From the NCBI RefSeq assembly GCF_000801955.1, contig NZ_JSZO01000006.1, forward strand, positions 62,001 to 126,000: a stretch of DNA of 64,000 nucleotides, read 5' to 3'. The DNA comes from Ralstonia sp. A12 (GTDB lineage Bacteria; Pseudomonadota; Gammaproteobacteria; Burkholderiales; Burkholderiaceae). The first letter of the stretch is position 1; each line of letters opens with the position of its first letter. Below are positions 1 to 64,000 of this stretch, one piece after another. Below the pieces are notes generated by a model, which searched no databases, was not told the DNA's origin, and saw only the letters and a list, made by a program, of their open reading frames with translations. The position numbers and the translations under genes are program-made.

Positions 1-48
1 CAAGCCCGCCCGCTGCGAGCTTTTCAGCGCTGGGCGATAGGAGAGTCG

Positions 49-567
49 ATGGAATTCCTGCAGACGATTAAGGGGCGTATCCCCGACTACGCCAAAGACA
101 TCCGCCTGAACATGGACGGCACGATCGCGCGGTCTTCGCTTGAAGTCACCGATGCGGTGGGCGTGGCGCTGGCGGCAGCCTTTGCTGCCAAGAGCAAGGT
201 ACTGGTCGAGATCATCCGCGGTGCCGGCGTGCTGTCGCCCGAAGAGACCGCCGGCGTGCTCACGGCCGCAGCGCTGATGGGCATGAACAACACGTGGTAT
301 CCGTTTGTTGAGATGGCCGACGATGATGACCTGAAAACGCAACGCGCCGAATTGCGCATGAACGCCTATGCCGGCCATGGCGGCATCGACAAGCGCCGCT
401 TCGAGATGTATGCACTGGCCGCATCCATTGTCGGCAAATGCCACTTTTGCGTCAGCTCGCACTACAAGCTGCTCAGGGAGTTCGGCATGACCACGCAGCA
501 GTTGCGTGACGTGGGGCGCATCGCAGCGGTCATCAACGCAGCGGCCATCGTGATTGCCGTCGAATAG
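49..567 (+). CDS. ahpD: AhpD-family alkylhydroperoxidase
   Basis: Carboxymuconolactone-decarboxylase/AhpD fold protein of 172 residues, close to the usual 175. In the characterised family AhpD is a thiol peroxidase or reductant partner of the peroxiredoxin AhpC in the cytoplasm. The CxxC pair is visible as CHFC (C131, C134), followed by H138, with a conserved Glu at 119 on the preceding helix. In the mycobacterial enzyme the residue just before the second Cys is His; here that position is Phe and the His is one residue earlier, so proton relay may differ. The ATG at 49 has a good ribosome site (GGAGAG, 3 nt spacing). ahpC would be expected just upstream, but only 48 bases are visible and I could not recognise it there. 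Confidence 0.93.
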   Translation: MEFLQTIKGRIPDYAKDIRLNMDGTIARSSLEVTDAVGVALAAAFAAKSKVLVEIIRGAGVLSPEETAGVLTAAALMGMNNTWYPFVEMADDDDLKTQRAELRMNAYAGHGGIDKRRFEMYALAASIVGKCHFCVSSHYKLLREFGMTTQQLRDVGRIAAVINAAAIVIAVE

Positions 568-587
568 GTGATCACGCGCCGCCAACG

Positions 588-627
588 AAAACGGCAGCGC
601 GGAACCATCCGGGCTGCCGTTGCTTTC
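588..627. terminator. Hairpin between convergent ahpD and ispF
   Basis: The arms AACGGCAGC (590-598) and GCTGCCGTT (613-621) form a 9-bp perfect stem between two converging genes. The T-run is weak (TTGCTTTCT), so termination is plausible but not certain. Confidence 0.45.
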
Positions 628-641
628 TGTGGGGCCGTGCT

Positions 642-1148
642 TCAGTCTTGATCAGCGGCTTCCGCGCGATAGATCAGCACCACAGCCTGCGCGACGATAC
701 CCTCTTCCTTGCCTTCGAAGCCGAGCTTCTCATTTGTCTTGGCCTTGACGTTGCAGCGCTCCGGCGCGATGCCAAGGTCTTCTGCCAGGTTGGCGACCAT
801 GCCCGGCACATGAGGGGCAAGCTTTGGCTTTTGCGCGATGACCGTGGCATCAACGTTGCCCACTGCATAGCCCGCCTTGCGCACACGTTGCACCGCTTCG
901 CGCAGCAGCACGCGGCTGTCGGCACCGGCAAAGGCCGGATCGGTATCGGGAAAATGCCGGCCGATGTCGCCCAGGCCCGCGGCGCCGAACAGCGCGTCGG
1001 TAATCGCATGCAGCAGCGCATCGGCGTCGGAATGGCCGAGCAGCCCACGCGTGTGCGGAATGTCCACGCCGCCGAGGATCAGCTTGCGGCCCTCCACCAG
1101 CGCGTGTACGTCGTAGCCCTGGCCGATGCGAATGTCCATCCAGTTCAT
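642..1148 (-). CDS. ispF: 2-C-methyl-D-erythritol 2,4-cyclodiphosphate synthase
   Basis: Enzyme of the non-mevalonate (MEP) isoprenoid pathway that cyclises CDP-ME 2-phosphate to MEcPP and releases CMP. The 168-residue protein has the zinc-binding D-x-H near the N-terminus (GYDVHAL) and the family signature [19 protein letters not shown] followed by [11 protein letters not shown]. The C-terminal half has the expected KTNEKLGF loop. Its ATG overlaps the ispD stop in an ATGA at 1145-1148, so the two MEP genes are translationally coupled. An in-frame ATG at 1139 (MDIRIGQ) is an alternative start and gives a length nearer the family average. Confidence 0.97.
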
Positions 1149-1912
1149 GCTTGCGATGCCTCGTGAGGTTGGTCTTGTCCGCCCTGCGCGAGGATGGCCT
1201 CGGCGAGTGCGAAATCGTCGGGATACGTCACCTTGAAGTTGCGCAGCGCACCGGGCACCAGCAACGGTTTGTGGCCGGTGGCCTCGATAGCGCTGGCCTC
1301 GTCGGTGACGATGCGATGCCGCGCCAGCGCGTCACGCAACGCACGTTCCAGAAGCCCTAGCGGGAACATCTGCGGCGTTTGCGCTTGCCATAGGCCATCA
1401 CGCTGGACGGTGGCGTCAATGTGCTGCGCGGCGTTTGCGCGCTTGAGGGTATCGGCTACCGGCAACGCAAGAATGCCGCCGACCGCTTGCGAACCCTCGG
1501 CTTCCACGGCAGCAACCAGACGAGCGATCAGCGCAGGCGTCAGGCCCGGACGCGCGGCGTCGTGCACAAGCACCCAGTCGTCATCGTGCGCACCCAGCCC
1601 GCGCAACGCAGCCAGCCCATGCGTGACCGACGCGTGCCGCGAATCACCACCGCAATCGACCTCCACCAGCCTGGGGGCTTCGAAACCGCCATCGGGAAAG
1701 CGCTGCACGAGCGGCTGCGCGCCCGGCGTCGTCACGATCAAGACGGAATCGATCTCGGGGCTGGCCAGAAAGGCTTGGGCCGTATGCCACAGCATCGGCC
1801 GTCCGGCGATCGCCTGATATTGCTTGGGCAAATCGCCGCCGGCGCGCGAGCCGGTGCCGGCTGAGGGAATCAGCGCAAAACGGCGTCGGCCTGGGCGGGA
1901 GTTTGCGGACAT
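1145..1912 (-). CDS. ispD: 2-C-methyl-D-erythritol 4-phosphate cytidylyltransferase
   Basis: Third MEP-pathway enzyme: transfers CMP from CTP to MEP to give CDP-ME. The N-terminus has the nucleotidyltransferase motif [20 protein letters not shown], and further on come [10 protein letters not shown] and [16 protein letters not shown], all typical of IspD. The open frame extends upstream to 2026, but that part is unlike the family. The ATG at 1912 (MSANSRPG) gives 255 residues, near the normal length. It is followed by and coupled to ispF, and diverges from mfd. Confidence 0.96.
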
Positions 1913-1989
1913 GGAATGCGGAAGATGGGCTTTGGTTCGGCGTTTGCTCACGTTTTGAGCCGTCACCAACACGTAATTCGCGCGGATTT

Positions 1990-1995
1990 TATAAT
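1990..1995 (+). promoter_or_regulatory. Candidate -10 element for mfd
   Basis: A perfect TATAAT lies 76 nt before the mfd ATG in the ispD/mfd divergent gap. No convincing -35 sits at 16-18 nt. The AT-rich core could also serve ispD on the other strand. Confidence 0.4.
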
Positions 1996-2007
1996 AGCGG
2001 CCAGTGT

Positions 2008-2045
2008 CACGACACCCCGCCTGCAAATGCCGGCGGGGTGTCGTG
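2008..2045 (+). other. Perfect 14-bp hairpin in the mfd leader
   Basis: The arms CACGACACCCCGCC (2008-2021) and GGCGGGGTGTCGTG (2032-2045) are perfectly complementary, with a 10-nt loop. The hairpin lies between the TATAAT and the mfd start and has no following T-run, so it would form at the 5' end of the mfd mRNA and is not an obvious terminator. Confidence 0.6.
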
Positions 2046-2070
2046 CTTTGTCTACGGATCCTGACACCCC

Positions 2071-5000
2071 ATGTCTGACTTCTCGCTCTCTGCCCTGCCC
2101 GCTGTCAAACCGGGCGCGCGCTTTGTTTTCAGCGGCCTGCAAGGCGCGGCGGATGCCCTGCTGCTCGCGCGCTACCTGGAGCAACATCGCGCCGCCGTGC
2201 CGATGCTGGCGGTCGTCTGCGCCAACGCCGTCGATGCCCAGCGCCTGGCCGAAGAACTGCGCTGGTTTGCCCCGCAGGCGCACGTAAAGCTGCTGCCGGA
2301 CTGGGAAACGCTGCCGTACGACAACTTCTCGCCGCACCAGGATTTGATTTCCGAGCGGCTGGCAACGCTGCACGACCTGCAGAACGGCGCGTGCGACATC
2401 CTGCTCGTGCCTGCTTCCACCGCCTTGCAGCGCGTGGCACCGCCATCATTCCTGGCGGCCTACACTTTCTTCTTCAAGAAGGGCGAAAAGCTGGATGAGG
2501 CGGCGCTCAAGGCGCAATTCACGCTGGCCGGCTACGAGCACGTCAGCGCCGTCATGCGCCCGGGCGAGTACTCCGTACGCGGCGGCCTGATCGATCTGTT
2601 CCCGATGGGCTCGCCACTGCCGTACCGGCTCGACCTGTTCGGCGACGAAATCGAAACCATCCGCTCATTCGACCCCGACACGCAGCGCAGCCTCTACCCC
2701 GTGAACGAAGTGCGCCTGCTGCCGGGCCGTGAATTCCCGATGGACGAGGCCTCGCGCACCGCCTTCCGCGGCCGCTGGCGCGAAGTGTTTGAAGGCGACC
2801 CGACGCGCTCGCCCATCTACAAGGACATCGGCAACGGCGTGCCGAGCGCCGGTATCGAGTACTACCTGCCGCTGTTCTTTGAAGACACCGCTACGCTGTT
2901 CGACTACCTGCCGAGCGCTACGCATCTGGCCTTCGTTGGCGACATTGAAGGCGCGGTGCGCCGCTTCTGGGCCGACACCACGCAGCGCTACAACTTCATG
3001 CGCCACGACCGCGAGCGGCCACTGCTCGAACCAGCTGCGTTGTACCTGGATGAAGAGGCGTTCTTCGTGGCCGCCAAGCCGCATGCGCGCCTCGTGCTGC
3101 GCGCCGAGCCTGGTGACGCCCCGCTCTCGCTGCCGCTGCCCAACGTGGCGGTCAACCGGCGTGCAGAAGACCCGCTGGTCAATCTCGAATCGTTCCTGAT
3201 GCGCGGCAACTGCCGCGTGATGATCTGCGCCGAATCCGCCGGCCGCCGCGAAACACTCGCGCAGATGCTCGCCGCCAGCGGTCTGCATCCCGAAGGCGTA
3301 GCCGACTATGCCGATCTGCTGAGCGGCGACGCCAAATTCGTGCTGGGCGTCGCACCGCTGTACCAGGGCTTCATCCTCGGCGACGAACGCATCGCCATCA
3401 TCACCGAGGCGGAGCTGTATGCGCAGACCACGCGCCGTGCCGGCCGCCGCAAGCAGGAACAGGCCACCGCCGTCGACGCCATGGTGCGTGACCTGGCCGA
3501 ACTGAAGATCGGTGACCCGGTAGTCCACAGCGAGCATGGCATCGGCCGCTATCAGGGGCTCATCTCCATCGACATGGGCAACGGCGAGGAAGAATTCCTC
3601 CACCTCGACTATGACAAGGGCAACAAGCTGTACGTGCCGGTGCACCAGCTGCACGTGATCTCGCGCTACTCGGGCGCCGATCCGGAAACCGCGCCACTGC
3701 ATTCGCTGGGTTCCGGCCAATGGGAAAAGGCCAAGCGCAAGGCCGCGCAGCAGATTCGCGATACGGCGGCCGAGTTGCTGAACCTGTACGCACGCCGCGC
3801 GCTGCGCCAGGGCTTCGCCTTCCCGCTCACGCCGGAGGACTACGTCAAGTTTGCCGAGAGCTTCGGCTTTGAAGAAACGCCCGACCAGGCCGCCGCCATC
3901 GCTGCCGTCATCGCCGACATGACATCCGGCAAGCCGATGGACCGCCTCGTCTGCGGCGACGTCGGCTTCGGCAAGACGGAAGTTGCCCTGCGCGCCGCCT
4001 TCGTGGCGGTGATGGGCGGCAAGCAGGTCGCCATCCTCGCGCCGACGACGCTCTTGGCGGAACAGCACTACCAGACACTGGTCGACCGTTTTGCCGACTG
4101 GCCGGTGCGCATTGCCGAAATTTCTCGCTTCAAGAACAAGAAGGAAATCGACGGTGCCATCGAGGCCATCAATGCCGGCACCATCGACATCGTGATCGGC
4201 ACGCACAAGCTGCTCTCGCCGGATGTGAAATTCGACCGGCTGGGGCTCGTCATCATCGACGAAGAACACCGCTTTGGCGTGCGCCAGAAGGAAGCGCTCA
4301 AGACGCTGCGCGCCGAGGTCGATGTGCTTACGCTGACGGCCACGCCGATCCCACGTACGCTGGGCATGGCGCTGGAAGGCCTACGCGATTTCTCCGTGAT
4401 TGCCACCGCGCCGCAGAAGCGGCTGGCCATCAAGACCTTCCTGCGCCGCGAAGAAGATGGCGTGCTGCGCGAAGCCATCTTGCGTGAGCTCAAGCGCGGT
4501 GGCCAGGTCTACTTCCTGCACAACGAAGTCGAGACCATCGAGAACAAGCGCGCCAAGCTGGAAGAGCTGATTCCAGAAGCACGCGTGGTGGTCGCCCACG
4601 GCCAGATGCACGAGCGCGAACTGGAACGCGTGATGCGCGATTTCGTGGCCCAGCGCGCCAACATCCTGCTGTGCACGACCATCATCGAAACCGGCATCGA
4701 CGTGCCGACCGCCAACACGATCCTGATTCACCGCGCCGACAAGTTCGGCCTGGCGCAGCTGCACCAGTTGCGCGGCCGCGTTGGGCGCTCGCACCACCAG
4801 GCGTATGCCTATCTGCTGGCGCACGATCTGGACGGTCTGACCAAGCAGGCGCAACGCCGGCTGGAAGCCATCCAGCAGATGGAAGAACTGGGTTCGGGCT
4901 TCTATCTGGCGATGCATGATCTAGAAATCCGCGGCGCCGGCGAGGTGCTGGGCGACAAGCAGTCGGGCGAGATCTCCGAGATCGGCTTCCAGCTCTATAC

Positions 5001-5502
5001 GGACATGCTCAACCAGGCGGTGAAGTCGCTCAAGGCCGGCAAGGAGCCCGATCTGATGGCGCCGCTGCATGCCACCACCGAGATCAACCTCGGCACGCCG
5101 GCCCTGCTGCCGCAGGACTATTGCGGTGACGTGCAGGAACGCCTGTCGCTCTACAAGCGCCTGGCCAACTGCGAAAGCGGCGAGACCATCGACAACATCC
5201 AGGAAGAGCTGATCGACCGCTTCGGCAAGCTGCCGCCGCAGGCGCAGTCGCTCATCGAGACGCACCGCCTGCGCATCGCAGCAGTGCCGCTTGGCATCCG
5301 CAAGATCGACACCGGGACGGAGGCCGTCACGCTGCACTTTGTGCCGAACCCGCCTGTGGATGCCATCAAGATCATCGACCTCGTGCAGAAGAACCGGCAG
5401 ATCAAGCTGGCCGGGCAAGACCGCCTGCGTATCGAGAACATCCCCGCCGAATTCGCCGCGCTGACGCAAACGATCCGCCACACCATGCGGCAATTGAGCT
5501 GA
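2071..5502 (+). CDS. mfd: Transcription-repair coupling factor Mfd
   Basis: DNA translocase that removes RNA polymerase stalled at lesions and recruits UvrA for repair. At 1143 residues it is full length (E. coli 1148). Order seen: UvrB-like N-terminal module; RNA-polymerase-interacting CarD-like domain near residue 480 (GDPVVHSEHGIGRYQG); SF2 helicase core with Walker A GDVGFGKTE near 628 and DEEH box near 729 (DEEHRFGV); second RecA lobe with HQLRGRVGRS; TRG region and C-terminal autoinhibitory domain. It diverges from ispDF and is followed 37 nt later by argE on the same strand. Confidence 0.98.
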   Translation: MSDFSLSALPAVKPGARFVFSGLQGAADALLLARYLEQHRAAVPMLAVVCANAVDAQRLAEELRWFAPQAHVKLLPDWETLPYDNFSPHQDLISERLATLHDLQNGACDILLVPASTALQRVAPPSFLAAYTFFFKKGEKLDEAALKAQFTLAGYEHVSAVMRPGEYSVRGGLIDLFPMGSPLPYRLDLFGDEIETIRSFDPDTQRSLYPVNEVRLLPGREFPMDEASRTAFRGRWREVFEGDPTRSPIYKDIGNGVPSAGIEYYLPLFFEDTATLFDYLPSATHLAFVGDIEGAVRRFWADTTQRYNFMRHDRERPLLEPAALYLDEEAFFVAAKPHARLVLRAEPGDAPLSLPLPNVAVNRRAEDPLVNLESFLMRGNCRVMICAESAGRRETLAQMLAASGLHPEGVADYADLLSGDAKFVLGVAPLYQGFILGDERIAIITEAELYAQTTRRAGRRKQEQATAVDAMVRDLAELKIGDPVVHSEHGIGRYQGLISIDMGNGEEEFLHLDYDKGNKLYVPVHQLHVISRYSGADPETAPLHSLGSGQWEKAKRKAAQQIRDTAAELLNLYARRALRQGFAFPLTPEDYVKFAESFGFEETPDQAAAIAAVIADMTSGKPMDRLVCGDVGFGKTEVALRAAFVAVMGGKQVAILAPTTLLAEQHYQTLVDRFADWPVRIAEISRFKNKKEIDGAIEAINAGTIDIVIGTHKLLSPDVKFDRLGLVIIDEEHRFGVRQKEALKTLRAEVDVLTLTATPIPRTLGMALEGLRDFSVIATAPQKRLAIKTFLRREEDGVLREAILRELKRGGQVYFLHNEVETIENKRAKLEELIPEARVVVAHGQMHERELERVMRDFVAQRANILLCTTIIETGIDVPTANTILIHRADKFGLAQLHQLRGRVGRSHHQAYAYLLAHDLDGLTKQAQRRLEAIQQMEELGSGFYLAMHDLEIRGAGEVLGDKQSGEISEIGFQLYTDMLNQAVKSLKAGKEPDLMAPLHATTEINLGTPALLPQDYCGDVQERLSLYKRLANCESGETIDNIQEELIDRFGKLPPQAQSLIETHRLRIAAVPLGIRKIDTGTEAVTLHFVPNPPVDAIKIIDLVQKNRQIKLAGQDRLRIENIPAEFAALTQTIRHTMRQLS

Positions 5503-5539
5503 TCGGATAGCATCAGTCGCTTATAAGAAGGAATTCATC

Positions 5540-6742
5540 ATGCACACCCCCTCTGCCAACTCCGGCCACCTCAGCACCTTCGACTGGACCCGCAAGCTCG
5601 TCAGCTTCGACACCACCAGCCGCGGCTCCAACCTGGCCCTGATCGAAACCGTGCGCGACTACCTGCGCGGCGTCGGCCTCGAATCGCATCTCTCGCACAA
5701 TGACGAGCGCAACAAGGCCAACCTGTTCGCCACCATTCCGGCAGCAAACGGCAGCGTGCAAGGCGGCATCGTCCTGTCGGGCCATACCGACGTGGTGCCG
5801 GTGGACGGCCAGAAGTGGGACAGCGATCCGTTCACGCCCGAGGTGCGCGACGGCAAGCTGTACGGGCGCGGCACGTGCGACATGAAGGGCTTCATCGCCT
5901 CGTCGCTGGCGCTGGTGCCGTCGCTGCTGCAGGCCAAACTGCGCGAGCCGGTACATCTGGCGCTGTCGTACGACGAGGAAGTCGGCTGCGTAGGCGCGCC
6001 GCGCATGATCGAAGACCTGATCGCACGCGGTATCAAGCCGGCCGGCTGCATCGTTGGCGAGCCCACTTCCATGCGCCCCATCGTCGCCCACAAGGGCATC
6101 AACGCTTACCGCTGCCGCGTGCATGGCCGCGCGGCGCATTCGTCGCTGACGCCGCAAGGTGTGAACGCCATCGAATACGCGGCACGCATCATCTGCTTCG
6201 TGCGCGATCTGGCCGATGAATTCCGCGCCCAGGGCCCGTTTGATGAGGCATTCGACGTGCCGTTCACGACGTCGTCCACGGGGCTGATCAACGGTGGGAT
6301 TGCGCTCAACACCATCCCGGCGCTATGCGAATTCGTATTTGAGTTCCGCAATCTGCCGGGCGTGGATGCCCCCGCCATCCGCACGCGTGTGGAGCGCTAT
6401 GTTCGCGAGACCATCGAGCCCGCCATGCAGCGCGAGCATCCGGACGCCCGCATCGAGTTGGCGGAGATTGCCGCCGCGCCGTCGCTCGATGCCTCCGAGC
6501 AAGCCGCCATCACGCAGCTCGTGCGCGTGCTGACCGAAGACAACGACAAGCGCAAGGTCGCCTACGGCACCGAAGCCGGCTTGTTCCAGCGCGCCGGCAT
6601 TCCGGCCGTGTTGTGCGGCCCGGGCAACATCGAGCAGGCGCACAAGGCCAACGAATACGTGGAACTGGCCCAGCTCGACGCCTGCGACCGCTTCCTTGCC
6701 AAGGTCGCCCGTAGCCTGATGGTGGAGACGGCATCCGCCTGA
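5540..6742 (+). CDS. argE: Acetylornithine deacetylase
   Basis: M20-family metallohydrolase, 400 residues, that removes the acetyl group from N-acetylornithine in arginine synthesis. The di-zinc ligands lie in GHTDVVPVDG (near residue 80), GRGTCDMKG (near 109) and the DEEVGCVGA stretch (near 144), whose Glu pair supplies the catalytic base. The C-terminal AGLFQRAGIPAVLCGPG carries the family's later ligand region. The start has a clean ribosome site (AAGGAATTC before the ATG). Some Burkholderiaceae use the ArgJ cycle, so the true substrate could be another N-acyl amino acid, but the sequence looks like ArgE. Confidence 0.93.
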   Translation: MHTPSANSGHLSTFDWTRKLVSFDTTSRGSNLALIETVRDYLRGVGLESHLSHNDERNKANLFATIPAANGSVQGGIVLSGHTDVVPVDGQKWDSDPFTPEVRDGKLYGRGTCDMKGFIASSLALVPSLLQAKLREPVHLALSYDEEVGCVGAPRMIEDLIARGIKPAGCIVGEPTSMRPIVAHKGINAYRCRVHGRAAHSSLTPQGVNAIEYAARIICFVRDLADEFRAQGPFDEAFDVPFTTSSTGLINGGIALNTIPALCEFVFEFRNLPGVDAPAIRTRVERYVRETIEPAMQREHPDARIELAEIAAAPSLDASEQAAITQLVRVLTEDNDKRKVAYGTEAGLFQRAGIPAVLCGPGNIEQAHKANEYVELAQLDACDRFLAKVARSLMVETASA

Positions 6743-6845
6743 GCTTTGTGCTGCACTCGCCTCACCTTTTGGTGGGGCGCATTCCTACCGGGGGCTTCGC
6801 TACAATAGCGCGCTTCCCCCGGCGCATCCTTCCCCCCGTCCTCCC

Positions 6846-7703
6846 ATGCCTGTCGTCCTGCAAAGCCTGTCGCCACTCTCCACTGGCGAGATCGAGTCCG
6901 TCCGCAGCCTGTTCGGCACGGCCGCGTTTGAAATGCGTGCGCCCAACGTCGCCGCCATCGAGTGGGTTCATGAACTGCCCAGCGAGCTGCGCGTGCAGCT
7001 CGACGCCATCTGCGCCAACCTGAAGCTGGACTACGCCTGGATTCCAGATGAATGGACCTTCGGTGACTTCCGCGTGCTGGCGATGGACATGGATTCCACG
7101 CTCATCACCATCGAGTGCATCGACGAGATTGCTGATTTCTGCGGGCTTAAGCCGCAGGTGGCCGCCATCACCGAAGCTTCGATGCGCGGCGAGATCAAGG
7201 ATTTCAACGAAAGCCTGACGCGTCGCGTCGAGCTGCTCAAGGGCCTGGATGCGAGCGTGCTGGAACGCGTCTACAACGAGCGCCTGCAGCTCTCGCTTGG
7301 CGCAGAAAAAATGCTTAAGGCCGTGCAGGCGATGGGCATCCGTACGCTGCTGGTATCGGGCGGCTTCGATTTCTTCACCTCGCGTCTGCAGGAGCGCCTG
7401 GGGCTCGACCGCACGCGCGCCAATACGCTGGAAGTCGTGGACGGCAAGCTGACCGGCCGCGTGCTCGGCGAGATCGTCAACGCCGACGTGAAGGCGCAAA
7501 CGCTCAAGGCGTTCTGCAAGGACATGGGCGTCACGCCGCACAACGCCATCGCCATGGGTGACGGCTCGAACGACTTGAAGATGATGGGCGTGGCGGGCCT
7601 GTCGGTGGCATTCCGCGCCAAGCCCATCGTGCAGGCACAGGCCGACGTGGCGTTCAACGTTGTCGGCCTGGACGGCTTGCTGAATCTGTTTCCGCAGCAG
7701 TAA
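6846..7703 (+). CDS. serB: Phosphoserine phosphatase
   Basis: HAD-superfamily phosphatase for the last step of serine synthesis. Motif I is LAMDMDSTLI, with nucleophile D81 and acid/base D83. Motif II is in LLVSGGFDFFT, and motif III/IV is the K of VKAQTLKAF plus AMGDGSNDLKMM. The first 75 residues form a short N-terminal domain in place of a full ACT domain, as in E. coli-type SerB. The protein is 285 residues. A run of nine C residues follows the stop at 7718-7726. Confidence 0.96.
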   Translation: MPVVLQSLSPLSTGEIESVRSLFGTAAFEMRAPNVAAIEWVHELPSELRVQLDAICANLKLDYAWIPDEWTFGDFRVLAMDMDSTLITIECIDEIADFCGLKPQVAAITEASMRGEIKDFNESLTRRVELLKGLDASVLERVYNERLQLSLGAEKMLKAVQAMGIRTLLVSGGFDFFTSRLQERLGLDRTRANTLEVVDGKLTGRVLGEIVNADVKAQTLKAFCKDMGVTPHNAIAMGDGSNDLKMMGVAGLSVAFRAKPIVQAQADVAFNVVGLDGLLNLFPQQ

Positions 7704-7814
7704 TCGACCTCAAGTCGCCCCCCCCCAGACCGGAATGGGGTGGCCTCCAAGCTAGCCATAGATTGCCTCGAGGGATGCCTTCCGCCGAGGCAGCGACACC
7801 GGCACAACGCGTCC

Positions 7815-8672
7815 ATGCTCCACGACAACGCCTTTGTCCATCCGTCCACCGGTCTGGCGGGACGACTCACCAACCGGATCGTCGCGAACCGCTCGCTACT
7901 GCGTGCGCGCCGCGCACTGATGTCGCGACTGCCCTTCCTCCAACTCGCCAGCGATGTCGAGAACGTCGTGTATTGCACGTGGGTGGTCGACGTCGCGGCC
8001 GTTGCGCCACTGGTGCCGCGAGGCGTCACGCTCGCAAGCCGCAACGGCCTTACGCTGTTTACGGCGCTCACCTATGCACACCGGCACTTCGGCCCGCGCA
8101 TCGCCGGTCCACTGCGACGCGTGTTCCCGTCACCGCTGCAAAGCAACTGGCGTCTCTATGTCGATGCACTGCCGGGCGGAACGCCGGTCGATGGGACGGT
8201 GCTGTTTGTGAAGAACGTGTTCAACCACCCACTCTATGCGCTCAGCACCCGGCTCTTCTCCGACGCGTTGCCGTCACACCTTGCGCAGCGCTTCACGCAT
8301 ACCGTGCAAGACGGCTGCTACCACACGTTGCTGTCGGGCGGCGCCGGCAGTGCGCCGGAACTGCGCTGCACGGCACAAGTGACCGACGATCGCACCCTGC
8401 CGGATGCATTCGCACCATTCTTCGACGGGTGGCGAGATGCCGTCGCGTCTTTGTCGCTGCAGCACGCAGCGATCGCGCAGGTCGAGGATTGCGGCCGTCT
8501 CGCACATGCGTCGATCGACCTGCCGATCGACGTCGATGCGGTGCGCCCACTGAAAGCAATCGGGCCAGTAGGCGGCGACGACTTTCTCGCCCGCATCGGT
8601 GCCACCGGCGAGCCGATGTGCTTCGTTGTGCCTGACGTCTCCTTCCGCGTGCTGTCCGAGCGGCTGCTATAG
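7815..8672 (+). CDS. DUF2071 (YqjF-like) protein of unknown function
   Basis: Conserved hypothetical protein resembling the DUF2071/YqjF family, which has an acetoacetate-decarboxylase-like fold. Recognisable stretches are VVYCTWVVDVAAVAPLVPRG near the N-terminus and FTALTYAHRHFGPRI, then LYVDALPGGTPVDGTVLFVKN. No enzymatic activity can be assigned. No signal peptide or membrane segment is evident. The start is uncertain: frames open at GTG 7740, ATG 7815 and ATG 7920, none with a good ribosome site. The ATG at 7815 gives 285 residues, and the ATG at 7920 begins just before the conserved domain. Confidence 0.75.
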   Translation: MLHDNAFVHPSTGLAGRLTNRIVANRSLLRARRALMSRLPFLQLASDVENVVYCTWVVDVAAVAPLVPRGVTLASRNGLTLFTALTYAHRHFGPRIAGPLRRVFPSPLQSNWRLYVDALPGGTPVDGTVLFVKNVFNHPLYALSTRLFSDALPSHLAQRFTHTVQDGCYHTLLSGGAGSAPELRCTAQVTDDRTLPDAFAPFFDGWRDAVASLSLQHAAIAQVEDCGRLAHASIDLPIDVDAVRPLKAIGPVGGDDFLARIGATGEPMCFVVPDVSFRVLSERLL

Positions 8673-9011
8673 CGTTTCTCGACAATTCAGTCAGGCGTTC
8701 GAGGCGCCATCAACGCAGCGCTAACCTGTGCATGCCCCGCACTTGCCGACCCCGGATCGATCCCATTAAGGGGAATGCCAATGCAATGGCGATGGCGACA
8801 ACGCAGCCCACCCGCCAGAAGCTCGCACCGGCGGCGCGGTGCTACCAGCAATCAACAAGGAACTGACGGGCCCGTACTGGGACATCCGCGTGATGCAGGA
8901 AAGCCAATTGGCGTAGCGACCTCCGCCATCACCAAGCGCTTGCCGAAGCAGCAGCAGGATCAGTTGCCGTCTCCCGAAGCCATCGCGCGCCCGCCGGAAA
9001 CGTTACTGCCC
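8673..9011. other. Gap with a possible 3' gene fragment
   Basis: No intact gene is visible. One plus-strand frame reading through about 8836-8916 ends PYWDIRVMQESQLA before a TAG, and looks like the C-terminal tail of a lost protein that I cannot name. It has no start or conserved upstream part. The rest is featureless GC-rich DNA. Confidence 0.3.
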
Positions 9012-9054
9012 CCAACAAAACGGGGCGCCGACGATCCAACGTCCATGCGCCCCG
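9012..9054 (-). terminator. Rho-independent terminator of metC
   Basis: On the minus strand CGGGGCGC (9054-9047) pairs with GCGCCCCG (9028-9021) and is followed by TTTTGTTGG. It lies 28 nt beyond the metC stop. Confidence 0.75.
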
Positions 9055-9081
9055 CCGCAACCGTCCTGAGAAGCCGGAAGA

Positions 9082-10293
9082 TCAAGCCCGCAGGTGCATC
9101 TCCATCGCCTGCTTCAGATCTGCAATCAGATCACGCGGGTCTTCCAGACCGATGTACAGGCGCACGAAGCCACCTGCGCTCTCCCAGTCAGCCGGCGGCC
9201 AAGCCGTGGCCGTGCGCATCGATGGGATGTTGTACGGCAGTGCCAGGCTGTTCGCCCCACCCCACGAGAAGCCGATCGCGAAGTAGCGCAGGCCTTCGAT
9301 GAAGGCATCGATCTGCGCCTGCGAGTAGCGCTCGTGCAACACGATCGAGAACAGGCCGCTCGCGCCAGTAAAGTCGCGCTTCCAGTTCTCATGGCCCGGG
9401 CAATCGGGCAGCGCCGGATGCAATACGCGCACGACTTCCGGTCGATCGGCCAGCCATTCCGCCACTTCCCGTGCATGTGCGTCGTGTGCGGCCAGGCGCG
9501 TCGGCAGGCTCGGCAGGCCGCGCAGCACGAAATAGCAATCGTCGGCCGATACGCCCCAGCCCATGCGCATGCGCGTGGCAAGCAGCTTGTGATGCAGCGC
9601 CTCGTCGTTGGTGATCGTGGCGCCCATCAGCACATCGCTGCCGCCGGACTGGTACTTGGTCAGCGCCTGCACGGAGATGTCGATGCCGTGCGCGAACGGC
9701 TGGTAGTACACGCCGCCGCTCCACGTGTTGTCGATGGCGGTCAAGGCGCCATGCGCACGGGCTACCTCGGCGATGGCGGTGCAGTCGGGCACTTCCATCG
9801 TCACCGAACCGGGCGCCTCAAGCCACACGAGCTTGGTGTTGTGGCGCATCAGGTCGGCAATGCCTGCGCCGATCATCGGGTCGTAGTAGCGCACGGTAAT
9901 GCCGAATTGGCGCGCCATCCACTCGCCATGGTCACGGTTCGGGCCGTAGGCGTTGTCCGGAATGAGCACATCGTCACCGGACTTGATGAACGTGAAGTAC
10001 ACCAGCGAGATCGCCGCCAGGCCCGAGGGCAGCAGCAGCGCATGCGAACCGCCTTCGATCTGCGCAAGCGCCTGACACAACGTGTCGGAAGTCGGCGTGG
10101 CATGCAGGCCGTAGCGCCAGTGCACCACACTGCCACTGCCGAACGCACGCATGTCGGCCAGATCCTTGAACACCACGGTTGAGGCGCGGTGCGTGGCATG
10201 AGAGAACGCAGCAAAACCCGGCGGGACGTTCAGGTCCGGATGCACAGCCAAGGTTGCGGGAAACTTGGGCGGGAGCTTGGTATCGTCGGTCAC
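9082..10293 (-). CDS. metC: Cystathionine beta-lyase (PLP-dependent)
   Basis: Cys/Met-metabolism PLP enzyme converting cystathionine to homocysteine, pyruvate and ammonia. The PLP lysine is K213 in ALTKYQSGGSDV, with the cofactor Asp in TAIDNTWSGG just before it. The substrate Tyr/Arg loop is in VVHWRYGL near residue 60. The start chosen is a GTG at 10293 because an AGGA lies 7 nt upstream; the frame continues to an ATG at 10329 and a TTG at 10344, neither with a ribosome site. With the GTG start the protein is 403 residues. Cystathionine gamma-synthase/lyase relatives share the motifs, so substrate choice is inferred from overall likeness. Confidence 0.88.
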   Translation of the reverse strand: MTDDTKLPPKFPATLAVHPDLNVPPGFAAFSHATHRASTVVFKDLADMRAFGSGSVVHWRYGLHATPTSDTLCQALAQIEGGSHALLLPSGLAAISLVYFTFIKSGDDVLIPDNAYGPNRDHGEWMARQFGITVRYYDPMIGAGIADLMRHNTKLVWLEAPGSVTMEVPDCTAIAEVARAHGALTAIDNTWSGGVYYQPFAHGIDISVQALTKYQSGGSDVLMGATITNDEALHHKLLATRMRMGWGVSADDCYFVLRGLPSLPTRLAAHDAHAREVAEWLADRPEVVRVLHPALPDCPGHENWKRDFTGASGLFSIVLHERYSQAQIDAFIEGLRYFAIGFSWGGANSLALPYNIPSMRTATAWPPADWESAGGFVRLYIGLEDPRDLIADLKQAMEMHLRA

Positions 10294-10357
10294 GAAAGAG
10301 TCCTGGCGAGTGGCGTACGTGCAGCGCATGGCGGCTGCGGGCAACTGACCCGGCAGC

Positions 10358-11107
10358 TTACCAGTGCGCGCTGGATCGCGCGGGATTGACAGGCGGTAGC
10401 ACCGGCGCAGGAGAGACTTGACCGGGTGCGGCGGGCATCAGCGGCGTGGCGGGCGTTGCAGCATTGCTGTTGGCGGCCGCATCGTACGGCGGAATCACCA
10501 CCACGGCGACCGGCCGCAGCACAAATGGCAGCGTACCGCTGCCGTGCGCCACATCGGTCCAGGTGCCGCGCACGATGCCGCGCGCGTCGATGGCGCCCTC
10601 CCAGGTGCCGGTGACGTTCGTGCCGTCATCGGACTCTTCCATCAGGAAGCCGCCGTTTTCGTACTCGCCCGTCACGAGACGCACGGCCGGGCTCTTGCCG
10701 GCAACGTACTCGCCGTGAACGCTGTCGATCTCGCCGGTCTTGCGTCCGAGGCGCATGTGGATCGGCACGTCGCCAATGACGCCGGTGTACACGGGATATT
10801 TCGCGTAGTCGGGCTGGGGCTGCAGCACGTGGGGTTGATCGGTCTGGGCGGAGAACCCATTGTCGGCCTTGGCAGCCCTGGCGGCCCGTCGCTTGTCGCC
10901 ATCGGCAATGGCGCGATTCAGGCCCAGGTCACCCGGCTGCACGTTGGCGCCGCCGGTCGACACGTCATAACCGTTGTTAGCAGACGGCGTCTGCGCAGAC
11001 GCCGTCGCCACGCCTGTGGCCAACGCCAGCGCGAGCAGCGCGCCGGCCGGCCAAGTCAGGCGTTCAACCGAAAGAAAGCGTTCAGATGCGTTCAAACACC
11101 GCCGCAA
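10358..11107 (-). CDS. Exported protein of unknown function
   Basis: Secreted or periplasmic hypothetical protein of about 249 residues. The N-terminus is basic, followed by a hydrophobic stretch (AGALLALALATG) and a likely signal peptidase I site after ATASA. The mature part has a beta-rich central region (PVYTGVIGDVPIHMRLGRK; GTWEGAIDARGIVRGTW) and a Pro/Ala-rich C-terminal tail. I recognise no family. There is no ATG: the frame offers TTG 11125, GTG 11122, TTG 11107 and TTG 11095. I chose TTG 11107, which has GGAGG 8 nt upstream. It overlaps the bktB 3' end by 26 nt, suggesting coupling to bktB. Confidence 0.65.
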   Translation of the reverse strand: MRRCLNASERFLSVERLTWPAGALLALALATGVATASAQTPSANNGYDVSTGGANVQPGDLGLNRAIADGDKRRAARAAKADNGFSAQTDQPHVLQPQPDYAKYPVYTGVIGDVPIHMRLGRKTGEIDSVHGEYVAGKSPAVRLVTGEYENGGFLMEESDDGTNVTGTWEGAIDARGIVRGTWTDVAHGSGTLPFVLRPVAVVVIPPYDAAANSNAATPATPLMPAAPGQVSPAPVLPPVNPARSSAHW

Positions 11108-12266
11108 TGCCTTGTCCTCCACCAATGCACATGGTCACCAGTGCGTAGCGACCACCGATGCGTTGCAACTCGTGCAGCGCCTTCACCGTAATCAGAGCGC
11201 CCGTTGCGCCAATCGGGTGGCCGAGCGAAATGCCGGAGCCGTTCGGGTTGACCTTGGCCGGGTCCAGGCCGAGTTCCTTCGTCACTGCGCAAGCCTGCGC
11301 AGCAAACGCCTCATTGGCTTCGATCACATCCAGATCCTTGACCGACAGACCGGCGCGCTCCAGCGCCTTGCGCGTAGCCGGCACCGGGCCGATGCCCATG
11401 ATCTTCGGGTCCACACCAGCATGGCCGTACGACACCAGACGCGCCAGCGGTTTCAGCCCGCGCTTCTCTGCCACCGAACGTTCCATCAGCACCAGCGCAG
11501 CGCCCGCATCATTCAGGCCCGAGGCATTGCCGGCCGTCACGGTGCCGTTTTCCTTCGCGAAGACCGGCTTGAGCTTGGTCATGTCGTCGATGGTCGCGTC
11601 GTGGCGGACGTGCTCATCGGTATCGAACTGGATGTCGCCCTTGCGCGACTTGATCGTCACCGGAACGATCTGGTCCTTGAAGTAGCCGGCCTGGATGGCG
11701 CGCGAGGCACGCTGGTGCGATTCCAGCGCGGTCTGGTCCTGCTGCTCACGGCTGATGCCGAATTCGCGGGCGACGTTTTCTGCCGTCACACCCATGTGGA
11801 TGGTGTGGAACGGGTCGTGCAACGCGCCAAGCATCATGTCGACCATCTTGGCGTCGCCCATGCGCGAGCCCCAGCGGGCAGCGGGTGCCAGGTATGGGGC
11901 ACGGCTCATGCTCTCGGCACCGCCAGCGATGGCGATATCGGCGTCACCCAGCAGAACGGTTTGCGCGGCGTTCACCACGGCCTGCAGGCCCGAGCCGCAC
12001 AGGCGATTGACGTTGAACGCGGGCGTCTCGGCCGACACGCCGCCGTTCACGGCCGCCACGCGCGAGAGATACATGTCGCGCGGCTCGGTGTTGATCACGT
12101 GGCCGAACACCACGTGGCCGACTTCCTCGCCCTTCACGCCAGCGCGGGCCAATGCCTCGCGCACCACCAGCGCACCCAGCTCGCACGGCGCCACATCCTT
12201 CAGGCTGCCGCCAAACGTCCCGATTGCGGTACGAACGCCGCTGACCACCACCACTTCACGTGCCAT
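11082..12266 (-). CDS. bktB: Beta-ketothiolase BktB
   Basis: Thiolase-II enzyme that condenses acetyl-CoA with acetyl- or propionyl-CoA and supports C4/C5 polyhydroxyalkanoate synthesis. It is extremely similar throughout to C. necator BktB as I recall it, including length (394 residues). The nucleophile is C90 in NRLCGSGLQ, with the base His in SLGHPIGATG (near 350) and the second Cys in TMCIGGGQG (near 380). The start is ATG 12266 (MAREVVVV), with GGAGA 6 nt upstream; four extra codons to 12278 are possible. It lies on the same strand as the pha genes, separated from phaR by dusC and rimO. Confidence 0.95.
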   Translation of the reverse strand: MAREVVVVSGVRTAIGTFGGSLKDVAPCELGALVVREALARAGVKGEEVGHVVFGHVINTEPRDMYLSRVAAVNGGVSAETPAFNVNRLCGSGLQAVVNAAQTVLLGDADIAIAGGAESMSRAPYLAPAARWGSRMGDAKMVDMMLGALHDPFHTIHMGVTAENVAREFGISREQQDQTALESHQRASRAIQAGYFKDQIVPVTIKSRKGDIQFDTDEHVRHDATIDDMTKLKPVFAKENGTVTAGNASGLNDAGAALVLMERSVAEKRGLKPLARLVSYGHAGVDPKIMGIGPVPATRKALERAGLSVKDLDVIEANEAFAAQACAVTKELGLDPAKVNPNGSGISLGHPIGATGALITVKALHELQRIGGRYALVTMCIGGGQGIAAVFERI

Positions 12267-12372
12267 TTCTGTCTCCATGCAATTAGAAATCGGATGGCGG
12301 CCAGTATAAATGAACGACCGTTCGCAAAATTTTACGTGGAACTACCTAAGCCAACCCGCCGATGCGCAGGTC

Positions 12373-13734
12373 TCAAACTTCGCCCCACAGGTCATGGCCA
12401 TCTGCGCCGGTAATCTTGACCGACACGAAATCGCCCGCCTTGTAGCGCTTGTAAGGCTTGGACGGCGGCGCGATGTAGACCAGACCGTCGATCTCCGGCG
12501 CATCCGCCGACGAACGGCCGATACCGCCCTCCTGGTTCACCTCATCCACCAGCACGCGCAGCGACTTGCCGACCTTGCGCTGCAGACGGCGGGCCGACAC
12601 ACGTTCGGCCACTTCCATGAAACGCGCGCGGCGCTCCTCACGCACCTCGTCGGGCAGCGCGCCCGGCAGGTCGTTGGCGGTTGCGCCTTCTACCGGCGAG
12701 TAGGCGAAGCAGCCCACACGGTCCAGCTCGGCCTCGGCAATGAAGTCGAGCAGCGTTTGAAACTCTTCTTCCGTCTCGCCCGGGAAACCGGCGATGAACG
12801 TGCTGCGGATGGTCAGTTCCGGGCACACCTCGCGCCAGGCGCGGATGCGGTCGAGGGTCTTCTCGGCGTTGGCCGGGCGCTTCATGCGCTTGAGAACGTC
12901 CGGGTGGGCGTGCTGCAGCGGCACGTCGAGGTACGGCAGCACCTTGCCCTCGGCCATCAGCGGCATCACCTCATCCACGCTCGGATACGGGTAGACGTAA
13001 TGCAGACGCACCCAGGCGCCGTACTGCGAGGCCAGTTCGCCCAACGCGGCCACCAGCTCAGTCATACGCGTCTTCAGCGGGCGGCCATTCCAGAAACCAG
13101 TGCGGAATTTAACGTCGACGCCGTACGCGCTGGTGTCCTGCGAGATGACGAGCAGCTCCTTCACACCGGCCTTCAGCAGGTTTTCCGCCTCCAGCATCAC
13201 TTCCGCCACGGGGCGCGAGACCAGATCGCCGCGCATCGACGGGATGATGCAGAAGCTGCAACGGTGGTTGCAGCCCTCGGAAATCTTCAGATACGCGTAG
13301 TGCTTGGGCGTGAGCTTGATGCCTTGCGGCGGCACCAGATCGATGAACGGGTCATGCGGCTTGGGCAGATGCGTGTGCACCGCTTCCATCACTTCGCCCA
13401 GCGCGTGGGGGCCGGTTACCGCCAGCACCTTCGGGTGCACGCTGGTGATGATGTCCTGGCCTGCAGCGTCCTTCTTGGCGCCCAGGCAACCGGTCACGAT
13501 CACTTTGCCGTTCTCGGCCAGCGCCTCGCCAATGGCGTCCAGGCTTTCCTGCACGGCCTCGTCGATGAAGCCACAGGTGTTGACGACCACCAGATCGGCC
13601 CCGCCGTACGTACCGGAGATCTCATACCCCTCTGCGCGCAGTTGGGTGATGATCTGCTCGGAATCGACCAAGGCTTTGGGGCAACCAAGCGAAACGAAGC
13701 CTACCTTGGGGCTCTGGGTACTGACGTCGGACAT
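12373..13734 (-). CDS. rimO: Ribosomal protein uS12 methylthiotransferase RimO
   Basis: Radical-SAM methylthiotransferase that modifies the conserved Asp of ribosomal protein S12. Order: UPF0004 domain with cluster cysteines in [12 protein letters not shown] and NTCGFIDEA; radical-SAM CxxxCxxC as CNHRCSFC; C-terminal TRAM domain. The product is 453 residues. The open frame extends to 13851, but the ATG at 13734 (MSDVSTQSP) matches the family N-terminus and avoids the divergent low-complexity extension. It sits between dusC and bktB on the same strand. Confidence 0.96.
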
Positions 13735-13801
13735 GGGGACAACCTGATGTGGGGAGAGGATTTGCGCCGCACACACGGGGGTGCAGCGCGGTTTGCGTAT
13801 T

Positions 13802-14782
13802 TTAACCGTTTGCCGTGCTAGGGCGACCAAGCCGGAGCTGCATTTGCTCAATCACGCGCTCGATTTCCATCGCTTCCTGCAACCGGCGGATCGCATCGTG
13901 CAGCTCCGCGGCCTGCGGCCACGTCCGCTTGAGATAGCTGAGCCACAATTTGACGCGCCCATGCTCGTGTTTAGCCTGGATGCGCGCGTGCAGCTTCTTC
14001 AGATAATCGGCGAGATAACCAAGCACGATCGGCCATTCAGCAGCGGACGGCGCTTGCTCCATCTGCCCGCGAATGCGCTGCGCCAGGAACGGATCGGACA
14101 CGGCACCGCGCCCGATCATCACGTCGTCACAGCCACTGACCGCGCGACAGCGCTCCCAATCGCCCACGGTCCAGACTTCGCCGTTGGCGGTCACGGGCAC
14201 GCTGACGGCATCGGCAATGCGGGCAATCCAATCCCAGTGGGCAGGCGGGCGATAGCCGTGATCTCGTGTGCGCGCATGCACGACCAGCGATTCTGCACCG
14301 CCTTCAGCCAACGCCGTGGCACAGTCGATCGCCCGCGAGGTATCGGAGACACCGAGCCGCATCTTGGCCGTCACCGAAATGTGGGCCGGCACCGCCGCCC
14401 GCACGGCGCGCACGATGTCGTGCAGCACCTCTGGCGTGGAGAGCAGCATGGCGCCGCCGCCGTGGCGGTTCACGACCTTGGCCGGGCAGCCAAAGTTCAG
14501 GTCGATTCCATGCGGTGACAGGGTCGCAGCGTACGCGGCATTCCGAGCCAACCATTCCGGATCGCTACCCAAAAACTGGACGACCATCGGCGTGCCACTG
14601 GCGGTATGGCCGCCGTTGGCGATCTCGGGAGTCTCCCGCTCGTAGGTGCGCAAAGGCAGCACGGAGCCCGTCACCCGGATGAATTCCGAGACGCACCCGT
14701 CGTAGCCGCCCGCCTGCGTCAACACGTCTCGCATGACGAAATCCGCGACCCCTTCCATGGGGGCAAGCAAAAGCCGGCTCAT
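13802..14782 (-). CDS. dusC: tRNA-dihydrouridine(16) synthase DusC
   Basis: FMN-dependent enzyme that reduces uridine to dihydrouridine in tRNA. The N-terminus [16 protein letters not shown] and the [13 protein letters not shown] segment match the DusC subgroup better than DusA or DusB. The catalytic Cys is in DLNFGCPAK, the base/phosphate-binding part in KMRLGV and [16 protein letters not shown], and the FMN loop in ANGEVW and MIGRGAV. 326 residues. It is the first of three RNA or ribosome modification and metabolic genes following phaR. Confidence 0.93.
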
Positions 14783-14922
14783 GCGAAAACGGAGGGCAAC
14801 CGGCGCGCAAGCCGAGGACGGACATCAAACATGGGAAACCGGGGCGGGAAACATGATCGTCGATGAGACGCATGCCTCACCTGAAGGACCCATATTTTAC
14901 CCTGCCGCCCTATCTCGCGCCC

Positions 14923-14960
14923 CAAAACGAAAAAGGCGAACCGCCATGCGATTCGCCTTC
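14923..14960 (-). terminator. Terminator downstream of phaR
   Basis: On the minus strand AAGGCGAA (14959-14952) pairs with TTCGCCTT (14940-14933) and runs into TTTTTCGTTTTGG. It lies about 20 nt after the phaR stop and separates the pha cluster from dusC. Confidence 0.75.
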
Positions 14961-14980
14961 GTGCGCCGAGTCGACTCGAC

Positions 14981-15535
14981 TTACTTCTTCTCGGGCGGCT
15001 GATTGAACGGGAACGTCCCGAACATGTTCTTGGCCTGACTCTGCATCTGCTCCTGCATCTGCACGAACAGGTTTTTGCTCTGCTCGATGTAGTTGCTCAT
15101 CATGCCCTGCATCATCGGCCCCTGCATGTTCATGAACTGCGACCACATGTCGGGGTTGAAACTGTTGCCGCTGTAGAGATCCTTCGAGTTCTCGGCCAGC
15201 TTGCTCTGGATGTCGACGAATGCCTGGATGTTCTTTTCCAGATAAGTGCCCATCATCCCCTGCATGGCGTTGCCGTAGAAGCGGATGATCTGCGCCAGCA
15301 TCGAGCCGGAGAACATCGGCACACCGCCGGTTTCTTCTTCCAGAATGATCTGCAGCAGGATGCTGCGGGTCAGGTCCTCACCGGACTTCGCGTCGACCAC
15401 GCGAAACTCCTCGGTTTCCATCACGAGCTGCTTAACGTCTGCCAGCGTGATGTAGGTACTGGTCTGGGTATCGTAGAGCCGGCGGTTGGGATATTTCTTG
15501 ATCAGCCGTTCGGTGCCCTTCTTGCTGGTGGCCAT
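14981..15535 (-). CDS. phaR: Polyhydroxyalkanoate synthesis repressor PhaR
   Basis: Transcriptional repressor that binds both DNA and PHA granules: it represses phasin and its own gene and is titrated off when polymer forms. The N-terminal PHB/PHA accumulation regulator DNA-binding domain is clear (TERLIKKYPNRRLYDTQTST), followed by the PHB_acc domains and a Met/Gln-rich amphipathic C-terminal half that probably contacts the granule. The start is ATG 15535 (MATSKKG), giving 184 residues; the open frame to 15865 is non-homologous. It has a 407-nt gap upstream with TGC-rich repeats, so it may be transcribed separately from phaB. Confidence 0.95.
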   Translation of the reverse strand: MATSKKGTERLIKKYPNRRLYDTQTSTYITLADVKQLVMETEEFRVVDAKSGEDLTRSILLQIILEEETGGVPMFSGSMLAQIIRFYGNAMQGMMGTYLEKNIQAFVDIQSKLAENSKDLYSGNSFNPDMWSQFMNMQGPMMQGMMSNYIEQSKNLFVQMQEQMQSQAKNMFGTFPFNQPPEKK

Positions 15536-15942
15536 CGTGCCTTTCCGTGTTGGCGATGCTGCTGCGGTGCAGCCGATGCAGTGCGAAATGACTACACCAA
15601 GCGGTGCAGCAAAATACGCGGTTGCCCGGCTGCTCCGATCTGCGTGCGAATGCTTCAATGCAGACTCAGCGCAGATGCATCCGGTTATGATCGGACGCCC
15701 CGTGTCTCCCTGCGGAGCGCCTCCGTGATTGGATTCTATGCGGATCGCCCTGCAAAGAAAAGGCGACCTCCCCCGGTGAAAACCCGCAGCATTTTGATAC
15801 GACTGACGCACCCAGATGCACGTCGACAGGCGACACAAACACGCTGCTGCGACGCACTTAAGCATCGCAGCACCAAACGATTTTCAGGGGAAAAATTGCT
15901 GCGCCCATACTGCAGCATTGCCGCAGCGTGGGCGTTTGAAGG
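15536..15942. other. Long phaB-phaR intergenic region
   Basis: 407 nt with no coding sequence I trust. It is rich in TGC/GCA words, including TGCGACGCAC at 15847-15856 and TGCGGTGCAG at 15563-15572, and likely holds an autoregulated phaR promoter. I cannot place a convincing -35/-10 pair. Confidence 0.5.
15845..15870. promoter_or_regulatory. Candidate PhaR operator upstream of phaR
   Basis: A 26-nt inverted repeat with 7-bp arms GCTGCGA / TCGCAGC. Inside it, TGCGACGCAC differs at one position from the TGCGATGCAC found twice at the phaP promoter. The opposite arm reads TGCGATGC on the minus strand. Confidence 0.5.
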
Positions 15943-16683
15943 TCAGCCCATGTGCAGGCCGCCGTTGAGGGAGAAGTCCGCGCCGGTGGAGAAGCCCGAC
16001 TCCTCGGACGACAGCCACGCGCAGATCGAAGCGATTTCAGTCGGCTCGCCCAAGCGTTTGACCGGGATCGTGCCGACGATCTTGTCGAGCACATCCTGAC
16101 GAATCGCTTTCACCATATCGGTGGCGATATAGCCCGGCGACACAGTGTTGACCGTCACGCCCTTGGTGGCCACTTCCTGCGCCAACGCCATCGTGAAGCC
16201 GTGCAGGCCGGCCTTGGCCGTCGAGTAGTTGGTCTGGCCAAACTGCCCCTTCTGGCCATTCACCGACGAAATGTTGACGATGCGGCCCCAGCCACGATCC
16301 ACCATGCCGTCAATCACCTGCTTGGTCACGTTGAACAGCGACGTGAGGTTGGTGTCGATCACGGCGTCCCAATCTGCGCGGGTCATCTTGCGGAAGACCA
16401 CGTCGCGCGTGATGCCGGCGTTGTTGATGAGAACATCCACCTCACCCACTTCGGCCTTGACCTTGTCGAACGCGGCCTTGGTCGACTCCCAATCGCCGAC
16501 GTTGCCCTCGGACGGGACGAAATCAAAGCCCAGCGCCTTCTGCTGCTCGAGCCACTTTGCCTTGCGCGGCGAATTCGGGCCGCAACCTGCGACGACGATA
16601 AAGCCGTCGCGCGCCAAGCGCTGGCAAATCGCCGTTCCGATACCGCCCATGCCACCGGTGACGTATGCGATGCGTTTGGTCAT
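15943..16683 (-). CDS. phaB: Acetoacetyl-CoA reductase
   Basis: NADPH-dependent short-chain dehydrogenase making (R)-3-hydroxybutyryl-CoA for PHB. 246 residues and almost identical to C. necator PhaB. The cofactor motif is TGGMGGIG; NNAG is in VDVLINNAGIT; the catalytic Ser-Tyr-Lys are in NISSVNGQKG and TNYSTAKAG. The start ATG 16683 has AGGAG 6 nt upstream; an in-frame GTG lies two codons earlier. It is third in the phaC-phaA-phaB-phaR order. Confidence 0.98.
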   Translation of the reverse strand: MTKRIAYVTGGMGGIGTAICQRLARDGFIVVAGCGPNSPRKAKWLEQQKALGFDFVPSEGNVGDWESTKAAFDKVKAEVGEVDVLINNAGITRDVVFRKMTRADWDAVIDTNLTSLFNVTKQVIDGMVDRGWGRIVNISSVNGQKGQFGQTNYSTAKAGLHGFTMALAQEVATKGVTVNTVSPGYIATDMVKAIRQDVLDKIVGTIPVKRLGEPTEIASICAWLSSEESGFSTGADFSLNGGLHMG

Positions 16684-16744
16684 GTCCACTCCTAGTCCTT
16701 GTTGTTGGAGCCGCCTGAGCTTTTCTCAAACGGAGATGCTTCGG

Positions 16745-16780
16745 ATCGGCGTGCGCTGCATTCGTTCAGCGCACGCCGAT
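16745..16780 (-). other. Perfect intercistronic hairpin between phaA and phaB
   Basis: The arms ATCGGCGTGCGCTG and CAGCGCACGCCGAT form a perfect 14-bp stem with an 8-nt loop in the 111-nt phaA-phaB gap. No T-run follows on either strand, so it looks like an mRNA stability or processing element and not a terminator. Confidence 0.65.
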
Positions 16781-16794
16781 AACACTACAAAGAT

Positions 16795-17976
16795 TTACGG
16801 ACGCTCGACTGCCAGCGCCACGCCCATGCCGCCGCCGATACACAGCGAGGCCAGGCCCTTCTTCGCATCACGCTTCTGCATCTCGTGCAGCAGCGTCACC
16901 AGGATGCGGCAGCCCGATGCGCCAATCGGGTGACCGATGGCGATCGCACCACCATTGACGTTCACCTTGGACGTATCCCAGCCCATCTGCTGATGCACGG
17001 CCAGCGCCTGCGCGGCAAACGCCTCGTTGATCTCCATCAGATCCAGGTCATCCACCGACCAGCCGGCGCGCGACAGGCAGCGCTTGGAAGCCGGCACCGG
17101 CCCCATGCCCATCACCTTCGGATCCAGGCCAGCGCTAGCGTAGGCTCGGATGGTGGCCAGCGGCGTCAGGCCCAGTTCCTTGGCCTTGGCCGCAGACATC
17201 ACGACCACCGCAGCAGCGCCATCATTCAGACCCGAGGCATTGGCCGCCGTAACGGTGCCAGCCTTGTCAAAGGCGGGCTTCAGGCCAGCCATCGAATCCA
17301 GCGTCGCGCCGTGACGAACGAATTCATCCTGCGTGAAGGCGATCGGATCGCCCTTACGTTGCGGAATCAGAATCGGAACGATTTCGTCGTTGAAGCGACC
17401 GGACTTCTGCGCGGCTTCCGCCTTGTTCTGCGAGGCCACAGCAAACTCGTCCTGCGCCTCGCGCGTGATGCCGTATTCCTTGGCGACGTTCTCGGCGGTG
17501 ATGCCCATGTGGTACTGGTTGTAGACGTCCCACAGCCCGTCCACAATCATCGAATCGATAAGTTTGGCGTCCCCCATGCGGAAACCGTCACGCGAACCCG
17601 GCAGCACGTGCGGCGCGGCGGACATGTTCTCCTGACCGCCAGCCACAACGATGTCTGCGTCGCCCGCAATGATGGCGTTGGCCGCCAGCATCACGGCCTT
17701 CAGACCCGAACCGCACACCTTGTTGATGGTCAAGCCCGGCACCATGTTGGGCAGCCCAGCCTTGATGACAGCCTGGCGCGCCGGGTTCTGCCCCGAACCG
17801 GCCGTCAGCACCTGGCCCATGATGACTTCGCTAATCTGATCCGGCGAGACCTTGGCGCGCGACAGCGCCTCTCGAATCACAGCTGCACCCAGTTCAGGCG
17901 CGGGAATCTTCGCCAGCGAACCACCAAACTTACCCACGGCGGTACGGACCGCCGATACGATCACAACTTCGGTCAT
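16795..17976 (-). CDS. phaA: Acetyl-CoA acetyltransferase PhaA
   Basis: Biosynthetic thiolase that condenses two acetyl-CoA to acetoacetyl-CoA, the first step of PHB synthesis. 393 residues; the nucleophile is C88 in NKVCGSGLK, with the His in [10 protein letters not shown] (near 349) and the second Cys in SLCIGGGMG (near 379). The start ATG 17976 has the strong site GGAAGGAAA; the frame goes on to 17997. It follows phaC by 90 nt. It differs from BktB (about 5 kb away), which accepts longer acyl-CoAs. Confidence 0.98.
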
Positions 17977-18066
17977 TTGCTTTCCTTCCACAGTCAAAGG
18001 GGGTTATGCGGAGGGCGCCGTCAGCCGTCCGGCTAGGCCGGCCAACATGGCGTCTTGCGCGCGATA

Positions 18067-19863
18067 TTACGCCTTCTGTTTGACATAGCGACCAGGTGCC
18101 GGCTCGATCTCCGGGTGGTCTGCATTGCCATAGCGTTTGGGGGCGGCCTTTTGTGCGCCAGCATGGGATGCCAGCCAAGCCGACCAGTCGGGCCACCAAC
18201 TGCCCGGGTGTTCTTTGGCGCCCTCGAACCACGCGTCGGCGGTCTCGGGCAGTTTGGTATTGATCCAGTGAGAACGCTTGTTTGCCGCCGGCGGGTTGAT
18301 GACACCGGCGATATGCCCCGAAGCGCCCAGCACGAAGCGCCGCTTGCCATTGAGCAGCGGTACCGATGCATACGCCGATTGCCACGGGACGATATGGTCT
18401 TCACGGGAACCGTAGATGTAGACCGGCACGTCGATCTTGCCAAGGTCGACAGGCGTACCACCCACCGTCAACTTGCCCGGTTCCTTCAGGTCGTTCTGCA
18501 AGTAGGTATGGCGCAGATACCAGCAGTACCAAGGGCCCGGCAGGTTGGTTGAATCGCCGTTCCAGTACAGCAGGTCGAACGGCGCGGGTGTCTTACCCTT
18601 CAGATAGTTCTCGACCACGTAGTTCCAGACCAGATCGTTCGGGCGCAGGAACGAGAAGGTGTTCGCCAGCTCCACCCCGCGCAACAAGCCGGGGCCAGTC
18701 GGCGCACTTGCACCGATGGTCTGCTCACGCATCTCCACCTGGGCCTGATCCACAAAGACATCCAGGATGCCGGTGTCGGTAAAGTCCAGCAGCGTGGTCA
18801 GCAAGGTCAGGCTTGCGGCGGGATGCGCGCCTCGCGCCGCCAATACCGCCAGCGCCGTGGAGAGAATCGTGCCGCCTACGCAGAAGCCCAGCACGTTGAT
18901 CTGGTCCTGCGCCGAGATCTCACGCGCCACGCGAATGGCTTCAATCGCGCCGCCCTCGATGTAGTCCTCCCAAGTGCGCGAGGCCATGCTGACATCGGGA
19001 TTGCGCCACGACACCAGGAACACCGTGTTGCCCTGTTCCACCGCATAGCGCACCAGCGAGTTGGCCGGCTGCAAATCAAGGATGTAGTACTTGTTGATGC
19101 ACGGCGGCACCAGCAGGAGCGGGCGCGCGTGCACCTTGGCCGTCAGTGGCTTGTACTGGATGAGCTGGAAGTAGTCGTTCTCGAAGACGACCGCGCCTTC
19201 GCTGTTGGCCACGTTGCGGCCGATCTCGAACGCCGTCTCGTCGGTCTGCGAGATCTTGCCCCGCTCCATGTCCTGCAGCATATTCAGGATGCCGGTACGC
19301 AGGGACTCGCCGCGCGATTCAAGCAGTTGCTTCTGCGCTTCCGGGTTCGTCGCCAGGAAGTTGGACGGCGACATGGCAGCAGTCCATTGCGACACCGCAA
19401 AACGCACACGCTCGCGGGTCTTGGCATCGGCCTGCACGGCATCGGCCATTTCCATCAGCGTACGGGCGTTGAGCACATAGAAGGCGGCGGCATAGCCATA
19501 GAGCGGGCTGTTGCGCCAAGCCTCGTTGGCAAAGCGGCGGTCCGACGGCGCGACGGCTTCGGCGCTATCGCCCGTGCTCATATGACGCCAGATCTGGAGC
19601 CATTCTTCGAGGTATTTCTGCTGGATTTCAGCCAGGCGTTCAGGTGGGATCAATGCGAAGGGCACTGCGCCCTCGCCCATCATCTGCGTGCCATTGAACT
19701 GGCCGAGGCCAGGAGCGGCAGCGCCAGGCTGGGCGAATGCGCCCGCGTAGGCTTGCCATTGCTTGAATTGCTCAGCCCATTGTGCCGGATCCGACAAGCC
19801 CTGCCAGGGGGCTTGGGTGTGGGCGCTAGATGCTTTGGAAGATGCGGATTGACGCGTTGCCAT
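18067..19863 (-). CDS. phaC: Class I poly(3-hydroxyalkanoate) synthase
   Basis: Polymerises (R)-3-hydroxyacyl-CoA on the granule surface. At 598 residues it is a class I enzyme (C. necator 589). The PhaC N-terminal domain is followed by an alpha/beta-hydrolase core with the modified lipase box GFCVGG. The catalytic triad can be placed at C328, D489 (SREDH) and H517 (GASGH), each exactly nine residues beyond the C. necator positions 319, 480 and 508, so the N-terminus is longer by nine. The start ATG 19863 has GAGGG upstream; the frame runs on to 20037 without similarity. First gene of the pha operon. Confidence 0.97.
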   Translation of the reverse strand: MATRQSASSKASSAHTQAPWQGLSDPAQWAEQFKQWQAYAGAFAQPGAAAPGLGQFNGTQMMGEGAVPFALIPPERLAEIQQKYLEEWLQIWRHMSTGDSAEAVAPSDRRFANEAWRNSPLYGYAAAFYVLNARTLMEMADAVQADAKTRERVRFAVSQWTAAMSPSNFLATNPEAQKQLLESRGESLRTGILNMLQDMERGKISQTDETAFEIGRNVANSEGAVVFENDYFQLIQYKPLTAKVHARPLLLVPPCINKYYILDLQPANSLVRYAVEQGNTVFLVSWRNPDVSMASRTWEDYIEGGAIEAIRVAREISAQDQINVLGFCVGGTILSTALAVLAARGAHPAASLTLLTTLLDFTDTGILDVFVDQAQVEMREQTIGASAPTGPGLLRGVELANTFSFLRPNDLVWNYVVENYLKGKTPAPFDLLYWNGDSTNLPGPWYCWYLRHTYLQNDLKEPGKLTVGGTPVDLGKIDVPVYIYGSREDHIVPWQSAYASVPLLNGKRRFVLGASGHIAGVINPPAANKRSHWINTKLPETADAWFEGAKEHPGSWWPDWSAWLASHAGAQKAAPKRYGNADHPEIEPAPGRYVKQKA

Positions 19864-19932
19864 AGTGCCCTCATGCGTACGATACGCGCCGCTCCGGGTG
19901 GTTGTGCGGCGCATATCGCAGTATTCCAGGGC

Positions 19933-19962
19933 ATTGTTGCCTTGCCGTTTCAAGGCTGTCAA
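19933..19962 (-). promoter_or_regulatory. Sigma-70 promoter of the phaCAB operon
   Basis: On the minus strand TTGACA (19962-19957), an 18-nt spacer and AACAAT (19938-19933). The leader would be about 60 nt. As I recall, the mapped C. necator phaC promoter has this same TTGACA-N18-AACAAT composition. Confidence 0.7.
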
Positions 19963-20140
19963 TCGGAGTTGACCGTTGATTGCTTGTAAACCGTGATCCA
20001 GTGCGGGTTTTGCCGAATCCGCCCCAAAGCGACGCACACCAAATGGCTAAGTGCAGCGGCAGGCTATGGTCGAACCGGGGCAATTTCGTGCGAGACTGCA
20101 CTATTGCTCCATTTGCATAAGCGCCGGGCGCCTTCCCGCC

Positions 20141-20353
20141 ATGTATATCGTCGCCATTGCCTGGCTTTACGTTGTCCTGATGATGTCCTTGACTGAGCAA
20201 TCGTGGGTTGCCGGTATCGGCACATTCATCCTGTACGGCCTAGCGCCGCTGTCGCTCTTTTTGTGGATTGTCGGCTCACCGGCACGCAAACGGCGCCGGC
20301 TAGCGCAGGAAGCAGAGAAAAACGCCGCCGCATCCATCGACAGCGCCACCTGA
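20141..20353 (+). CDS. Small two-helix membrane protein
   Basis: 70-residue hypothetical protein. Two hydrophobic segments (MYIVAIAWLYVVLMM; FILYGLAPLSLFLWIVG) are joined by a short loop and followed by a basic, Ala/Glu-rich tail (ARKRRRLAQEAEK) that should be cytoplasmic. The frame is open from 20051, but the ATG at 20141 starts exactly at the first helix. It diverges from phaC and converges on pgeF. I know of no function. Confidence 0.65.
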   Translation: MYIVAIAWLYVVLMMSLTEQSWVAGIGTFILYGLAPLSLFLWIVGSPARKRRRLAQEAEKNAAASIDSAT

Positions 20354-20365
20354 CGCCAGTCAGCG

Positions 20366-21175
20366 TCACTCAGTGCGCCAGATCAGCGTGGCCATGCGGC
20401 CAGTCGTTCGCTCCCGGCGATACGAATAGAAGCGATCGGCGTCCGTCATCGTGCACAAGCCCCCGCCGTACACATCCGTACAGCCGACACGTGCCAGCCG
20501 CAGCCGGGCCAGCGCATAGAGATCGGCGAAGAACTTCCCTTCCGATACGCCATTGACAAACGCCACCTCGGTAGCCGGCAGCTCATCTTGCTGAGCCGCG
20601 TCAATAAAGGCTTGGCGCACTTCTGCCCCCACTTCGAAGCACGATGGGCCGATGGCGGGCCCCAGCCATGCCAGCCATGTCGGATCGGCCTCCTGACCGC
20701 AGGCACGCAGCCGTTGCATCATCGCGTCGACCGTGCGCTCGATCACGCCACCGCACAGGCCACGCCAACCGGCGTGCGCTGCCCCGATGGTCACGCCACG
20801 CGCGTCACTCAGCAGAACAGGCAGGCAATCGGCCGTCATGACCACGCAGACACGATCGCGCCAGGACGCTACTGCTGCGTCGGCCACCACGGGTGTCGAC
20901 ACGTCCGTGAGTTGATCCAGGTCCGCCACGCCGGTGCCATGCACCTGTTCCATCCATGCCGGTTCCGCGGGAACGGCGGCACGCAGGATGCGACGATTCT
21001 CCTCAACGGCATCCGATGCATCGCCCACGTGCTGGCCGAGGTTAAGCCCGCCCGGCAGGCCGCCGGCCAGACCATAGGGGCCGGTGCTGACCCCACCCAG
21101 CCGCGTGGTCGCCAGCGCCTTGACACGCGGATGCGCTGGCCAGTCGGGAGTGATCCAATCAGGTGAAATCGACAT
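20366..21175 (-). CDS. pgeF: Peptidoglycan editing factor / multicopper-like DUF152 protein
   Basis: YfiH/DUF152 family, 269 residues. E. coli PgeF removes misincorporated L-Ser from UDP-MurNAc precursors; other members have laccase or adenosine-processing activity. The conserved His-Cys-His metal set is visible: [20 protein letters not shown] and the [10 protein letters not shown] region. The start ATG at 21175 overlaps the rluD 3' end by 17 nt, so it is translated as part of a rluD-pgeF unit, a common pairing in proteobacteria. Confidence 0.9.
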
Positions 21176-22271
21176 CGGGGTCCAGGTCCAGGGCTTCCAT
21201 CAGTTCCGCGAAATCGTCGGGCACCTCGGCCGTCCAGTGGACGGACTTGCCGGATGCAGGGTGTACGAGCCCCAGGCGCACGGCATGCAGCGCTTGCCGT
21301 GCAAACGGCACCGGCAGTTGCGCCTTGATCGTCTGCGGCCTACCGCGACGGAAGTTGCGCGTGTACACCGGGTCGCCCAGCAGCGGGTGGCCCTCGGATT
21401 CAAAGTGCACGCGAATCTGGTGCGTACGGCCGGTCTCCAGCTGGCAGCGCACCAGCGACACCTGTGCACGCCCCAGATCCACCACATCAAGCGTCTTGAA
21501 ATGCGTGCGGGCCTGCTTGCCGCTGGCTGTCTCAATGATGGCCATGCGGGTGCGGTCACGCGGGTCGCGGCCGATCGGTGCGTCGATGGTGGCCTCTTCC
21601 GGCGTCTCACCCCAGACCAGCGCCAGGTACGTCCGCTTGACCGTGCGGGCCTGCAACTGGCGTACGAGATCGGTCTGCGCAGGCAACGTGCGCGCGACGA
21701 CCATCAGGCCGGAGGTCTCCTTGTCCAGCCGATGCACAATGCCGGCGCGCGGCAGCTCGGCGGCGTCGGGATAGCGATGCAACAGCCCGTTGAGCACAGT
21801 GCCGCTCCAGTTGCCGGCTGCCGGATGCACAACTAGGCCGGCGGGCTTGTTGATGACGAGCAGCGTGTCGTCTTCGTAGACGACGTCCAAGTCGATCGGC
21901 TCGGCCACGAAAGCGTTCTCGTCAGCCGCGCGTTGTGGCACGACCTCGATGCGAGCGCCACCGGATACCGCTGCGCGCGGGCGCACCGCGGCGCCATCCA
22001 TGCGCACGGCACCGGCGTCGATCCATTGCTGCAGGCGGCTGCGCGAGTAATCGGGCAACAGCTTGGCGAGCGCTTTGTCCAAGCGTTCACCGTGCAGAAC
22101 TTCGGGAACCTCGACGACAACCGGCTCGGCTGCCTCTGCACCACTCGCAGCAGACAGGTCGAGCGCCTCATCGTCGAGCGCGTCATCCGTTTCTTGCGAA
22201 GTGATGGAAACGTCAGCCGCAGCGTCGTCTGACACAGGGCTTGGGCTATAATCCTTGATGCGATTTTTCAT
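21159..22271 (-). CDS. rluD: 23S rRNA pseudouridine(1911/1915/1917) synthase
   Basis: 370-residue pseudouridine synthase acting on helix 69 of 23S rRNA. An acidic Asp/Ala/Glu-rich N-terminal extension (about 60 residues) precedes the S4 domain ([20 protein letters not shown]) and the RluA-type catalytic domain with the active Asp in [11 protein letters not shown]. The start is ATG 22271 (MKNRIKDYS); the upstream open frame to 22412 is antisense to bamD. It diverges from bamD with only 15 nt between start codons. Confidence 0.94.
22247..22252 (+). promoter_or_regulatory. Candidate -10 for bamD inside rluD
   Basis: A perfect TATAAT lies 34 nt before the bamD ATG, within the rluD coding start. 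The two genes are only 15 nt apart, so each promoter must lie in the other's 5' end. No good -35 is seen. Confidence 0.45.
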
Positions 22272-22286
22272 TGAGAAAAGGTGCCC

Positions 22287-23132
22287 ATGTCGGTCACGAG
22301 CGTAAAGCAGGCGCGTTTTGGTGTACGAATCCGCGCACAAATCGGAGCAGTGTTGGCGGTAGGTATGGCATGCCTGACCATTTCGGCCTGCGGCATCCTG
22401 CCGGAACAGCAAGACGAAACGGCTGGCTGGTCAGCCAACAAATTATATTCTGAAGCGAAGGATTCGCTGAATGGCGGCGACTACGCCAAGGCCGTCAAGT
22501 ACTACGAAAAGCTCGAAAGCCGCTACCCGTTCGGCCCGTTTGCTCAGCAAGCGCAGATCGAAACCGCTTATGCCAACTACAAGGATGGCGAAACTGCTGC
22601 CGCACTGGCCGCGGTTGATCGCTTCATCCAGTTGCACCCAAACCACCCCAGCGTCGATTACGCCTACTACCTCAAGGGCCTGATCAACTTCAACGACAAC
22701 CTGGGCTGGCTTGGCCGCTTCTCGAACCAGGACCTGAGCGAGCGCGACCCGAAGGCGGCCCGCGCTGCTTACGACGCGTTCAAGACGCTGATCACGCGCT
22801 TCCCGAACAGCAAGTACACGCCGGACGCCACCGCACGCATGCAGTACATCGTCAACGCGATGGCCGAGCATGAAGTGGGCGCTGCACGCTACTACTACCG
22901 CCGCGGCGCATACCTGGCCGCCGTCAACCGCGCACAGGACGCCATCAAGGATTACGACCGCGCCCCGGCTGTTGAGGAAGCGCTGTACATCATGATGAAG
23001 TCGTACGAGGCGCTGGGCATGAAGGACATGCGCGACGACACTGAACGCATCATCAAGCAGAACTACCCGAACAGCGATTTCCTCGCCTACGGTCAGCGCA
23101 AGAAAGACAAGCCCTGGTACCAGATGTGGTAA
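22287..23132 (+). CDS. bamD: Outer-membrane assembly lipoprotein BamD
   Basis: Essential TPR lipoprotein of the BAM complex that inserts beta-barrel proteins in the outer membrane. 281 residues. The N-terminus has a signal peptide ending in the lipobox LTISAC, so the mature protein begins at Cys. Then come TPR repeats: [50 protein letters not shown]. The start ATG 22287 lies two codons after an in-frame GTG and follows AAGG. A terminator follows directly. Confidence 0.95.
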
Positions 23133-23153
23133 GCAAGGCTTGAACAGTACAGT

Positions 23154-23187
23154 AAAAAGCCCGGTCGATTGGCCGGGCTTTTTATTT
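23154..23187. terminator. Bidirectional terminator between bamD and dinG-like gene
   Basis: The arms AAAAAGCCCGG and CCGGGCTTTTT enclose an 8-nt loop. It has T-runs on both strands, as suits convergent genes. Confidence 0.88.
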
Positions 23188-23198
23188 GTGCGTCAGCG

Positions 23199-25325
23199 TC
23201 AGTCTGATGCGGCGTCCGCTGGCGGATCGTCCGACTGCAGCGAGCGCAGAAAGCCTGCTGCTGTGTCCGCCTCACGCGTGCGCTTGAACGGCGGCAGGCT
23301 CTGCCAGATCTGCCGGCCGTAGGATTTTTCCACCAGGCGCGGGTCGCAGATCATCAGCACGCCACGATCGGTCTCGGAGCGGATCAACCGCCCCGCCCCT
23401 TGCTTGAGCGTGATGACGGCATGCGGCAACTGGTGTACGGCGAACGGGCTCAAGCCTTTCTTTTCCAGCGCTTCCATGCGCGCGCTCAGCACGGGGTCAT
23501 CGGGCGGCGCAAACGGCAGCTTGTCGATCACGACCAGCGACAACGCCTCGCCGCGTACGTCCACGCCTTCCCAGAAACTCTGGCTGCCGATCAGCACAGC
23601 ATTGCCAAGCGTGCGGAAGCGGTCGAGCAACTCCGTGCGGCTGGCCTGCCCCTGCACGAGCAACGGAAAATCCCAGCCGCGCTGCGCAAACTCATCGGTC
23701 AGCCGCTCGGCCGCGCGATTGACCGCACGCAGCGTCGTGCACAGCACGAAGGTCTTGCCGCCCGCCGCCTCGATCATCGGCAAGGCCGCGTCGAGCACCG
23801 CGTCAGTAAAGCGCGGATCGCTCGGTTGCGGCAGATCGCGCGGCACATACAGCAAGCCCTGCGATGCATAGTCGAATGGGCTGTCCAGCATCATCGACCG
23901 ATCACGATTGAGCCCAAGCTGCGCCGCGTAGTGCGTGAAGTTGCCGCGTACCGACAGCGTGGCCGAGGTGAAAATCCACGCGCGTGGCTGACCCGCGCGC
24001 TGGCGCGAAAAGATCGGCGCGATGGACAGCGGCGTCAGATGCAGTTGCACGGAATTGGCGAACACCTCGACCCAGCGCACGCGCTCATCGACGGGGGCGG
24101 TTTCCACCGTCTCGCCCTCTTCGTTCTTCACCACGGGCGCGGGCTTGGCGGACTTGGGATTCGCCCACGCGTCCAGCTGGTCGCACAGCGCGGCGGCGCG
24201 GCGATGGCACTGCTCGATGGTCTCAGCACGTTCGGCCTGGGCCTCCAACGCGCCCGTGAAATCCGACAGCGCCTGCTCCAGCTTGGGCAGCACTTCGTAG
24301 AACGGCTTGGCGGTCGCCTGATCGCTGTCGATTTGCTTGATCGACAAGCGCGCACCGTCCTGACGAAACACCAAGCGCAAATCACGCGCAGCGCGCTCCA
24401 GCGGCGCGGCAATGGCAACCCAGTCCACCGCATCGCGTGCATGCGACAGGCCTTCGGCCACGGCATCGCGTGCCAGCTCCAGAATCTGGTTGGTCGAGAT
24501 CGTCTCGCCGAAGAACAGCGTGGCGGTCTCGGGCAACTGGTGCGCTTCGTCGAAGATGATCGTGTTGGCCGCCGGCAGCAGCTCGGCCATGCCGGTGTCC
24601 TTCAACATGACGTCGGCAAAGAACAGGTGATGGTTGACTACCACCACATCGGCCTGCTGCGCCTCTTTGCGGGCGCGCATGACGAAGCAGTCCTTGTAGT
24701 ACGCGCACTCCGAACCGAGGCAATTGTCGCGCGTGGACGTGACGAGGTTCCACACCGGCGCGTTCTCGGGCACGGTGGACATCTCGGCCTTGTCGCCGGT
24801 CTTCGTGGTCTTCAGGAAGAGGTTGATCTGACGCAGCCAGGCTGCATCCTGCCGAGAAGACAAACGCCCATTCTGCGACGTGCGCTCCAGGTGGTAATGG
24901 CAGACGTAGTTTGCGCGCCCCTTGAGCAGTGCGACCGACACCGGCGCGCTCAGCGCCTTGCGCACGGTGGGAATATCGCGCAGGAAGAGCTGGTCCTGCA
25001 GATTCTTCGTCCCCGTGGACAGAATCACCTTACCGCCCCACAACATCGCGGGAACAAGGTACGCGTAGGTCTTGCCCGTGCCCGTGCCAGCCTCGACGAT
25101 GAGCGAATCGGCAGCCTCGATGGCATTGGCCACGGCCTGCGCCATCGTCAGTTGCGAGCTGCGCGGCCGATACGAATCGATGCCTTTGGCCAGCGTGCCG
25201 TCATCGGCGAAGAGCGTCGCCAACTCAGCATGGTGGACATCAACGGGAACGGCTACGGGAGCAGAGGTGTCACCAACAGCATCGGATTCACTCGACGGCT
25301 CGGTGAGCGGGGAAAGCGAAGTCAA
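23199..25325 (-). CDS. dinG: DinG/YoaA-family ATP-dependent DNA helicase
   Basis: XPD-like SF2 helicase that unwinds 5'-overhang DNA, D-loops and R-loops. Walker A is EAGTGTGKTYAYL. The four Fe-S cysteines are visible at YVCHYH, DNCLGSECAYYKDC. The DEAH box is IIFDEAHQLP. The later motifs include FTSATL, GSQSFWEGVD and QGAGRLIR. There is no ATG. The frame allows TTG 25349 or TTG 25325; I prefer 25325, which has AGGGA upstream (708 residues). It lies upstream of the bamD terminator and downstream of a YdcH-like gene. YoaA versus DinG is not resolved. Confidence 0.88.
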   Translation of the reverse strand: MTSLSPLTEPSSESDAVGDTSAPVAVPVDVHHAELATLFADDGTLAKGIDSYRPRSSQLTMAQAVANAIEAADSLIVEAGTGTGKTYAYLVPAMLWGGKVILSTGTKNLQDQLFLRDIPTVRKALSAPVSVALLKGRANYVCHYHLERTSQNGRLSSRQDAAWLRQINLFLKTTKTGDKAEMSTVPENAPVWNLVTSTRDNCLGSECAYYKDCFVMRARKEAQQADVVVVNHHLFFADVMLKDTGMAELLPAANTIIFDEAHQLPETATLFFGETISTNQILELARDAVAEGLSHARDAVDWVAIAAPLERAARDLRLVFRQDGARLSIKQIDSDQATAKPFYEVLPKLEQALSDFTGALEAQAERAETIEQCHRRAAALCDQLDAWANPKSAKPAPVVKNEEGETVETAPVDERVRWVEVFANSVQLHLTPLSIAPIFSRQRAGQPRAWIFTSATLSVRGNFTHYAAQLGLNRDRSMMLDSPFDYASQGLLYVPRDLPQPSDPRFTDAVLDAALPMIEAAGGKTFVLCTTLRAVNRAAERLTDEFAQRGWDFPLLVQGQASRTELLDRFRTLGNAVLIGSQSFWEGVDVRGEALSLVVIDKLPFAPPDDPVLSARMEALEKKGLSPFAVHQLPHAVITLKQGAGRLIRSETDRGVLMICDPRLVEKSYGRQIWQSLPPFKRTREADTAAGFLRSLQSDDPPADAASD

Positions 25326-25401
25326 CGGAGGAAAGTCCCTGGGGAGCAAATAAAGGAAGCCGCATGTGCGGGAGGCTTCTCAGAGTTAGGGTGGGCGACG
25401 C

Positions 25402-25605
25402 TCAGGCTGGCACGTCCGGTTCAAGCTGCAACTGTAGCAGCGTGATGGCGTCCTTGAGTTTCAGCTTGCGCTTCTTGAGGCGACGCAACTGCAGCTCGTC
25501 GTGATCGGTTTCCGACGCCAGCTTGTCAATCAGGAAATCGAGATCACGATGCTCGATCTGCAATTCGATGATGCGACGTGAGATCGTGTTCAGATCGCTG
25601 TCCAT
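25402..25605 (-). CDS. YdcH-like DUF465 small protein
   Basis: 67-residue all-helical protein of the DUF465/YdcH group. It is dense in charged residues (IELQIEHRDLDFLIDKLAS, then LRRLKKRKLKLKDAI) and predicted to form a short coiled-coil hairpin. The start is ATG 25605 with a textbook ribosome site, GGAGG 5 nt upstream; the GTG at 25623 is not needed. Function is not established. It is followed by the dinG-like gene 76 nt on. Confidence 0.85.
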   Translation of the reverse strand: MDSDLNTISRRIIELQIEHRDLDFLIDKLASETDHDELQLRRLKKRKLKLKDAITLLQLQLEPDVPA

Positions 25606-25641
25606 CACTTCCTCCCGGGACACCCGTCCACGCTTCAGAGT

Positions 25642-26394
25642 TTAGAACCCCAGCGGGCTCGTGTTGCTGTTGTTTTGTTCGTTGCGGCGCTTGGTCTCTT
25701 CACGGCGCTCTTCCAGCTCCTTCTGACGCTGCACGGCCTGCTGCTGCTTCTCCTGGAACTGCTTGACGTTGTCAGCGCGCTTGGCGGCATTGGCGGCGCC
25801 CTGCTCCTGTGCAGCTTTGAGCTTGGCGTCGTGGTCGGCCTGCTTCTGGGCGTTCGCCTGCGCATTGGCGGCGCGCTGCGGCGCTTCAGCCTGGCGCTGT
25901 GCCTCATTCAAGCGCTGCTGTTCCTGCTTGCTCTGGAAGTCGGTGCGGTTCTTCTGCTCGGCGGCTTCACGCTGCGGGCGCTCGGCGTTGTACTGGGCCT
26001 CGCGGACGGCGCGATCCTGGTCGCGACGTGCAGCGCGGTCGGCGCGCTCGGCTTCGTCCAGGGCCAGCTCGCGCTCACGGATGGTATGGAGTTCCGTGCG
26101 ACGCACATCCTTGGCCTTGTCGATGCAGCGCGTGACAAAGAACTTGTCGTAACAGGCGCGCTCAGCCTGCGCATAGCGGTATTCCGCCCACGATTTGGCG
26201 CTGGTGATGCGATCGTGTTCCACACCGAAATCCGGCGGCGTGGCGGACACGGCGGGGGTCGATGCGGCGGCCGGCTGGGATTGGCTCCACGCGGGCGCGG
26301 CGCCGAACGCGGCGAGCAGCAGAACCAGGCGGGAAACACGGCGCGCACCGGCGCGATGATGGGCAGAAAACAGGAGCATAGGCATAACGTGCAT
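25642..26394 (-). CDS. Exported Gln/Glu/Arg-rich coiled-coil protein
   Basis: Secreted hypothetical protein of about 250 residues. The signal peptide is basic ([11 protein letters not shown]) then hydrophobic ([15 protein letters not shown]), with cleavage near SQS. The mature protein has one Cys pair ([22 protein letters not shown]), then about 150 residues dominated by Arg, Glu, Gln and Ala in a long single helix or coiled coil. The start ATG 26394 has GGTGA upstream; ATGs at 26385 and 26379 are alternatives. It diverges from tex with 110 nt between. The helical part resembles TolA only in composition. Confidence 0.75.
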
Positions 26395-26504
26395 TTTATC
26401 ACCGCGCTTGTGCGGCAAACGTCGCGTCGGGCGCGCAATCAGCGCCGGAACAGATTGTGCCTTATGGCAAAATGCGCGGCTTCCCATCGCACTCTCTGGA
26501 AGCA

Positions 26505-28856
26505 ATGACCGATTCCGTGTTGCAGAAGATCGTCTCCCGCATTGCCATTGAACTGGCGGTCAAGCCGCATCAGGTTGCCGCCGCCGTGCAACTGCTGGAC
26601 GAAGGCGCCACCGTGCCCTTCATCGCACGCTACCGCAAGGAAGTGACGGACAACCTGGACGACACGCAACTGCGCAACCTGGAAGAGCGCCTGCTGTACC
26701 TGCGTGAACTGGAAGACCGCCGCGCAGCGATCCTCGCGTCCATCGAAGAGCAAGGCAAGCTGACCGACGCGCTGCGCACCGCCATTGAGGCTGCCGAAAC
26801 CAAGCAGGTGCTGGAAGACCTCTACCTGCCCTACAAGCCCAAGCGCCGCACGCGTGCCCAGATCGCCCGCGAATGCGGCCTGGAGCCGCTCGCCCAGGCA
26901 CTGCTGGCTGACCCGACGCTCGACCCGCAGGCCGAAGCCGCCAAGTTCGTCAACGGCAACCCGACCGCAGACGGCGGCGTGCCCGACGTGAAGACCGCGT
27001 TGGACGGCGCGCGCGACATCCTCTCCGAACAGTTTGGCGAAACGGCCGAACTGCTGGGCAAGGTGCGTGAACACCTGTGGAGCCAGGGCCAGGTCTCGTC
27101 GACGGTGGTGGAAGGTAAGGAAACCGCCGAGGAAGAGAAATTCCGCGATTACTACGCCTACAGCGAGCCCATCCGCAACGTGCCGTCGCACCGCGCGCTG
27201 GCATTGTTCCGTGGCCGCAATGCGGGCGTGCTGTTCGTCAAGCTCGGCCTGGGCGAAGAACAGGACGCGCTGAGCCCGCACCCATGCGAAACCATGATCG
27301 CGCGCCACGTCGGCATCGAAAACAAGGGCCGCGCGGCGGACAAGTGGCTCTCGGACGTCTGCCGCTGGTGCTGGCGCGTCAAGGTGCAGCCGCATATCGA
27401 AACCGAACTGCTGACGCAACTGCGTGAATCGGCCGAAGCCGAGGCCATCAAGATTTTCGGCCGCAACCTGCACGACCTGCTGCTGGCCGCACCCGCTGGC
27501 CCGAAGGCCGTGATGGGCGTCGACCCGGGCATCCGCACAGGCTGCAAGATCGCCGTGGTCGACCATACCGGAAAGCTGCTGGAAACCGCCACCATCTACC
27601 CGCACGAGCCGCGCCGCGATTGGAATGGTTCGCTCGCCACGATGGCGCGCCTGACCAAGCAGCACAACGTGGCACTCGTCTCCATCGGCAACGGCACCGC
27701 CAGCCGCGAGACCGACAAGCTCGTGCAAGACCTGATGCAGCTCCTGGCCCAATCCGCCCCCGACGTGAAGCTGACCAAGATCGTGGTGAGCGAAGCTGGC
27801 GCGTCGGTGTACTCGGCGTCGGAACTGGCAGCCAAGGAATTCCCAGAACTGGACGTGTCGCTGCGCGGCGCGGTGTCGATTGCGCGTCGTCTGCAAGACC
27901 CGCTGGCTGAACTGGTGAAGATCGATCCGAAGTCGATCGGTGTTGGCCAGTACCAGCACGATGTGAACCAGCGCGAGCTGGCCCGTGCGCTGGATGCCAT
28001 CGTCGAAGACTGCGTGAACGCGGTCGGCGTGGACGTGAATACCGCCTCTGCCCCGCTGTTGGCCCGTGTGTCGGGCCTGAACTCGATCCTCGCCAAGAAC
28101 ATCGTCGAGTACCGCGATGCCAACGGCGCGTTCGCCAACCGCGACGCACTCAAGAAGGTACCGCGCCTGGGCGACAAGACGTTCGAGCAGGCCGCCGGCT
28201 TCCTGCGCGTCAACGACGGCGACAACCCGCTCGACCGCTCGTCCGTCCACCCGGAAGCGTATCCGGTGGTCAAGCGCATTCTGGATAGCATCAAGAAGGG
28301 CATCGGCGACGTGCTTGGCAACCGCGAAGCACTGCGTGGCCTGACCGCCCGCGAGTTCACCGACGAGAAGTTCGGCCTGCCGACCGTGGTCGACATCCTA
28401 TCGGAACTGGAGAAGCCCGGCCGCGACCCGCGCCCCGAGTTCAAGACGGCGACGTTCCAGGACGGCGTGGAAGACATCAAGCACCTGCAACCCGGCATGG
28501 TGCTCGAAGGCGTGGTGACCAACGTGGCGGCCTTTGGCGCGTTCATCGACATCGGCGTGCATCAGGATGGCTTGGTGCACGTGTCGGCGCTATCTACCAA
28601 GTTCGTGCGCGACCCGCACGAGGTGGTCAAGCCCGGCCAGATCGTCAAGGTCAAGGTGATGGAGGTGGATGTGAAGCGCAACCGCATCGGCCTGACCATG
28701 CGCCTGTCGGACGAGCCGGGCCAGACACCTGCGCGCGCCGGCGGCGGCGGTGATCGTCCGAACAGTGGCGGCAATCGTCAAGGCGGTCAGCAACGCCGTG
28801 AGGCAGCACCGGCTGGTGGCGCGATGGCCGCTGCTTTCGCCAAGCTCAAGCGTTAA
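26505..28856 (+). CDS. tex: Tex-family RNA-binding transcription accessory protein
   Basis: Conserved nucleic-acid binding protein of 783 residues. Order: N-terminal Tex domain ([14 protein letters not shown] onward), YqgF-like RNase H fold ([18 protein letters not shown]), helix-hairpin-helix region ([19 protein letters not shown]), and the S1 domain near residue 663 ([21 protein letters not shown]). It ends in a Gly/Arg-rich tail. The start ATG 26505 has GGAAG 2 nt upstream; the extension to 26457 is not homologous. Tex affects transcription and toxin expression in Bordetella and stress survival elsewhere; its role here is inferred. Confidence 0.96.
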
Positions 28857-28875
28857 GGCGCATTCTGCTGGTGAG

Positions 28876-28909
28876 AACCCGCCCGGTCTTCGGACCCGGC
28901 GGGTTTTTT
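28876..28909 (+). terminator. Rho-independent terminator of tex
   Basis: The stem AACCCGCC / GGCGGGTT with an inner GGTC/GACC extension and TTCG-type loop, followed by TTTTTT. It starts 20 nt after the stop. Confidence 0.9.
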
Positions 28910-29057
28910 ATTGGCCGATCTCCATGCGCGCGGAGTGCGTTACAAGTCCTTACTTGCGTGGAACTTTCCTAACACTCGCGCGTCGTCGGCGTGTCTTTTC
29001 GGCCCGTTAAGGAGGCACAGGCACACACCGCGCCTGGCACCCACGAGGAGAAACACC

Positions 29058-29516
29058 ATGAAGACGAGCCACACCCTGATCGCTGTTCTGCTTGCTGTTG
29101 CTGGTACCGCTGCCTTCGCACAGACCACGCCGCCCGCTCCTGTGTCGCCGGTCACGCAGGTGCAGCAAGACAACCAGCAGATCCACCAGGACAACCGTGA
29201 TATCCGTCACGACAACCGCGACATCCGCCATGACCGTGCCGACATCGGCAAGGACAAGGCCGCTCTGGCTGACGAACGCGCCGAGCGCAACGCCGCCCAA
29301 CGCCGCGAAGACCGCGATCTGGCCAACGGCAACGTCAAGGGTGCTGAATACTGGAACAAGCAACGCGCGCAAGACCAGCATCAGGTCAACGCGGATCGCC
29401 GCGACCTGCACCAAGACCGCAAAGACCTGCACGCCGACGTCAAGGACCGCAACCACGACGTGCACGCTCGCAACCACGAAGTGCACAAGCGCGATCACGA
29501 CGCCTCGAAGATCTAA
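29058..29516 (+). CDS. Exported His/Asp/Arg-rich repeat protein
   Basis: 152-residue secreted protein. A signal peptide (MKTSHTLIAVLLAVAGTAAFA) with an AxA cleavage site precedes QTTPP. The mature part is a chain of heptad-like units: QDNQQIH, QDNRDIR, HDNRDIR, HDRADIG, KDKAALA, and at the C-end repeated DRKDLHA, DVKDRNH, DVHARNH, EVHKRDH. This high-charge periodic pattern suggests an extended helix and possible metal binding through His/Asp; no enzymatic motif is seen. Strong ribosome site GAGGAG. Between tex and kup, with its own terminator. I do not recognise a named family. Confidence 0.85.
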   Translation: MKTSHTLIAVLLAVAGTAAFAQTTPPAPVSPVTQVQQDNQQIHQDNRDIRHDNRDIRHDRADIGKDKAALADERAERNAAQRREDRDLANGNVKGAEYWNKQRAQDQHQVNADRRDLHQDRKDLHADVKDRNHDVHARNHEVHKRDHDASKI

Positions 29517-29532
29517 CTCCGACGTCGCTCCA

Positions 29533-29575
29533 AACAAAACGGCCCGTGCGTCTCTCTCGCACGGGCCGTTTTGTT
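29533..29575. terminator. Bidirectional terminator between repeat protein and kup
   Basis: A perfect 18-bp stem (AACAAAACGGCCCGTGCG and its complement) with a 7-nt loop between convergent genes. It has T-rich edges on both strands. Confidence 0.92.
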
Positions 29576-29593
29576 ATTCAGCAATGCAGGTCG

Positions 29594-31498
29594 TCAGATC
29601 TCGACCTTGGTCCCCAGCTCCACCACGCGGTTGGCGGGAATGTGGAAGAAGTCCGAAGGCTTGGCGCCGTTTTGATGCATCCACGCAAACAAGCGTTCGC
29701 GCCACATCGACATCCCCGGCAGCTTGGACGGCACCACCGATTCGCGCGCGATGAAGAACGACGTATCCATCAGCTCGCAGCGTGTACCGATCTGCGGCTG
29801 GCCGAGTTCGAGCACGCGGTACACGTCCGGCGTTTCCTTGAAGCCGTATTCAGCCTTGACGATGTAGATGCCACTGCCCAGGTCGCGCACGGTCACACGG
29901 TGCTTGTCATCCACGTACGGAATGTCACGCGTGACGAAGCTGATGAAGATCACGCGCTCATGCAGCACGCGGTTGTGCTTCAGGTTATGCAGCAGCGACA
30001 CCGGCACGAAATCCGTATTGCCGGTCAGGAACACGGCCGTGCCTTCCACGCGATGCGGCGGATGGGCCAGCAGGCCTGCCAGGAACGGCTCCAGCGGAAT
30101 ACCGTCTTCCAGGCTGCGCGCGCGCAACAGCTTCTTGCCCTTGTACCAGGTCATCAGCAGGAAGAACACGCCAGCGCCGAGCATCAGCGGGAACCAGCCG
30201 CCGTCACGGATCTTCAGCAGGTTGGCCGCGAAGAACGCTAGGTCAACCACCAGGAAGCCCAGACTCACCAGCGTCACCAGCACCGGATTCCAGCGCCACA
30301 CGTTGCGCATCACCACCGCCGCCAGCACCGTGGTGATGACCATCGTGGTCGTCACAGCAATACCGTAGGCGGCGGCCAGGTTGTCGGACTTCTTGAACGC
30401 CAGCACCACGCCGATTACCAGGATCAGCAACATCCAGTTCACCACCGGCACGTAGATCTGGCCGATCTCCGCTTCCGACGTGTAGCGGATGCGCATGCGC
30501 GGCACGAAACCGAGCTGAATGGCCTGGCTGGTCAGCGAGAATGCCCCCGAAATCACAGCCTGCGAGGCGATGACGGTCGCGGCCGCAGCCAGCACCACCA
30601 TCGGCAGCTGCAGGGCTTCAGGAACGGAGCGGTAGAACGGGTTTTCGATCGTGCTCGGGTCGGTCAGCATCATGGCGCCCTGGCCGAAGTAATTCAGCAA
30701 CAGGCTCGGCGCCACGATAAAGAACCACCCCCAGCGGATCGGGCGGGCGCCAAAGTGGCCCATGTCGGCGTACAGCGCCTCGGCGCCGGTCAGCACCAGA
30801 AACACAGAGCCCAGCACGATGAACGCCTGCAGCGCGTGGTCATGCAGGAACGAAATCGCATACATCGGGTTGATGGCCACCAGAATCTGCGGCGCCTTCA
30901 CCAGGTTCATCATGCCCAGCGCGGCCAGCGCGGCAAACCACAGCAGCATCACCGGCCCGAACAGCTTGCCGACCACCGAGGTGCCGCTGCGCTGGATCAG
31001 GAACAGCGCCGTCAGAATCACCAGCGTGATCGGCAGCACGAACGGCGACAGCGCGGGCGCTGCGATCTCCAGGCCCTCCATGGCCGAGAGCACCGAGATG
31101 GCCGGCGTGATGACCGCATCGCCGTAGAACATGCACGCCCCGAAAACGCCGAGCATCAGCAGCAGCGACATGCGCTTGGAATTCGGATTGGCCGTGCGCA
31201 GCGACAGCGCCATCAGCGCCAAGATGCCGCCTTCGCCGTTGTTGTCGGCGCGCATGACGAACAGCACGTACTTGAGCGACACCACGATCACCATCGCCCA
31301 GAACAGCATCGAGATGATGCCGAGCACCGCGGTGTTGGAGAACGGAATGCCGTGCTCCGGATTGAACGCTTCCTTGAGCGAATACAGCGGGCTGGTCCCG
31401 ATGTCGCCGAACACCACACCCACGGCACCGACCACCATGGCGCGCAGGTTTACGTTGGTCTTTGGGGGAACCCCTGCTGCTGTAAGAGCTTGACTCAT
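29594..31498 (-). CDS. kup: Low-affinity potassium transporter Kup
   Basis: HAK/KUP/KT family K+ uptake protein, probably H+ coupled, in the inner membrane. The 634-residue protein has about 12 hydrophobic segments, the signature [19 protein letters not shown] near residue 25, and a hydrophilic cytoplasmic C-terminal domain of roughly 170 residues. The start is ATG 31498 (MSQALTAAG); the frame extends to 31585 without similarity. It has its own candidate promoter and converges on the repeat protein. Confidence 0.96.
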
Positions 31499-31925
31499 GA
31501 GCTTGGAAATCGGCCGAACTGCTGGCCGCTCAAAAAAATAGTGCAATGCACAATGAGGGCGGATTGTACTCCGCGTCTTTCTCACGCCAACCCCTCAAAC
31601 GGGCAATCGTTGCCACGCAGCATCAGGACAAATCCCGCTTGCTATTGGCGTTTCAAGGGCAACTACGGTGCGTCACTTCAGCAAACAGTCGTTTGATATT
31701 TGCAACGGAAACCGGCGCAAAGCCAAGTGCTATGCACCTTGTTGCCGGGTCAGGCATGCTGTACTGCACATAGCCAAACGTAGGACGGCGGCCGACAGAA
31801 CTTTGTAGGAGAATGACTGACAAAGCTGAATTGCAAACTTCTTTGTCGGCCGCCCTGATGGCTGCACGGCAATCTCCAAACAAGGTCGGGCCTTGTCCTA
31901 TTCATCCATTCGCATCTGGGGACGC
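31499..31925. other. Intergenic region between kup and a small membrane protein
   Basis: 427 nt with no believable coding sequence. It contains the kup promoter candidate (31563-31590) and the palindrome GTGCAATGCAC (31541-31551). The rest shows nothing I can name. Confidence 0.5.
31563..31590 (-). promoter_or_regulatory. Candidate kup promoter
   Basis: On the minus strand TTGGCG (31590-31585), 16-nt spacer, TACAAT (31568-31563). The predicted start is near 31557. The palindrome GTGCAATGCAC lies about 6-16 nt into the transcript. Confidence 0.45.
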
Positions 31926-32132
31926 ATGCAGACCGCGCTGGCCGCACTGATCGTGCTGCTGGTCGTGGCAGTGGTGCTGTTCGCCATTCCGCGTGTGATC
32001 CTGCCCTGGACGCAGTCGGCATTCACGCCACGGCTCGATGCGGCGGTGTGGGCGGACTACACCGGCCCGTACGACATGGCGGCGGCCGTGGTGGCCGTCA
32101 GCGCCATCGTCATCTACCTCACCCGGCGTTAG
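31926..32132 (+). CDS. Small two-helix membrane protein
   Basis: 68-residue protein with two hydrophobic stretches (LAALIVLLVVAVVLFAIPRVIL and MAAAVVAVSAIVIYLT) and a short basic end (TRR). The start ATG 31926 has GGGGA 3 nt upstream; a TTG at 31893 would add 11 residues. Converges on pyrD with 6 nt between stops. Function unknown. Confidence 0.6.
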   Translation: MQTALAALIVLLVVAVVLFAIPRVILPWTQSAFTPRLDAAVWADYTGPYDMAAAVVAVSAIVIYLTRR

Positions 32133-32138
32133 TCGGGC

Positions 32139-33173
32139 TCAACGCGCCAGCGCGCGGGCGCACTCCGCCACCAGCGACGGACCGCGATAGATCAATCCTG
32201 TATAGAGCTGCACGAGCTGCGCGCCGGCATCGATCTTCTCGCGCGCGTGCTCGCCCGCCAGGATGCCGCCCACGCCGATGATTGGCACGGCATCGCCCAG
32301 CAAACCACGCAGCGCACGAATCACCCGCGTTGAGCCTTCACGCACCGGCTGGCCCGACAGACCACCCGCTTCTTCCGCATGGGCCAGACCGGTCACAGCT
32401 TCGCGGCGGATCGTCGTATTGGTGGCGATCACGCCATCCATCTTGTGACGCAGCAGTGCATCGGCCACGTTGGCGATCTGGTCGTCATCGAGATCCGGCG
32501 CGATCTTCAATGCCACGGGCACATAGCGCTTGTGCTGATCGGCCAGGCGGTTTTGCGCGTCCCGCAGGGTACCTAGCAGGCTGTCGAGTTCGCTCGCGCC
32601 CTGGAGCTGGCGCAGGTTCTTCGTGTTCGGCGACGAGATATTCACCGTGACGTAGCTGGCGTGCGGGTACACGCGCTCCAGACAGTGCAGGTAATCGTCG
32701 ACGGCGCGTTCGATTGGCGTATCGGCGTTCTTGCCGATGTTCAGGCCGAGCACCCCGCCCGCCTCGCGCCACTTCGATGCCTTCACGTTATTGATGAACG
32801 CATCGACGCCACCGTTGTTGAAGCCCATCCGGTTGATGAGCGCGTTCGCCGCCGGCAAGCGGAACATGCGCGGGCGCGGGTTGCCTGGCTGCGCGCGCGG
32901 CGTGACGGTGCCCACTTCAATGAAGCCGAAACCGAGTGCGCCGAGCGCATCGATATACGCACCGTCCTTGTCCAGGCCAGCAGCCAGACCCACCGGGTTC
33001 GGGAACGTCACACCCATCACCGTGCGCGGTTGTGGCGCGACGCGCGCGCCGATGCAACTGGAGAACCCCATCGCATGCGCCCGCTTGAGCTGATTCAACG
33101 TGAAGTAGTGCGCGTCTTCAGGGTCCATCGAAAACAGCAGCGGGCGGGCAAGCGGATACAGGGCGTTGAGCAC
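32139..33173 (-). CDS. pyrD: Dihydroorotate dehydrogenase (quinone), class 2
   Basis: Membrane-associated FMN enzyme that oxidises dihydroorotate to orotate in pyrimidine synthesis and passes electrons to quinone. The N-terminal amphipathic helix typical of class 2 ([18 protein letters not shown]) is followed by [20 protein letters not shown] and the catalytic Ser region [14 protein letters not shown]. The FMN/orotate loops include NTTI and VGGI. Start is debatable: GTG 33173 (VLNALYPL) gives 344 residues, matching family length; ATG 33236 would add a hydrophobic 21-residue extension. Neither has a strong ribosome site. Confidence 0.93.
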
Positions 33174-33359
33174 GATCAGAGTCAGGAGAAGAACGCGAAA
33201 GGCCGCATTGTAAACGGCTGCCGCACCGCGATGCATCGTGTGCGCCGCATTCGAACATCACGATGTTTGATCTGTCTAAAAACCAAGCATGGCTTGGCCT
33301 CGCAGGCACACCACACGAACATCACGCACCACTGCGGTGACGATTACGAAAGAAAGATG

Positions 33360-33388
33360 TTGCATCGCCACAGCAGTTTCGATATACT
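33360..33388 (+). promoter_or_regulatory. Promoter of the tandem tRNA-fMet genes
   Basis: TTGCAT (33360-33365), a 17-nt spacer and TATACT (33383-33388). The predicted start lies a few nt before the first tRNA at 33404. Confidence 0.7.
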
Positions 33389-33403
33389 CTTTTATTCGAC
33401 GGA

Positions 33404-33480
<77 letters not shown>

Positions 33481-33508
33481 GCCAGAAGTCGAGCGTGTTT
33501 CTTACGGA

Positions 33509-33586
<78 letters not shown>

Positions 33587-33635
33587 CGCATCAAACGGCT
33601 CGCTCCAAGACCTGGGCCGGATAGGAAACATCAGA

Positions 33636-33668
33636 GCAAAGCCCGCAACTAGCGGGCTTTTTGCTTTT
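33636..33668 (+). terminator. Terminator after the tRNA-fMet pair
   Basis: The stem GCAAAGCCCGC / GCGGGCTTTTTGC with a short loop, then TTTTC. It lies 50 nt after the second tRNA. Confidence 0.85.
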
Positions 33669-33773
33669 CTGCGCGCAGCCAAAGTCCGCAGCTCAGTCGA
33701 TACCCCGCCCCGCGCGGGGCCGAGTCACCGCGGTGATACACTGAGATATTCCACCCGCGCCAAGCCCTCCCCC

Positions 33774-34370
33774 ATGAAATTCTGTTCCAACTGCGGCCAG
33801 CCAGTCGTCTCGCGCATTCCCGCCGGCGACAACCGACTGCGCGACGTTTGCGATCACTGCAATACGATTCACTACGTGAATCCGCGCAACGTGGTCGGCA
33901 CCGTGCCCGTGTGGAACGATCAGATCCTGCTGTGCAAGCGCGCCATTGAACCGCGTTACGGTTTCTGGACCTTGCCCGCCGGCTTCATGGAAATCGGCGA
34001 AACCACCGCGCAGGCAGCCAACCGCGAAACGCAGGAAGAAGCCGGCGCCAACGTGGAAATCGGCGAGCTGTATTCGGTGCTCAACGTACCGCACGTGCAC
34101 CAGGTGCATCTGTTCTACCTGGCCAAGCTGAAGGATCTGGATTTCGCCCCCGGTGAGGAAAGCCTGGAAGTCGCGCTGTTCAATGAAGCCGACATCCCCT
34201 GGGACGACCTCGCTTTCCCGACGGTCATCCACACGCTGCGCTGCTTCTTTGCCGACCGCGCTGCGGGCAAGTTGACCGACGGCAGTTTCCGCCTCCACAC
34301 GCTGGACATCTACAAGCCGATGCGCTCAGCCACGGTCGACACGCCGGCAAGCACGACGACGGCGTCGTAA
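33774..34370 (+). CDS. Zinc-ribbon NUDIX hydrolase
   Basis: 198-residue NUDIX enzyme. The N-terminus is a four-Cys zinc ribbon (CSNCGQP and CDHCNT), then the NUDIX box G-F-M-E-I-G-E...RETQEEAG with catalytic glutamates. It resembles the NudC-like group or the Nudix_N_2 family acting on nucleoside-diphosphate derivatives; the substrate is not readable from sequence. The frame is open far upstream through both tRNAs, but the ATG at 33774 (MKFCSNCGQP) is the natural start. It precedes aat by 27 nt on the same strand. Confidence 0.9.
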   Translation: MKFCSNCGQPVVSRIPAGDNRLRDVCDHCNTIHYVNPRNVVGTVPVWNDQILLCKRAIEPRYGFWTLPAGFMEIGETTAQAANRETQEEAGANVEIGELYSVLNVPHVHQVHLFYLAKLKDLDFAPGEESLEVALFNEADIPWDDLAFPTVIHTLRCFFADRAAGKLTDGSFRLHTLDIYKPMRSATVDTPASTTTAS

Positions 34371-34397
34371 TCCAGCCCTCAAAAATTTCTCCGCATC

Positions 34398-35144
34398 ATG
34401 ATCGCCTGGCTGGATCCGCACGATCCCTTTCCGCCGGTCGATCGCGCGCTCGGACCTGAATCCGAGGCGCCCGGGTTGCTTGCGGCCAGCGCGGATCTCT
34501 CGCCGCAGCGGCTGTTGATTGCGTATCGGCAAGGCATCTTCCCCTGGTACGCGCAAGGCCAGCCCGTGCTCTGGTGGAGTACTGACCCGCGTATGGTGCT
34601 GCGCCCGGAAGATTTCCGCGTATCGGTCACCTTCCGCAAGACGCTGCGCCGCGTACTCGACAACCCTGCCTGGGAAGTTCGCATTGACCACGCCTTCCGC
34701 GAAACCATGGTCGACTGCGCCACCACCGCGCGCCCCGGCCAGCACGGCACGTGGATTACCGAAGACGTGATCCAGGCCTACACCGCCCTGCACCGCCGCG
34801 GCTATGCCCACAGCGTTGAGACCTGGTATGCCGGCAAGCGCGTTGGCGGCCTGTATGGCGTGGCGCTGGGCCGGATGTTCTATGGTGAATCGATGTTCGC
34901 TCACCGCACCGACGCCTCAAAAATCGCGCTGGCCGCGCTCTGCGCCTTTCTCGGCGGCCAGGGCGTCGCGATGATAGACTGCCAGCAGGAGACCGAACAT
35001 CTGGCGTCGCTGGGAGGAGCCCCGGTGCCGCGCGCAGCGTTTCTCGCGCATGTGCGGGAAGCGGCCAATGCGCCGGCCATCGTGCCGTGGCACTTCGACA
35101 AATTCGTGCTTCGTCGATGGACCGTGCGCAATGAGCAAGCTTAA
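34398..35144 (+). CDS. aat: Leucyl/phenylalanyl-tRNA-protein transferase
   Basis: Adds Leu or Phe from aminoacyl-tRNA to N-terminal Lys/Arg, making substrates for ClpS-ClpAP in the bacterial N-degron pathway. 248 residues with the family elements [34 protein letters not shown] and GGLYGVALG, plus [18 protein letters not shown]. It overlaps the following bpt by 14 nt, so the two transferases are co-translated. Confidence 0.96.
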
Positions 35145-35895
35145 GGAACTTCCTCTCTCGGCATTGCAGTTCTATGCCACCGCGCCTTACGCATGCAGCT
35201 ACCTGGATGGCCGCTTGGCGCGCTCGCAGGTCGCCACACCGGCGCACCTGATCAACGCAGACGTCTATTCCAAGCTCGTGCGCGCCGGATTCCGGCGCAG
35301 CGGCATCTTCACCTACCGCCCCCACTGCGACGACTGCCATGCATGCACGCCATGCCGCGTCGTCGTCGATCAGTTTTCGCCGTCGCGCACACAACGTCGC
35401 GCCGCCGAGCGCCATCAGTCGCTTGAAGCGCTGGTCGCTCCACTCACCTATGTTGAAGAGCACTACCAGCTCTACCTGCTGTACCAATCCGTTCGCCACG
35501 CTGGCGGCGGCATGGACCACGACAGCCGAGACCAGTACGAGCAGTTCCTGCTGCAAAGCCGGGTGAATTCACGTCTGGTGGAGTTTCGCGAGCCGCCCGA
35601 ATCGCCATCGGCGGGCAAGCTGCGCATGGTGAGCATGATCGACGTGCTGGAAGACGGCTTGTCGTCCGTCTACACGTTCTACGACCCGATCGAACACAGG
35701 GCGAGTTACGGGACGTACAACGTGCTGTGGCAGATCGCCCAGGCGCAGGCGCTGGACCTACCCTACGTCTACCTCGGCTACTGGATCGAACAGAGCCGCA
35801 AGATGGCCTACAAGGCCTTGTTCCAGCCGCTGGAACTGCTGGTCAATGGTGAGTGGCGGCGGTTTGAGGACGTGGCACCGCCAGCCACGGAATGA
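35131..35895 (+). CDS. bpt: Aspartate/glutamate leucyltransferase
   Basis: Bacterial protein transferase that links Leu to N-terminal Asp or Glu, the second arm of the N-degron pathway. 254 residues. It has the Cys-rich N-terminal ATE1-like domain ([22 protein letters not shown]) and the C-terminal GNAT-like half with VYTFYDP and [15 protein letters not shown]. The frame opens at 35050, but ATG 35131 (MSKLKEL) matches the family. Converges on a lipoprotein gene 3 nt after its stop. Confidence 0.95.
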
Positions 35896-35898
35896 GGA

Positions 35899-36066
35899 TC
35901 AGCGCGACGTCCGCTCAATCCCGGCATCCACTACGCCGTATGCGGTGATATTGGAACTTTGGCTGTACTGCTCACGCGAGGTCGAGCAACCGGCCAGTGC
36001 GGCACCAACGCACACCAATCCTGCCGCCCACAGTACGGCACGTTTCCATCCAGTCATGCGGTTCAT
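35899..36066 (-). CDS. Small lipoprotein
   Basis: 55-residue protein with a lipoprotein signal peptide: MNRMTGWKR, a hydrophobic stretch (AVLWAAGLVCVGAA) and the lipobox LAGC with Cys27. The mature part is only 29 residues (STSREQYSQSSN...). The start ATG 36066 lies 14 nt after the TM2 gene stop, so they are probably co-transcribed. Function unknown; small lipoproteins often aid envelope complexes. Confidence 0.75.
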   Translation of the reverse strand: MNRMTGWKRAVLWAAGLVCVGAALAGCSTSREQYSQSSNITAYGVVDAGIERTSR

Positions 36067-36080
36067 CGAGTCAACTCCTA

Positions 36081-36410
36081 TCAAGGTGTGGCCGTAAGCC
36101 GCTCGGCCAGCACCGTGTTGTATGCGCGGACCATTCCCGGGATCAGGAACACGTCCACCAGCACCCACAGTCCGCCGACAACGGCCAGCACCCAGCCGGC
36201 CGTATTGTTCATGTCGCGAAGCGCCAGCCAGGTACCACCAATGTTGGCGATCGCCTGGGCGATACCACTGCCCGGCCGCTTCACGTAGAAGCGATGCGCT
36301 CCCAGGAAGCCCAGCAGGAACCACCAGAGGTATGCAACGCCCGTGGTCTTCTTCTGGGCGTCGTACAGCATGATCTCGCGGGCAGTCTGGTTCATGGTGT
36401 CGGCTGGCAT
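36081..36410 (-). CDS. TM2-domain membrane protein
   Basis: 109-residue TM2-family protein. Two transmembrane helices flank a short loop: GVAYLWWFLLGFLGAHRFYV (with the TM2 GxHRFY pattern) and GWVLAVVGGLWVLVDVFLIP. The N-terminus is hydrophilic (AREIMLYDAQKKTT). Role in bacteria unknown. ATG 36410 and ATG 36395 are both possible; neither has a strong ribosome site. It sits between a small hypothetical gene and a lipoprotein gene. Confidence 0.85.
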   Translation of the reverse strand: MPADTMNQTAREIMLYDAQKKTTGVAYLWWFLLGFLGAHRFYVKRPGSGIAQAIANIGGTWLALRDMNNTAGWVLAVVGGLWVLVDVFLIPGMVRAYNTVLAERLTATP

Positions 36411-36464
36411 GGGAATAACGTGTCAGACACTAGCACGCACCGTGCGTTCCATGTCGACCGTCGA

Positions 36465-36746
36465 TTACATGCTGGCGAGCTTGGCCTCAGCCTTGTCGAC
36501 CCACAGACGCATCTCGGCGAACAGCGAAGCCGGCGAGAACGAACAGCTCTCTTCGCCGAAGGAGACGGCCATGTCCAGCCGCTGCAACAGCGAACAGCGC
36601 ACCTGATCGTACGCGGGCGGCAGCACGGCCAGCGGTGCGAGCGCGGCCTCATCACGCCAGTGCTTGAGCAGGCGCGGCAGGTCAGGCGATTGTGTGTGAC
36701 GGTCCAGCGCGTCACGCAGTGTTTGCAGGGATTCAGTAGCGGTCAT
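36465..36746 (-). CDS. Conserved hypothetical protein coupled to lutB
   Basis: 93-residue soluble protein, mostly helical (LQTLRDALDRHTQS, LLKHWRDEAALAPLAVLPPAYDQV, LFAEMRLWVDKAEAKL). Its ATG overlaps the lutB stop in an ATGA at 36743-36746, so it is translated with lutB. It is far too short to be LutC and lacks a LUD domain. I do not recognise a family. Confidence 0.8.
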   Translation of the reverse strand: MTATESLQTLRDALDRHTQSPDLPRLLKHWRDEAALAPLAVLPPAYDQVRCSLLQRLDMAVSFGEESCSFSPASLFAEMRLWVDKAEAKLASM

Positions 36747-38152
36747 GCACGCGCCTTCTTTTCACGATATAGCTCACGGAATGTCTTGCCGGCGGGGGCC
36801 GGCATGTCTCGCGTATCGGTCCAGCCTTTGCCGACCGGCAGCGAATGGATCAGTTTCTTGTCGCCGCCCATCCAGCGCAGCACCCGTGCCGCGACCCACG
36901 TGCCTGCCGAATACAGCGCCGGGCGCCGTGCCACGAAGCCCCACACGCGCAAGCCAAGACGCTCGGATTGCGGACGCAGCTCGCGCTCCATCTGCTTCTC
37001 GCGCAGTGTGCGCAATAAGTCCGACAGCGGGATCGACGCAGGGCAAACGCGATTACACTCGCCACAGAGCGTGGCGGCCTGCGGCAAATCCAGCGCATTG
37101 GACAAGCCCACGTAGCTCGGCGTCAGCACACTGCCCATCGGCCCCGGATACACCCAGCCATACGCATGGCCGCCGATCTTCTGGTAGACCGGGCAATGGT
37201 TCATACACGCGCCGCACCGGATACAGCGCAGCATCTCCTGGAACTCACCGCCGATCAGGCCGCTGCGGCCGCCATCGACGATCACGAAATACATATGCTC
37301 GGGGCCGTCTTTCTCGCCGGGGGCTCGCGGGCCGGTCAGTAGCGAGAAGTAATTCGAGATGGCCTGCCCCGTAGCCGAGCGCGGCAGCAGGCGCATGACG
37401 GTCGCCAAGTCTTCAAGCGTCGGCAGCACCTTCTCAATGCCTGTCACGGCAACGTGCACGCGCGGCATGATCGTACACATGCCTTCGTTGCCTTCATTGG
37501 TGACGACAGCCACCGAGCCTGTCTCGGCAATGATGAAGTTGCCGCCCGTCACGCCCATATCGGCCGACAGGAACTCGGGCCGCAGCACTTCGCGCGCCTC
37601 GCGCGTCATCTCGGGAATGTCGGTCAGACGCGGCTTGTTGTGCGTCTTGGCGAAGAGATCAGCAATCTCTTCCTTATCCTTGTGCACCACCGGCGCGATG
37701 ATGTGCGACGGCGGCTCGCTGTCGTTGATCTGGAGGATGTATTCGCCCAGGTCCGTTTCGATGCTCTGCACGCCCATCTCGCCGAGCACCTGGTTCAGGC
37801 GCATCTCCTCGGTCACCATCGACTTGCTCTTGATGACCTTCTTCACGTCGTGCTGGCGGGCGATCTCGGCTACCAGGCGTGCGGCATCGGCCGTGGTTTC
37901 AGCGAAGAGCACCTTGGCGCCACGGCGCGTGGCCTCTGCCTCGAACGTAGCAAGCCAGACATCGAGGTTCTCGAGCGCACGGTTGCGGCGCTCTTTCAGC
38001 GCTTCACGCGTGGCCGGGAAGTCGATTTCCTGAATGGCCGTTGCACGTGCGGTAACGAACTTGGTCGAGAGCTTGGTGAGGTTTTGCTGCAGGCGCTTGT
38101 CGGCGAGCTTCTGCCCGGCACGCGCCTTGAATTCCATGCTGCGGACTTGCAT
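36743..38152 (-). CDS. lutB: LutB/LldF-type iron-sulfur lactate oxidation protein
   Basis: 469-residue protein of the L-lactate utilisation complex. An N-terminal LUD (DUF162) domain with ADMGVTGGNFIIAETGSV is followed by two ferredoxin-type cluster motifs, CIRCGACMNHCPVY and CGECNRVCPAS. In the LutABC system LutB passes electrons in L-lactate oxidation to pyruvate. The start is ATG 38152 (MQVRSMEFK) with GGAGA upstream; the frame extends to 38356 without homology. lutA is 25 nt upstream. The expected lutC was not found nearby. Confidence 0.92.
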   Translation of the reverse strand: MQVRSMEFKARAGQKLADKRLQQNLTKLSTKFVTARATAIQEIDFPATREALKERRNRALENLDVWLATFEAEATRRGAKVLFAETTADAARLVAEIARQHDVKKVIKSKSMVTEEMRLNQVLGEMGVQSIETDLGEYILQINDSEPPSHIIAPVVHKDKEEIADLFAKTHNKPRLTDIPEMTREAREVLRPEFLSADMGVTGGNFIIAETGSVAVVTNEGNEGMCTIMPRVHVAVTGIEKVLPTLEDLATVMRLLPRSATGQAISNYFSLLTGPRAPGEKDGPEHMYFVIVDGGRSGLIGGEFQEMLRCIRCGACMNHCPVYQKIGGHAYGWVYPGPMGSVLTPSYVGLSNALDLPQAATLCGECNRVCPASIPLSDLLRTLREKQMERELRPQSERLGLRVWGFVARRPALYSAGTWVAARVLRWMGGDKKLIHSLPVGKGWTDTRDMPAPAGKTFRELYREKKARA

Positions 38153-38177
38153 GCGATTGCGTCTCCGTATTCTGTGC

Positions 38178-38903
38178 TCAGGCGTCGCCAGCGAGGACCT
38201 GCGCGATATGCAGCACGCGTGTGTGCGTGTCGCCGGTGCGGCGTAGACGACCTTCAATGTTGAGCATGCAGCCCACATCACCAAGCACCACGGCATCAGC
38301 ACCACTGGCCTTGATGTTGGCGCATTTCTCATCGGCGATGGCGGTGGAGATATCACCGTACTTGATCGAGAACGTGCCGCCGAAGCCGCAGCACGCCTCG
38401 CACGCCGGCATCTCTGTCAGCTGCACGCCAGGCAGTTTGCCGAGCAGCGCGCGCGGTTGCGCCTTCACACCCAGCTCGCGCAGGCCCGAGCATGAATCGT
38501 GATACGTGACATGGCCCTTGAACGCGGAATCAAGCGATTCGATGCGCGCGACGTTGACGAGGAAATCGGTCAGTTCATACACGCGGGGGGCTAGGCGCTC
38601 ATAGCGGCTGGCAAGCTCCGGATCATCGCGAAAGAGATCGGCGTAACCCTTGCGGATCATGCCGCCGCACGAGCCGGACGGGATGACCACGTAGTCGAAC
38701 TGCTCGAACTCCTTGAGCGTTTTTTCGGCCAGATCGCGCGCCAGCGGGCGATCGCCGGAGTTGTAGGCAGGCTGACCGCAGCATGTCTGGGCAGGCGGCA
38801 CCACCACGTCGTAACCGGCCTTTTCCAGCAGCTTGAGCACCGAAAAACCGATGTCAGGCCGCATCAGATCAACCAGGCAAGTGACGAACAGGCCTACGCG
38901 CAT
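38178..38903 (-). CDS. lutA: LutA/LldE-type iron-sulfur protein with two CCG domains
   Basis: 241-residue soluble protein with two cysteine-rich CCG modules: AQTCCGQPAYNSGD and the C-terminal CEACCGFGGTFSIKY, plus HDSCSGLRELG. The family (glycolate oxidase GlcF-like, LutA, HdrB-like) binds Fe-S clusters in lactate or heterodisulfide redox chemistry. First gene of the lut run; an IclR regulator is divergent 238 nt away. Confidence 0.93.
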   Translation of the reverse strand: MRVGLFVTCLVDLMRPDIGFSVLKLLEKAGYDVVVPPAQTCCGQPAYNSGDRPLARDLAEKTLKEFEQFDYVVIPSGSCGGMIRKGYADLFRDDPELASRYERLAPRVYELTDFLVNVARIESLDSAFKGHVTYHDSCSGLRELGVKAQPRALLGKLPGVQLTEMPACEACCGFGGTFSIKYGDISTAIADEKCANIKASGADAVVLGDVGCMLNIEGRLRRTGDTHTRVLHIAQVLAGDA

Positions 38904-39141
38904 GGGGAGTCTCGTGTGTTCTCGGAAGCCGCCATTATGCGCCCGACGCCCAGCCAGCGCGGGTTTTCAGGCATAGAACTTCTTCATGCCGCTCGTGAGT
39001 ATGCTTCACGATGCGCTCTCAAGCACAACGCAAGCACGACCGAGAATGCCCTCGAAAATACCCGGAATCATGCGTCGGGAGGGTGCGCATTTTCACATCG
39101 TGGGATAGAATTTTGCATCGCATCCGCAACCCCCTGCACCC
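38904..39141. promoter_or_regulatory. lutA / iclR divergent control region
   Basis: A 238-nt gap between divergent genes, expected to hold promoters for both and the IclR operator. I see an AT-rich stretch near 39085-39117, with GCATTTTCAC and GAATTTTGC, but no clear palindrome. Confidence 0.4.
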
Positions 39142-39939
39142 ATGGCAGAAGCAGACAAGGACCCCGGCAAGACGTCCATCCAGGTCATCGAACGCATGAT
39201 GATGCTGCTTGACGCACTGGCCGAACACGCCGACCCGGTCAGCCTGAAAGCGCTGTCCGCCAGCACGGGCCTGCACCCGTCCACCGCGCACCGCATCCTG
39301 AACGACATGGTGGCATGCCGCTTTGTCGATCGCTCCGACCCCGGCAGCTATCGCCTCGGCATGCGCCTGCTGGAACTCGGCAACCTGGTCAAAGCGCGCC
39401 TGTCGGTGCGTGAGGCCGCGCTGACACCTATGCGCGCGCTGCACCGCCTGACCGGCCAGACCGTCAACCTCTCCGTACGCCAGGGCGATGAGATCGTCTA
39501 CATCGAGCGCGCGTATTCCGAGCGCTCAGGCATGCAGGTCGTGCGTGCCATCGGCGGCCGTGCGCCGCTGCACCTGACGTCGGTCGGCAAGTTGTTCCTG
39601 GCAGCAGACGAGATCGGCCGCGTGCGAGCCTATGCCACGCGCACGGGCCTGTCTGGCCATACGCGCACATCGATCACCGATCTGCCCAAGCTTGAGCGTG
39701 AACTGAACTGGGTACGCACCAACGGCTACGCGCGCGACAACGAGGAGCTGGAACTCGGCGTACGTTGTATCGCTGCCGGCATCTATGATGATTCGCGCCG
39801 GCTGGTGGCGGGCTTGTCGCTATCCGCACCGGCAGACCGCCTGCAGGACAGCTGGCTCGACAACCTCAAGGACACCGCCCTGCAGATCTCCAAGGGCATG
39901 GGCTACACGTATGACGAGGAGCCCGTGCGCGCGGAATGA
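39142..39939 (+). CDS. IclR-family transcriptional regulator
   Basis: 265-residue regulator. The N-terminal winged helix (VIERMMMLLDALAEHADPVSLKALSASTGLHPSTAHRIL) is followed by the IclR effector-binding domain (GRAPLHLTSVGKLFLA; GYARDNEELELGVRCIAAGIYD). Divergent from lutA, so a lactate-related effector and control of the lut genes are the simplest inference, although such operons are more often controlled by GntR types. Confidence 0.92.
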   Translation: MAEADKDPGKTSIQVIERMMMLLDALAEHADPVSLKALSASTGLHPSTAHRILNDMVACRFVDRSDPGSYRLGMRLLELGNLVKARLSVREAALTPMRALHRLTGQTVNLSVRQGDEIVYIERAYSERSGMQVVRAIGGRAPLHLTSVGKLFLAADEIGRVRAYATRTGLSGHTRTSITDLPKLERELNWVRTNGYARDNEELELGVRCIAAGIYDDSRRLVAGLSLSAPADRLQDSWLDNLKDTALQISKGMGYTYDEEPVRAE

Positions 39940-39951
39940 GCGCCGGTTTTA

Positions 39952-39993
39952 CCCAACAAAAAAGCGCGTTCGATGACGCGCTTTTTTGTTGGG
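39952..39993. terminator. Bidirectional terminator between iclR and pbpG
   Basis: A perfect 17-bp stem (CCCAACAAAAAAGCGCG and its complement) around an 8-nt loop. T-runs lie on both strands, between convergent genes. Confidence 0.92.
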
Positions 39994-40008
39994 CGATCAG
40001 ACTGCGAC

Positions 40009-41202
40009 TCAGGCGCCGTGCTGCTCCGAAGCCAGCACCGTTGCCGGTTGTTGCGTCGATACCGGAACGTTGCGCAGCGGCGCAGCAGCTTGCGTGGCTG
40101 CCTCCACATGCGGATTGCGCTCCAGCCAATTGCGCACGCGCGTGGCATCCGCAAAGCGCGTCAGATTGCCTGCCGAATCCAGGAACACCATCACCACATT
40201 GCGGCCATGCACGTTGGCTTGCATCACGAGGCAGCGGCCTGCTTCGTTGATGAAGCCGGTCTTCTGCAGACCGATGTCCCATTCGCCGCCACGCACCAGG
40301 CGATTGGTATTCACGTAATGCAGCGTGCGGCCGTTCGCGTTGACGGTGTGCTCAGTGGTGGTCGTGAACTGGCGGATGGTCGGCACCTTGTACGCAGCGA
40401 TCACGATCTTGGCCAGATCCTGCGCGCTCGACACGTTGCTGCTCGACAGGCCATTCGAATCGACATAGTGCGTGTCGTTCATGCCCAGCTCGTGCGCCTT
40501 GCGGTTCATGGCGGCCACGAATGCCGGACGGCCACCCGGATAGCTGCGGCCCAGTGCCGACGCCGCACGGTTTTCCGACGACATCAGCGCCAGCAGCAGC
40601 AGGTCTTCACGCGTAAGCATCGTGCCGAAACGCAGACGCGAGCCGGTGTTGCGCTCGTAATCGCGATCGTCATCGGTAATCTCGAGCAGTTCGTCCATCG
40701 GCTGATGCGCGTCGGTCACAACCAGCGCGGTCATCAGTTTGGTGATCGAGGCGATCGGCAGCACTGCAGCCGAATTCTTCTGGAACAGCACTTCACCGGT
40801 GTTCTGATCCATCACCAGCGCGACCGACGAGCGCAGCGCCAGCGCATCCGGCGTGGCCCGCAGGCCCATTGCTTCGCCCAGCGTCGGGCTGGCCGGCACA
40901 AAGGCAGCACGCACCGGGCGAGCACCACGCTCAACCACGATCACGCGGCGTTTGCCCTTGACGGTGACAACCTTGCGGATTTTGGTGGTGGCAACGTCAT
41001 CGCTGCTCGCAGCCGCGACTTTGGCGCTGGCTTTCTTGCTGGTGACGGTCTTGCCTTTGGACTTGGCTTTCTTGCTGGCGGCAGGCTTTTTGTCGGCGGT
41101 GGCAGCATGGGCCACAGAGGCGACGGAAACGGCGGCGAGCGCGACGGTCATCAGCGAGGCTAGGCCGAGACGTCGGAAAAATGAGGATACAGACCGTGAC
41201 AT
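40009..41202 (-). CDS. pbpG: D-alanyl-D-alanine endopeptidase/carboxypeptidase (PbpG-like, S11)
   Basis: Penicillin-binding peptidase of the periplasm that trims or cuts peptidoglycan cross-links. 397 residues. A signal peptide (LMTVALAAVSVASVAHA) is followed by a long Lys/Ala-rich linker (to about residue 90) that may bind the wall or membrane. The S11 active site is seen in order: SxxK in PIASITKLM, SxN in SSENRAAS, KTG in GLQKTGFI. It has its own promoter candidate at 41233-41261. Confidence 0.93.
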   Translation of the reverse strand: MSRSVSSFFRRLGLASLMTVALAAVSVASVAHAATADKKPAASKKAKSKGKTVTSKKASAKVAAASSDDVATTKIRKVVTVKGKRRVIVVERGARPVRAAFVPASPTLGEAMGLRATPDALALRSSVALVMDQNTGEVLFQKNSAAVLPIASITKLMTALVVTDAHQPMDELLEITDDDRDYERNTGSRLRFGTMLTREDLLLLALMSSENRAASALGRSYPGGRPAFVAAMNRKAHELGMNDTHYVDSNGLSSSNVSSAQDLAKIVIAAYKVPTIRQFTTTTEHTVNANGRTLHYVNTNRLVRGGEWDIGLQKTGFINEAGRCLVMQANVHGRNVVMVFLDSAGNLTRFADATRVRNWLERNPHVEAATQAAAPLRNVPVSTQQPATVLASEQHGA

Positions 41203-41656
41203 GATTCGATCACCCGCGCGTGAGATGGCGCAAGTGTAGGCAAAAACAAAATTCTTAGCAAGATGAAGGACTTAGCTCACAGCCTTAAAGTTTGACCTCT
41301 GGAGCCTTATCATTCAGACATCATTTCGACGCAATTCCCTGCCAAGGCAAGCCACAATTTGCGAAGAAAGTTGCGCATAGGGCACTTTCTGAGTACCGCG
41401 TCAAAACGTATTGCGAAGGCCCCAGAGAGAGCACTTCATCCCGCTCGAATTCCCACCCGAATGGTGACAATCACGGTTTACAACGTCGTCCAACACTTCC
41501 TCACAATGCGCCCGCGCTCACACGCCGACTGCATGATGGAAGTCTAACGAAGCATCGCCTGATTCTGTTGACACAATTCAACGACTTTTCTGGTTCTATT
41601 TGCGCCTTGCGCGAAGATGTGCGCCGTAGCACGCAGGCGGCTGCGCGATAACGACG
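41203..41656. other. Intergenic region upstream of pbpG
   Basis: 454 nt without a believable gene. The pbpG-proximal end is AT-richer and holds the promoter. The rest has no repeats, hairpins with T-runs or similarity that I can identify. Confidence 0.5.
41233..41261 (-). promoter_or_regulatory. Candidate pbpG promoter
   Basis: On the minus strand TTGCTA (41261-41256), 17-nt spacer, TACACT (41238-41233). The start would be about 25 nt before the ATG. Confidence 0.5.
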
Positions 41657-42364
41657 TCAGTCGAAGAACCGAGTGAAGTCGGAGACAGGTGCGCGCTCGG
41701 TGATGAGCGTGTTTTCGATGGCGGACGGGTCTGCATACCCCATCGACATACCGCACACGACCATCTCGTCATCCGGTAACGCAAGATGCGCTTTGATGAC
41801 GCGATGGAATGGCGTGAACGCCGCTTGCGGACATGTATCGATACCGCGTGCGCGCGCCGCCACCATCACGGCTTCGAGGAACATGCCGTAGTCGAGCCAA
41901 CTGCCCTGCTCCATCACGCGATCGATGCTGAAGATGAGGCCGACGGGCGCATCGAAGAAACGGAAATTGCGCGCGTGCTGTGCGTGCATGCGCGCCTTCT
42001 CTGCGCGACCAATGCCGAGTAGACCGTATAAGTCCCAGCCCACCTTGCGACGGCGACTTTGATAGGGATCGATCCACGTGCGCGGATAGTACGGATACTC
42101 CTCGCGGTGCAGCGCATCGACCTCCGGATGGTCGAACGCTGCCAGCACGGATTCCGACAGGCGCGCCTTCGATTCGCCCGTCAGCACATAGACCTTCCAA
42201 GGCTGCGTATTGCTGCCCGACGGCGCGCGGCGTGCCACATCCAGAATCGCCTCGATGTCTTCACGCTCGACAGGCTTGGGCAGGAACGCGCGAATCGAGC
42301 GGCGCGACGTGATGGCCTGGTCGACGAGATCGACCTCGGTGGCGTTGGGGCGTCGATCACTCAT
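41657..42364 (-). CDS. Nitroreductase-family flavoprotein
   Basis: 235-residue FMN-dependent NAD(P)H oxidoreductase of the nitroreductase superfamily. The FMN-binding start RRSIRAFLPKPVEREDIEAIL and RAPSGSNTQPWK are typical, with VVCGMSMGYADP near the C-terminus. The physiological substrate is not readable. The start is ATG 42364 (MSDRRPNA). Follows the thioesterase by 15 nt and likely shares its transcript. Confidence 0.9.
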   Translation of the reverse strand: MSDRRPNATEVDLVDQAITSRRSIRAFLPKPVEREDIEAILDVARRAPSGSNTQPWKVYVLTGESKARLSESVLAAFDHPEVDALHREEYPYYPRTWIDPYQSRRRKVGWDLYGLLGIGRAEKARMHAQHARNFRFFDAPVGLIFSIDRVMEQGSWLDYGMFLEAVMVAARARGIDTCPQAAFTPFHRVIKAHLALPDDEMVVCGMSMGYADPSAIENTLITERAPVSDFTRFFD

Positions 42365-42379
42365 GGCGAGGCAGATCAC

Positions 42380-42823
<444 letters not shown>

Positions 42824-42882
42824 GCTGGCGTGCGCTCGGGAGATTGGAAAACTACGAGGATACGCCAGCCGGTTGTCGGCCG

Positions 42883-43800
42883 TTACTTGCGAATCACCAG
42901 CGCTACACCGCACGCGGCAATCACCATGCCCAGCGCGGCCAGCGGCGGAAAGCGCTCACCGAAGAGCGCCCAGGCCATCACTGCGGTCGTGGGCGGCGTC
43001 AGGTACAGCAGCGACGTCACCTTGGTCGCCGCGCCCTTGCGGATCAGCACGAACAGCAGCGAGATCGCACCGATGGACAGCGCCAGCACTGACCACACCA
43101 GTGAGCCGATCATCTGCGCCGTCCAGTGCACCTCGCGTGTCTCGAACAGAAACATGAACGGCAGACACAGCAGCGCCGACGCAGCAAACTGAATACACGC
43201 GCCCATGCGCAGGTCGAACACCGGGCAATGGCGCTTCTGATACAGCGTGCCAATGGTGATCGACAGCAACGCGCCCATACACAGCGCCAGCGTCGTCACA
43301 CCCACGCCTGCCAAGTGCAGTTTGTTCGCCACCACCAGCCCCACGCCGGCGATGCCGCACAGCAGGCCAAGCCACTGGCGCCCCGTCACGCGCTCGCCGC
43401 GCATCGACACATACAACGCCGTGAGGATCGGCTGCATGCCGACAATCAGCGCCGTCATGCCCGCCGGCATCCCCAGCTTCACAGCCGCCCAGACGCCGGC
43501 CAGATAGCCCCACTGCATCAGCACACCCGCCACGGCAAGGTGGCCGACGGCTGCCCAGTCGACATCTTTCGTGCCCGCGCGACGCGGCAACGGCACACGT
43601 GCCAATAACACGAGCGGTAGCAGGCACACCAGCACACCCACAAAGCGCAGGAAGAGGAAGGTGATCGGCTCGGCGTACGGCATCCCGTACTTGGCCACGA
43701 TGAAGCCCGTGCTCCAGATCAGTACGAACAACCACGGCATTGCGGCCACGAACAGGGAATCGCGGGCCTGCGCAGGCGCGGCGGAATACGCTTGGGTCAT
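42883..43800 (-). CDS. EamA/DMT-family transporter
   Basis: 305-residue inner-membrane protein with about ten hydrophobic segments and two EamA repeats (first from PWLFVLIWSTGFIVAKYG, second from ALCMGALLSITIGTLYQKR). Probably exports amino acids or metabolites, substrate unknown. Start is ATG 43800, overlapping the deacetylase stop in an ATGA at 43797-43800, so it is coupled to that gene. Confidence 0.9.
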   Translation of the reverse strand: MTQAYSAAPAQARDSLFVAAMPWLFVLIWSTGFIVAKYGMPYAEPITFLFLRFVGVLVCLLPLVLLARVPLPRRAGTKDVDWAAVGHLAVAGVLMQWGYLAGVWAAVKLGMPAGMTALIVGMQPILTALYVSMRGERVTGRQWLGLLCGIAGVGLVVANKLHLAGVGVTTLALCMGALLSITIGTLYQKRHCPVFDLRMGACIQFAASALLCLPFMFLFETREVHWTAQMIGSLVWSVLALSIGAISLLFVLIRKGAATKVTSLLYLTPPTTAVMAWALFGERFPPLAALGMVIAACGVALVIRK

Positions 43801-44759
43801 GCGGAAAGCTGGAGAGAGGTCGATGCGGCAGCAGCCTCGTCGCGTGCCGCCCAACGTTGTGCATGCCGGGCAGCCAGCGCAATGGTCTGCGCGTGGACGG
43901 CCACGGTGTCGTCGATGTTGTTGCCGTAGCCGCCCGCCATGGTAACGGCAATGGGAATGCGCCGCTGATACGCAAAATCGAACACCTGCTGGTCGCGCGC
44001 GGCCAACCCGGACATCGTCAGCTTGAGCCGGCCCAAACGATCACCTTCGTGCGGATCGGCGCCAGCCAAATAAATGATCAGGCTCGGCTTGAAGCGCCCC
44101 GCCAGGATATCGAGCGCACCGGTCAGCGCTTCCAGATAGTCGTGATCACCGCAGCCGTCATGCAGGCCAACGTCCAGGTCGGACGCTTCCTTGCGGAATG
44201 GGTAGTTCTTCTCACCGTGCACCGACAGCGTGAACACCGAGGCATCGTCACGCAGGATCGACGCGGTGCCGTTGCCCTGGTGTACGTCCAGATCAACGAT
44301 GGCGACGGGAAACTCGGCGGGCGCCCTGCCCGGCTGGCGCTGCATCCAACGTGAAGCGATGGCCGCGTCGTTGAAGACACAAAAGCCGGCGCCCTTATCC
44401 GCATAAGCGTGATGCGTGCCGCCTGCCAGGTTGACGGCAATGCCGTCTGCCATGGCGGCTGCACATGCCGCCATGGTGGCGCCTGCAGATCGGCGACTAC
44501 GCTCCACCATCTCCGGCGACCACGGGAAGCCGATCTCGCGCTGGCGTGCCGGATCAAGGTGGCCGGCGCTCACCGCCTCGACGTAATCAGGTGCGTGCGC
44601 CAGCAGCAAAGCCTGGTCATCGGCTCGCGGGGCTTCATGCATCTCCAACCCCGGTACCTCCGCCAGCACCCGCGCGCGCAGCTCACTGTATTTACGCATC
44701 GGAAACCGGTGGCCTGGGGGCAGCGGCAGCACAAAATGATCGGTGTAGAACGCCCGCAT
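43797..44759 (-). CDS. Histone-deacetylase-family zinc deacetylase
   Basis: 320-residue class II HDAC/AcuC/AphA-like amidohydrolase. Zinc ligands are seen in DLDVHQGNGT (Asp and His) and in LAGADPHEGDRLG (Asp). The catalytic His region is in GGTHHAYADKGAGFCVFND, and GGYG holds the Gly-Tyr of the active site. Bacterial members deacetylate acetyl-CoA synthetase, polyamines or small amides; which one is not evident. Translationally coupled to a transporter. Confidence 0.92.
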   Translation of the reverse strand: MRAFYTDHFVLPLPPGHRFPMRKYSELRARVLAEVPGLEMHEAPRADDQALLLAHAPDYVEAVSAGHLDPARQREIGFPWSPEMVERSRRSAGATMAACAAAMADGIAVNLAGGTHHAYADKGAGFCVFNDAAIASRWMQRQPGRAPAEFPVAIVDLDVHQGNGTASILRDDASVFTLSVHGEKNYPFRKEASDLDVGLHDGCGDHDYLEALTGALDILAGRFKPSLIIYLAGADPHEGDRLGRLKLTMSGLAARDQQVFDFAYQRRIPIAVTMAGGYGNNIDDTVAVHAQTIALAARHAQRWAARDEAAAASTSLQLSA

Positions 44760-44944
44760 GAGAGATCACAAATAATTGCAGCGCAACAGAATTGGCGAAC
44801 GGACGCATCCTAACCTAGGCTGCGACAGTATGTTTTTTGAGACGAAGTTGCCGCTAGAGCTAGCAAAGCAACTTCGACACGCACCACAAATGCGCATTCT
44901 TTTGCTACAAAAAGTTACGCCAAACGGTTTGCCGCGCAATTCCT

Positions 44945-44986
44945 GTGCATCAAAAATCAGCCAATTCTGATTTTTGTGCGATGCAC
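44945..44986. repeat. Imperfect inverted repeat upstream of the phaP promoter
   Basis: GTGCATCAAAAATCAG (44945-44960), loop CCAATT, then CTGATTTTTG (44967-44976), a TGCG insertion and ATGCAC (44981-44986). The right end coincides with the upstream TGCGATGCAC. Confidence 0.6.
44977..44986 (+). promoter_or_regulatory. Candidate PhaR site, upstream copy
   Basis: TGCGATGCAC 9 nt upstream of the -35 of phaP. Identical to the copy at 45033-45042. Confidence 0.55.
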
Positions 44987-44995
44987 AAAAGCTGC

Positions 44996-45024
44996 TTGAC
45001 ACTGGTTTGACGTTCAACAACAAT
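44996..45024 (+). promoter_or_regulatory. phaP promoter
   Basis: TTGACA (44996-45001), 17-nt spacer, AACAAT (45019-45024). The start is expected near 45031, giving a leader of about 130 nt. Hexamers are identical to those before phaC. Confidence 0.7.
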
Positions 45025-45032
45025 GGAATTGT

Positions 45033-45042
45033 TGCGATGCAC
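45033..45042 (+). promoter_or_regulatory. Candidate PhaR site at the phaP start
   Basis: TGCGATGCAC overlapping or just after the predicted transcription start. An operator here would block initiation. Confidence 0.55.
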
Positions 45043-45163
45043 CATCCATAAGCCATCGCGATGTCGCCTGGAAGGCCCGACGCAGACCGTCATGCTTTGT
45101 ACATCTGGGCGATCTAAATTTTGATTTTGATTCCCCCCGTCCACCTTGCATTGGAGAGACAAC

Positions 45164-45742
45164 ATGCTGACTCAGGAACAGATCGCTGCGGCGCACAAGG
45201 CCAACCTGGAAACCTTCTTTGGCCTGACCAACAAGGCTTTTGAAGGCGTCGAGAAACTGGTCGAACTGAACCTGCAAGTCGTCAAGGCTACCCTGGCCGA
45301 AAACGTCGAGCACGCCAAGAAGGCCCTGACCGCCAAAGACGCGCAAGAACTGCTGTCGGTGCAAACCGCTGCCGTTCAGCCGCTGGCTGAAAAGGTTCTG
45401 GCTTACAGCCGCCACCTGTACGAAATCGCTTCGGACACGCAAACCGAGTTCAGCAAGGCCGCTGAATCGCAAATCGCTGAAAACAGCCGCAAGCTGCAAG
45501 CGCTGGTCGACAACGTGTCGAAGAACGCCCCGGCTGGTTCGGAATCGGCTGTCGCCTTGGTGAAGTCGGCTCTGTCGGCTGCCAACAACGCCTACGACTC
45601 GGTGCAGAAGGCCACCAAGCAAGCTGTGGAACTGGCTGAAAGCAACTTCCACGCTGCTGCCAACGCTGCCAGCAAGGCAACCGCCCAGGCTTCGGCTCAA
45701 GCGCGTGCTGCCACCAGCAAGAAGACCACGACCGCGGCCTAA
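45164..45742 (+). CDS. phaP: Phasin (PHA granule protein)
   Basis: 192-residue amphipathic alpha-helical phasin that coats PHB granules. The N-terminus [35 protein letters not shown] is the family signature. The C-terminal 50 residues are Ala/Lys/Thr-rich ([19 protein letters not shown]). The start ATG 45164 has GGAGAG 5 nt upstream. Strongly Lys/Glu/Ala biased, highly expressed-looking codon use. Repression by PhaR is expected (see promoter entries). Confidence 0.96.
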
Positions 45743-45762
45743 TCGGTCTTAGTTTTCTGCGC

Positions 45763-45793
45763 AAACGGGCCTCCTTCGGGAGGCCCGTTTTGT
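45763..45793 (+). terminator. Rho-independent terminator of phaP
   Basis: The stem AAACGGGCCTCC / GGAGGCCCGTTT with a TTCG tetraloop, then TTGTTTG. It lies 20 nt after the stop. Confidence 0.92.
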
Positions 45794-45794
45794 T

Positions 45795-45974
45795 TGTGCC
45801 GTCGAATCAATCTTCCAAACGCATCGTTTGCGTGTATTTTGCGCGGAACCGAAACACACGCCCGGCGGTCAATTCCACTGTGTTCGTTGGATTGCCTCCT
45901 CGGTACCGCCAGAGAAAACCTGTCCTCAGTGGTGATCAGTGGGTACCTTTGACCCGGCTTCGGCCGGGTTTTTT
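45795..45974 (+). ncRNA. Possible small RNA between two terminators
   Basis: About 180 nt lie between the phaP terminator and a second, complete terminator at 45952-45974, with no gene in between. The stretch has the paired GGTACC sites (near 45902 and 45942) and TGATCA, so it can fold. I see no clear promoter. It could instead be a read-through terminator. Confidence 0.3.
45952..45974 (+). terminator. Orphan strong terminator
   Basis: The stem ACCCGGC-TTCG-GCCGGGT followed by TTTTTT. It is not directly behind any gene. Confidence 0.88.
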
Positions 45975-46072
45975 GTGTGCACGCAAACCGTCACGGCGCT
46001 TCAAACTGCGAACTTTTGTGGGCGACCGGCGCTCCATCCTATATTGCGGATTACCACCCCAACCCTACGCCG

Positions 46073-46633
46073 ATGTCCCGCGAATCCCTGGCCAAACGTG
46101 GCCTGATCTTCCTGGCCGCACTGATCCTGCTGTTCGAAGAATGGATCTGGAATGCCATGCTGCGGGTCACTGCCCGACTGGCAACGCACCCATGGGTGCA
46201 GGCTGCAGAACGACGCCTGGCTGCGCTTGAGCCGATCGAAGCCCTCTGTGCGTTCGTCCTGCCGATGCTGGCGCTACTGCCATTCAAGCTGGCGGCTGTC
46301 TACGTGCTCACGCGTGGCAAATTTATCGCCGGGACGCTCGTGCTGATACTGGCGAAGGCTGTCAGTACGGCGTTAGGTGCCCGCATCTACGTAGTGGTTC
46401 GGCCGCAGTTGCATACGATCGACTGGTATTCCCGCTGGGAAGTCGCTTTCCTGGCCTGGAAGCAGCGTATGGTTGCTGCCTTGCGCGCCAGCCCGACCTG
46501 GCAGGCGCTGCAGGCACGCATCGTCAGTTGGCGAACCCACCGGCGCGGGCTGCTACGCCTAGCTTGGCGCCGGCTGACCGCAGCGCTGCGCCTGCTGCGC
46601 CGGAACCGTCGCCCCGCCCAACCGCGTCACTGA
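46073..46633 (+). CDS. Membrane protein of unknown function
   Basis: 186-residue protein. Two or three hydrophobic segments (GLIFLAALILLFEEWIW; ALCAFVLPMLALLPFKLAAVYVL; AGTLVLILAKAVSTALGARIYVVV) precede a strongly basic, Arg-rich C-terminal tail of about 60 residues (WRTHRRGLLRLAWRR...), probably cytoplasmic. The ATG at 46073 (MSRESLAKRG) is preferred over the frame to 45977. Ends with its own terminator. Function unknown. Confidence 0.75.
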   Translation: MSRESLAKRGLIFLAALILLFEEWIWNAMLRVTARLATHPWVQAAERRLAALEPIEALCAFVLPMLALLPFKLAAVYVLTRGKFIAGTLVLILAKAVSTALGARIYVVVRPQLHTIDWYSRWEVAFLAWKQRMVAALRASPTWQALQARIVSWRTHRRGLLRLAWRRLTAALRLLRRNRRPAQPRH

Positions 46634-46644
46634 GGCAACGCATC

Positions 46645-46684
46645 AAAGAAGAAGGGCCGCCCAATCGAGCGGCCCTTCTTCTTT
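46645..46684. terminator. Bidirectional terminator before lpdA
   Basis: A perfect 16-bp stem (AAAGAAGAAGGGCCGC and its complement) with an 8-nt loop between converging genes. Confidence 0.9.
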
Positions 46685-46733
46685 GCCAGCCAGGTTTCAG
46701 GGTCTCTCTGAAAACACGGCGGTTAATTGCATC

Positions 46734-48509
46734 TCAGCGCTTGCGAGCTGGCGGCACATCCGTGCAGACACCCTCATAGATTTCCGCAGCCATGCCCACC
46801 GACTCACCCAGCGTCGGGTGCGGGTGGATGGTCTTGCCGATATCCACCGCGTCGGCGCCCATCTCGATGGCCAGACAGATCTCGCTGATGAGGTCGCCCG
46901 CATGCGTGCCGACGATACCGCCGCCGATGATGCGATGCGTTTCCTCGTCGAAGATGACCTTGGTGAAGCCCTCGTCGCGGCCATTCGCGATCGCGCGGCC
47001 CGAAGCGGCCCACGGGAACACGCCCTTGCCGTACTTGATGCCCTGTGCCTTGCACTGGTCTTCGGTCAGGCCGGCCCAGGCCACTTCCGGATCGGTAAAG
47101 GCCACCGATGGAATCTGCTTGGCATCGAAGTATGCCTTCTCGCCGTGCGCAGCTTCGGCAGCCACATGACCTTCATGGACCGCCTTGTGCGCCAGCATCG
47201 GCTGGCCAACGATGTCGCCGATCGCGTAGATGTGCGACACGTTGGTGCGCTGTTGCTTGTCCACGTCGATGAAGCCGCGGTCCGTCACAGCCACGCCGGC
47301 CTTCTCGGCGCCGATGCGCTTGCCGTTCGGGCTGCGGCCCACGGCCACCAGCACCATGTCGTAGCGCTGCGGCTCGGCCGGTGCAGCTTCGCCTTCGAAC
47401 TTCACATAGATACCGTCCGGCTTGGCCTCGACACCAACCGTCTTGGTCTTGAGCATGACCTTGTCGAAGCGGCCCTTGTTCATCTTGTCCCACACCTTGA
47501 CGAGGTCACGGTCGGCGCCCTGCATCAGGCCGTCGAGCATTTCCACCACGTCGATGCGCGCGCCCAGCGTGCTGTACACCGTGGCCATTTCCAGGCCGAT
47601 GATGCCGCCGCCGATGACCAGCATCTTGGCCGGCACTTCATGCAGCTCCAGCGCGCCGGTCGAATCGACGATGCGCGGGTCTTCCGGGATGAACGGCAGT
47701 TTCACGGCCTCGCTGCCCGCAGCGATGATCGCCTTGGCGAAGCGGATGACCTTCTTCTCGCCGGTCACAGCCTTGCCGGCGCCGTCCGTCACCTGCACTT
47801 CCAGGTGGTTCGGATCGAGGAACGTACCAACGCCGCGCACGACCTGCACCTTGCGTGCCTTGGCCATGCCAGCCAGGCCGCCGGTCAGCTTGCCGATCAC
47901 GGATTCCTTGTGCTTGCGCAGTTGGTTGATATCAACCTTCGGCTCGCTGTAGACGATGCCGTGCGCGGCCATCGCCTTGACTTCTTCCATCACGGCGGCC
48001 GTGTGCAGCAGCGCCTTCGACGGGATACAACCCACGTTCAGGCAGACACCGCCCAGCGTGGAGAAGCGCTCGACCAGCACGGTGTTCATGCCAAGATCTG
48101 CGCTGCGGAAGGCGGCCGAATATCCGCCCGGGCCAGAGCCGAGGACGAGCATGTCGCACTCGATATCTGCGCTGCCGGCATGCTTGGCCGCTTGCGGTGC
48201 GGGCGCCGCTGCTGCCGGCACTGCAGCAGGTGCTGCGGCCGGTGCCTGCGCAGGTGCCGGAGCTGCGGCTGCGCCGGCTTCCGCCGTGGCAATCACCGCT
48301 CCCTTCGCAACCTTGTCGCCCACCTTGACCTTCACATCGACGATCTTGCCGGCCACGTCCGACGGCACTTCCATGCTGGCCTTGTCGGATTCCAGCACGA
48401 TCAGCGACTGCTCAGGCGCCACGGTATCGCCCGCCTTGATCAGCACTTCGATGACTTCCACTGCGTCGAAATCGCCGATGTCCGGCACCTTGATTTCCAC
48501 CACGCTCAT
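46734..48509 (-). CDS. lpdA: Dihydrolipoamide dehydrogenase with N-terminal lipoyl domain
   Basis: E3 component of pyruvate dehydrogenase; reoxidises dihydrolipoamide with NAD+. 591 residues. An extra lipoyl domain comes first (residues 1-80, lipoyl Lys43 in ESDKASMEV), then an Ala/Pro linker (to about 115) and the FAD/NAD core: [11 protein letters not shown], redox disulfide C156/C161 in [13 protein letters not shown], and the His-Glu of HPHPTLGE near the C-terminus. The start ATG 48509 has AGGAG upstream. The lipoyl extension is typical of betaproteobacterial PDH E3. Last gene of the PDH operon. Confidence 0.96.
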
Positions 48510-48565
48510 TCCTGACTCCTTGTTCTTGTCGTCGGCACCCGGCATCGCCTTGGCCGCCGACGCTT

Positions 48566-49138
48566 TCAATCTTGCAGACGTATCGTGTGCACTTCGATCG
48601 GGCCGCCCGAACTCTTGTCGAATTCCACGCCCGCAGCCACGCCGACCTGCGCAACATCCGCCGCCGTCTTGCCCGGCATGTCGAACACCGTAGACATGGC
48701 CCCCAGCGCAAAATTGCGCCCCGAGCCGATGCCCCAGAAGCGGTCGAACGAAAACACTTCGCGGTACGAATAAACGCCGTAGATGCCAGTTGCGTTGGCG
48801 ATCAGGCAAGTGATCTGAGACGACTCGTAAGGGTCATCGTCGTCTTCCTTGGTGTTGACGAAATACTCGTCTTTGAGCTTTTCGTGCACCTTGAGGAAGG
48901 TCCGGAAGACGTCGTCGCGCGAGCCAAGCCGGCATTCATCCGCCAAGCCGGTCAGCAGGCTGCGCATGACCGGGAAGTGGGCCGTCGTACCCGCCAGGGC
49001 GATCAGCGACTCGCCCACCTGGAAGATCTTCTGGTTTTGCTCGTAGCCGCGCGCTAGGCGCGTATCGCCGAACGTCACCAGCGAATCGGCTGCGATTGCC
49101 ACTTCGCCGTCTTTCTTGACCACCACGCACGTCGTCAT
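48566..49138 (-). CDS. Proteasome-type Ntn hydrolase (BPH family)
   Basis: 190-residue Ntn-hydrolase resembling HslV and proteasome beta subunits. After Met removal the N-terminal Thr is the nucleophile ([18 protein letters not shown]), the Asp17 equivalent is in AIAADS, and Lys36 in NQKIFQV aligns with the catalytic Lys33 after a three-residue insertion. It also has [11 protein letters not shown] and [11 protein letters not shown], typical of the fold. This fits the betaproteobacterial proteasome homologue BPH, reported as a double-ring complex of unknown physiology. No unfoldase ATPase is adjacent. It lies between aceF and lpdA, same strand. Confidence 0.85.
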
Positions 49139-49243
49139 GTCGTCCTCGCGAAAAATCCGCCGGCCGCTGCAAACCCGGCTGTAACCCCATCCAGGCCGGC
49201 ACGCACAGGCCCAAAGCCAGATGCGTGCCGCACCCGTGCGGGC

Positions 49244-50914
49244 TTACAGGCTGACGCGGCGGAAGTCCGCCAGCACGCTGGCCAGATACGCGTTGAAGCG
49301 GGCAGCTTCTGCGCCATCGATCACGCGGTGATCGTACGACAGCGACAGCGGCAGCGTCAGGCGCGGCACGAACTGCTTACCGTCCCATACCGGCTTCTGG
49401 TAACCACGCGACAGACCCAGGATGGCCACTTCCGGCGCGTTGATGATCGGCGTGAAGTTCGTGCCGCCGATGCCGCCCAGCGACGAGATCGAGAAGCAAC
49501 CGCCTTGCATTTGGTCCGGCTTCAGCTTGCCTTCGCGGGCGGCCTTCGACAGGTCGGCCATTTCCTTGGCGATGTCGACCAGGCCCTTCTTGTCCGCATC
49601 GCGGATCACCGGCACCACCAGCCCGTTGGGCGTATCAGCCGCAAAGCCGATGTGGAAGTACTGTTTGAAGACCAGGTTGTCGCCGTCCAGGCTGGCGTTG
49701 AACGTCGGGAATTTCTTCAGCGCGCCAACAACCGCCTTGATCACGAACGCCAGCATCGTGAACTTCACGCCGGCCTTTTCGTGGTCCTTGTTCATCTGCA
49801 CGCGGAAAGCTTCCAGCTCGGTGATGTCCGCTTCGTCATTGTTGGTGACGTGCGGGATCATGACCCAGTTGCGGTGCAGGTTCGCGCCCGAGATCTTCTT
49901 GATGCGCGACAGCGGCTTCGGATCGACCGGACCAAACTTGGTGAAGTCCACCTTCGGCCACGGCAGCAGGTTCAGCTCGCCGCCGCCAGACGGTGCGGCA
50001 GCAGCCTTGCCCGGCGCTGCGGCTTGGCCGGTCATCACGCCCTTGACGTAGCGCTGCACGTCTTCCTGCGTGATACGGTTCTTCGGACCCGTGCCGCCAA
50101 CGAGGCTCACGTTCACGCCCAGATCACGCGCGTACTTGCGCACCGACGGGCTGGCGTGGGCGGCCTTGCCCACCGTACCGACGGTGTCGGCGGTGTAGGT
50201 TGCAGGCGCAGCAGCCGGGGCGGCAGCGGGAGTAGCGGCAGGTGCCGGGCTCGGTGCAGCGGCAGCCGGTGCGGGCGCCGGAGCTTGTGCGGGGGCCGGT
50301 GCTGCAGCCGCGCCGCCAGCACCATCCAGCACGACGATCAGCGTGCCTTGCGACACGGCATCGCCCACCTTCACGCGGATTTCCTTGACGGTACCGGCAG
50401 CCGGCGACGGCACATCCATCGTGGCCTTGTCCGATTCGAGCGTGATCAGCGACTGCTCGGCTTCCACCTTGTCGCCCACCTTCACGCTGATCTCGATGAC
50501 CGGCACGTCCGTGTAGTCGCCGATGTCCGGGACCTTCACTTCAACCGTGCCGCCACCTGCAGCTGCCGGCGCGGGTGCCGGAGCTTGTGCAGCAGGCGCG
50601 GGTGCCGGCGCAGCAGCGGCCGGAGCCGGTGCGGGCGCAGCTTGAGCGGCAGGCGCCGGAGCTGCAGCGGCGCCCTGCTCTTCGAGCAACAGCACCAGCG
50701 AGCCTTCCGACACGCTATCGCCCACCTTGATCTTCACTTCCTTGACGACGCCGCTCTTGGGCGACGGCACGTCCATGGTCGCCTTGTCCGACTCCAGCGT
50801 GACCAGCGAATCCTCGGCGTTGACGGTATCGCCCGCCTTGACCAGCACTTCGATCACCGGGACGTCTTTGTAGTCGCCGATGTCCGGCACCTTGATTTCT
50901 ACGACTTGACTCAT
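49244..50914 (-). CDS. aceF: Dihydrolipoamide acetyltransferase (PDH E2)
   Basis: 556-residue E2 core of pyruvate dehydrogenase that transfers acetyl from lipoamide to CoA. Two lipoyl domains (Lys44 and Lys163, both in ESDKATMDV) are separated by long Ala/Pro linkers. Next come the peripheral subunit-binding domain (SPSVRKYARDLGVNVSLV), and the catalytic domain with SYDHRVIDG (His near 529). The start ATG 50914 (MSQVVEIK) has GGAGA upstream. Lies 153 nt after aceE. Confidence 0.97.
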   Translation of the reverse strand: MSQVVEIKVPDIGDYKDVPVIEVLVKAGDTVNAEDSLVTLESDKATMDVPSPKSGVVKEVKIKVGDSVSEGSLVLLLEEQGAAAAPAPAAQAAPAPAPAAAAPAPAPAAQAPAPAPAAAGGGTVEVKVPDIGDYTDVPVIEISVKVGDKVEAEQSLITLESDKATMDVPSPAAGTVKEIRVKVGDAVSQGTLIVVLDGAGGAAAAPAPAQAPAPAPAAAAPSPAPAATPAAAPAAAPATYTADTVGTVGKAAHASPSVRKYARDLGVNVSLVGGTGPKNRITQEDVQRYVKGVMTGQAAAPGKAAAAPSGGGELNLLPWPKVDFTKFGPVDPKPLSRIKKISGANLHRNWVMIPHVTNNDEADITELEAFRVQMNKDHEKAGVKFTMLAFVIKAVVGALKKFPTFNASLDGDNLVFKQYFHIGFAADTPNGLVVPVIRDADKKGLVDIAKEMADLSKAAREGKLKPDQMQGGCFSISSLGGIGGTNFTPIINAPEVAILGLSRGYQKPVWDGKQFVPRLTLPLSLSYDHRVIDGAEAARFNAYLASVLADFRRVSL

Positions 50915-51067
50915 TCTTCTGTCTCCAGAGGGTCTGGCGGCGAGCGCATCCGGCGGCGGACACAAGCTGCCCCGCAGGCTACCGCATCGTGCAGGCAAAT
51001 GCACTACGCGAAAAGTCTGTCGGGGGCGGTGCCCGGCCGGACGCAACCTGCGCGCCCGGCGGCTCCG

Positions 51068-53758
51068 TTATACGGTCATCGGGTTGGGCTTGTTCGGATC
51101 GAGGTTGTACTTCTTCAGTGCCTCGGCCACCTTTTCGCGCGGCAACACGCCTTCGTCGGCGAGCGCCTTGAGCGACGCGACCGTCACCCAGTAGCGGTCC
51201 ACTTCGAAGAAGTGGCGCAGCTTCTCGCGGGTATCCGAGCGGCCGAAGCCGTCGGTGCCCAGCACCACGTAGCGACGCGGCACGAAGGCGCGGATCTGCT
51301 CGGCGAAAGTACGGACGTAGTCGGTCGATGCGATGACCGGGCCGCGTGCGTTCTTGAGCAGCTTCTCGACGTGCGACTCGCGTTGCGGTTCGGTCGGGTT
51401 GAGCAGGTTCCAGCGGGCGACGGCATTACCTTCGCGGGCCAGCTCGGTAAAGCTTGGGGCACCCCACAGGTCGGACTCAACGCCCCAATCCTTCTTGAGC
51501 AGCTCAGCCGCGGCAATCACCTCACGGAAGATCGTGCCCGAACCCAGCAGTTGCACGCGCGGTGCGTTGCTGTTCTCGACGCCCTTCTTGAACTGGTACA
51601 TCCCCTTGATGATGTCGCCCTCGACACCCGCCGGCATTTCCGGGTGCTCGTAGTTCTCGTTCATCACCGTCAGGTAGTAGTAGACGTCTTCCTGCTCGAC
51701 ATACATGCGGCGCAGGCCGTCTTGCATCACCACCGCCAGTTCGTACTGGAAGGTCGGGTCATACGAGATGCAGTTCGGGATGGCAGCGTGGTACACGTGC
51801 GAGTGGCCGTCTTCGTGCTGCAGCCCTTCGCCGTTCAGCGTCGTGCGGCCAGCGGTGCCGCCCAGCAGGAAGCCGCGCGAGCGCATGTCGCCAGCAGCCC
51901 AGCAGAGGTCGCCGATACGCTGGATGCCGAACATCGAGTAATAGATGTAGAACGGGATCATCGCCACGCCATGCGTCGAATACGACGTGGCGGCCGCGAT
52001 CCAGTCGCACATGGCGCCGGCTTCGTTGATGCCTTCCTGCAGCACCTGACCTGTCTGCGATTCCTTGTAGAACATCAGCTGGTCGTGATCCTGCGGCACG
52101 TACTTCTGGCCTTCCTGGTTCCAGATACCGACCTGGCGGAACAGACCTTCCATACCGAACGTGCGGGACTCATCCGGCACAATGGGCACGACGTGCTTAC
52201 CGACGTTCTTGTCCTTCAGCAGGATGTTCAGGATCCGCACGAAGGCCATCGTGGTGGACACTTCGCGGCCTTCGCCGGTGGCCTTCAGCAGCGCGTCAAA
52301 CGCGGCCAGTGCCGGAATCTGCAGCGCGTCGGCCTTCTGGCGACGTGCCGGCAGGTAGCCGCCCAGGTCCATGCGGGCCTTGCGCATGTACTCGAGTTCC
52401 TTCGAGCCCTCTTCGAACTTGACGTACGGAACGTGCTCGAGCTGGTCGTCGGCAACCGGGATGTTGAAGCGATCGCGCAGCTTGCGGATGGCGTCCACCG
52501 GCATCTTCTTCTGCTGGTGGGCGATGTTCATCGCTTCGCCGGCTTCGCCCATGCCATAGCCCTTGATGGTCTTGGCGAGGATGACGGTCGGCTGACCCTT
52601 GTGGTTCGTGGCCGATTGGAACGCCGCGAAGATCTTGTGCGGATCATGGCCGCCGCGGTTCAGCGCCCAGATGTCGTCGTCGGACCAGTCGGCCACCATG
52701 GCCTTGAGTTCCGGCGTGTTGAAGAAGAACTCGCGCACATAGGCGCCGCTCTTCGACTTGAAGGTCTGATACTCGCCGTCGACGCATTCCATCATGCGGC
52801 TCATCAGCAGGCCCTTGGTGTCGCGGGCGAGCAGTTGATCCCAGCGGCTACCCCAGATGACCTTGATGACGTTCCAGCCGGCGCCGCGGAATTCGCTTTC
52901 CAGCTCTTGAATGATCTTGCCGTTGCCGCGCACCGGACCGTCCAGGCGTTGCAAGTTGCAGTTGATCACGAAGACGAGGTTGTCCAGCTTTTCACGGCCG
53001 GCCATGCCGATCGCGCCCAGCGATTCCGGCTCGTCGGTTTCACCGTCGCCCAGGAAGGCCCAGACCTTGCGGTTTTCCCAGTTCTGGATCAGGCCGCGGC
53101 TGGCCAGGTACTTGGTGAAGCGCGCCTGGTAGATCGCCATGATCGGGCCCAGGCCCATCGATACCGTCGGGAATTGCCAGAAATCCGGCATCAGCCACGG
53201 GTGCGGATACGACGAGATGCCCTGGCCGTCCACCTCCTGGCGGAAGCTGTCGAGCTGGTTTTCGGTCAGGCGGCCCAGCAGGAACGCGCGCGAATACACG
53301 CCCGGCGCCGAGTGGCCCTGCACGAAGACCATATCGCCGCCGTGCTTGTCCGACGGGGCGTGCCAGAAGTGGTTGTAGCCAACGTCATACAGCGTGGCTG
53401 CGGACGCGAACGACGAGATATGGCCACCGACGTTGGTGTCCTTGTTCGCACGCAGCACCATCGCCATGGCGTTCCAGCGCGTGTACGAACGGATGCGGTG
53501 CTCGATTTCCTGGTTGCCGGGAATGCGGTCCTGGTTCTCAACCGGAATCGTGTTGATGTAGGGGGTTTCTGCGTGCAGCGGCGAGGTCACGCCGTTGATG
53601 CGCGCGTACTCGATCTGCTTATCGAGGAGGAACGCCGCGCGTTGCGGGCCTTCCGCGCCGATGACGCCTTGTAGCGCCTCCAGCCATTCCTTGGTTTCCT
53701 GGGGATCGACGTCGCTGGCGCTCGTGGCGCCCAGGACTTGTTCTGGTACGGCCGACAT
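51068..53758 (-). CDS. aceE: Pyruvate dehydrogenase E1 (homodimeric)
   Basis: 896-residue thiamine diphosphate enzyme that decarboxylates pyruvate. Full length for the E. coli-type single-chain E1. Visible features: the His-rich N-terminal segment (NVGGHISSFASAATLYDVG), the ThDP motif GDGETDEPES...NCNLQRLDGPVRGNG, and C-terminal VLGTDGFGRSDTR. The ATG 53758 has AAGGAG 7 nt upstream. First gene of the operon; the divergent gene is a PAS kinase. Confidence 0.98.
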   Translation of the reverse strand: MSAVPEQVLGATSASDVDPQETKEWLEALQGVIGAEGPQRAAFLLDKQIEYARINGVTSPLHAETPYINTIPVENQDRIPGNQEIEHRIRSYTRWNAMAMVLRANKDTNVGGHISSFASAATLYDVGYNHFWHAPSDKHGGDMVFVQGHSAPGVYSRAFLLGRLTENQLDSFRQEVDGQGISSYPHPWLMPDFWQFPTVSMGLGPIMAIYQARFTKYLASRGLIQNWENRKVWAFLGDGETDEPESLGAIGMAGREKLDNLVFVINCNLQRLDGPVRGNGKIIQELESEFRGAGWNVIKVIWGSRWDQLLARDTKGLLMSRMMECVDGEYQTFKSKSGAYVREFFFNTPELKAMVADWSDDDIWALNRGGHDPHKIFAAFQSATNHKGQPTVILAKTIKGYGMGEAGEAMNIAHQQKKMPVDAIRKLRDRFNIPVADDQLEHVPYVKFEEGSKELEYMRKARMDLGGYLPARRQKADALQIPALAAFDALLKATGEGREVSTTMAFVRILNILLKDKNVGKHVVPIVPDESRTFGMEGLFRQVGIWNQEGQKYVPQDHDQLMFYKESQTGQVLQEGINEAGAMCDWIAAATSYSTHGVAMIPFYIYYSMFGIQRIGDLCWAAGDMRSRGFLLGGTAGRTTLNGEGLQHEDGHSHVYHAAIPNCISYDPTFQYELAVVMQDGLRRMYVEQEDVYYYLTVMNENYEHPEMPAGVEGDIIKGMYQFKKGVENSNAPRVQLLGSGTIFREVIAAAELLKKDWGVESDLWGAPSFTELAREGNAVARWNLLNPTEPQRESHVEKLLKNARGPVIASTDYVRTFAEQIRAFVPRRYVVLGTDGFGRSDTREKLRHFFEVDRYWVTVASLKALADEGVLPREKVAEALKKYNLDPNKPNPMTV

Positions 53759-53828
53759 GGCGGTCTCCTTGGTAGCAGTAACGGTAGTTGCGTCTCGTTG
53801 GATTGGGGGTACCCCAACTTTTGCGCTG

Positions 53829-53858
53829 ATTCTATGGGCACCCGCAAATGCAGCACAA
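53829..53858 (-). promoter_or_regulatory. Candidate aceE promoter
   Basis: On the minus strand TTGTGC (53858-53853), 18-nt spacer, TAGAAT (53834-53829). The leader would be about 65 nt. An AT-rich stretch with TATAAT at 53889-53894 (plus strand) could serve the divergent kinase gene. Confidence 0.45.
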
Positions 53859-54040
53859 GTGGAATTTTCAAATTGCGATATGGTTTTTTATAATGCGGAA
53901 TATTGCGGCGATGCAAAACAAATCACTTTTGACGCTGCAGCGCAGCATTTCCCTGCTGGCGAAATGTGCGTCACCAAGCGGTTTCCCCAAGCGACCCGCA
54001 GGTTAATTGCCGTTACACTTGGTTTTGCGCAGTTGCACAG

Positions 54041-56641
54041 ATGTCCACACCTTTACCTCCGCAGAATTCCGGCGTTCGTCCGCCCATCATGCTTTCCCCC
54101 CGCCACGCCCAGCAGGACCCGGCCCGGTCGTCTGACCCCTCCGAATTGTCCGAGCCGCCGATGCCTGCCGCGCCCTCGTCTATACATACAGCGGTGTCCG
54201 CACCCGAGCTGCCACCCGATGAGGGCGTGCGCGCTAACATGCCGCGCCGCTTGTGGATGATGCGCCTGGGTCGGTTGTGGACGACCAACTGGTTCATGTT
54301 CATTCCGCTGGTGGCAATCGTTTTGTTTGCCGGCGCGATGATCTTCATCCTGTATCAGCTGCACGCCACCGAGGTGCAGCAGCAGCGTGACGCTCTCTAC
54401 CGCGATGCCGCCTGGGCCGAGCAGAAGGTGCGTCTGTCCTTGCAGAGCAATCAGGATCAGGTGGCTGCGCTGGCCCGCGACATTGGCGCCGCGCAGCTCG
54501 ACCCGAGTGCCTATCGTGATGCCGCGCGCCAACTGCTGCGCGAGAACCCCGAGCTGGTCTTCATCAACTGGCTGGATGCCACCCGCCGCCCGCGCTGGGC
54601 CTTCCCGGCCAGCTCTGAATTTGTCACCCGCGTGCGCGAAACACGTGAGCACCCGCTCGAGGCTGAGATCCAGTCAGCCTATGACGCCGCACGTGAAACG
54701 CAGCGCGCCGTCTATTCCCGCCCGATCCAGAACGAGCGCGGCGAGAGCTTCATGCTCATGGAAGTGCCGATCGTGCGCGACAACGAGTTCCTGGGCACGG
54801 TGGGCGCCATGTACTCGGTCACCGGCATCCTCACGCAACTGCTGCCGGGCGAACTGACTGACCGCTACCGCTTCTCGCTGGTCGACAAAAACAATGTGAT
54901 CCGGGCCAGCACGTCGCTGCGGCCGGTGCCCAAGGCGGCGGCGTCGTACGAGGTGCTGCTGGACCCGCCGGGGCATTCGCTATCATTGCGGGCCGAGGCG
55001 TATCCGGCGCCGTCCAATCTGCCCAACAACATGTTGATGTGGCTGGTGGCTGGCCTGTCGTGCTTCGTGATCTGGAGCTTGTGGAGCGTCTGGCGCCACA
55101 CCAGCCGACGCTCTGAAGCGCAACGCGCGCTACTGGCGGAAACGTCATTCCGCCGCGCCATGGAAAACTCCATGGTGATCGGCATGCGCGCGCTCGATCT
55201 CAACGGCCGCATCACCTACGTCAATCCCGCGTTCTGCCGCATGATCGGCTGGACAGAGGCAGAACTGGTTGGCCGCATGCCGCCCTTCCCGTACTGGCCG
55301 CCCAATGAAATCGGCGAGATGCAGAAGCACATCGAGCTGACCCTGCGCGGCAAGGCCCCTGCCAACGGCATGGAGCTGCGCATGATGCGCCGTGACGGCA
55401 CGAGCTTCTATGCGCGGATGTACGTCTCGCCGCTGATCGACGCGCGCGGCCGGCACACAGGCTGGATGAGTTCGATCACCGACATCACCGAACCCAAGCG
55501 CGCGCGCGAAGACCTGGCTGCGGCACATGACCGCTTCACGACGGTGCTGGAAAGCTTGGACGCAGCCGTGTCCGTGCTCTCCACCGACAAGGCCGAGCTG
55601 CTGTTCGCCAACCGCTACTACCGCCAGCTCTTCGGCTGGGAAGCGTTCGGCCACCTGCAACTGTCCGGCCAGGATGTCAACACGGAAGACGTGTCCAGCG
55701 ATGCGCTCGACATGGTGGATGGCTATGCTGGCCTGCCCGCCTCCGAACTGACACCGCACGCCGCCGACGCACGCGAGATCTACGTGCCTGCGATGCAGAA
55801 ATGGTTCGAAGTGCGCCGCCGCTACATCCAATGGGTGGACGGTCACCTCGCGCAGATGCAGATCGCCACGGACATCACCGTGCGCAAGGCCGCCGAAGAA
55901 ATGACGCGCCAGCACGAAGAGCGCCTGCAGTTCACCAGCCGCCTGACGACCATGGGCGAGATGGCTTCGTCCCTGGCGCACGAGTTGAACCAGCCGCTGG
56001 CGGCCATCAACAACTACTGCATGGGCGCGGTCGGCCGCCTGAAGAGCGGTCGCAGCACCGCGGAAGAGCTGATTCCCGTGCTGGAGAAAACCTCCGCCCA
56101 AGCAGTACGCGCCGGCACCATCATTCAGCGCATCCGGGGCTTCGTGAAACGCAGCCAGCCGCAGCGGCGGGAATCCGACCTGCGGGACATCGTGGCAGAT
56201 GCCGTCGGCCTGGCCGAGCTGGAAGCCACGCGGCGCGGCATCACCATCCTCACGCGGCTGCCGGCCGAGTTGCCGCACCTGTATGTCGACCCGGTGCTGA
56301 TCGAGCAGGTGCTGGTCAACCTGCTCAAGAACGCCGCCGAAGCCATGGCTGCCCACCCGCGCCTGCGCGCCGCGAGTGTCCTGCGCCTGCACGCCAACCT
56401 GATCGACGACCCGGAAAACTCCGTGCTGATCGAGGTCATCGACCAGGGCCCGGGCGTGGACGACAGCACCAAGGAGCGCCTGTTCGAGCCCTTCTTCAGC
56501 ACCAAGTCCGACGGCATGGGCATGGGCCTGAACATCTGCCGCTCCATCATAGAATCCCACCTCGGCAGGCTCTGGGTAGAAAACAATGCCGATGGCATCG
56601 GCTGTACGTTTAAAATCATCCTGCCGCTGAATCCGCTGTAA
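54041..56641 (+). CDS. PAS-domain sensor histidine kinase (FixL-like)
   Basis: Membrane histidine kinase of about 866 residues. Order: basic N-terminus, TM1 (WFMFIPLVAIVLFAGAMIFILY), periplasmic sensor of about 200 residues, TM2 (MLMWLVAGLSCFVIWSLWSVW), two PAS domains (first near TSFRRAMENSMVIGM), then HisKA with the phospho-His 647 (SLAHELNQPLAAINNY) and HATPase with NLLKNAAEA and GMGMGLNICRS. The start is uncertain: ATG 54041 or 54089; no strong ribosome site. Followed 44 nt later by its likely response regulator. The signal is unknown; divergence from aceE suggests a link to carbon or redox state. Confidence 0.9.
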   Translation: MSTPLPPQNSGVRPPIMLSPRHAQQDPARSSDPSELSEPPMPAAPSSIHTAVSAPELPPDEGVRANMPRRLWMMRLGRLWTTNWFMFIPLVAIVLFAGAMIFILYQLHATEVQQQRDALYRDAAWAEQKVRLSLQSNQDQVAALARDIGAAQLDPSAYRDAARQLLRENPELVFINWLDATRRPRWAFPASSEFVTRVRETREHPLEAEIQSAYDAARETQRAVYSRPIQNERGESFMLMEVPIVRDNEFLGTVGAMYSVTGILTQLLPGELTDRYRFSLVDKNNVIRASTSLRPVPKAAASYEVLLDPPGHSLSLRAEAYPAPSNLPNNMLMWLVAGLSCFVIWSLWSVWRHTSRRSEAQRALLAETSFRRAMENSMVIGMRALDLNGRITYVNPAFCRMIGWTEAELVGRMPPFPYWPPNEIGEMQKHIELTLRGKAPANGMELRMMRRDGTSFYARMYVSPLIDARGRHTGWMSSITDITEPKRAREDLAAAHDRFTTVLESLDAAVSVLSTDKAELLFANRYYRQLFGWEAFGHLQLSGQDVNTEDVSSDALDMVDGYAGLPASELTPHAADAREIYVPAMQKWFEVRRRYIQWVDGHLAQMQIATDITVRKAAEEMTRQHEERLQFTSRLTTMGEMASSLAHELNQPLAAINNYCMGAVGRLKSGRSTAEELIPVLEKTSAQAVRAGTIIQRIRGFVKRSQPQRRESDLRDIVADAVGLAELEATRRGITILTRLPAELPHLYVDPVLIEQVLVNLLKNAAEAMAAHPRLRAASVLRLHANLIDDPENSVLIEVIDQGPGVDDSTKERLFEPFFSTKSDGMGMGLNICRSIIESHLGRLWVENNADGIGCTFKIILPLNPL

Positions 56642-56685
56642 ATCGTTGTTAAAACAAACGTAGAACGTAGACCGAGGACTCCTCC

Positions 56686-57321
56686 ATGAGCACAACGCCC
56701 GCAGCAGTTGCTCCGCGCAACGAAACCGTGTTCGTCGTCGACGACGATGAAGCCATGCGTGACTCATTGACGTGGCTGCTCGAAGGCAACGGCTACACCG
56801 TGCGCACCTACCGCAGCGCTGAAGAGTTCCTCGTAGACGACAAGCGCACCGAAGGCGTCGGCTGCCTGATCCTCGACGTGCGCATGCAAGGCATGAGCGG
56901 CCCCGAGCTGCAGGACCGCCTCATGGCCGAGAACAGCCGCCTGCCGATCGTCTTCGTGACCGGCCACGGCGATGTACCGATGGCGGTGTCGACCATGAAG
57001 AAAGGCGCGGTCGACTTCATCGAGAAGCCCTTTGACGAATCCGAACTGCGTGAACTGGTCGAGCGCATGCTCAGCAAGGCCCGCTCGGAAGATTCCGTCG
57101 CCCGCGAGCAGAAGGCCGCCAAGGACCTGCTCGGCCGCCTGACCACGCGCGAGCAGCAGGTGCTCGAGCGCATCGTTGCCGGCCGCCTGAACAAGCAGAT
57201 CGCCGACGACCTGGGCATTTCCATCAAGACGGTGGAAGCCCACCGCGCCAACATCATGGAAAAGCTCAACGTGAACACGGTGGCGGACCTGCTGCGACTG
57301 GCGCTGTCAAAGAACGCTTGA
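56686..57321 (+). CDS. FixJ/LuxR-type response regulator
   Basis: 211-residue two-component regulator. The receiver domain has the acidic pair in VVDDDEAMRDS, phospho-acceptor D64 in LILDVRMQG, Thr in VTGHGDV and Lys in EKPFDE. A LuxR/FixJ helix-turn-helix follows (LTTREQQVLERIVAGRLNKQIADDLGISIKTVEAHR). The neighbouring kinase is the natural partner. Target genes are not evident. Confidence 0.95.
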   Translation: MSTTPAAVAPRNETVFVVDDDEAMRDSLTWLLEGNGYTVRTYRSAEEFLVDDKRTEGVGCLILDVRMQGMSGPELQDRLMAENSRLPIVFVTGHGDVPMAVSTMKKGAVDFIEKPFDESELRELVERMLSKARSEDSVAREQKAAKDLLGRLTTREQQVLERIVAGRLNKQIADDLGISIKTVEAHRANIMEKLNVNTVADLLRLALSKNA

Positions 57322-57377
57322 GGCATCGGCGCGCCTGCGCCGTGTCAACTGGGCGGTTAGGAAGGAAGGCGCCGATT

Positions 57378-57383
57378 TATAAT
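57378..57383 (+). promoter_or_regulatory. Candidate -10 of folD
   Basis: A perfect TATAAT 32 nt before the folD ATG. The -35 at 17 nt (GGTTAG) is poor. Confidence 0.45.
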
Positions 57384-57415
57384 TGCGGTTTGCCCTCTCC
57401 CTCCTCCGCCCAGCC

Positions 57416-58285
57416 ATGACCGCCCAACTCATCGACGGCAACGCGCTTGCCAAGCAACTCCGCGCCGAAGCCGCACAACGCGCCGCCGCTCTCACCGCGC
57501 GCGGCCACCAGCCCGGCCTGGCCGTCATCCTCGTGGGTGAAGACCCAGCCAGCCAGGTCTACGTACGCAACAAGATCAAGGCGTGCGAAGACAACGGGTT
57601 CCTCTCCGTCTTCGACCGCTACCCCGCTGACCTGACCGAAGCCGACCTGCTCGGCCGCATCGATGCCCTGAACCGCGACCCGCGCATCCACGGCATCCTG
57701 GTTCAACTCCCGCTGCCCAAGCACATCGATAGCCACAAGGTGCTCGAGGCCATCGCGCCCGAGAAGGACGTTGACGGTTTCCACGTCGCCAACGCAGGTG
57801 CGCTGATGACCGGCGCCCCGCTGTTCCGCCCCTGCACGCCGTACGGCTGTATGAAGATGCTGGAATCGGTCAACTACCCGGTGCGTGGCGCCAATGCCGT
57901 GGTGGTGGGCGCCTCGAACATCGTCGGCAAACCGATGGCGATGCTGCTGCTGCAGGCCGGCGCCACCATCACGATCTGCAACAGCAAGACGCGCGACCTG
58001 GCTGCCCACACGCGTGAAGCGGACATCATCGTGGCCGCGGTCGGCCGCCGCAACATCATCACCGCCGACATGGTCAAACCGGGCGCCGCGGTCATCGACG
58101 TGGGCATGAACCGCGACGATGCCGGCAAGCTCTGCGGCGACGTCGACTTTGCCGGCGTCAAGGAAGTCGCCGGCTACATCACCCCGGTGCCGGGCGGCGT
58201 CGGCCCGATGACGATCACCATGCTGCTGATCAACACCTTGGAAGCCGCTGAACGCGTTGCTGATGGAGCCTCGTTGGCAGCGTAA
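57416..58285 (+). CDS. folD: Methylenetetrahydrofolate dehydrogenase/cyclohydrolase
   Basis: Bifunctional enzyme interconverting 5,10-methylene-THF and 10-formyl-THF. 289 residues. Substrate and catalytic stretches: [22 protein letters not shown] with the catalytic Lys, then [21 protein letters not shown], and NADP loop [17 protein letters not shown], ending [14 protein letters not shown]. The start ATG 57416 is preferred over a TTG at 57383. A terminator lies downstream. Confidence 0.97.
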
Positions 58286-58312
58286 GCTTCACTTTCCACC
58301 ATTGGAAACGAG

Positions 58313-58349
58313 AAAAGCGTCCCAACCTGTTGGATCGGACGCTTTTTTT
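58313..58349 (+). terminator. Terminator between folD and prlC
   Basis: The stem AAAAGCGTCC / GGACGCTTTT, loop 14 nt, then TTTTTG. It starts 28 nt after the folD stop and ends 29 nt before prlC. Confidence 0.85.
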
Positions 58350-58377
58350 GTCCCCGATTTTTCCTACTGAGCCCGCC

Positions 58378-60480
58378 ATGACCGACATTTCGCTCCAAGC
58401 CAATAATCCGCTGCTCGATTTTTCCGGTCTGCCGCGCTTTGCGGATCTCCGCCCCGAGCACATCACGCCAGCCATTGACGTGCTGCTCGAGCGCGCAGCG
58501 GCGGCCGTCGCCAAGGTCAAGGACCCGGCCACACCTGTTTCCTGGAAAACCGTCGTTACCGCGCTGGAAGACGCCACCGAGCCGCTGGGCCGCGCCTGGG
58601 GCATCGTCAGCCACCTGAGCGCCGTGGCCGATACGCCGGCCTTGCGCGAGGCGCATGCCGCCAACCTGCCGCGCGTGACCGAGTTCTGGTCGGGCCTGGG
58701 CCAAGACCTCGAACTGTTCGAGAAGTACAAGGCCATCGCGCAGAGCGCCGAATACGCCACCCTGAATTCCGCCCGCAAAAAGCTGCTCGACAACGAGCTG
58801 CGCGGCTTCCGCTTGGGCGGCGCCGAATTGCCGGAAGACCAGAAGCCGCGTTTTGCTGCCATTCAAGAACAGCAGGCGCAACTGACCAAGGCCTTCAGCG
58901 ACCACGTGCTGGATGCCACCAACGCCTACGCCCTGCTGATCGAAGACGAGGGCCGCCTGGCCGGTCTGCCCGACGACGCCAAGCAAGCCGCGCAGGAAGC
59001 CGCCCGCCGAGACAACCCCAACGCCACGGGCTGGAAGTTCACGCTGCACTTCCCATCGTACTTCCCGGTGCTGCAATACGCCGATGACCGCGCGCTGCGC
59101 CGCACGCTGTACGAAGCCAACGTGACGCGCGCCTCCGAGCTGGGTGCCCAATACGGCGGCGGCAAGGCAGAGTGGGACAACACGGCCAACATGGCCGAGC
59201 AGCTCACGCTGCGCACCGAAGAAGCCCACATGCTTGGCTATCGCAACTTTGGCGAGGTCTCGCTCGTGCCGAAGATGGCGAATTCGCCGGAAGAAGTCCT
59301 GCGCTTCCTGGGTGAGTTGGCCGACCGCGCCCGCCCCTTTGCAGAACAGGATTGGGCCGAGCTACAAGCCTTTGCCAAAACCTCACTCGGCATCGACAAG
59401 CTCGAACCGTGGGACATGGCCTACGCCTCGGAAAAGCTGCGTGAGGCACGCTATGCATTCTCCGAGCAGGAGGTGAAGCAATACTTCCCGGAACCCGCCG
59501 TGCTGGATGGCTTGTTCAACGTTGTGCAAACGCTGTTCTCGGTGAAGATTCGCCCGGAAGAGGCTGCGGTCTGGCACCCGGACGTGCGCTTCTTCCGCGT
59601 CGAATCGGCCCAGGGCGAGCTTCTCGCACAGTTCTACATTGATCTGTACGCCCGCGAAGGCAAACGCGGCGGCGCCTGGATGGATGACGCGCGTGGCCGT
59701 AAGGCACTAGCCGATGCCCACGTGCAAACCCCGGTGGCCTACCTGACCTGTAACTTCTCCGGCCCGGTCGGCGACAAACCCGCGCTGTTCACGCACGACG
59801 AGGTCATCACCCTCTTCCACGAGTTCGGCCATGGCCTGCACCACATGCTCACGCGCGTGGACGAACTGGGCGTGTCCGGCATCAACGGCGTGGAATGGGA
59901 TGCGGTGGAGCTGCCCTCGCAGTTCATGGAGAACTTCTGCTGGGAGTGGGAAGTGCTGTCGCGCATGACCCGTCAGGTGAACTCCGGCGAGCCGCTGCCA
60001 CGCAAGCTGTACGACAGCATGCTGGCTGCGAAGAACTTCCAGAACGGCATGATGACGCTGCGCCAGATCGTGTTCTCGACGTTTGACATGCACTTGCATA
60101 CGGATTTCGACCCGAAGGGTTCGGCCTCGGTGCTGGAGCTGTCGCGCCAGGTCAACAACCGCTTCCACGTGGTGCCGCAGGCCGAGCTGTCGCGCTGGCC
60201 GAATACGTTCAGCCACATCTTTGCAGGCGGCTATGCGGCGGGCTACTACAGCTACAAGTGGGCCGAGGTGCTGTCGGCGGATGCCTATGCAGCGTTTGAA
60301 GAAGCCGGCAAGCTGAGCGGCTCGGTGCTCGACGCCGAAACCGGCGCGCGCTACCGCCGCGAGGTGCTGGAAGTCGGTGGCAGCCGCCCGGCCATCGAGT
60401 CGTTCACGGCCTTCCGTGGTCGCGCGCCGAGCATCGATGCGCTGCTGCGCCACGGTGGCATGGTGGCGGAAGCTGCCTGA
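58378..60480 (+). CDS. prlC: Oligopeptidase A (M3 family)
   Basis: 700-residue cytoplasmic zinc metallopeptidase degrading short peptides, including cleaved signal peptides. The zinc site HEFGH is near residue 481 in LFHEFGHGLHHML, with the downstream Glu in the conserved VELPSQFMENF region. The start ATG 58378 (MTDISLQANN) lies after the folD terminator; the frame upstream is unrelated. Confidence 0.96.
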   Translation: MTDISLQANNPLLDFSGLPRFADLRPEHITPAIDVLLERAAAAVAKVKDPATPVSWKTVVTALEDATEPLGRAWGIVSHLSAVADTPALREAHAANLPRVTEFWSGLGQDLELFEKYKAIAQSAEYATLNSARKKLLDNELRGFRLGGAELPEDQKPRFAAIQEQQAQLTKAFSDHVLDATNAYALLIEDEGRLAGLPDDAKQAAQEAARRDNPNATGWKFTLHFPSYFPVLQYADDRALRRTLYEANVTRASELGAQYGGGKAEWDNTANMAEQLTLRTEEAHMLGYRNFGEVSLVPKMANSPEEVLRFLGELADRARPFAEQDWAELQAFAKTSLGIDKLEPWDMAYASEKLREARYAFSEQEVKQYFPEPAVLDGLFNVVQTLFSVKIRPEEAAVWHPDVRFFRVESAQGELLAQFYIDLYAREGKRGGAWMDDARGRKALADAHVQTPVAYLTCNFSGPVGDKPALFTHDEVITLFHEFGHGLHHMLTRVDELGVSGINGVEWDAVELPSQFMENFCWEWEVLSRMTRQVNSGEPLPRKLYDSMLAAKNFQNGMMTLRQIVFSTFDMHLHTDFDPKGSASVLELSRQVNNRFHVVPQAELSRWPNTFSHIFAGGYAAGYYSYKWAEVLSADAYAAFEEAGKLSGSVLDAETGARYRREVLEVGGSRPAIESFTAFRGRAPSIDALLRHGGMVAEAA

Positions 60481-60499
60481 CGCTCTGCGTTGCAAGAAC

Positions 60500-60536
60500 A
60501 ACGCCGCTTCGTGCGCAGGCCGAAGCGGCGTTTTTT
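60500..60536. terminator. Bidirectional terminator between prlC and the deaminase
   Basis: The stem AACGCCGCTTCG / CGAAGCGGCGTT followed by TTTTTT. Between convergent genes. Confidence 0.88.
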
Positions 60537-60545
60537 ATTTGGCCA

Positions 60546-61820
60546 TCATCCGGGCAAGCGGAAATCGACGTGTGTGGGCCGGCCCGGTAACGAGAGCGCC
60601 GCGTGTGGTGCAGGCGTACGTGCAACCACTTGGCCCCGTCGGATAACCAGCGTGCGTGCGGCACGCAAGCGTATCGCTTCAATCGGGTCGCGCGCATCCA
60701 GCACCACCAAGTCCGCATGGCACCCTGGCGCAATGCCGTAGCCGTCCAACCCAAGGATGCGCGCGGGTGTTTCCGTCACGGCCGCAAAGCACTGACGCAT
60801 GGCCTCCTGCCCCGTCATCTGCGCGACGTGCAAGCCCATGTGCGCCACTTCCAGCATGTCGCCCGAGCCCAGGCTGTACCACGGGTCCATCACGCAGTCG
60901 TGGCCGAAAGCGACCTCGATGCCGGCTGCCAGCAGTTCAGGCACACGCGTCATGCCGCGCCGCTTCGGATACGTATCGGACCGCCCCTGCAGCGTGATGT
61001 TGATGAGCGGATTGGCAATCGCCGCCACGCCCGCCTCGCGCATCAGCGGCAGCAGCTTGCTAACGTAGTAGTTGTCCATCGAGTGCATCGACGTGAGGTG
61101 CGAGCCGGCGACGCGGCCGTGCAAACCCAGGCGATGTGTTTGCACGGCCAGTGTTTCGATATGACGCGAGAGCGGGTCGTCCGACTCATCGCAGTGCATG
61201 TCGACACGCAGCCCGCACTCGGCAGCGAATTCGCATAGCAGGCGGATGGACTCCGCGCCATCGGCCATGGTGCGCTCGAAATGCGGAATCCCGCCAACCA
61301 CGTCCACGCCCATGCTGATGGCGCGCTTGAGGTTGTCGAATGCGCCTGGACTGCGCAACAGGCCATCCTGCGGGAAGGCGACGAGCTGCAAGTCCAGGTA
61401 CGGCGCGACCTGACGCTTGACATGCAGCAGCGCCTCGACGGCAAGCAAGCGCGGGTCGCACACGTCTACGTGGGAACGGATCGCCAGCAGGCCGCGTGCG
61501 ACAGCCCAATCGCAGTAGTGCAAGGCGCGCTCGACCAACGCGTCTTGCGTGAGCATTGGCTTGAGCTCGCTCCACAGCGCGATGCCTTCGAGCAGCGTGC
61601 CGGACCGGTTCACACGCGGCAAACCGTACGACAACGTCGCATCCATGTGGAAATGCGCATCGACGAACGGCGGACTGACCAGTGCTCCAGCCGCGTCAAG
61701 TTCCTGCGCCCCGCGTGCGGGCAGTTGCGGCTGCAAGGCAGCAATGCGGCCGGCATCGATACCAATATCGATACCGGTGCGCCCATCGGGCAAGCTGGCG
61801 TTGCGAATCACGAAATCCAT
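60546..61820 (-). CDS. Cytosine deaminase-like amidohydrolase
   Basis: 424-residue amidohydrolase resembling CodA (cytosine to uracil) and related N-isopropylammelide hydrolases. Metal ligands: HxH in DAHFHMD, a His in DMHCDESDD, and the Asp in FGHDCVMDPW. A conserved Gln near the substrate is not obvious to me, so substrate is uncertain. The start ATG 61820 has AGGAG 5 nt upstream. Neighbours are unrelated. Confidence 0.85.
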   Translation of the reverse strand: MDFVIRNASLPDGRTGIDIGIDAGRIAALQPQLPARGAQELDAAGALVSPPFVDAHFHMDATLSYGLPRVNRSGTLLEGIALWSELKPMLTQDALVERALHYCDWAVARGLLAIRSHVDVCDPRLLAVEALLHVKRQVAPYLDLQLVAFPQDGLLRSPGAFDNLKRAISMGVDVVGGIPHFERTMADGAESIRLLCEFAAECGLRVDMHCDESDDPLSRHIETLAVQTHRLGLHGRVAGSHLTSMHSMDNYYVSKLLPLMREAGVAAIANPLINITLQGRSDTYPKRRGMTRVPELLAAGIEVAFGHDCVMDPWYSLGSGDMLEVAHMGLHVAQMTGQEAMRQCFAAVTETPARILGLDGYGIAPGCHADLVVLDARDPIEAIRLRAARTLVIRRGQVVARTPAPHAALSLPGRPTHVDFRLPG

Positions 61821-61965
61821 GCGGGCTCCTGTTGCAACCAAGCTGCCAATCTACCGCAAGCGGATGATGGCGCGCTGCATGAAGACTCGGGCCTCGCAAT
61901 CGTTGACGCACGCGTGCCCACCGTCGGCTGACGGCAGGCACATTGTTACGGTTACCGGCGGCTGG

Positions 61966-62535
61966 TTACTTGACGATCACCGTTGGGTCCCACGTAACGT
62001 ATCCAGCCAGTACTTGGCTTTCGCTGTCGTCCGACAAGGTAAACAACGCCGCCGTAGCCCAGAAGTTCGTCGCAGTACCCTTCTGACTCACTTTGGCATC
62101 GCAAGAACTGAAGGTCTCGGTAACGAACTTGAAGGGATAGCCGTTGGGCGGTGTCGGTTGAGCTGCCTTTTGCAGCGTGATCACATCAACGTGCGAAGGG
62201 TCCAGAACAGGCTCACCACCGCTCAGTGCGATGATGAAGGCCGCTTCCTCCGAATTGCCCGACGTGCTGGTACACGAAAAATCCAATGTATCCCCAACCT
62301 GCGCATTGAGGATGATGTTGCCCGGGTCGGCGGCACTCCACCCGCGCGGGTCATCGGAGGACATGTAGATAAACGCGTGCCCAATTTGCGTAGCTTTTTG
62401 GGGCTCCTGACTCAGCTTGCCGTATTTCGCGATAATCGCCTGCACGTCCATCACAGTCATCACATTGATCGTAATGCGCTGGTTCTGACCAACACGATCA
62501 CCGGCCTTCGTTCTTTCAAGATCCCTTTCCGCCAT
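61966..62535 (-). CDS. PixA/AidA-family inclusion-body protein
   Basis: 189-residue beta-rich protein. It resembles the PixA (Xenorhabdus crystalline inclusion) and AidA (Ralstonia/Burkholderia, quorum-induced) family: TINVMTVMDVQAIIAKYG at the start, IGHAFIYMSSDD, then ILNAQVGDTLDFSCTSTSGN, and YVTWDPTVIVK at the end. Strong ribosome site, AGGAGG 5 nt before the ATG at 62535. The flanking DNA is AT-richer than the rest of the window. Role unknown; family members are stationary-phase or quorum-controlled. Confidence 0.85.
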   Translation of the reverse strand: MAERDLERTKAGDRVGQNQRITINVMTVMDVQAIIAKYGKLSQEPQKATQIGHAFIYMSSDDPRGWSAADPGNIILNAQVGDTLDFSCTSTSGNSEEAAFIIALSGGEPVLDPSHVDVITLQKAAQPTPPNGYPFKFVTETFSSCDAKVSQKGTATNFWATAALFTLSDDSESQVLAGYVTWDPTVIVK

Positions 62536-62958
62536 AATGCCTCCTGATTATTCTTGCCTACTCTTTTCTCGGTTTTCGGCAACCCCGATTAAAAAGGACA
62601 AAATAATTGCAATCCGAAGGAAAATAACCCGCCTGGGATAACCGATCTAAGCTGGCATGCGATGCACAACCTTCCAGTTCGTGGCACTGGATATGCAGCT
62701 AGCGTCTCTGCAGCGCTCCCTGCACAACCCCACACCCCTGCGGAGATTTAGGACTCCGCGCTTGATTGATTTTCGCTTTTCGCCAACCTTCGTGAAACCC
62801 GATTCACTTGGCATCGACGCGCAGTGCGTTATCTCACTGTGACGTGGATGCTATGTCGGCCACTACCTTGCTGCAAATTACTCATATTCATAGCAGTCAT
62901 AATCAGAACGACGAGATGAGATCGATAGCAAACAAGGATTAATCCTTATATCCCATAG
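62536..62958. other. AT-rich gap upstream of the PixA/AidA gene
   Basis: 423 nt of lower-GC DNA than its surroundings. The only sizable frame (62657-62842, 61 codons) has no ribosome site or recognisable motif. It likely holds the promoter of the PixA/AidA gene, which I cannot pin down. Confidence 0.45.
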
Positions 62959-63312
62959 ATAATCAGCCGATCCGACATCAAAACCATCCGTCTGGCGAAG
63001 AGCAGTGCCTTGGTGGTAGCGCCGGTGGACTGTCCGCGCCGCCTGTTACCCATCGCAGACGAACGGCATGCAGGTCGCCCATCAGACAACCATCGGCGCC
63101 GACTGCAAGCATGCGCAGCAGTGTGTTCGACTGCATCCAGCAACCCGCACGCGGCGACGGTTTGATTTGCCGAGGCCAAGCTCGGCGTGCCGCAGTCCCC
63201 CATCTACCGCTTGGCCAAGGCAGGGGAACTCGAACGCGAGCTTGTGAGGATTGGCAAGCGATCAAGCGGCGTAGCGATCGAGGGTGTCCGGACGATGATC
63301 AAGCGAAACTAG
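62959..63312 (+). pseudogene. Relict excisionase-like helix-turn-helix gene
   Basis: Plus-strand frame reads IKTIRLAKSSALVVAP..., meets a TGA at 63163-63165, and then in the same frame continues FAEAKLGVPQSPIYRLAKAGELE, followed by RIGKRSSGVAIEGVR before a TAG at 63310-63312. The second half resembles small AlpA/excisionase-type DNA-binding proteins of integrated elements. The expected initiator appears as ATC, not ATG, before KTIRL. So the gene looks dead: no start and one internal stop. It fits a decayed element next to xthA. Confidence 0.55.
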
Positions 63313-63461
63313 GTTGCCCGCTGATACCATGCTGGCATTCGCGCAACACGGGTATAACGCCCACCCGAGCCCTTCCAAGGGGTAGCCACGTGGGTAGCCA
63401 AGCCAGCAGTTCAGGCCAGCACCCACTGCAAACACCTGAAATCAAAAGAATTTCCGAAACG
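63313..63461. other. Short spacer before xthA with a small direct repeat
   Basis: 149 nt without a gene. GGTAGCC occurs twice around ACGTG (about 63383-63401). It may be the edge of the decayed element; no attachment site can be shown. Confidence 0.35.
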
Positions 63462-64000
63462 ATGAGAGTCGCCACCTGGAACGTCAACTCCCTCAAAGTC
63501 CGCCTGCCGCAGGTGCTGCAATGGCTGGCTGAGCGCGAGGCCGACGCCACGCCCATCGATCTGCTCTGCCTGCAGGAACTGAAGTTGCCCGACGACCGCT
63601 ACCCGCTGGCTGAACTGGACGCCGCGGGCTATGCATCGCTGTTCACCGGCCAGAAGACGTACAACGGCGTGGCCATCCTCGCGCGTAAGGCTGCCGTACC
63701 CGAAGGCCGCGACGTGGTGAAGAACATCCCCGGTTTCGCCGACGAGCAGCAGCGCATCGTGGCTGCCACGTACGACATGGCCGGCGGCCCGGTGCGCGTG
63801 ATCTCCGCCTACATCCCGAACGGGCAGGCACTCGATTCCGACAAATTCGTCTATAAGCTGCGCTGGCTGGAGGCGCTACAGGAATGGCTGAAGGCCGAGA
63901 TGGCCGCCAACCCGCGCCTGATGCTGCTGGGCGATTTCAATATCGCCCCGGAAGACCGCGACGTGCACGACCCGAAGAAGTGGGAGGGCCAGAACCTGGT
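63462..64000 (+). CDS. xthA: Exodeoxyribonuclease III (partial, cut by window end)
   Basis: First 179 codons of an AP endonuclease/3'-5' exonuclease of base excision repair. The N-terminus MRVATWNVNSLKVRLPQVLQWL is family-typical. The metal-binding Glu is in LLCLQELKLPD, and LLGDFNIAPEDRDVHDP carries the catalytic Asp-x-Asn. The usual LQETK appears here as LQELK. The frame is open to the last base, so the C-terminus (about 80 residues more) is outside the window. Confidence 0.95.
   Translation, partial: MRVATWNVNSLKVRLPQVLQWLAEREADATPIDLLCLQELKLPDDRYPLAELDAAGYASLFTGQKTYNGVAILARKAAVPEGRDVVKNIPGFADEQQRIVAATYDMAGGPVRVISAYIPNGQALDSDKFVYKLRWLEALQEWLKAEMAANPRLMLLGDFNIAPEDRDVHDPKKWEGQNL

Follow-up and report, generated by a model that had tools for sequence, protein, structure and literature searches.

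A gene for a betaproteobacterial proteasome homologue (BPH), a relative of the proteasome whose structures have been solved but for which no substrate is known, lies inside the pyruvate dehydrogenase (PDH) operon of Ralstonia sp. A12, and the locus raises the question of how far this position can serve as a clue to the function of the protein. A 1994 paper on the PDH cluster of Alcaligenes eutrophus reportedly noted, between pdhB and pdhL, an ORF3 of unknown nature, which would be the BPH gene. In the Results and discussion and the Conclusions of their report, Fuchs et al. present the structures of Cm-BPH and Td-BPH, tetradecameric double rings in solution, descent from HslV, an acidic pore loop, and three prevailing genomic contexts, i.e., arginine biosynthesis genes, the PDC operon (in Cupriavidus metallidurans), and Hsp33 (PMC5777263). 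The BPH family and, for C. metallidurans, its PDH-operon setting are already published, and the new part presented here is a survey of BPH contexts across genomes. Among the papers listed that postdate PMC5777263, only PMC8665760 refers to BPH more than a few times, and BPH locus tags, partly guessed, matched PMC5777263 only; the available text of PMC5666114 mentions BPH twice, without genomic context.

The BPH gene and its operon

In the window (the whole stretch of 64,000 nucleotides analysed here), aceE, aceF, the BPH gene, and lpdA are arranged in that order on the minus strand, with a two-component system upstream on the plus strand:

53966-56641, plus: PAS histidine kinase, divergent from aceE (Pfam)
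56686-57321, plus: LuxR-type response regulator, following the histidine kinase (Pfam)
51068..53758, minus: aceE, PDH E1, 896 amino acids (TIGR00759, 1591 bits)
49244..50914, minus: aceF, PDH E2, 556 amino acids from the conserved start (TIGR01348, 759 bits)
49139..49243, minus: aceF-BPH spacer, 105 nt, with an AGGA-type ribosome-binding site upstream of the start codon of BPH (read by eye)
48566..49138, minus: BPH, proteasome-fold N-terminal-nucleophile hydrolase, 190 amino acids (ORF from ATG, PF00227, PDB match)
48510..48565, minus: BPH-lpdA spacer, 56 nt, with an AAGGAG-type ribosome-binding site before lpdA (read by eye)
46734..48509, minus: lpdA, PDH E3 with N-terminal lipoyl domain, 591 amino acids (TIGR01350, 474 bits; PF00364)

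The earlier note had placed the ORF between aceF and lpdA on one strand, which it did not name, with gaps of 105 and 56 nt; reading of the sequence confirms the position and both gaps and assigns the gene to the minus strand. The opposite reading of 48566..49138 was discarded, as it contains a stop codon. AceF starts at the conserved MSQVVEIKV and has two lipoyl domains, seen as two Biotin_lipoyl stretches in Pfam (the Pfam and NCBIfam scans were run on 49244-50968). Pfam likewise assigns PDH E1, E2, and E3 domains to the three neighbours of BPH in the operon. Both flanks of the BPH gene are PDH genes, and Pfam and NCBIfam detected no gene for an AAA+ unfoldase beside it. On the far side of lpdA, and convergent to it, a phasin gene (45146-45742, plus; Pfam) and an ORF of 218 amino acids without Pfam match (45977-46633, plus) are located. 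An Rfam search of the whole window returned two tandem tRNA genes (33404-33477 and 33509-33582, plus) and a DUF805b cis-regulatory RNA (62555-62589, minus), and no element inside the PDH operon.

In a scan of 46500-54400, neither a sigma-70-like promoter nor a terminator-like site was detected on the minus strand (totals for the region: two promoter-like sites vs 1.0 in shuffles and five terminator-like sites vs 6.7). This pattern fits a single PDH-BPH transcript, and BPH is likely to be co-expressed with PDH. The corresponding gene of R. eutropha H16 is presumably A1376, judging by its position. An RNA-seq study of that strain reports high induction of pdhA1, pdhB, and pdhL during the growth phase, and the tag A1376 is absent from its main text (PMC3734047). 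Fuchs et al. describe BPH as constitutively expressed (PMC5777263). Since accSR/bphPQ-like genes near ace genes are described as redox or catabolite-repression regulators (PMC6456745), the two-component system at 53966..57321 (plus), possibly a BphPQ/AccSR-like pair, may control the PDH-BPH operon.

Family identity, active site, and selection

The window protein matches the Pfam family Proteasome (PF00227) with an E-value of 1e-10. Among PDB chains its best match is 5ovu (323 bits, E 2.9e-96, residues 2-189), followed by 5ovs/5ovt (121 bits), and no further chain was found at E<=0.001; all of these are BPHs, so that the proposed family assignment holds. Identity as HslV was rejected (27.4 bits vs a cut-off of 157.75 for TIGR03692 and 28.3 vs 137 for NF003964), and so was identity as a 20S proteasome beta subunit (33.4 bits vs the archaeal beta cut-off of 224, TIGR03634). 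The protein begins with MTTCVVV, i.e., threonine directly follows the start methionine and there is no propeptide. With numbering from the residue after methionine, Thr1, Asp17, and Lys36 are all present, as the earlier note had read from the sequence, and an alignment of the 75 BPHs of the survey described below bears out their conservation (Thr1 in 74, Asp17 and Lys36 in all 75). Gly49, Gly137, and Gly139 occur in 75/75 and Ser138 in 70/75, and the window protein has all four; it thus carries the full set expected of a BPH (Asp17, Lys36/37, Ser138/139, and the oxyanion glycine). It also carries a long acidic pore loop at residues 96-106; the net charge of residues 88-106 is -2 to -7 in all 75 proteins. 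The single BPH without Thr1, encoded at locus L010 of the same order, begins with Met-Ser-Thr and hence has Ser1, a residue which the Results and discussion and Conclusions of PMC5777263 mention only for BPHs outside Betaproteobacteria.

Two positions separate the proteins by context: position 21 is threonine or serine and position 53 histidine in all 16 PDH-linked BPHs, vs lysine and phenylalanine, respectively, in all 19 argG-linked ones. By proteasome numbering, both positions presumably lie near the substrate. The BPH of Thiobacillus denitrificans (5ovs, 5ovt), which shares Thr1, Asp17, and the acidic loop region with the PDH-linked window protein, is itself argG-linked (PMC5777263). The BPH of C. 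metallidurans (Rmet_1198, 5ovu) has the same catalytic residues and lies in the same operon with the three PDC genes (PMC5777263), and differs from the window protein in nothing essential beyond genus. Among the matches listed, identity to the window protein amounts to 75-81% for named Cupriavidus BPHs and to 95-98% for its closest named relatives, which are Ralstonia-like. In NCBI, at least 17 of the 120 homologues listed are named "MFS transporter" (e.g., P0002, P0005, P0007, P0008, P0010, and P0011), apparently an annotation error that has spread between records, and further ones are named HslV.

HslV resembles the window BPH in its proteasome fold, an N-terminal Thr-Thr, and Asp17, whereas the window BPH differs from it in the long acidic pore loop and in having no adjoining ATPase gene; the same genome has a separate HslV-like gene adjoining hslU. 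Anbu belongs to the same proteasome superfamily. A protein of 301 amino acids elsewhere in the genome, with an adjoining transglutaminase gene (L003, G000:C1:702368-705907), is putatively Anbu-like; it is longer than BPH and has other neighbours. With the HslV-like gene, the Anbu-like gene, and BPH, the genome therefore seems to hold three proteasome relatives.

Median pairwise omega values among Ralstonia-like sequences were 0.025 for BPH (45 pairs from ten sequences), 0.034 for aceE (21 pairs), 0.054 for aceF (36 pairs), and 0.084 for lpdA (45 pairs), and among Cupriavidus-like sequences 0.087, 0.107, 0.159, and 0.145, respectively; only pairs of untruncated genes with dS of 0.05-2.5 were used, so that the pair sets differ between genes, and both groups hold a few records under other genus names. 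With a median of 0.025 the BPH ORF is no chance reading frame. Since its omega is at or below that of the PDH genes, BPH is held as strictly as PDH where present, and such strong purifying selection shows that the gene is not in decay where it is kept.

Genomic contexts and history of the aceF-lpdA slot

A protein search covered 399 genomes of the order, among them the one that contains the window. BPH was detected in 152 of these genomes, which represent 71 of 159 genera; genomes without a match at E<=1e-8 were counted as BPH-negative. From the BPH-bearing genomes, 74 loci were fetched and combined with the window to give 75 loci, which represent all 71 BPH-bearing genera, four of them twice. 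Sixteen loci are PDH-linked, 23 lie near hsp33 (Hsp33 within 3.5 kb of BPH), 19 near argG, and 17 elsewhere; in three of the latter (L045, L076, and L077) BPH is about 700 bases or less from a contig end. According to tblastn with the PDH proteins of the window, aceF is always upstream and lpdA always downstream of the PDH-linked BPHs on the same strand, aceE is also present on the fetched stretch in 14 of the 16, and none of the other 59 loci has a match to aceE, aceF, or lpdA. In the seven families with PDH-linked BPHs, all 16 BPHs are of this type. The non-PDH contexts were defined by unbiased clustering of the neighbouring ORFs followed by Pfam analysis of one member of each of ten clusters, among which no AAA+ protein was found.

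Within the argG-linked loci, a YajQ (DUF520) gene occurs downstream in 15 of 19 and adjoins BPH in 14 (L008, L010, L013, L017, L019, L024, L025, L040, L044, L046, L058, L066, L068, and L075); this neighbour goes unnamed in the Results and discussion and Conclusions of PMC5777263. A Ppnp gene lies between argG and BPH in six of the 19.

Among named relatives, the best 80 of 587, a set weighted towards close relatives (Ralstonia, Cupriavidus, Pandoraea, Collimonas, Noviherbaspirillum, and others), show aceF-BPH-lpdA in 79 cases; the 80th locus has lpdA and is cut by a contig end on its upstream side. Spacer lengths could be measured in 74 loci including the window and range from 59 to 178 nt between aceF and BPH and from -4 to 433 nt between BPH and lpdA.

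The location of BPH genes in relatives is not random, since context follows lineage on a quick tree of the 75 BPHs for which HslV served as the outgroup. The PDH-linked BPHs form one side of a branch with an SH-aLRT value of 94, just below the star level of the tool; the PDH-linked label requires one change on the tree vs 14.7 in shuffles, and all context labels together require eight vs 42.5.

The seven families comprise 77 genomes (family totals were counted by eye), 16 of them with BPH; 69 have an aceE match and 53 of these 69 have no BPH, the eight genomes without aceE match, all in family f20, being uninformative on PDH operons without BPH. The region following aceE was fetched for 40 of the 53, which were chosen and not drawn at random (f1 7/10, f21 6/10, f8 8/10, f10 9/11, f20 3/3, f49 7/8, f3 0/1). 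No match to BPH at E<=0.01 was found between aceF and lpdA in these 40 loci; the two genes are on one strand in all 40 and less than 1.2 kb apart in 39. The gaps between them, extrapolated from the matches with three negative values (-4, -337, and -340) as a result, were estimated at 9-40 nt in 25 of 39 loci and at 2351 nt in one.

On an LpdA tree of 55 loci (the 16 BPH-bearing and 39 of the 40 BPH-lacking ones), the presence of BPH needs eight changes, at least seven of them by starred branches, a count which is blind to gain vs loss. Distances between BPHs correlate with those of aceE, aceF, and lpdA (Mantel r 0.61, 0.53, and 0.50; n = 14, 16, and 16, two of the 16 loci having no aceE on the stretch; p<=0.0003). 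The LpdA proteins of the BPH-bearing f8 genomes L009 and L043 group with f3, apart from other f8 proteins, which suggests that the lpdA beside BPH was replaced or transferred in these two; the history of the PDH-BPH block was therefore not wholly vertical. Given a single BPH branch and a single slot, the simplest interpretation is that BPH was cleanly lost from the aceF-lpdA slot several times; that it was inserted anew at this position more than once is a possible alternative. The placement of BPH in the PDH operon suggests an old, lineage-specific arrangement more than a dedicated PDH helper.

Possible roles of BPH

Beyond the family identity, active-site residues, conservation, and gene order described above, we consider it fairly probable that BPH is an ATP-independent, substrate-restricted protease which shares the PDH operon by descent and is not dedicated to PDH. 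Two heptameric rings would form a barrel without an ATPase cap, removal of the start methionine would expose Thr1, which Lys36 and Asp17 would activate, and this active site would be enclosed in a cavity that bears an acidic pore loop. In print, the barrel, the removal of methionine, and the binding of inhibitors at Thr1 (epoxomicin and MG132 modify the active site) have been shown for relatives (PMC5777263). Through such a barrel, BPH might, independently of ATP, degrade or trim a small range of proteins that are unfolded or flexible; because no peptidase activity was seen in vitro with standard peptides or casein (PMC5777263), it is by inference that we speak of a protease. BPH would have entered the aceF-lpdA slot once, in an ancestor of the seven families, and would later have been lost cleanly several times. 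Where kept, it would be made together with PDH, so that its level would track the PDH operon, the PDH subunits not being dedicated substrates.

The earlier note had instead suggested a possible role in PDH quality control or acetyl-CoA-linked stress. As a quality-control protease, BPH would remove oxidised or orphan E1, E2, or E3 or trim the Ala/Pro-rich linkers of E2 and E3, with the operon position setting the stoichiometry. The strict aceF-BPH-lpdA position (16/16 loci of the seven families and 79/80 named loci, the best 80 of 587) and the strong purifying selection on BPH speak for this proposal. It has already been partly tested in print, however, with a negative outcome: in the results reported by Fuchs et al., pull-downs with C. 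metallidurans BPH recovered neither a partner nor a PDC subunit nor HslU, and BPH left the carbonylation patterns unchanged (PMC5777263). Moreover, 59 of 75 BPH loci lie elsewhere, 53 of the 69 aceE-bearing genomes in the same families have no BPH match, and in 39 of the 40 genomes of this kind that were sampled aceF and lpdA nevertheless remain on one strand with less than 1.2 kb between them. The proposal accounts neither for the other contexts of BPH nor for the many PDH operons that have no BPH, and we regard it as unlikely. A narrower version, in which PDH-linked BPH where kept would be a growth-coupled, ATP-independent protease specialised for parts of the PDH complex such as lipoyl-domain linkers, clade-specific and set off from the argG-linked subtype by, e.g., positions 21 and 53, strikes us as distinctly improbable.

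The split of positions 21 and 53 by clade, both presumably near the substrate, would also suit a highly specific peptidase or ligase that acts, connectase-like, on one or a few sequences and is not a general protease. Such an enzyme could be inert to standard peptides and casein and yet have a free and reactive Thr1 (PMC5777263), and connectase, a member of the same superfamily, is described as a specific ligase (PMC8665760); BPH forms a closed barrel, whereas connectase is monomeric, and we hold this possibility to be quite unlikely. Least probable to us is a HslU- or Clp-dependent peptidase that borrows a housekeeping unfoldase. HslU scored above the cut-off in 290 of 399 genomes, and an HslU-strength match is present in 136 of the 152 BPH-bearing ones (table read by eye), the window's own included and one of the matches being partial; against this, 16 of the 152 have no such match (two of them are less than 80% complete), HslU was missing from the pull-downs, and the residues of the HslU interface are not conserved in BPH as reported in PMC5777263. 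According to PMC8665760, as far as its text was available, no unfoldase is known for BPH. A further idea, that BPH stands in for HslU-dependent proteolysis, was dropped because most BPH-bearing genomes also have HslU.

For the biology of the family, the survey shows that the published operon contexts of BPH are states locked to lineage on the BPH tree. It also shows that, at one fixed slot, some related genomes have BPH and others lack it. Guilt-by-association with PDH is thereby weakened as a clue to function, and BPH-bearing and BPH-lacking relatives provide a natural comparison for finding the substrates of BPH.
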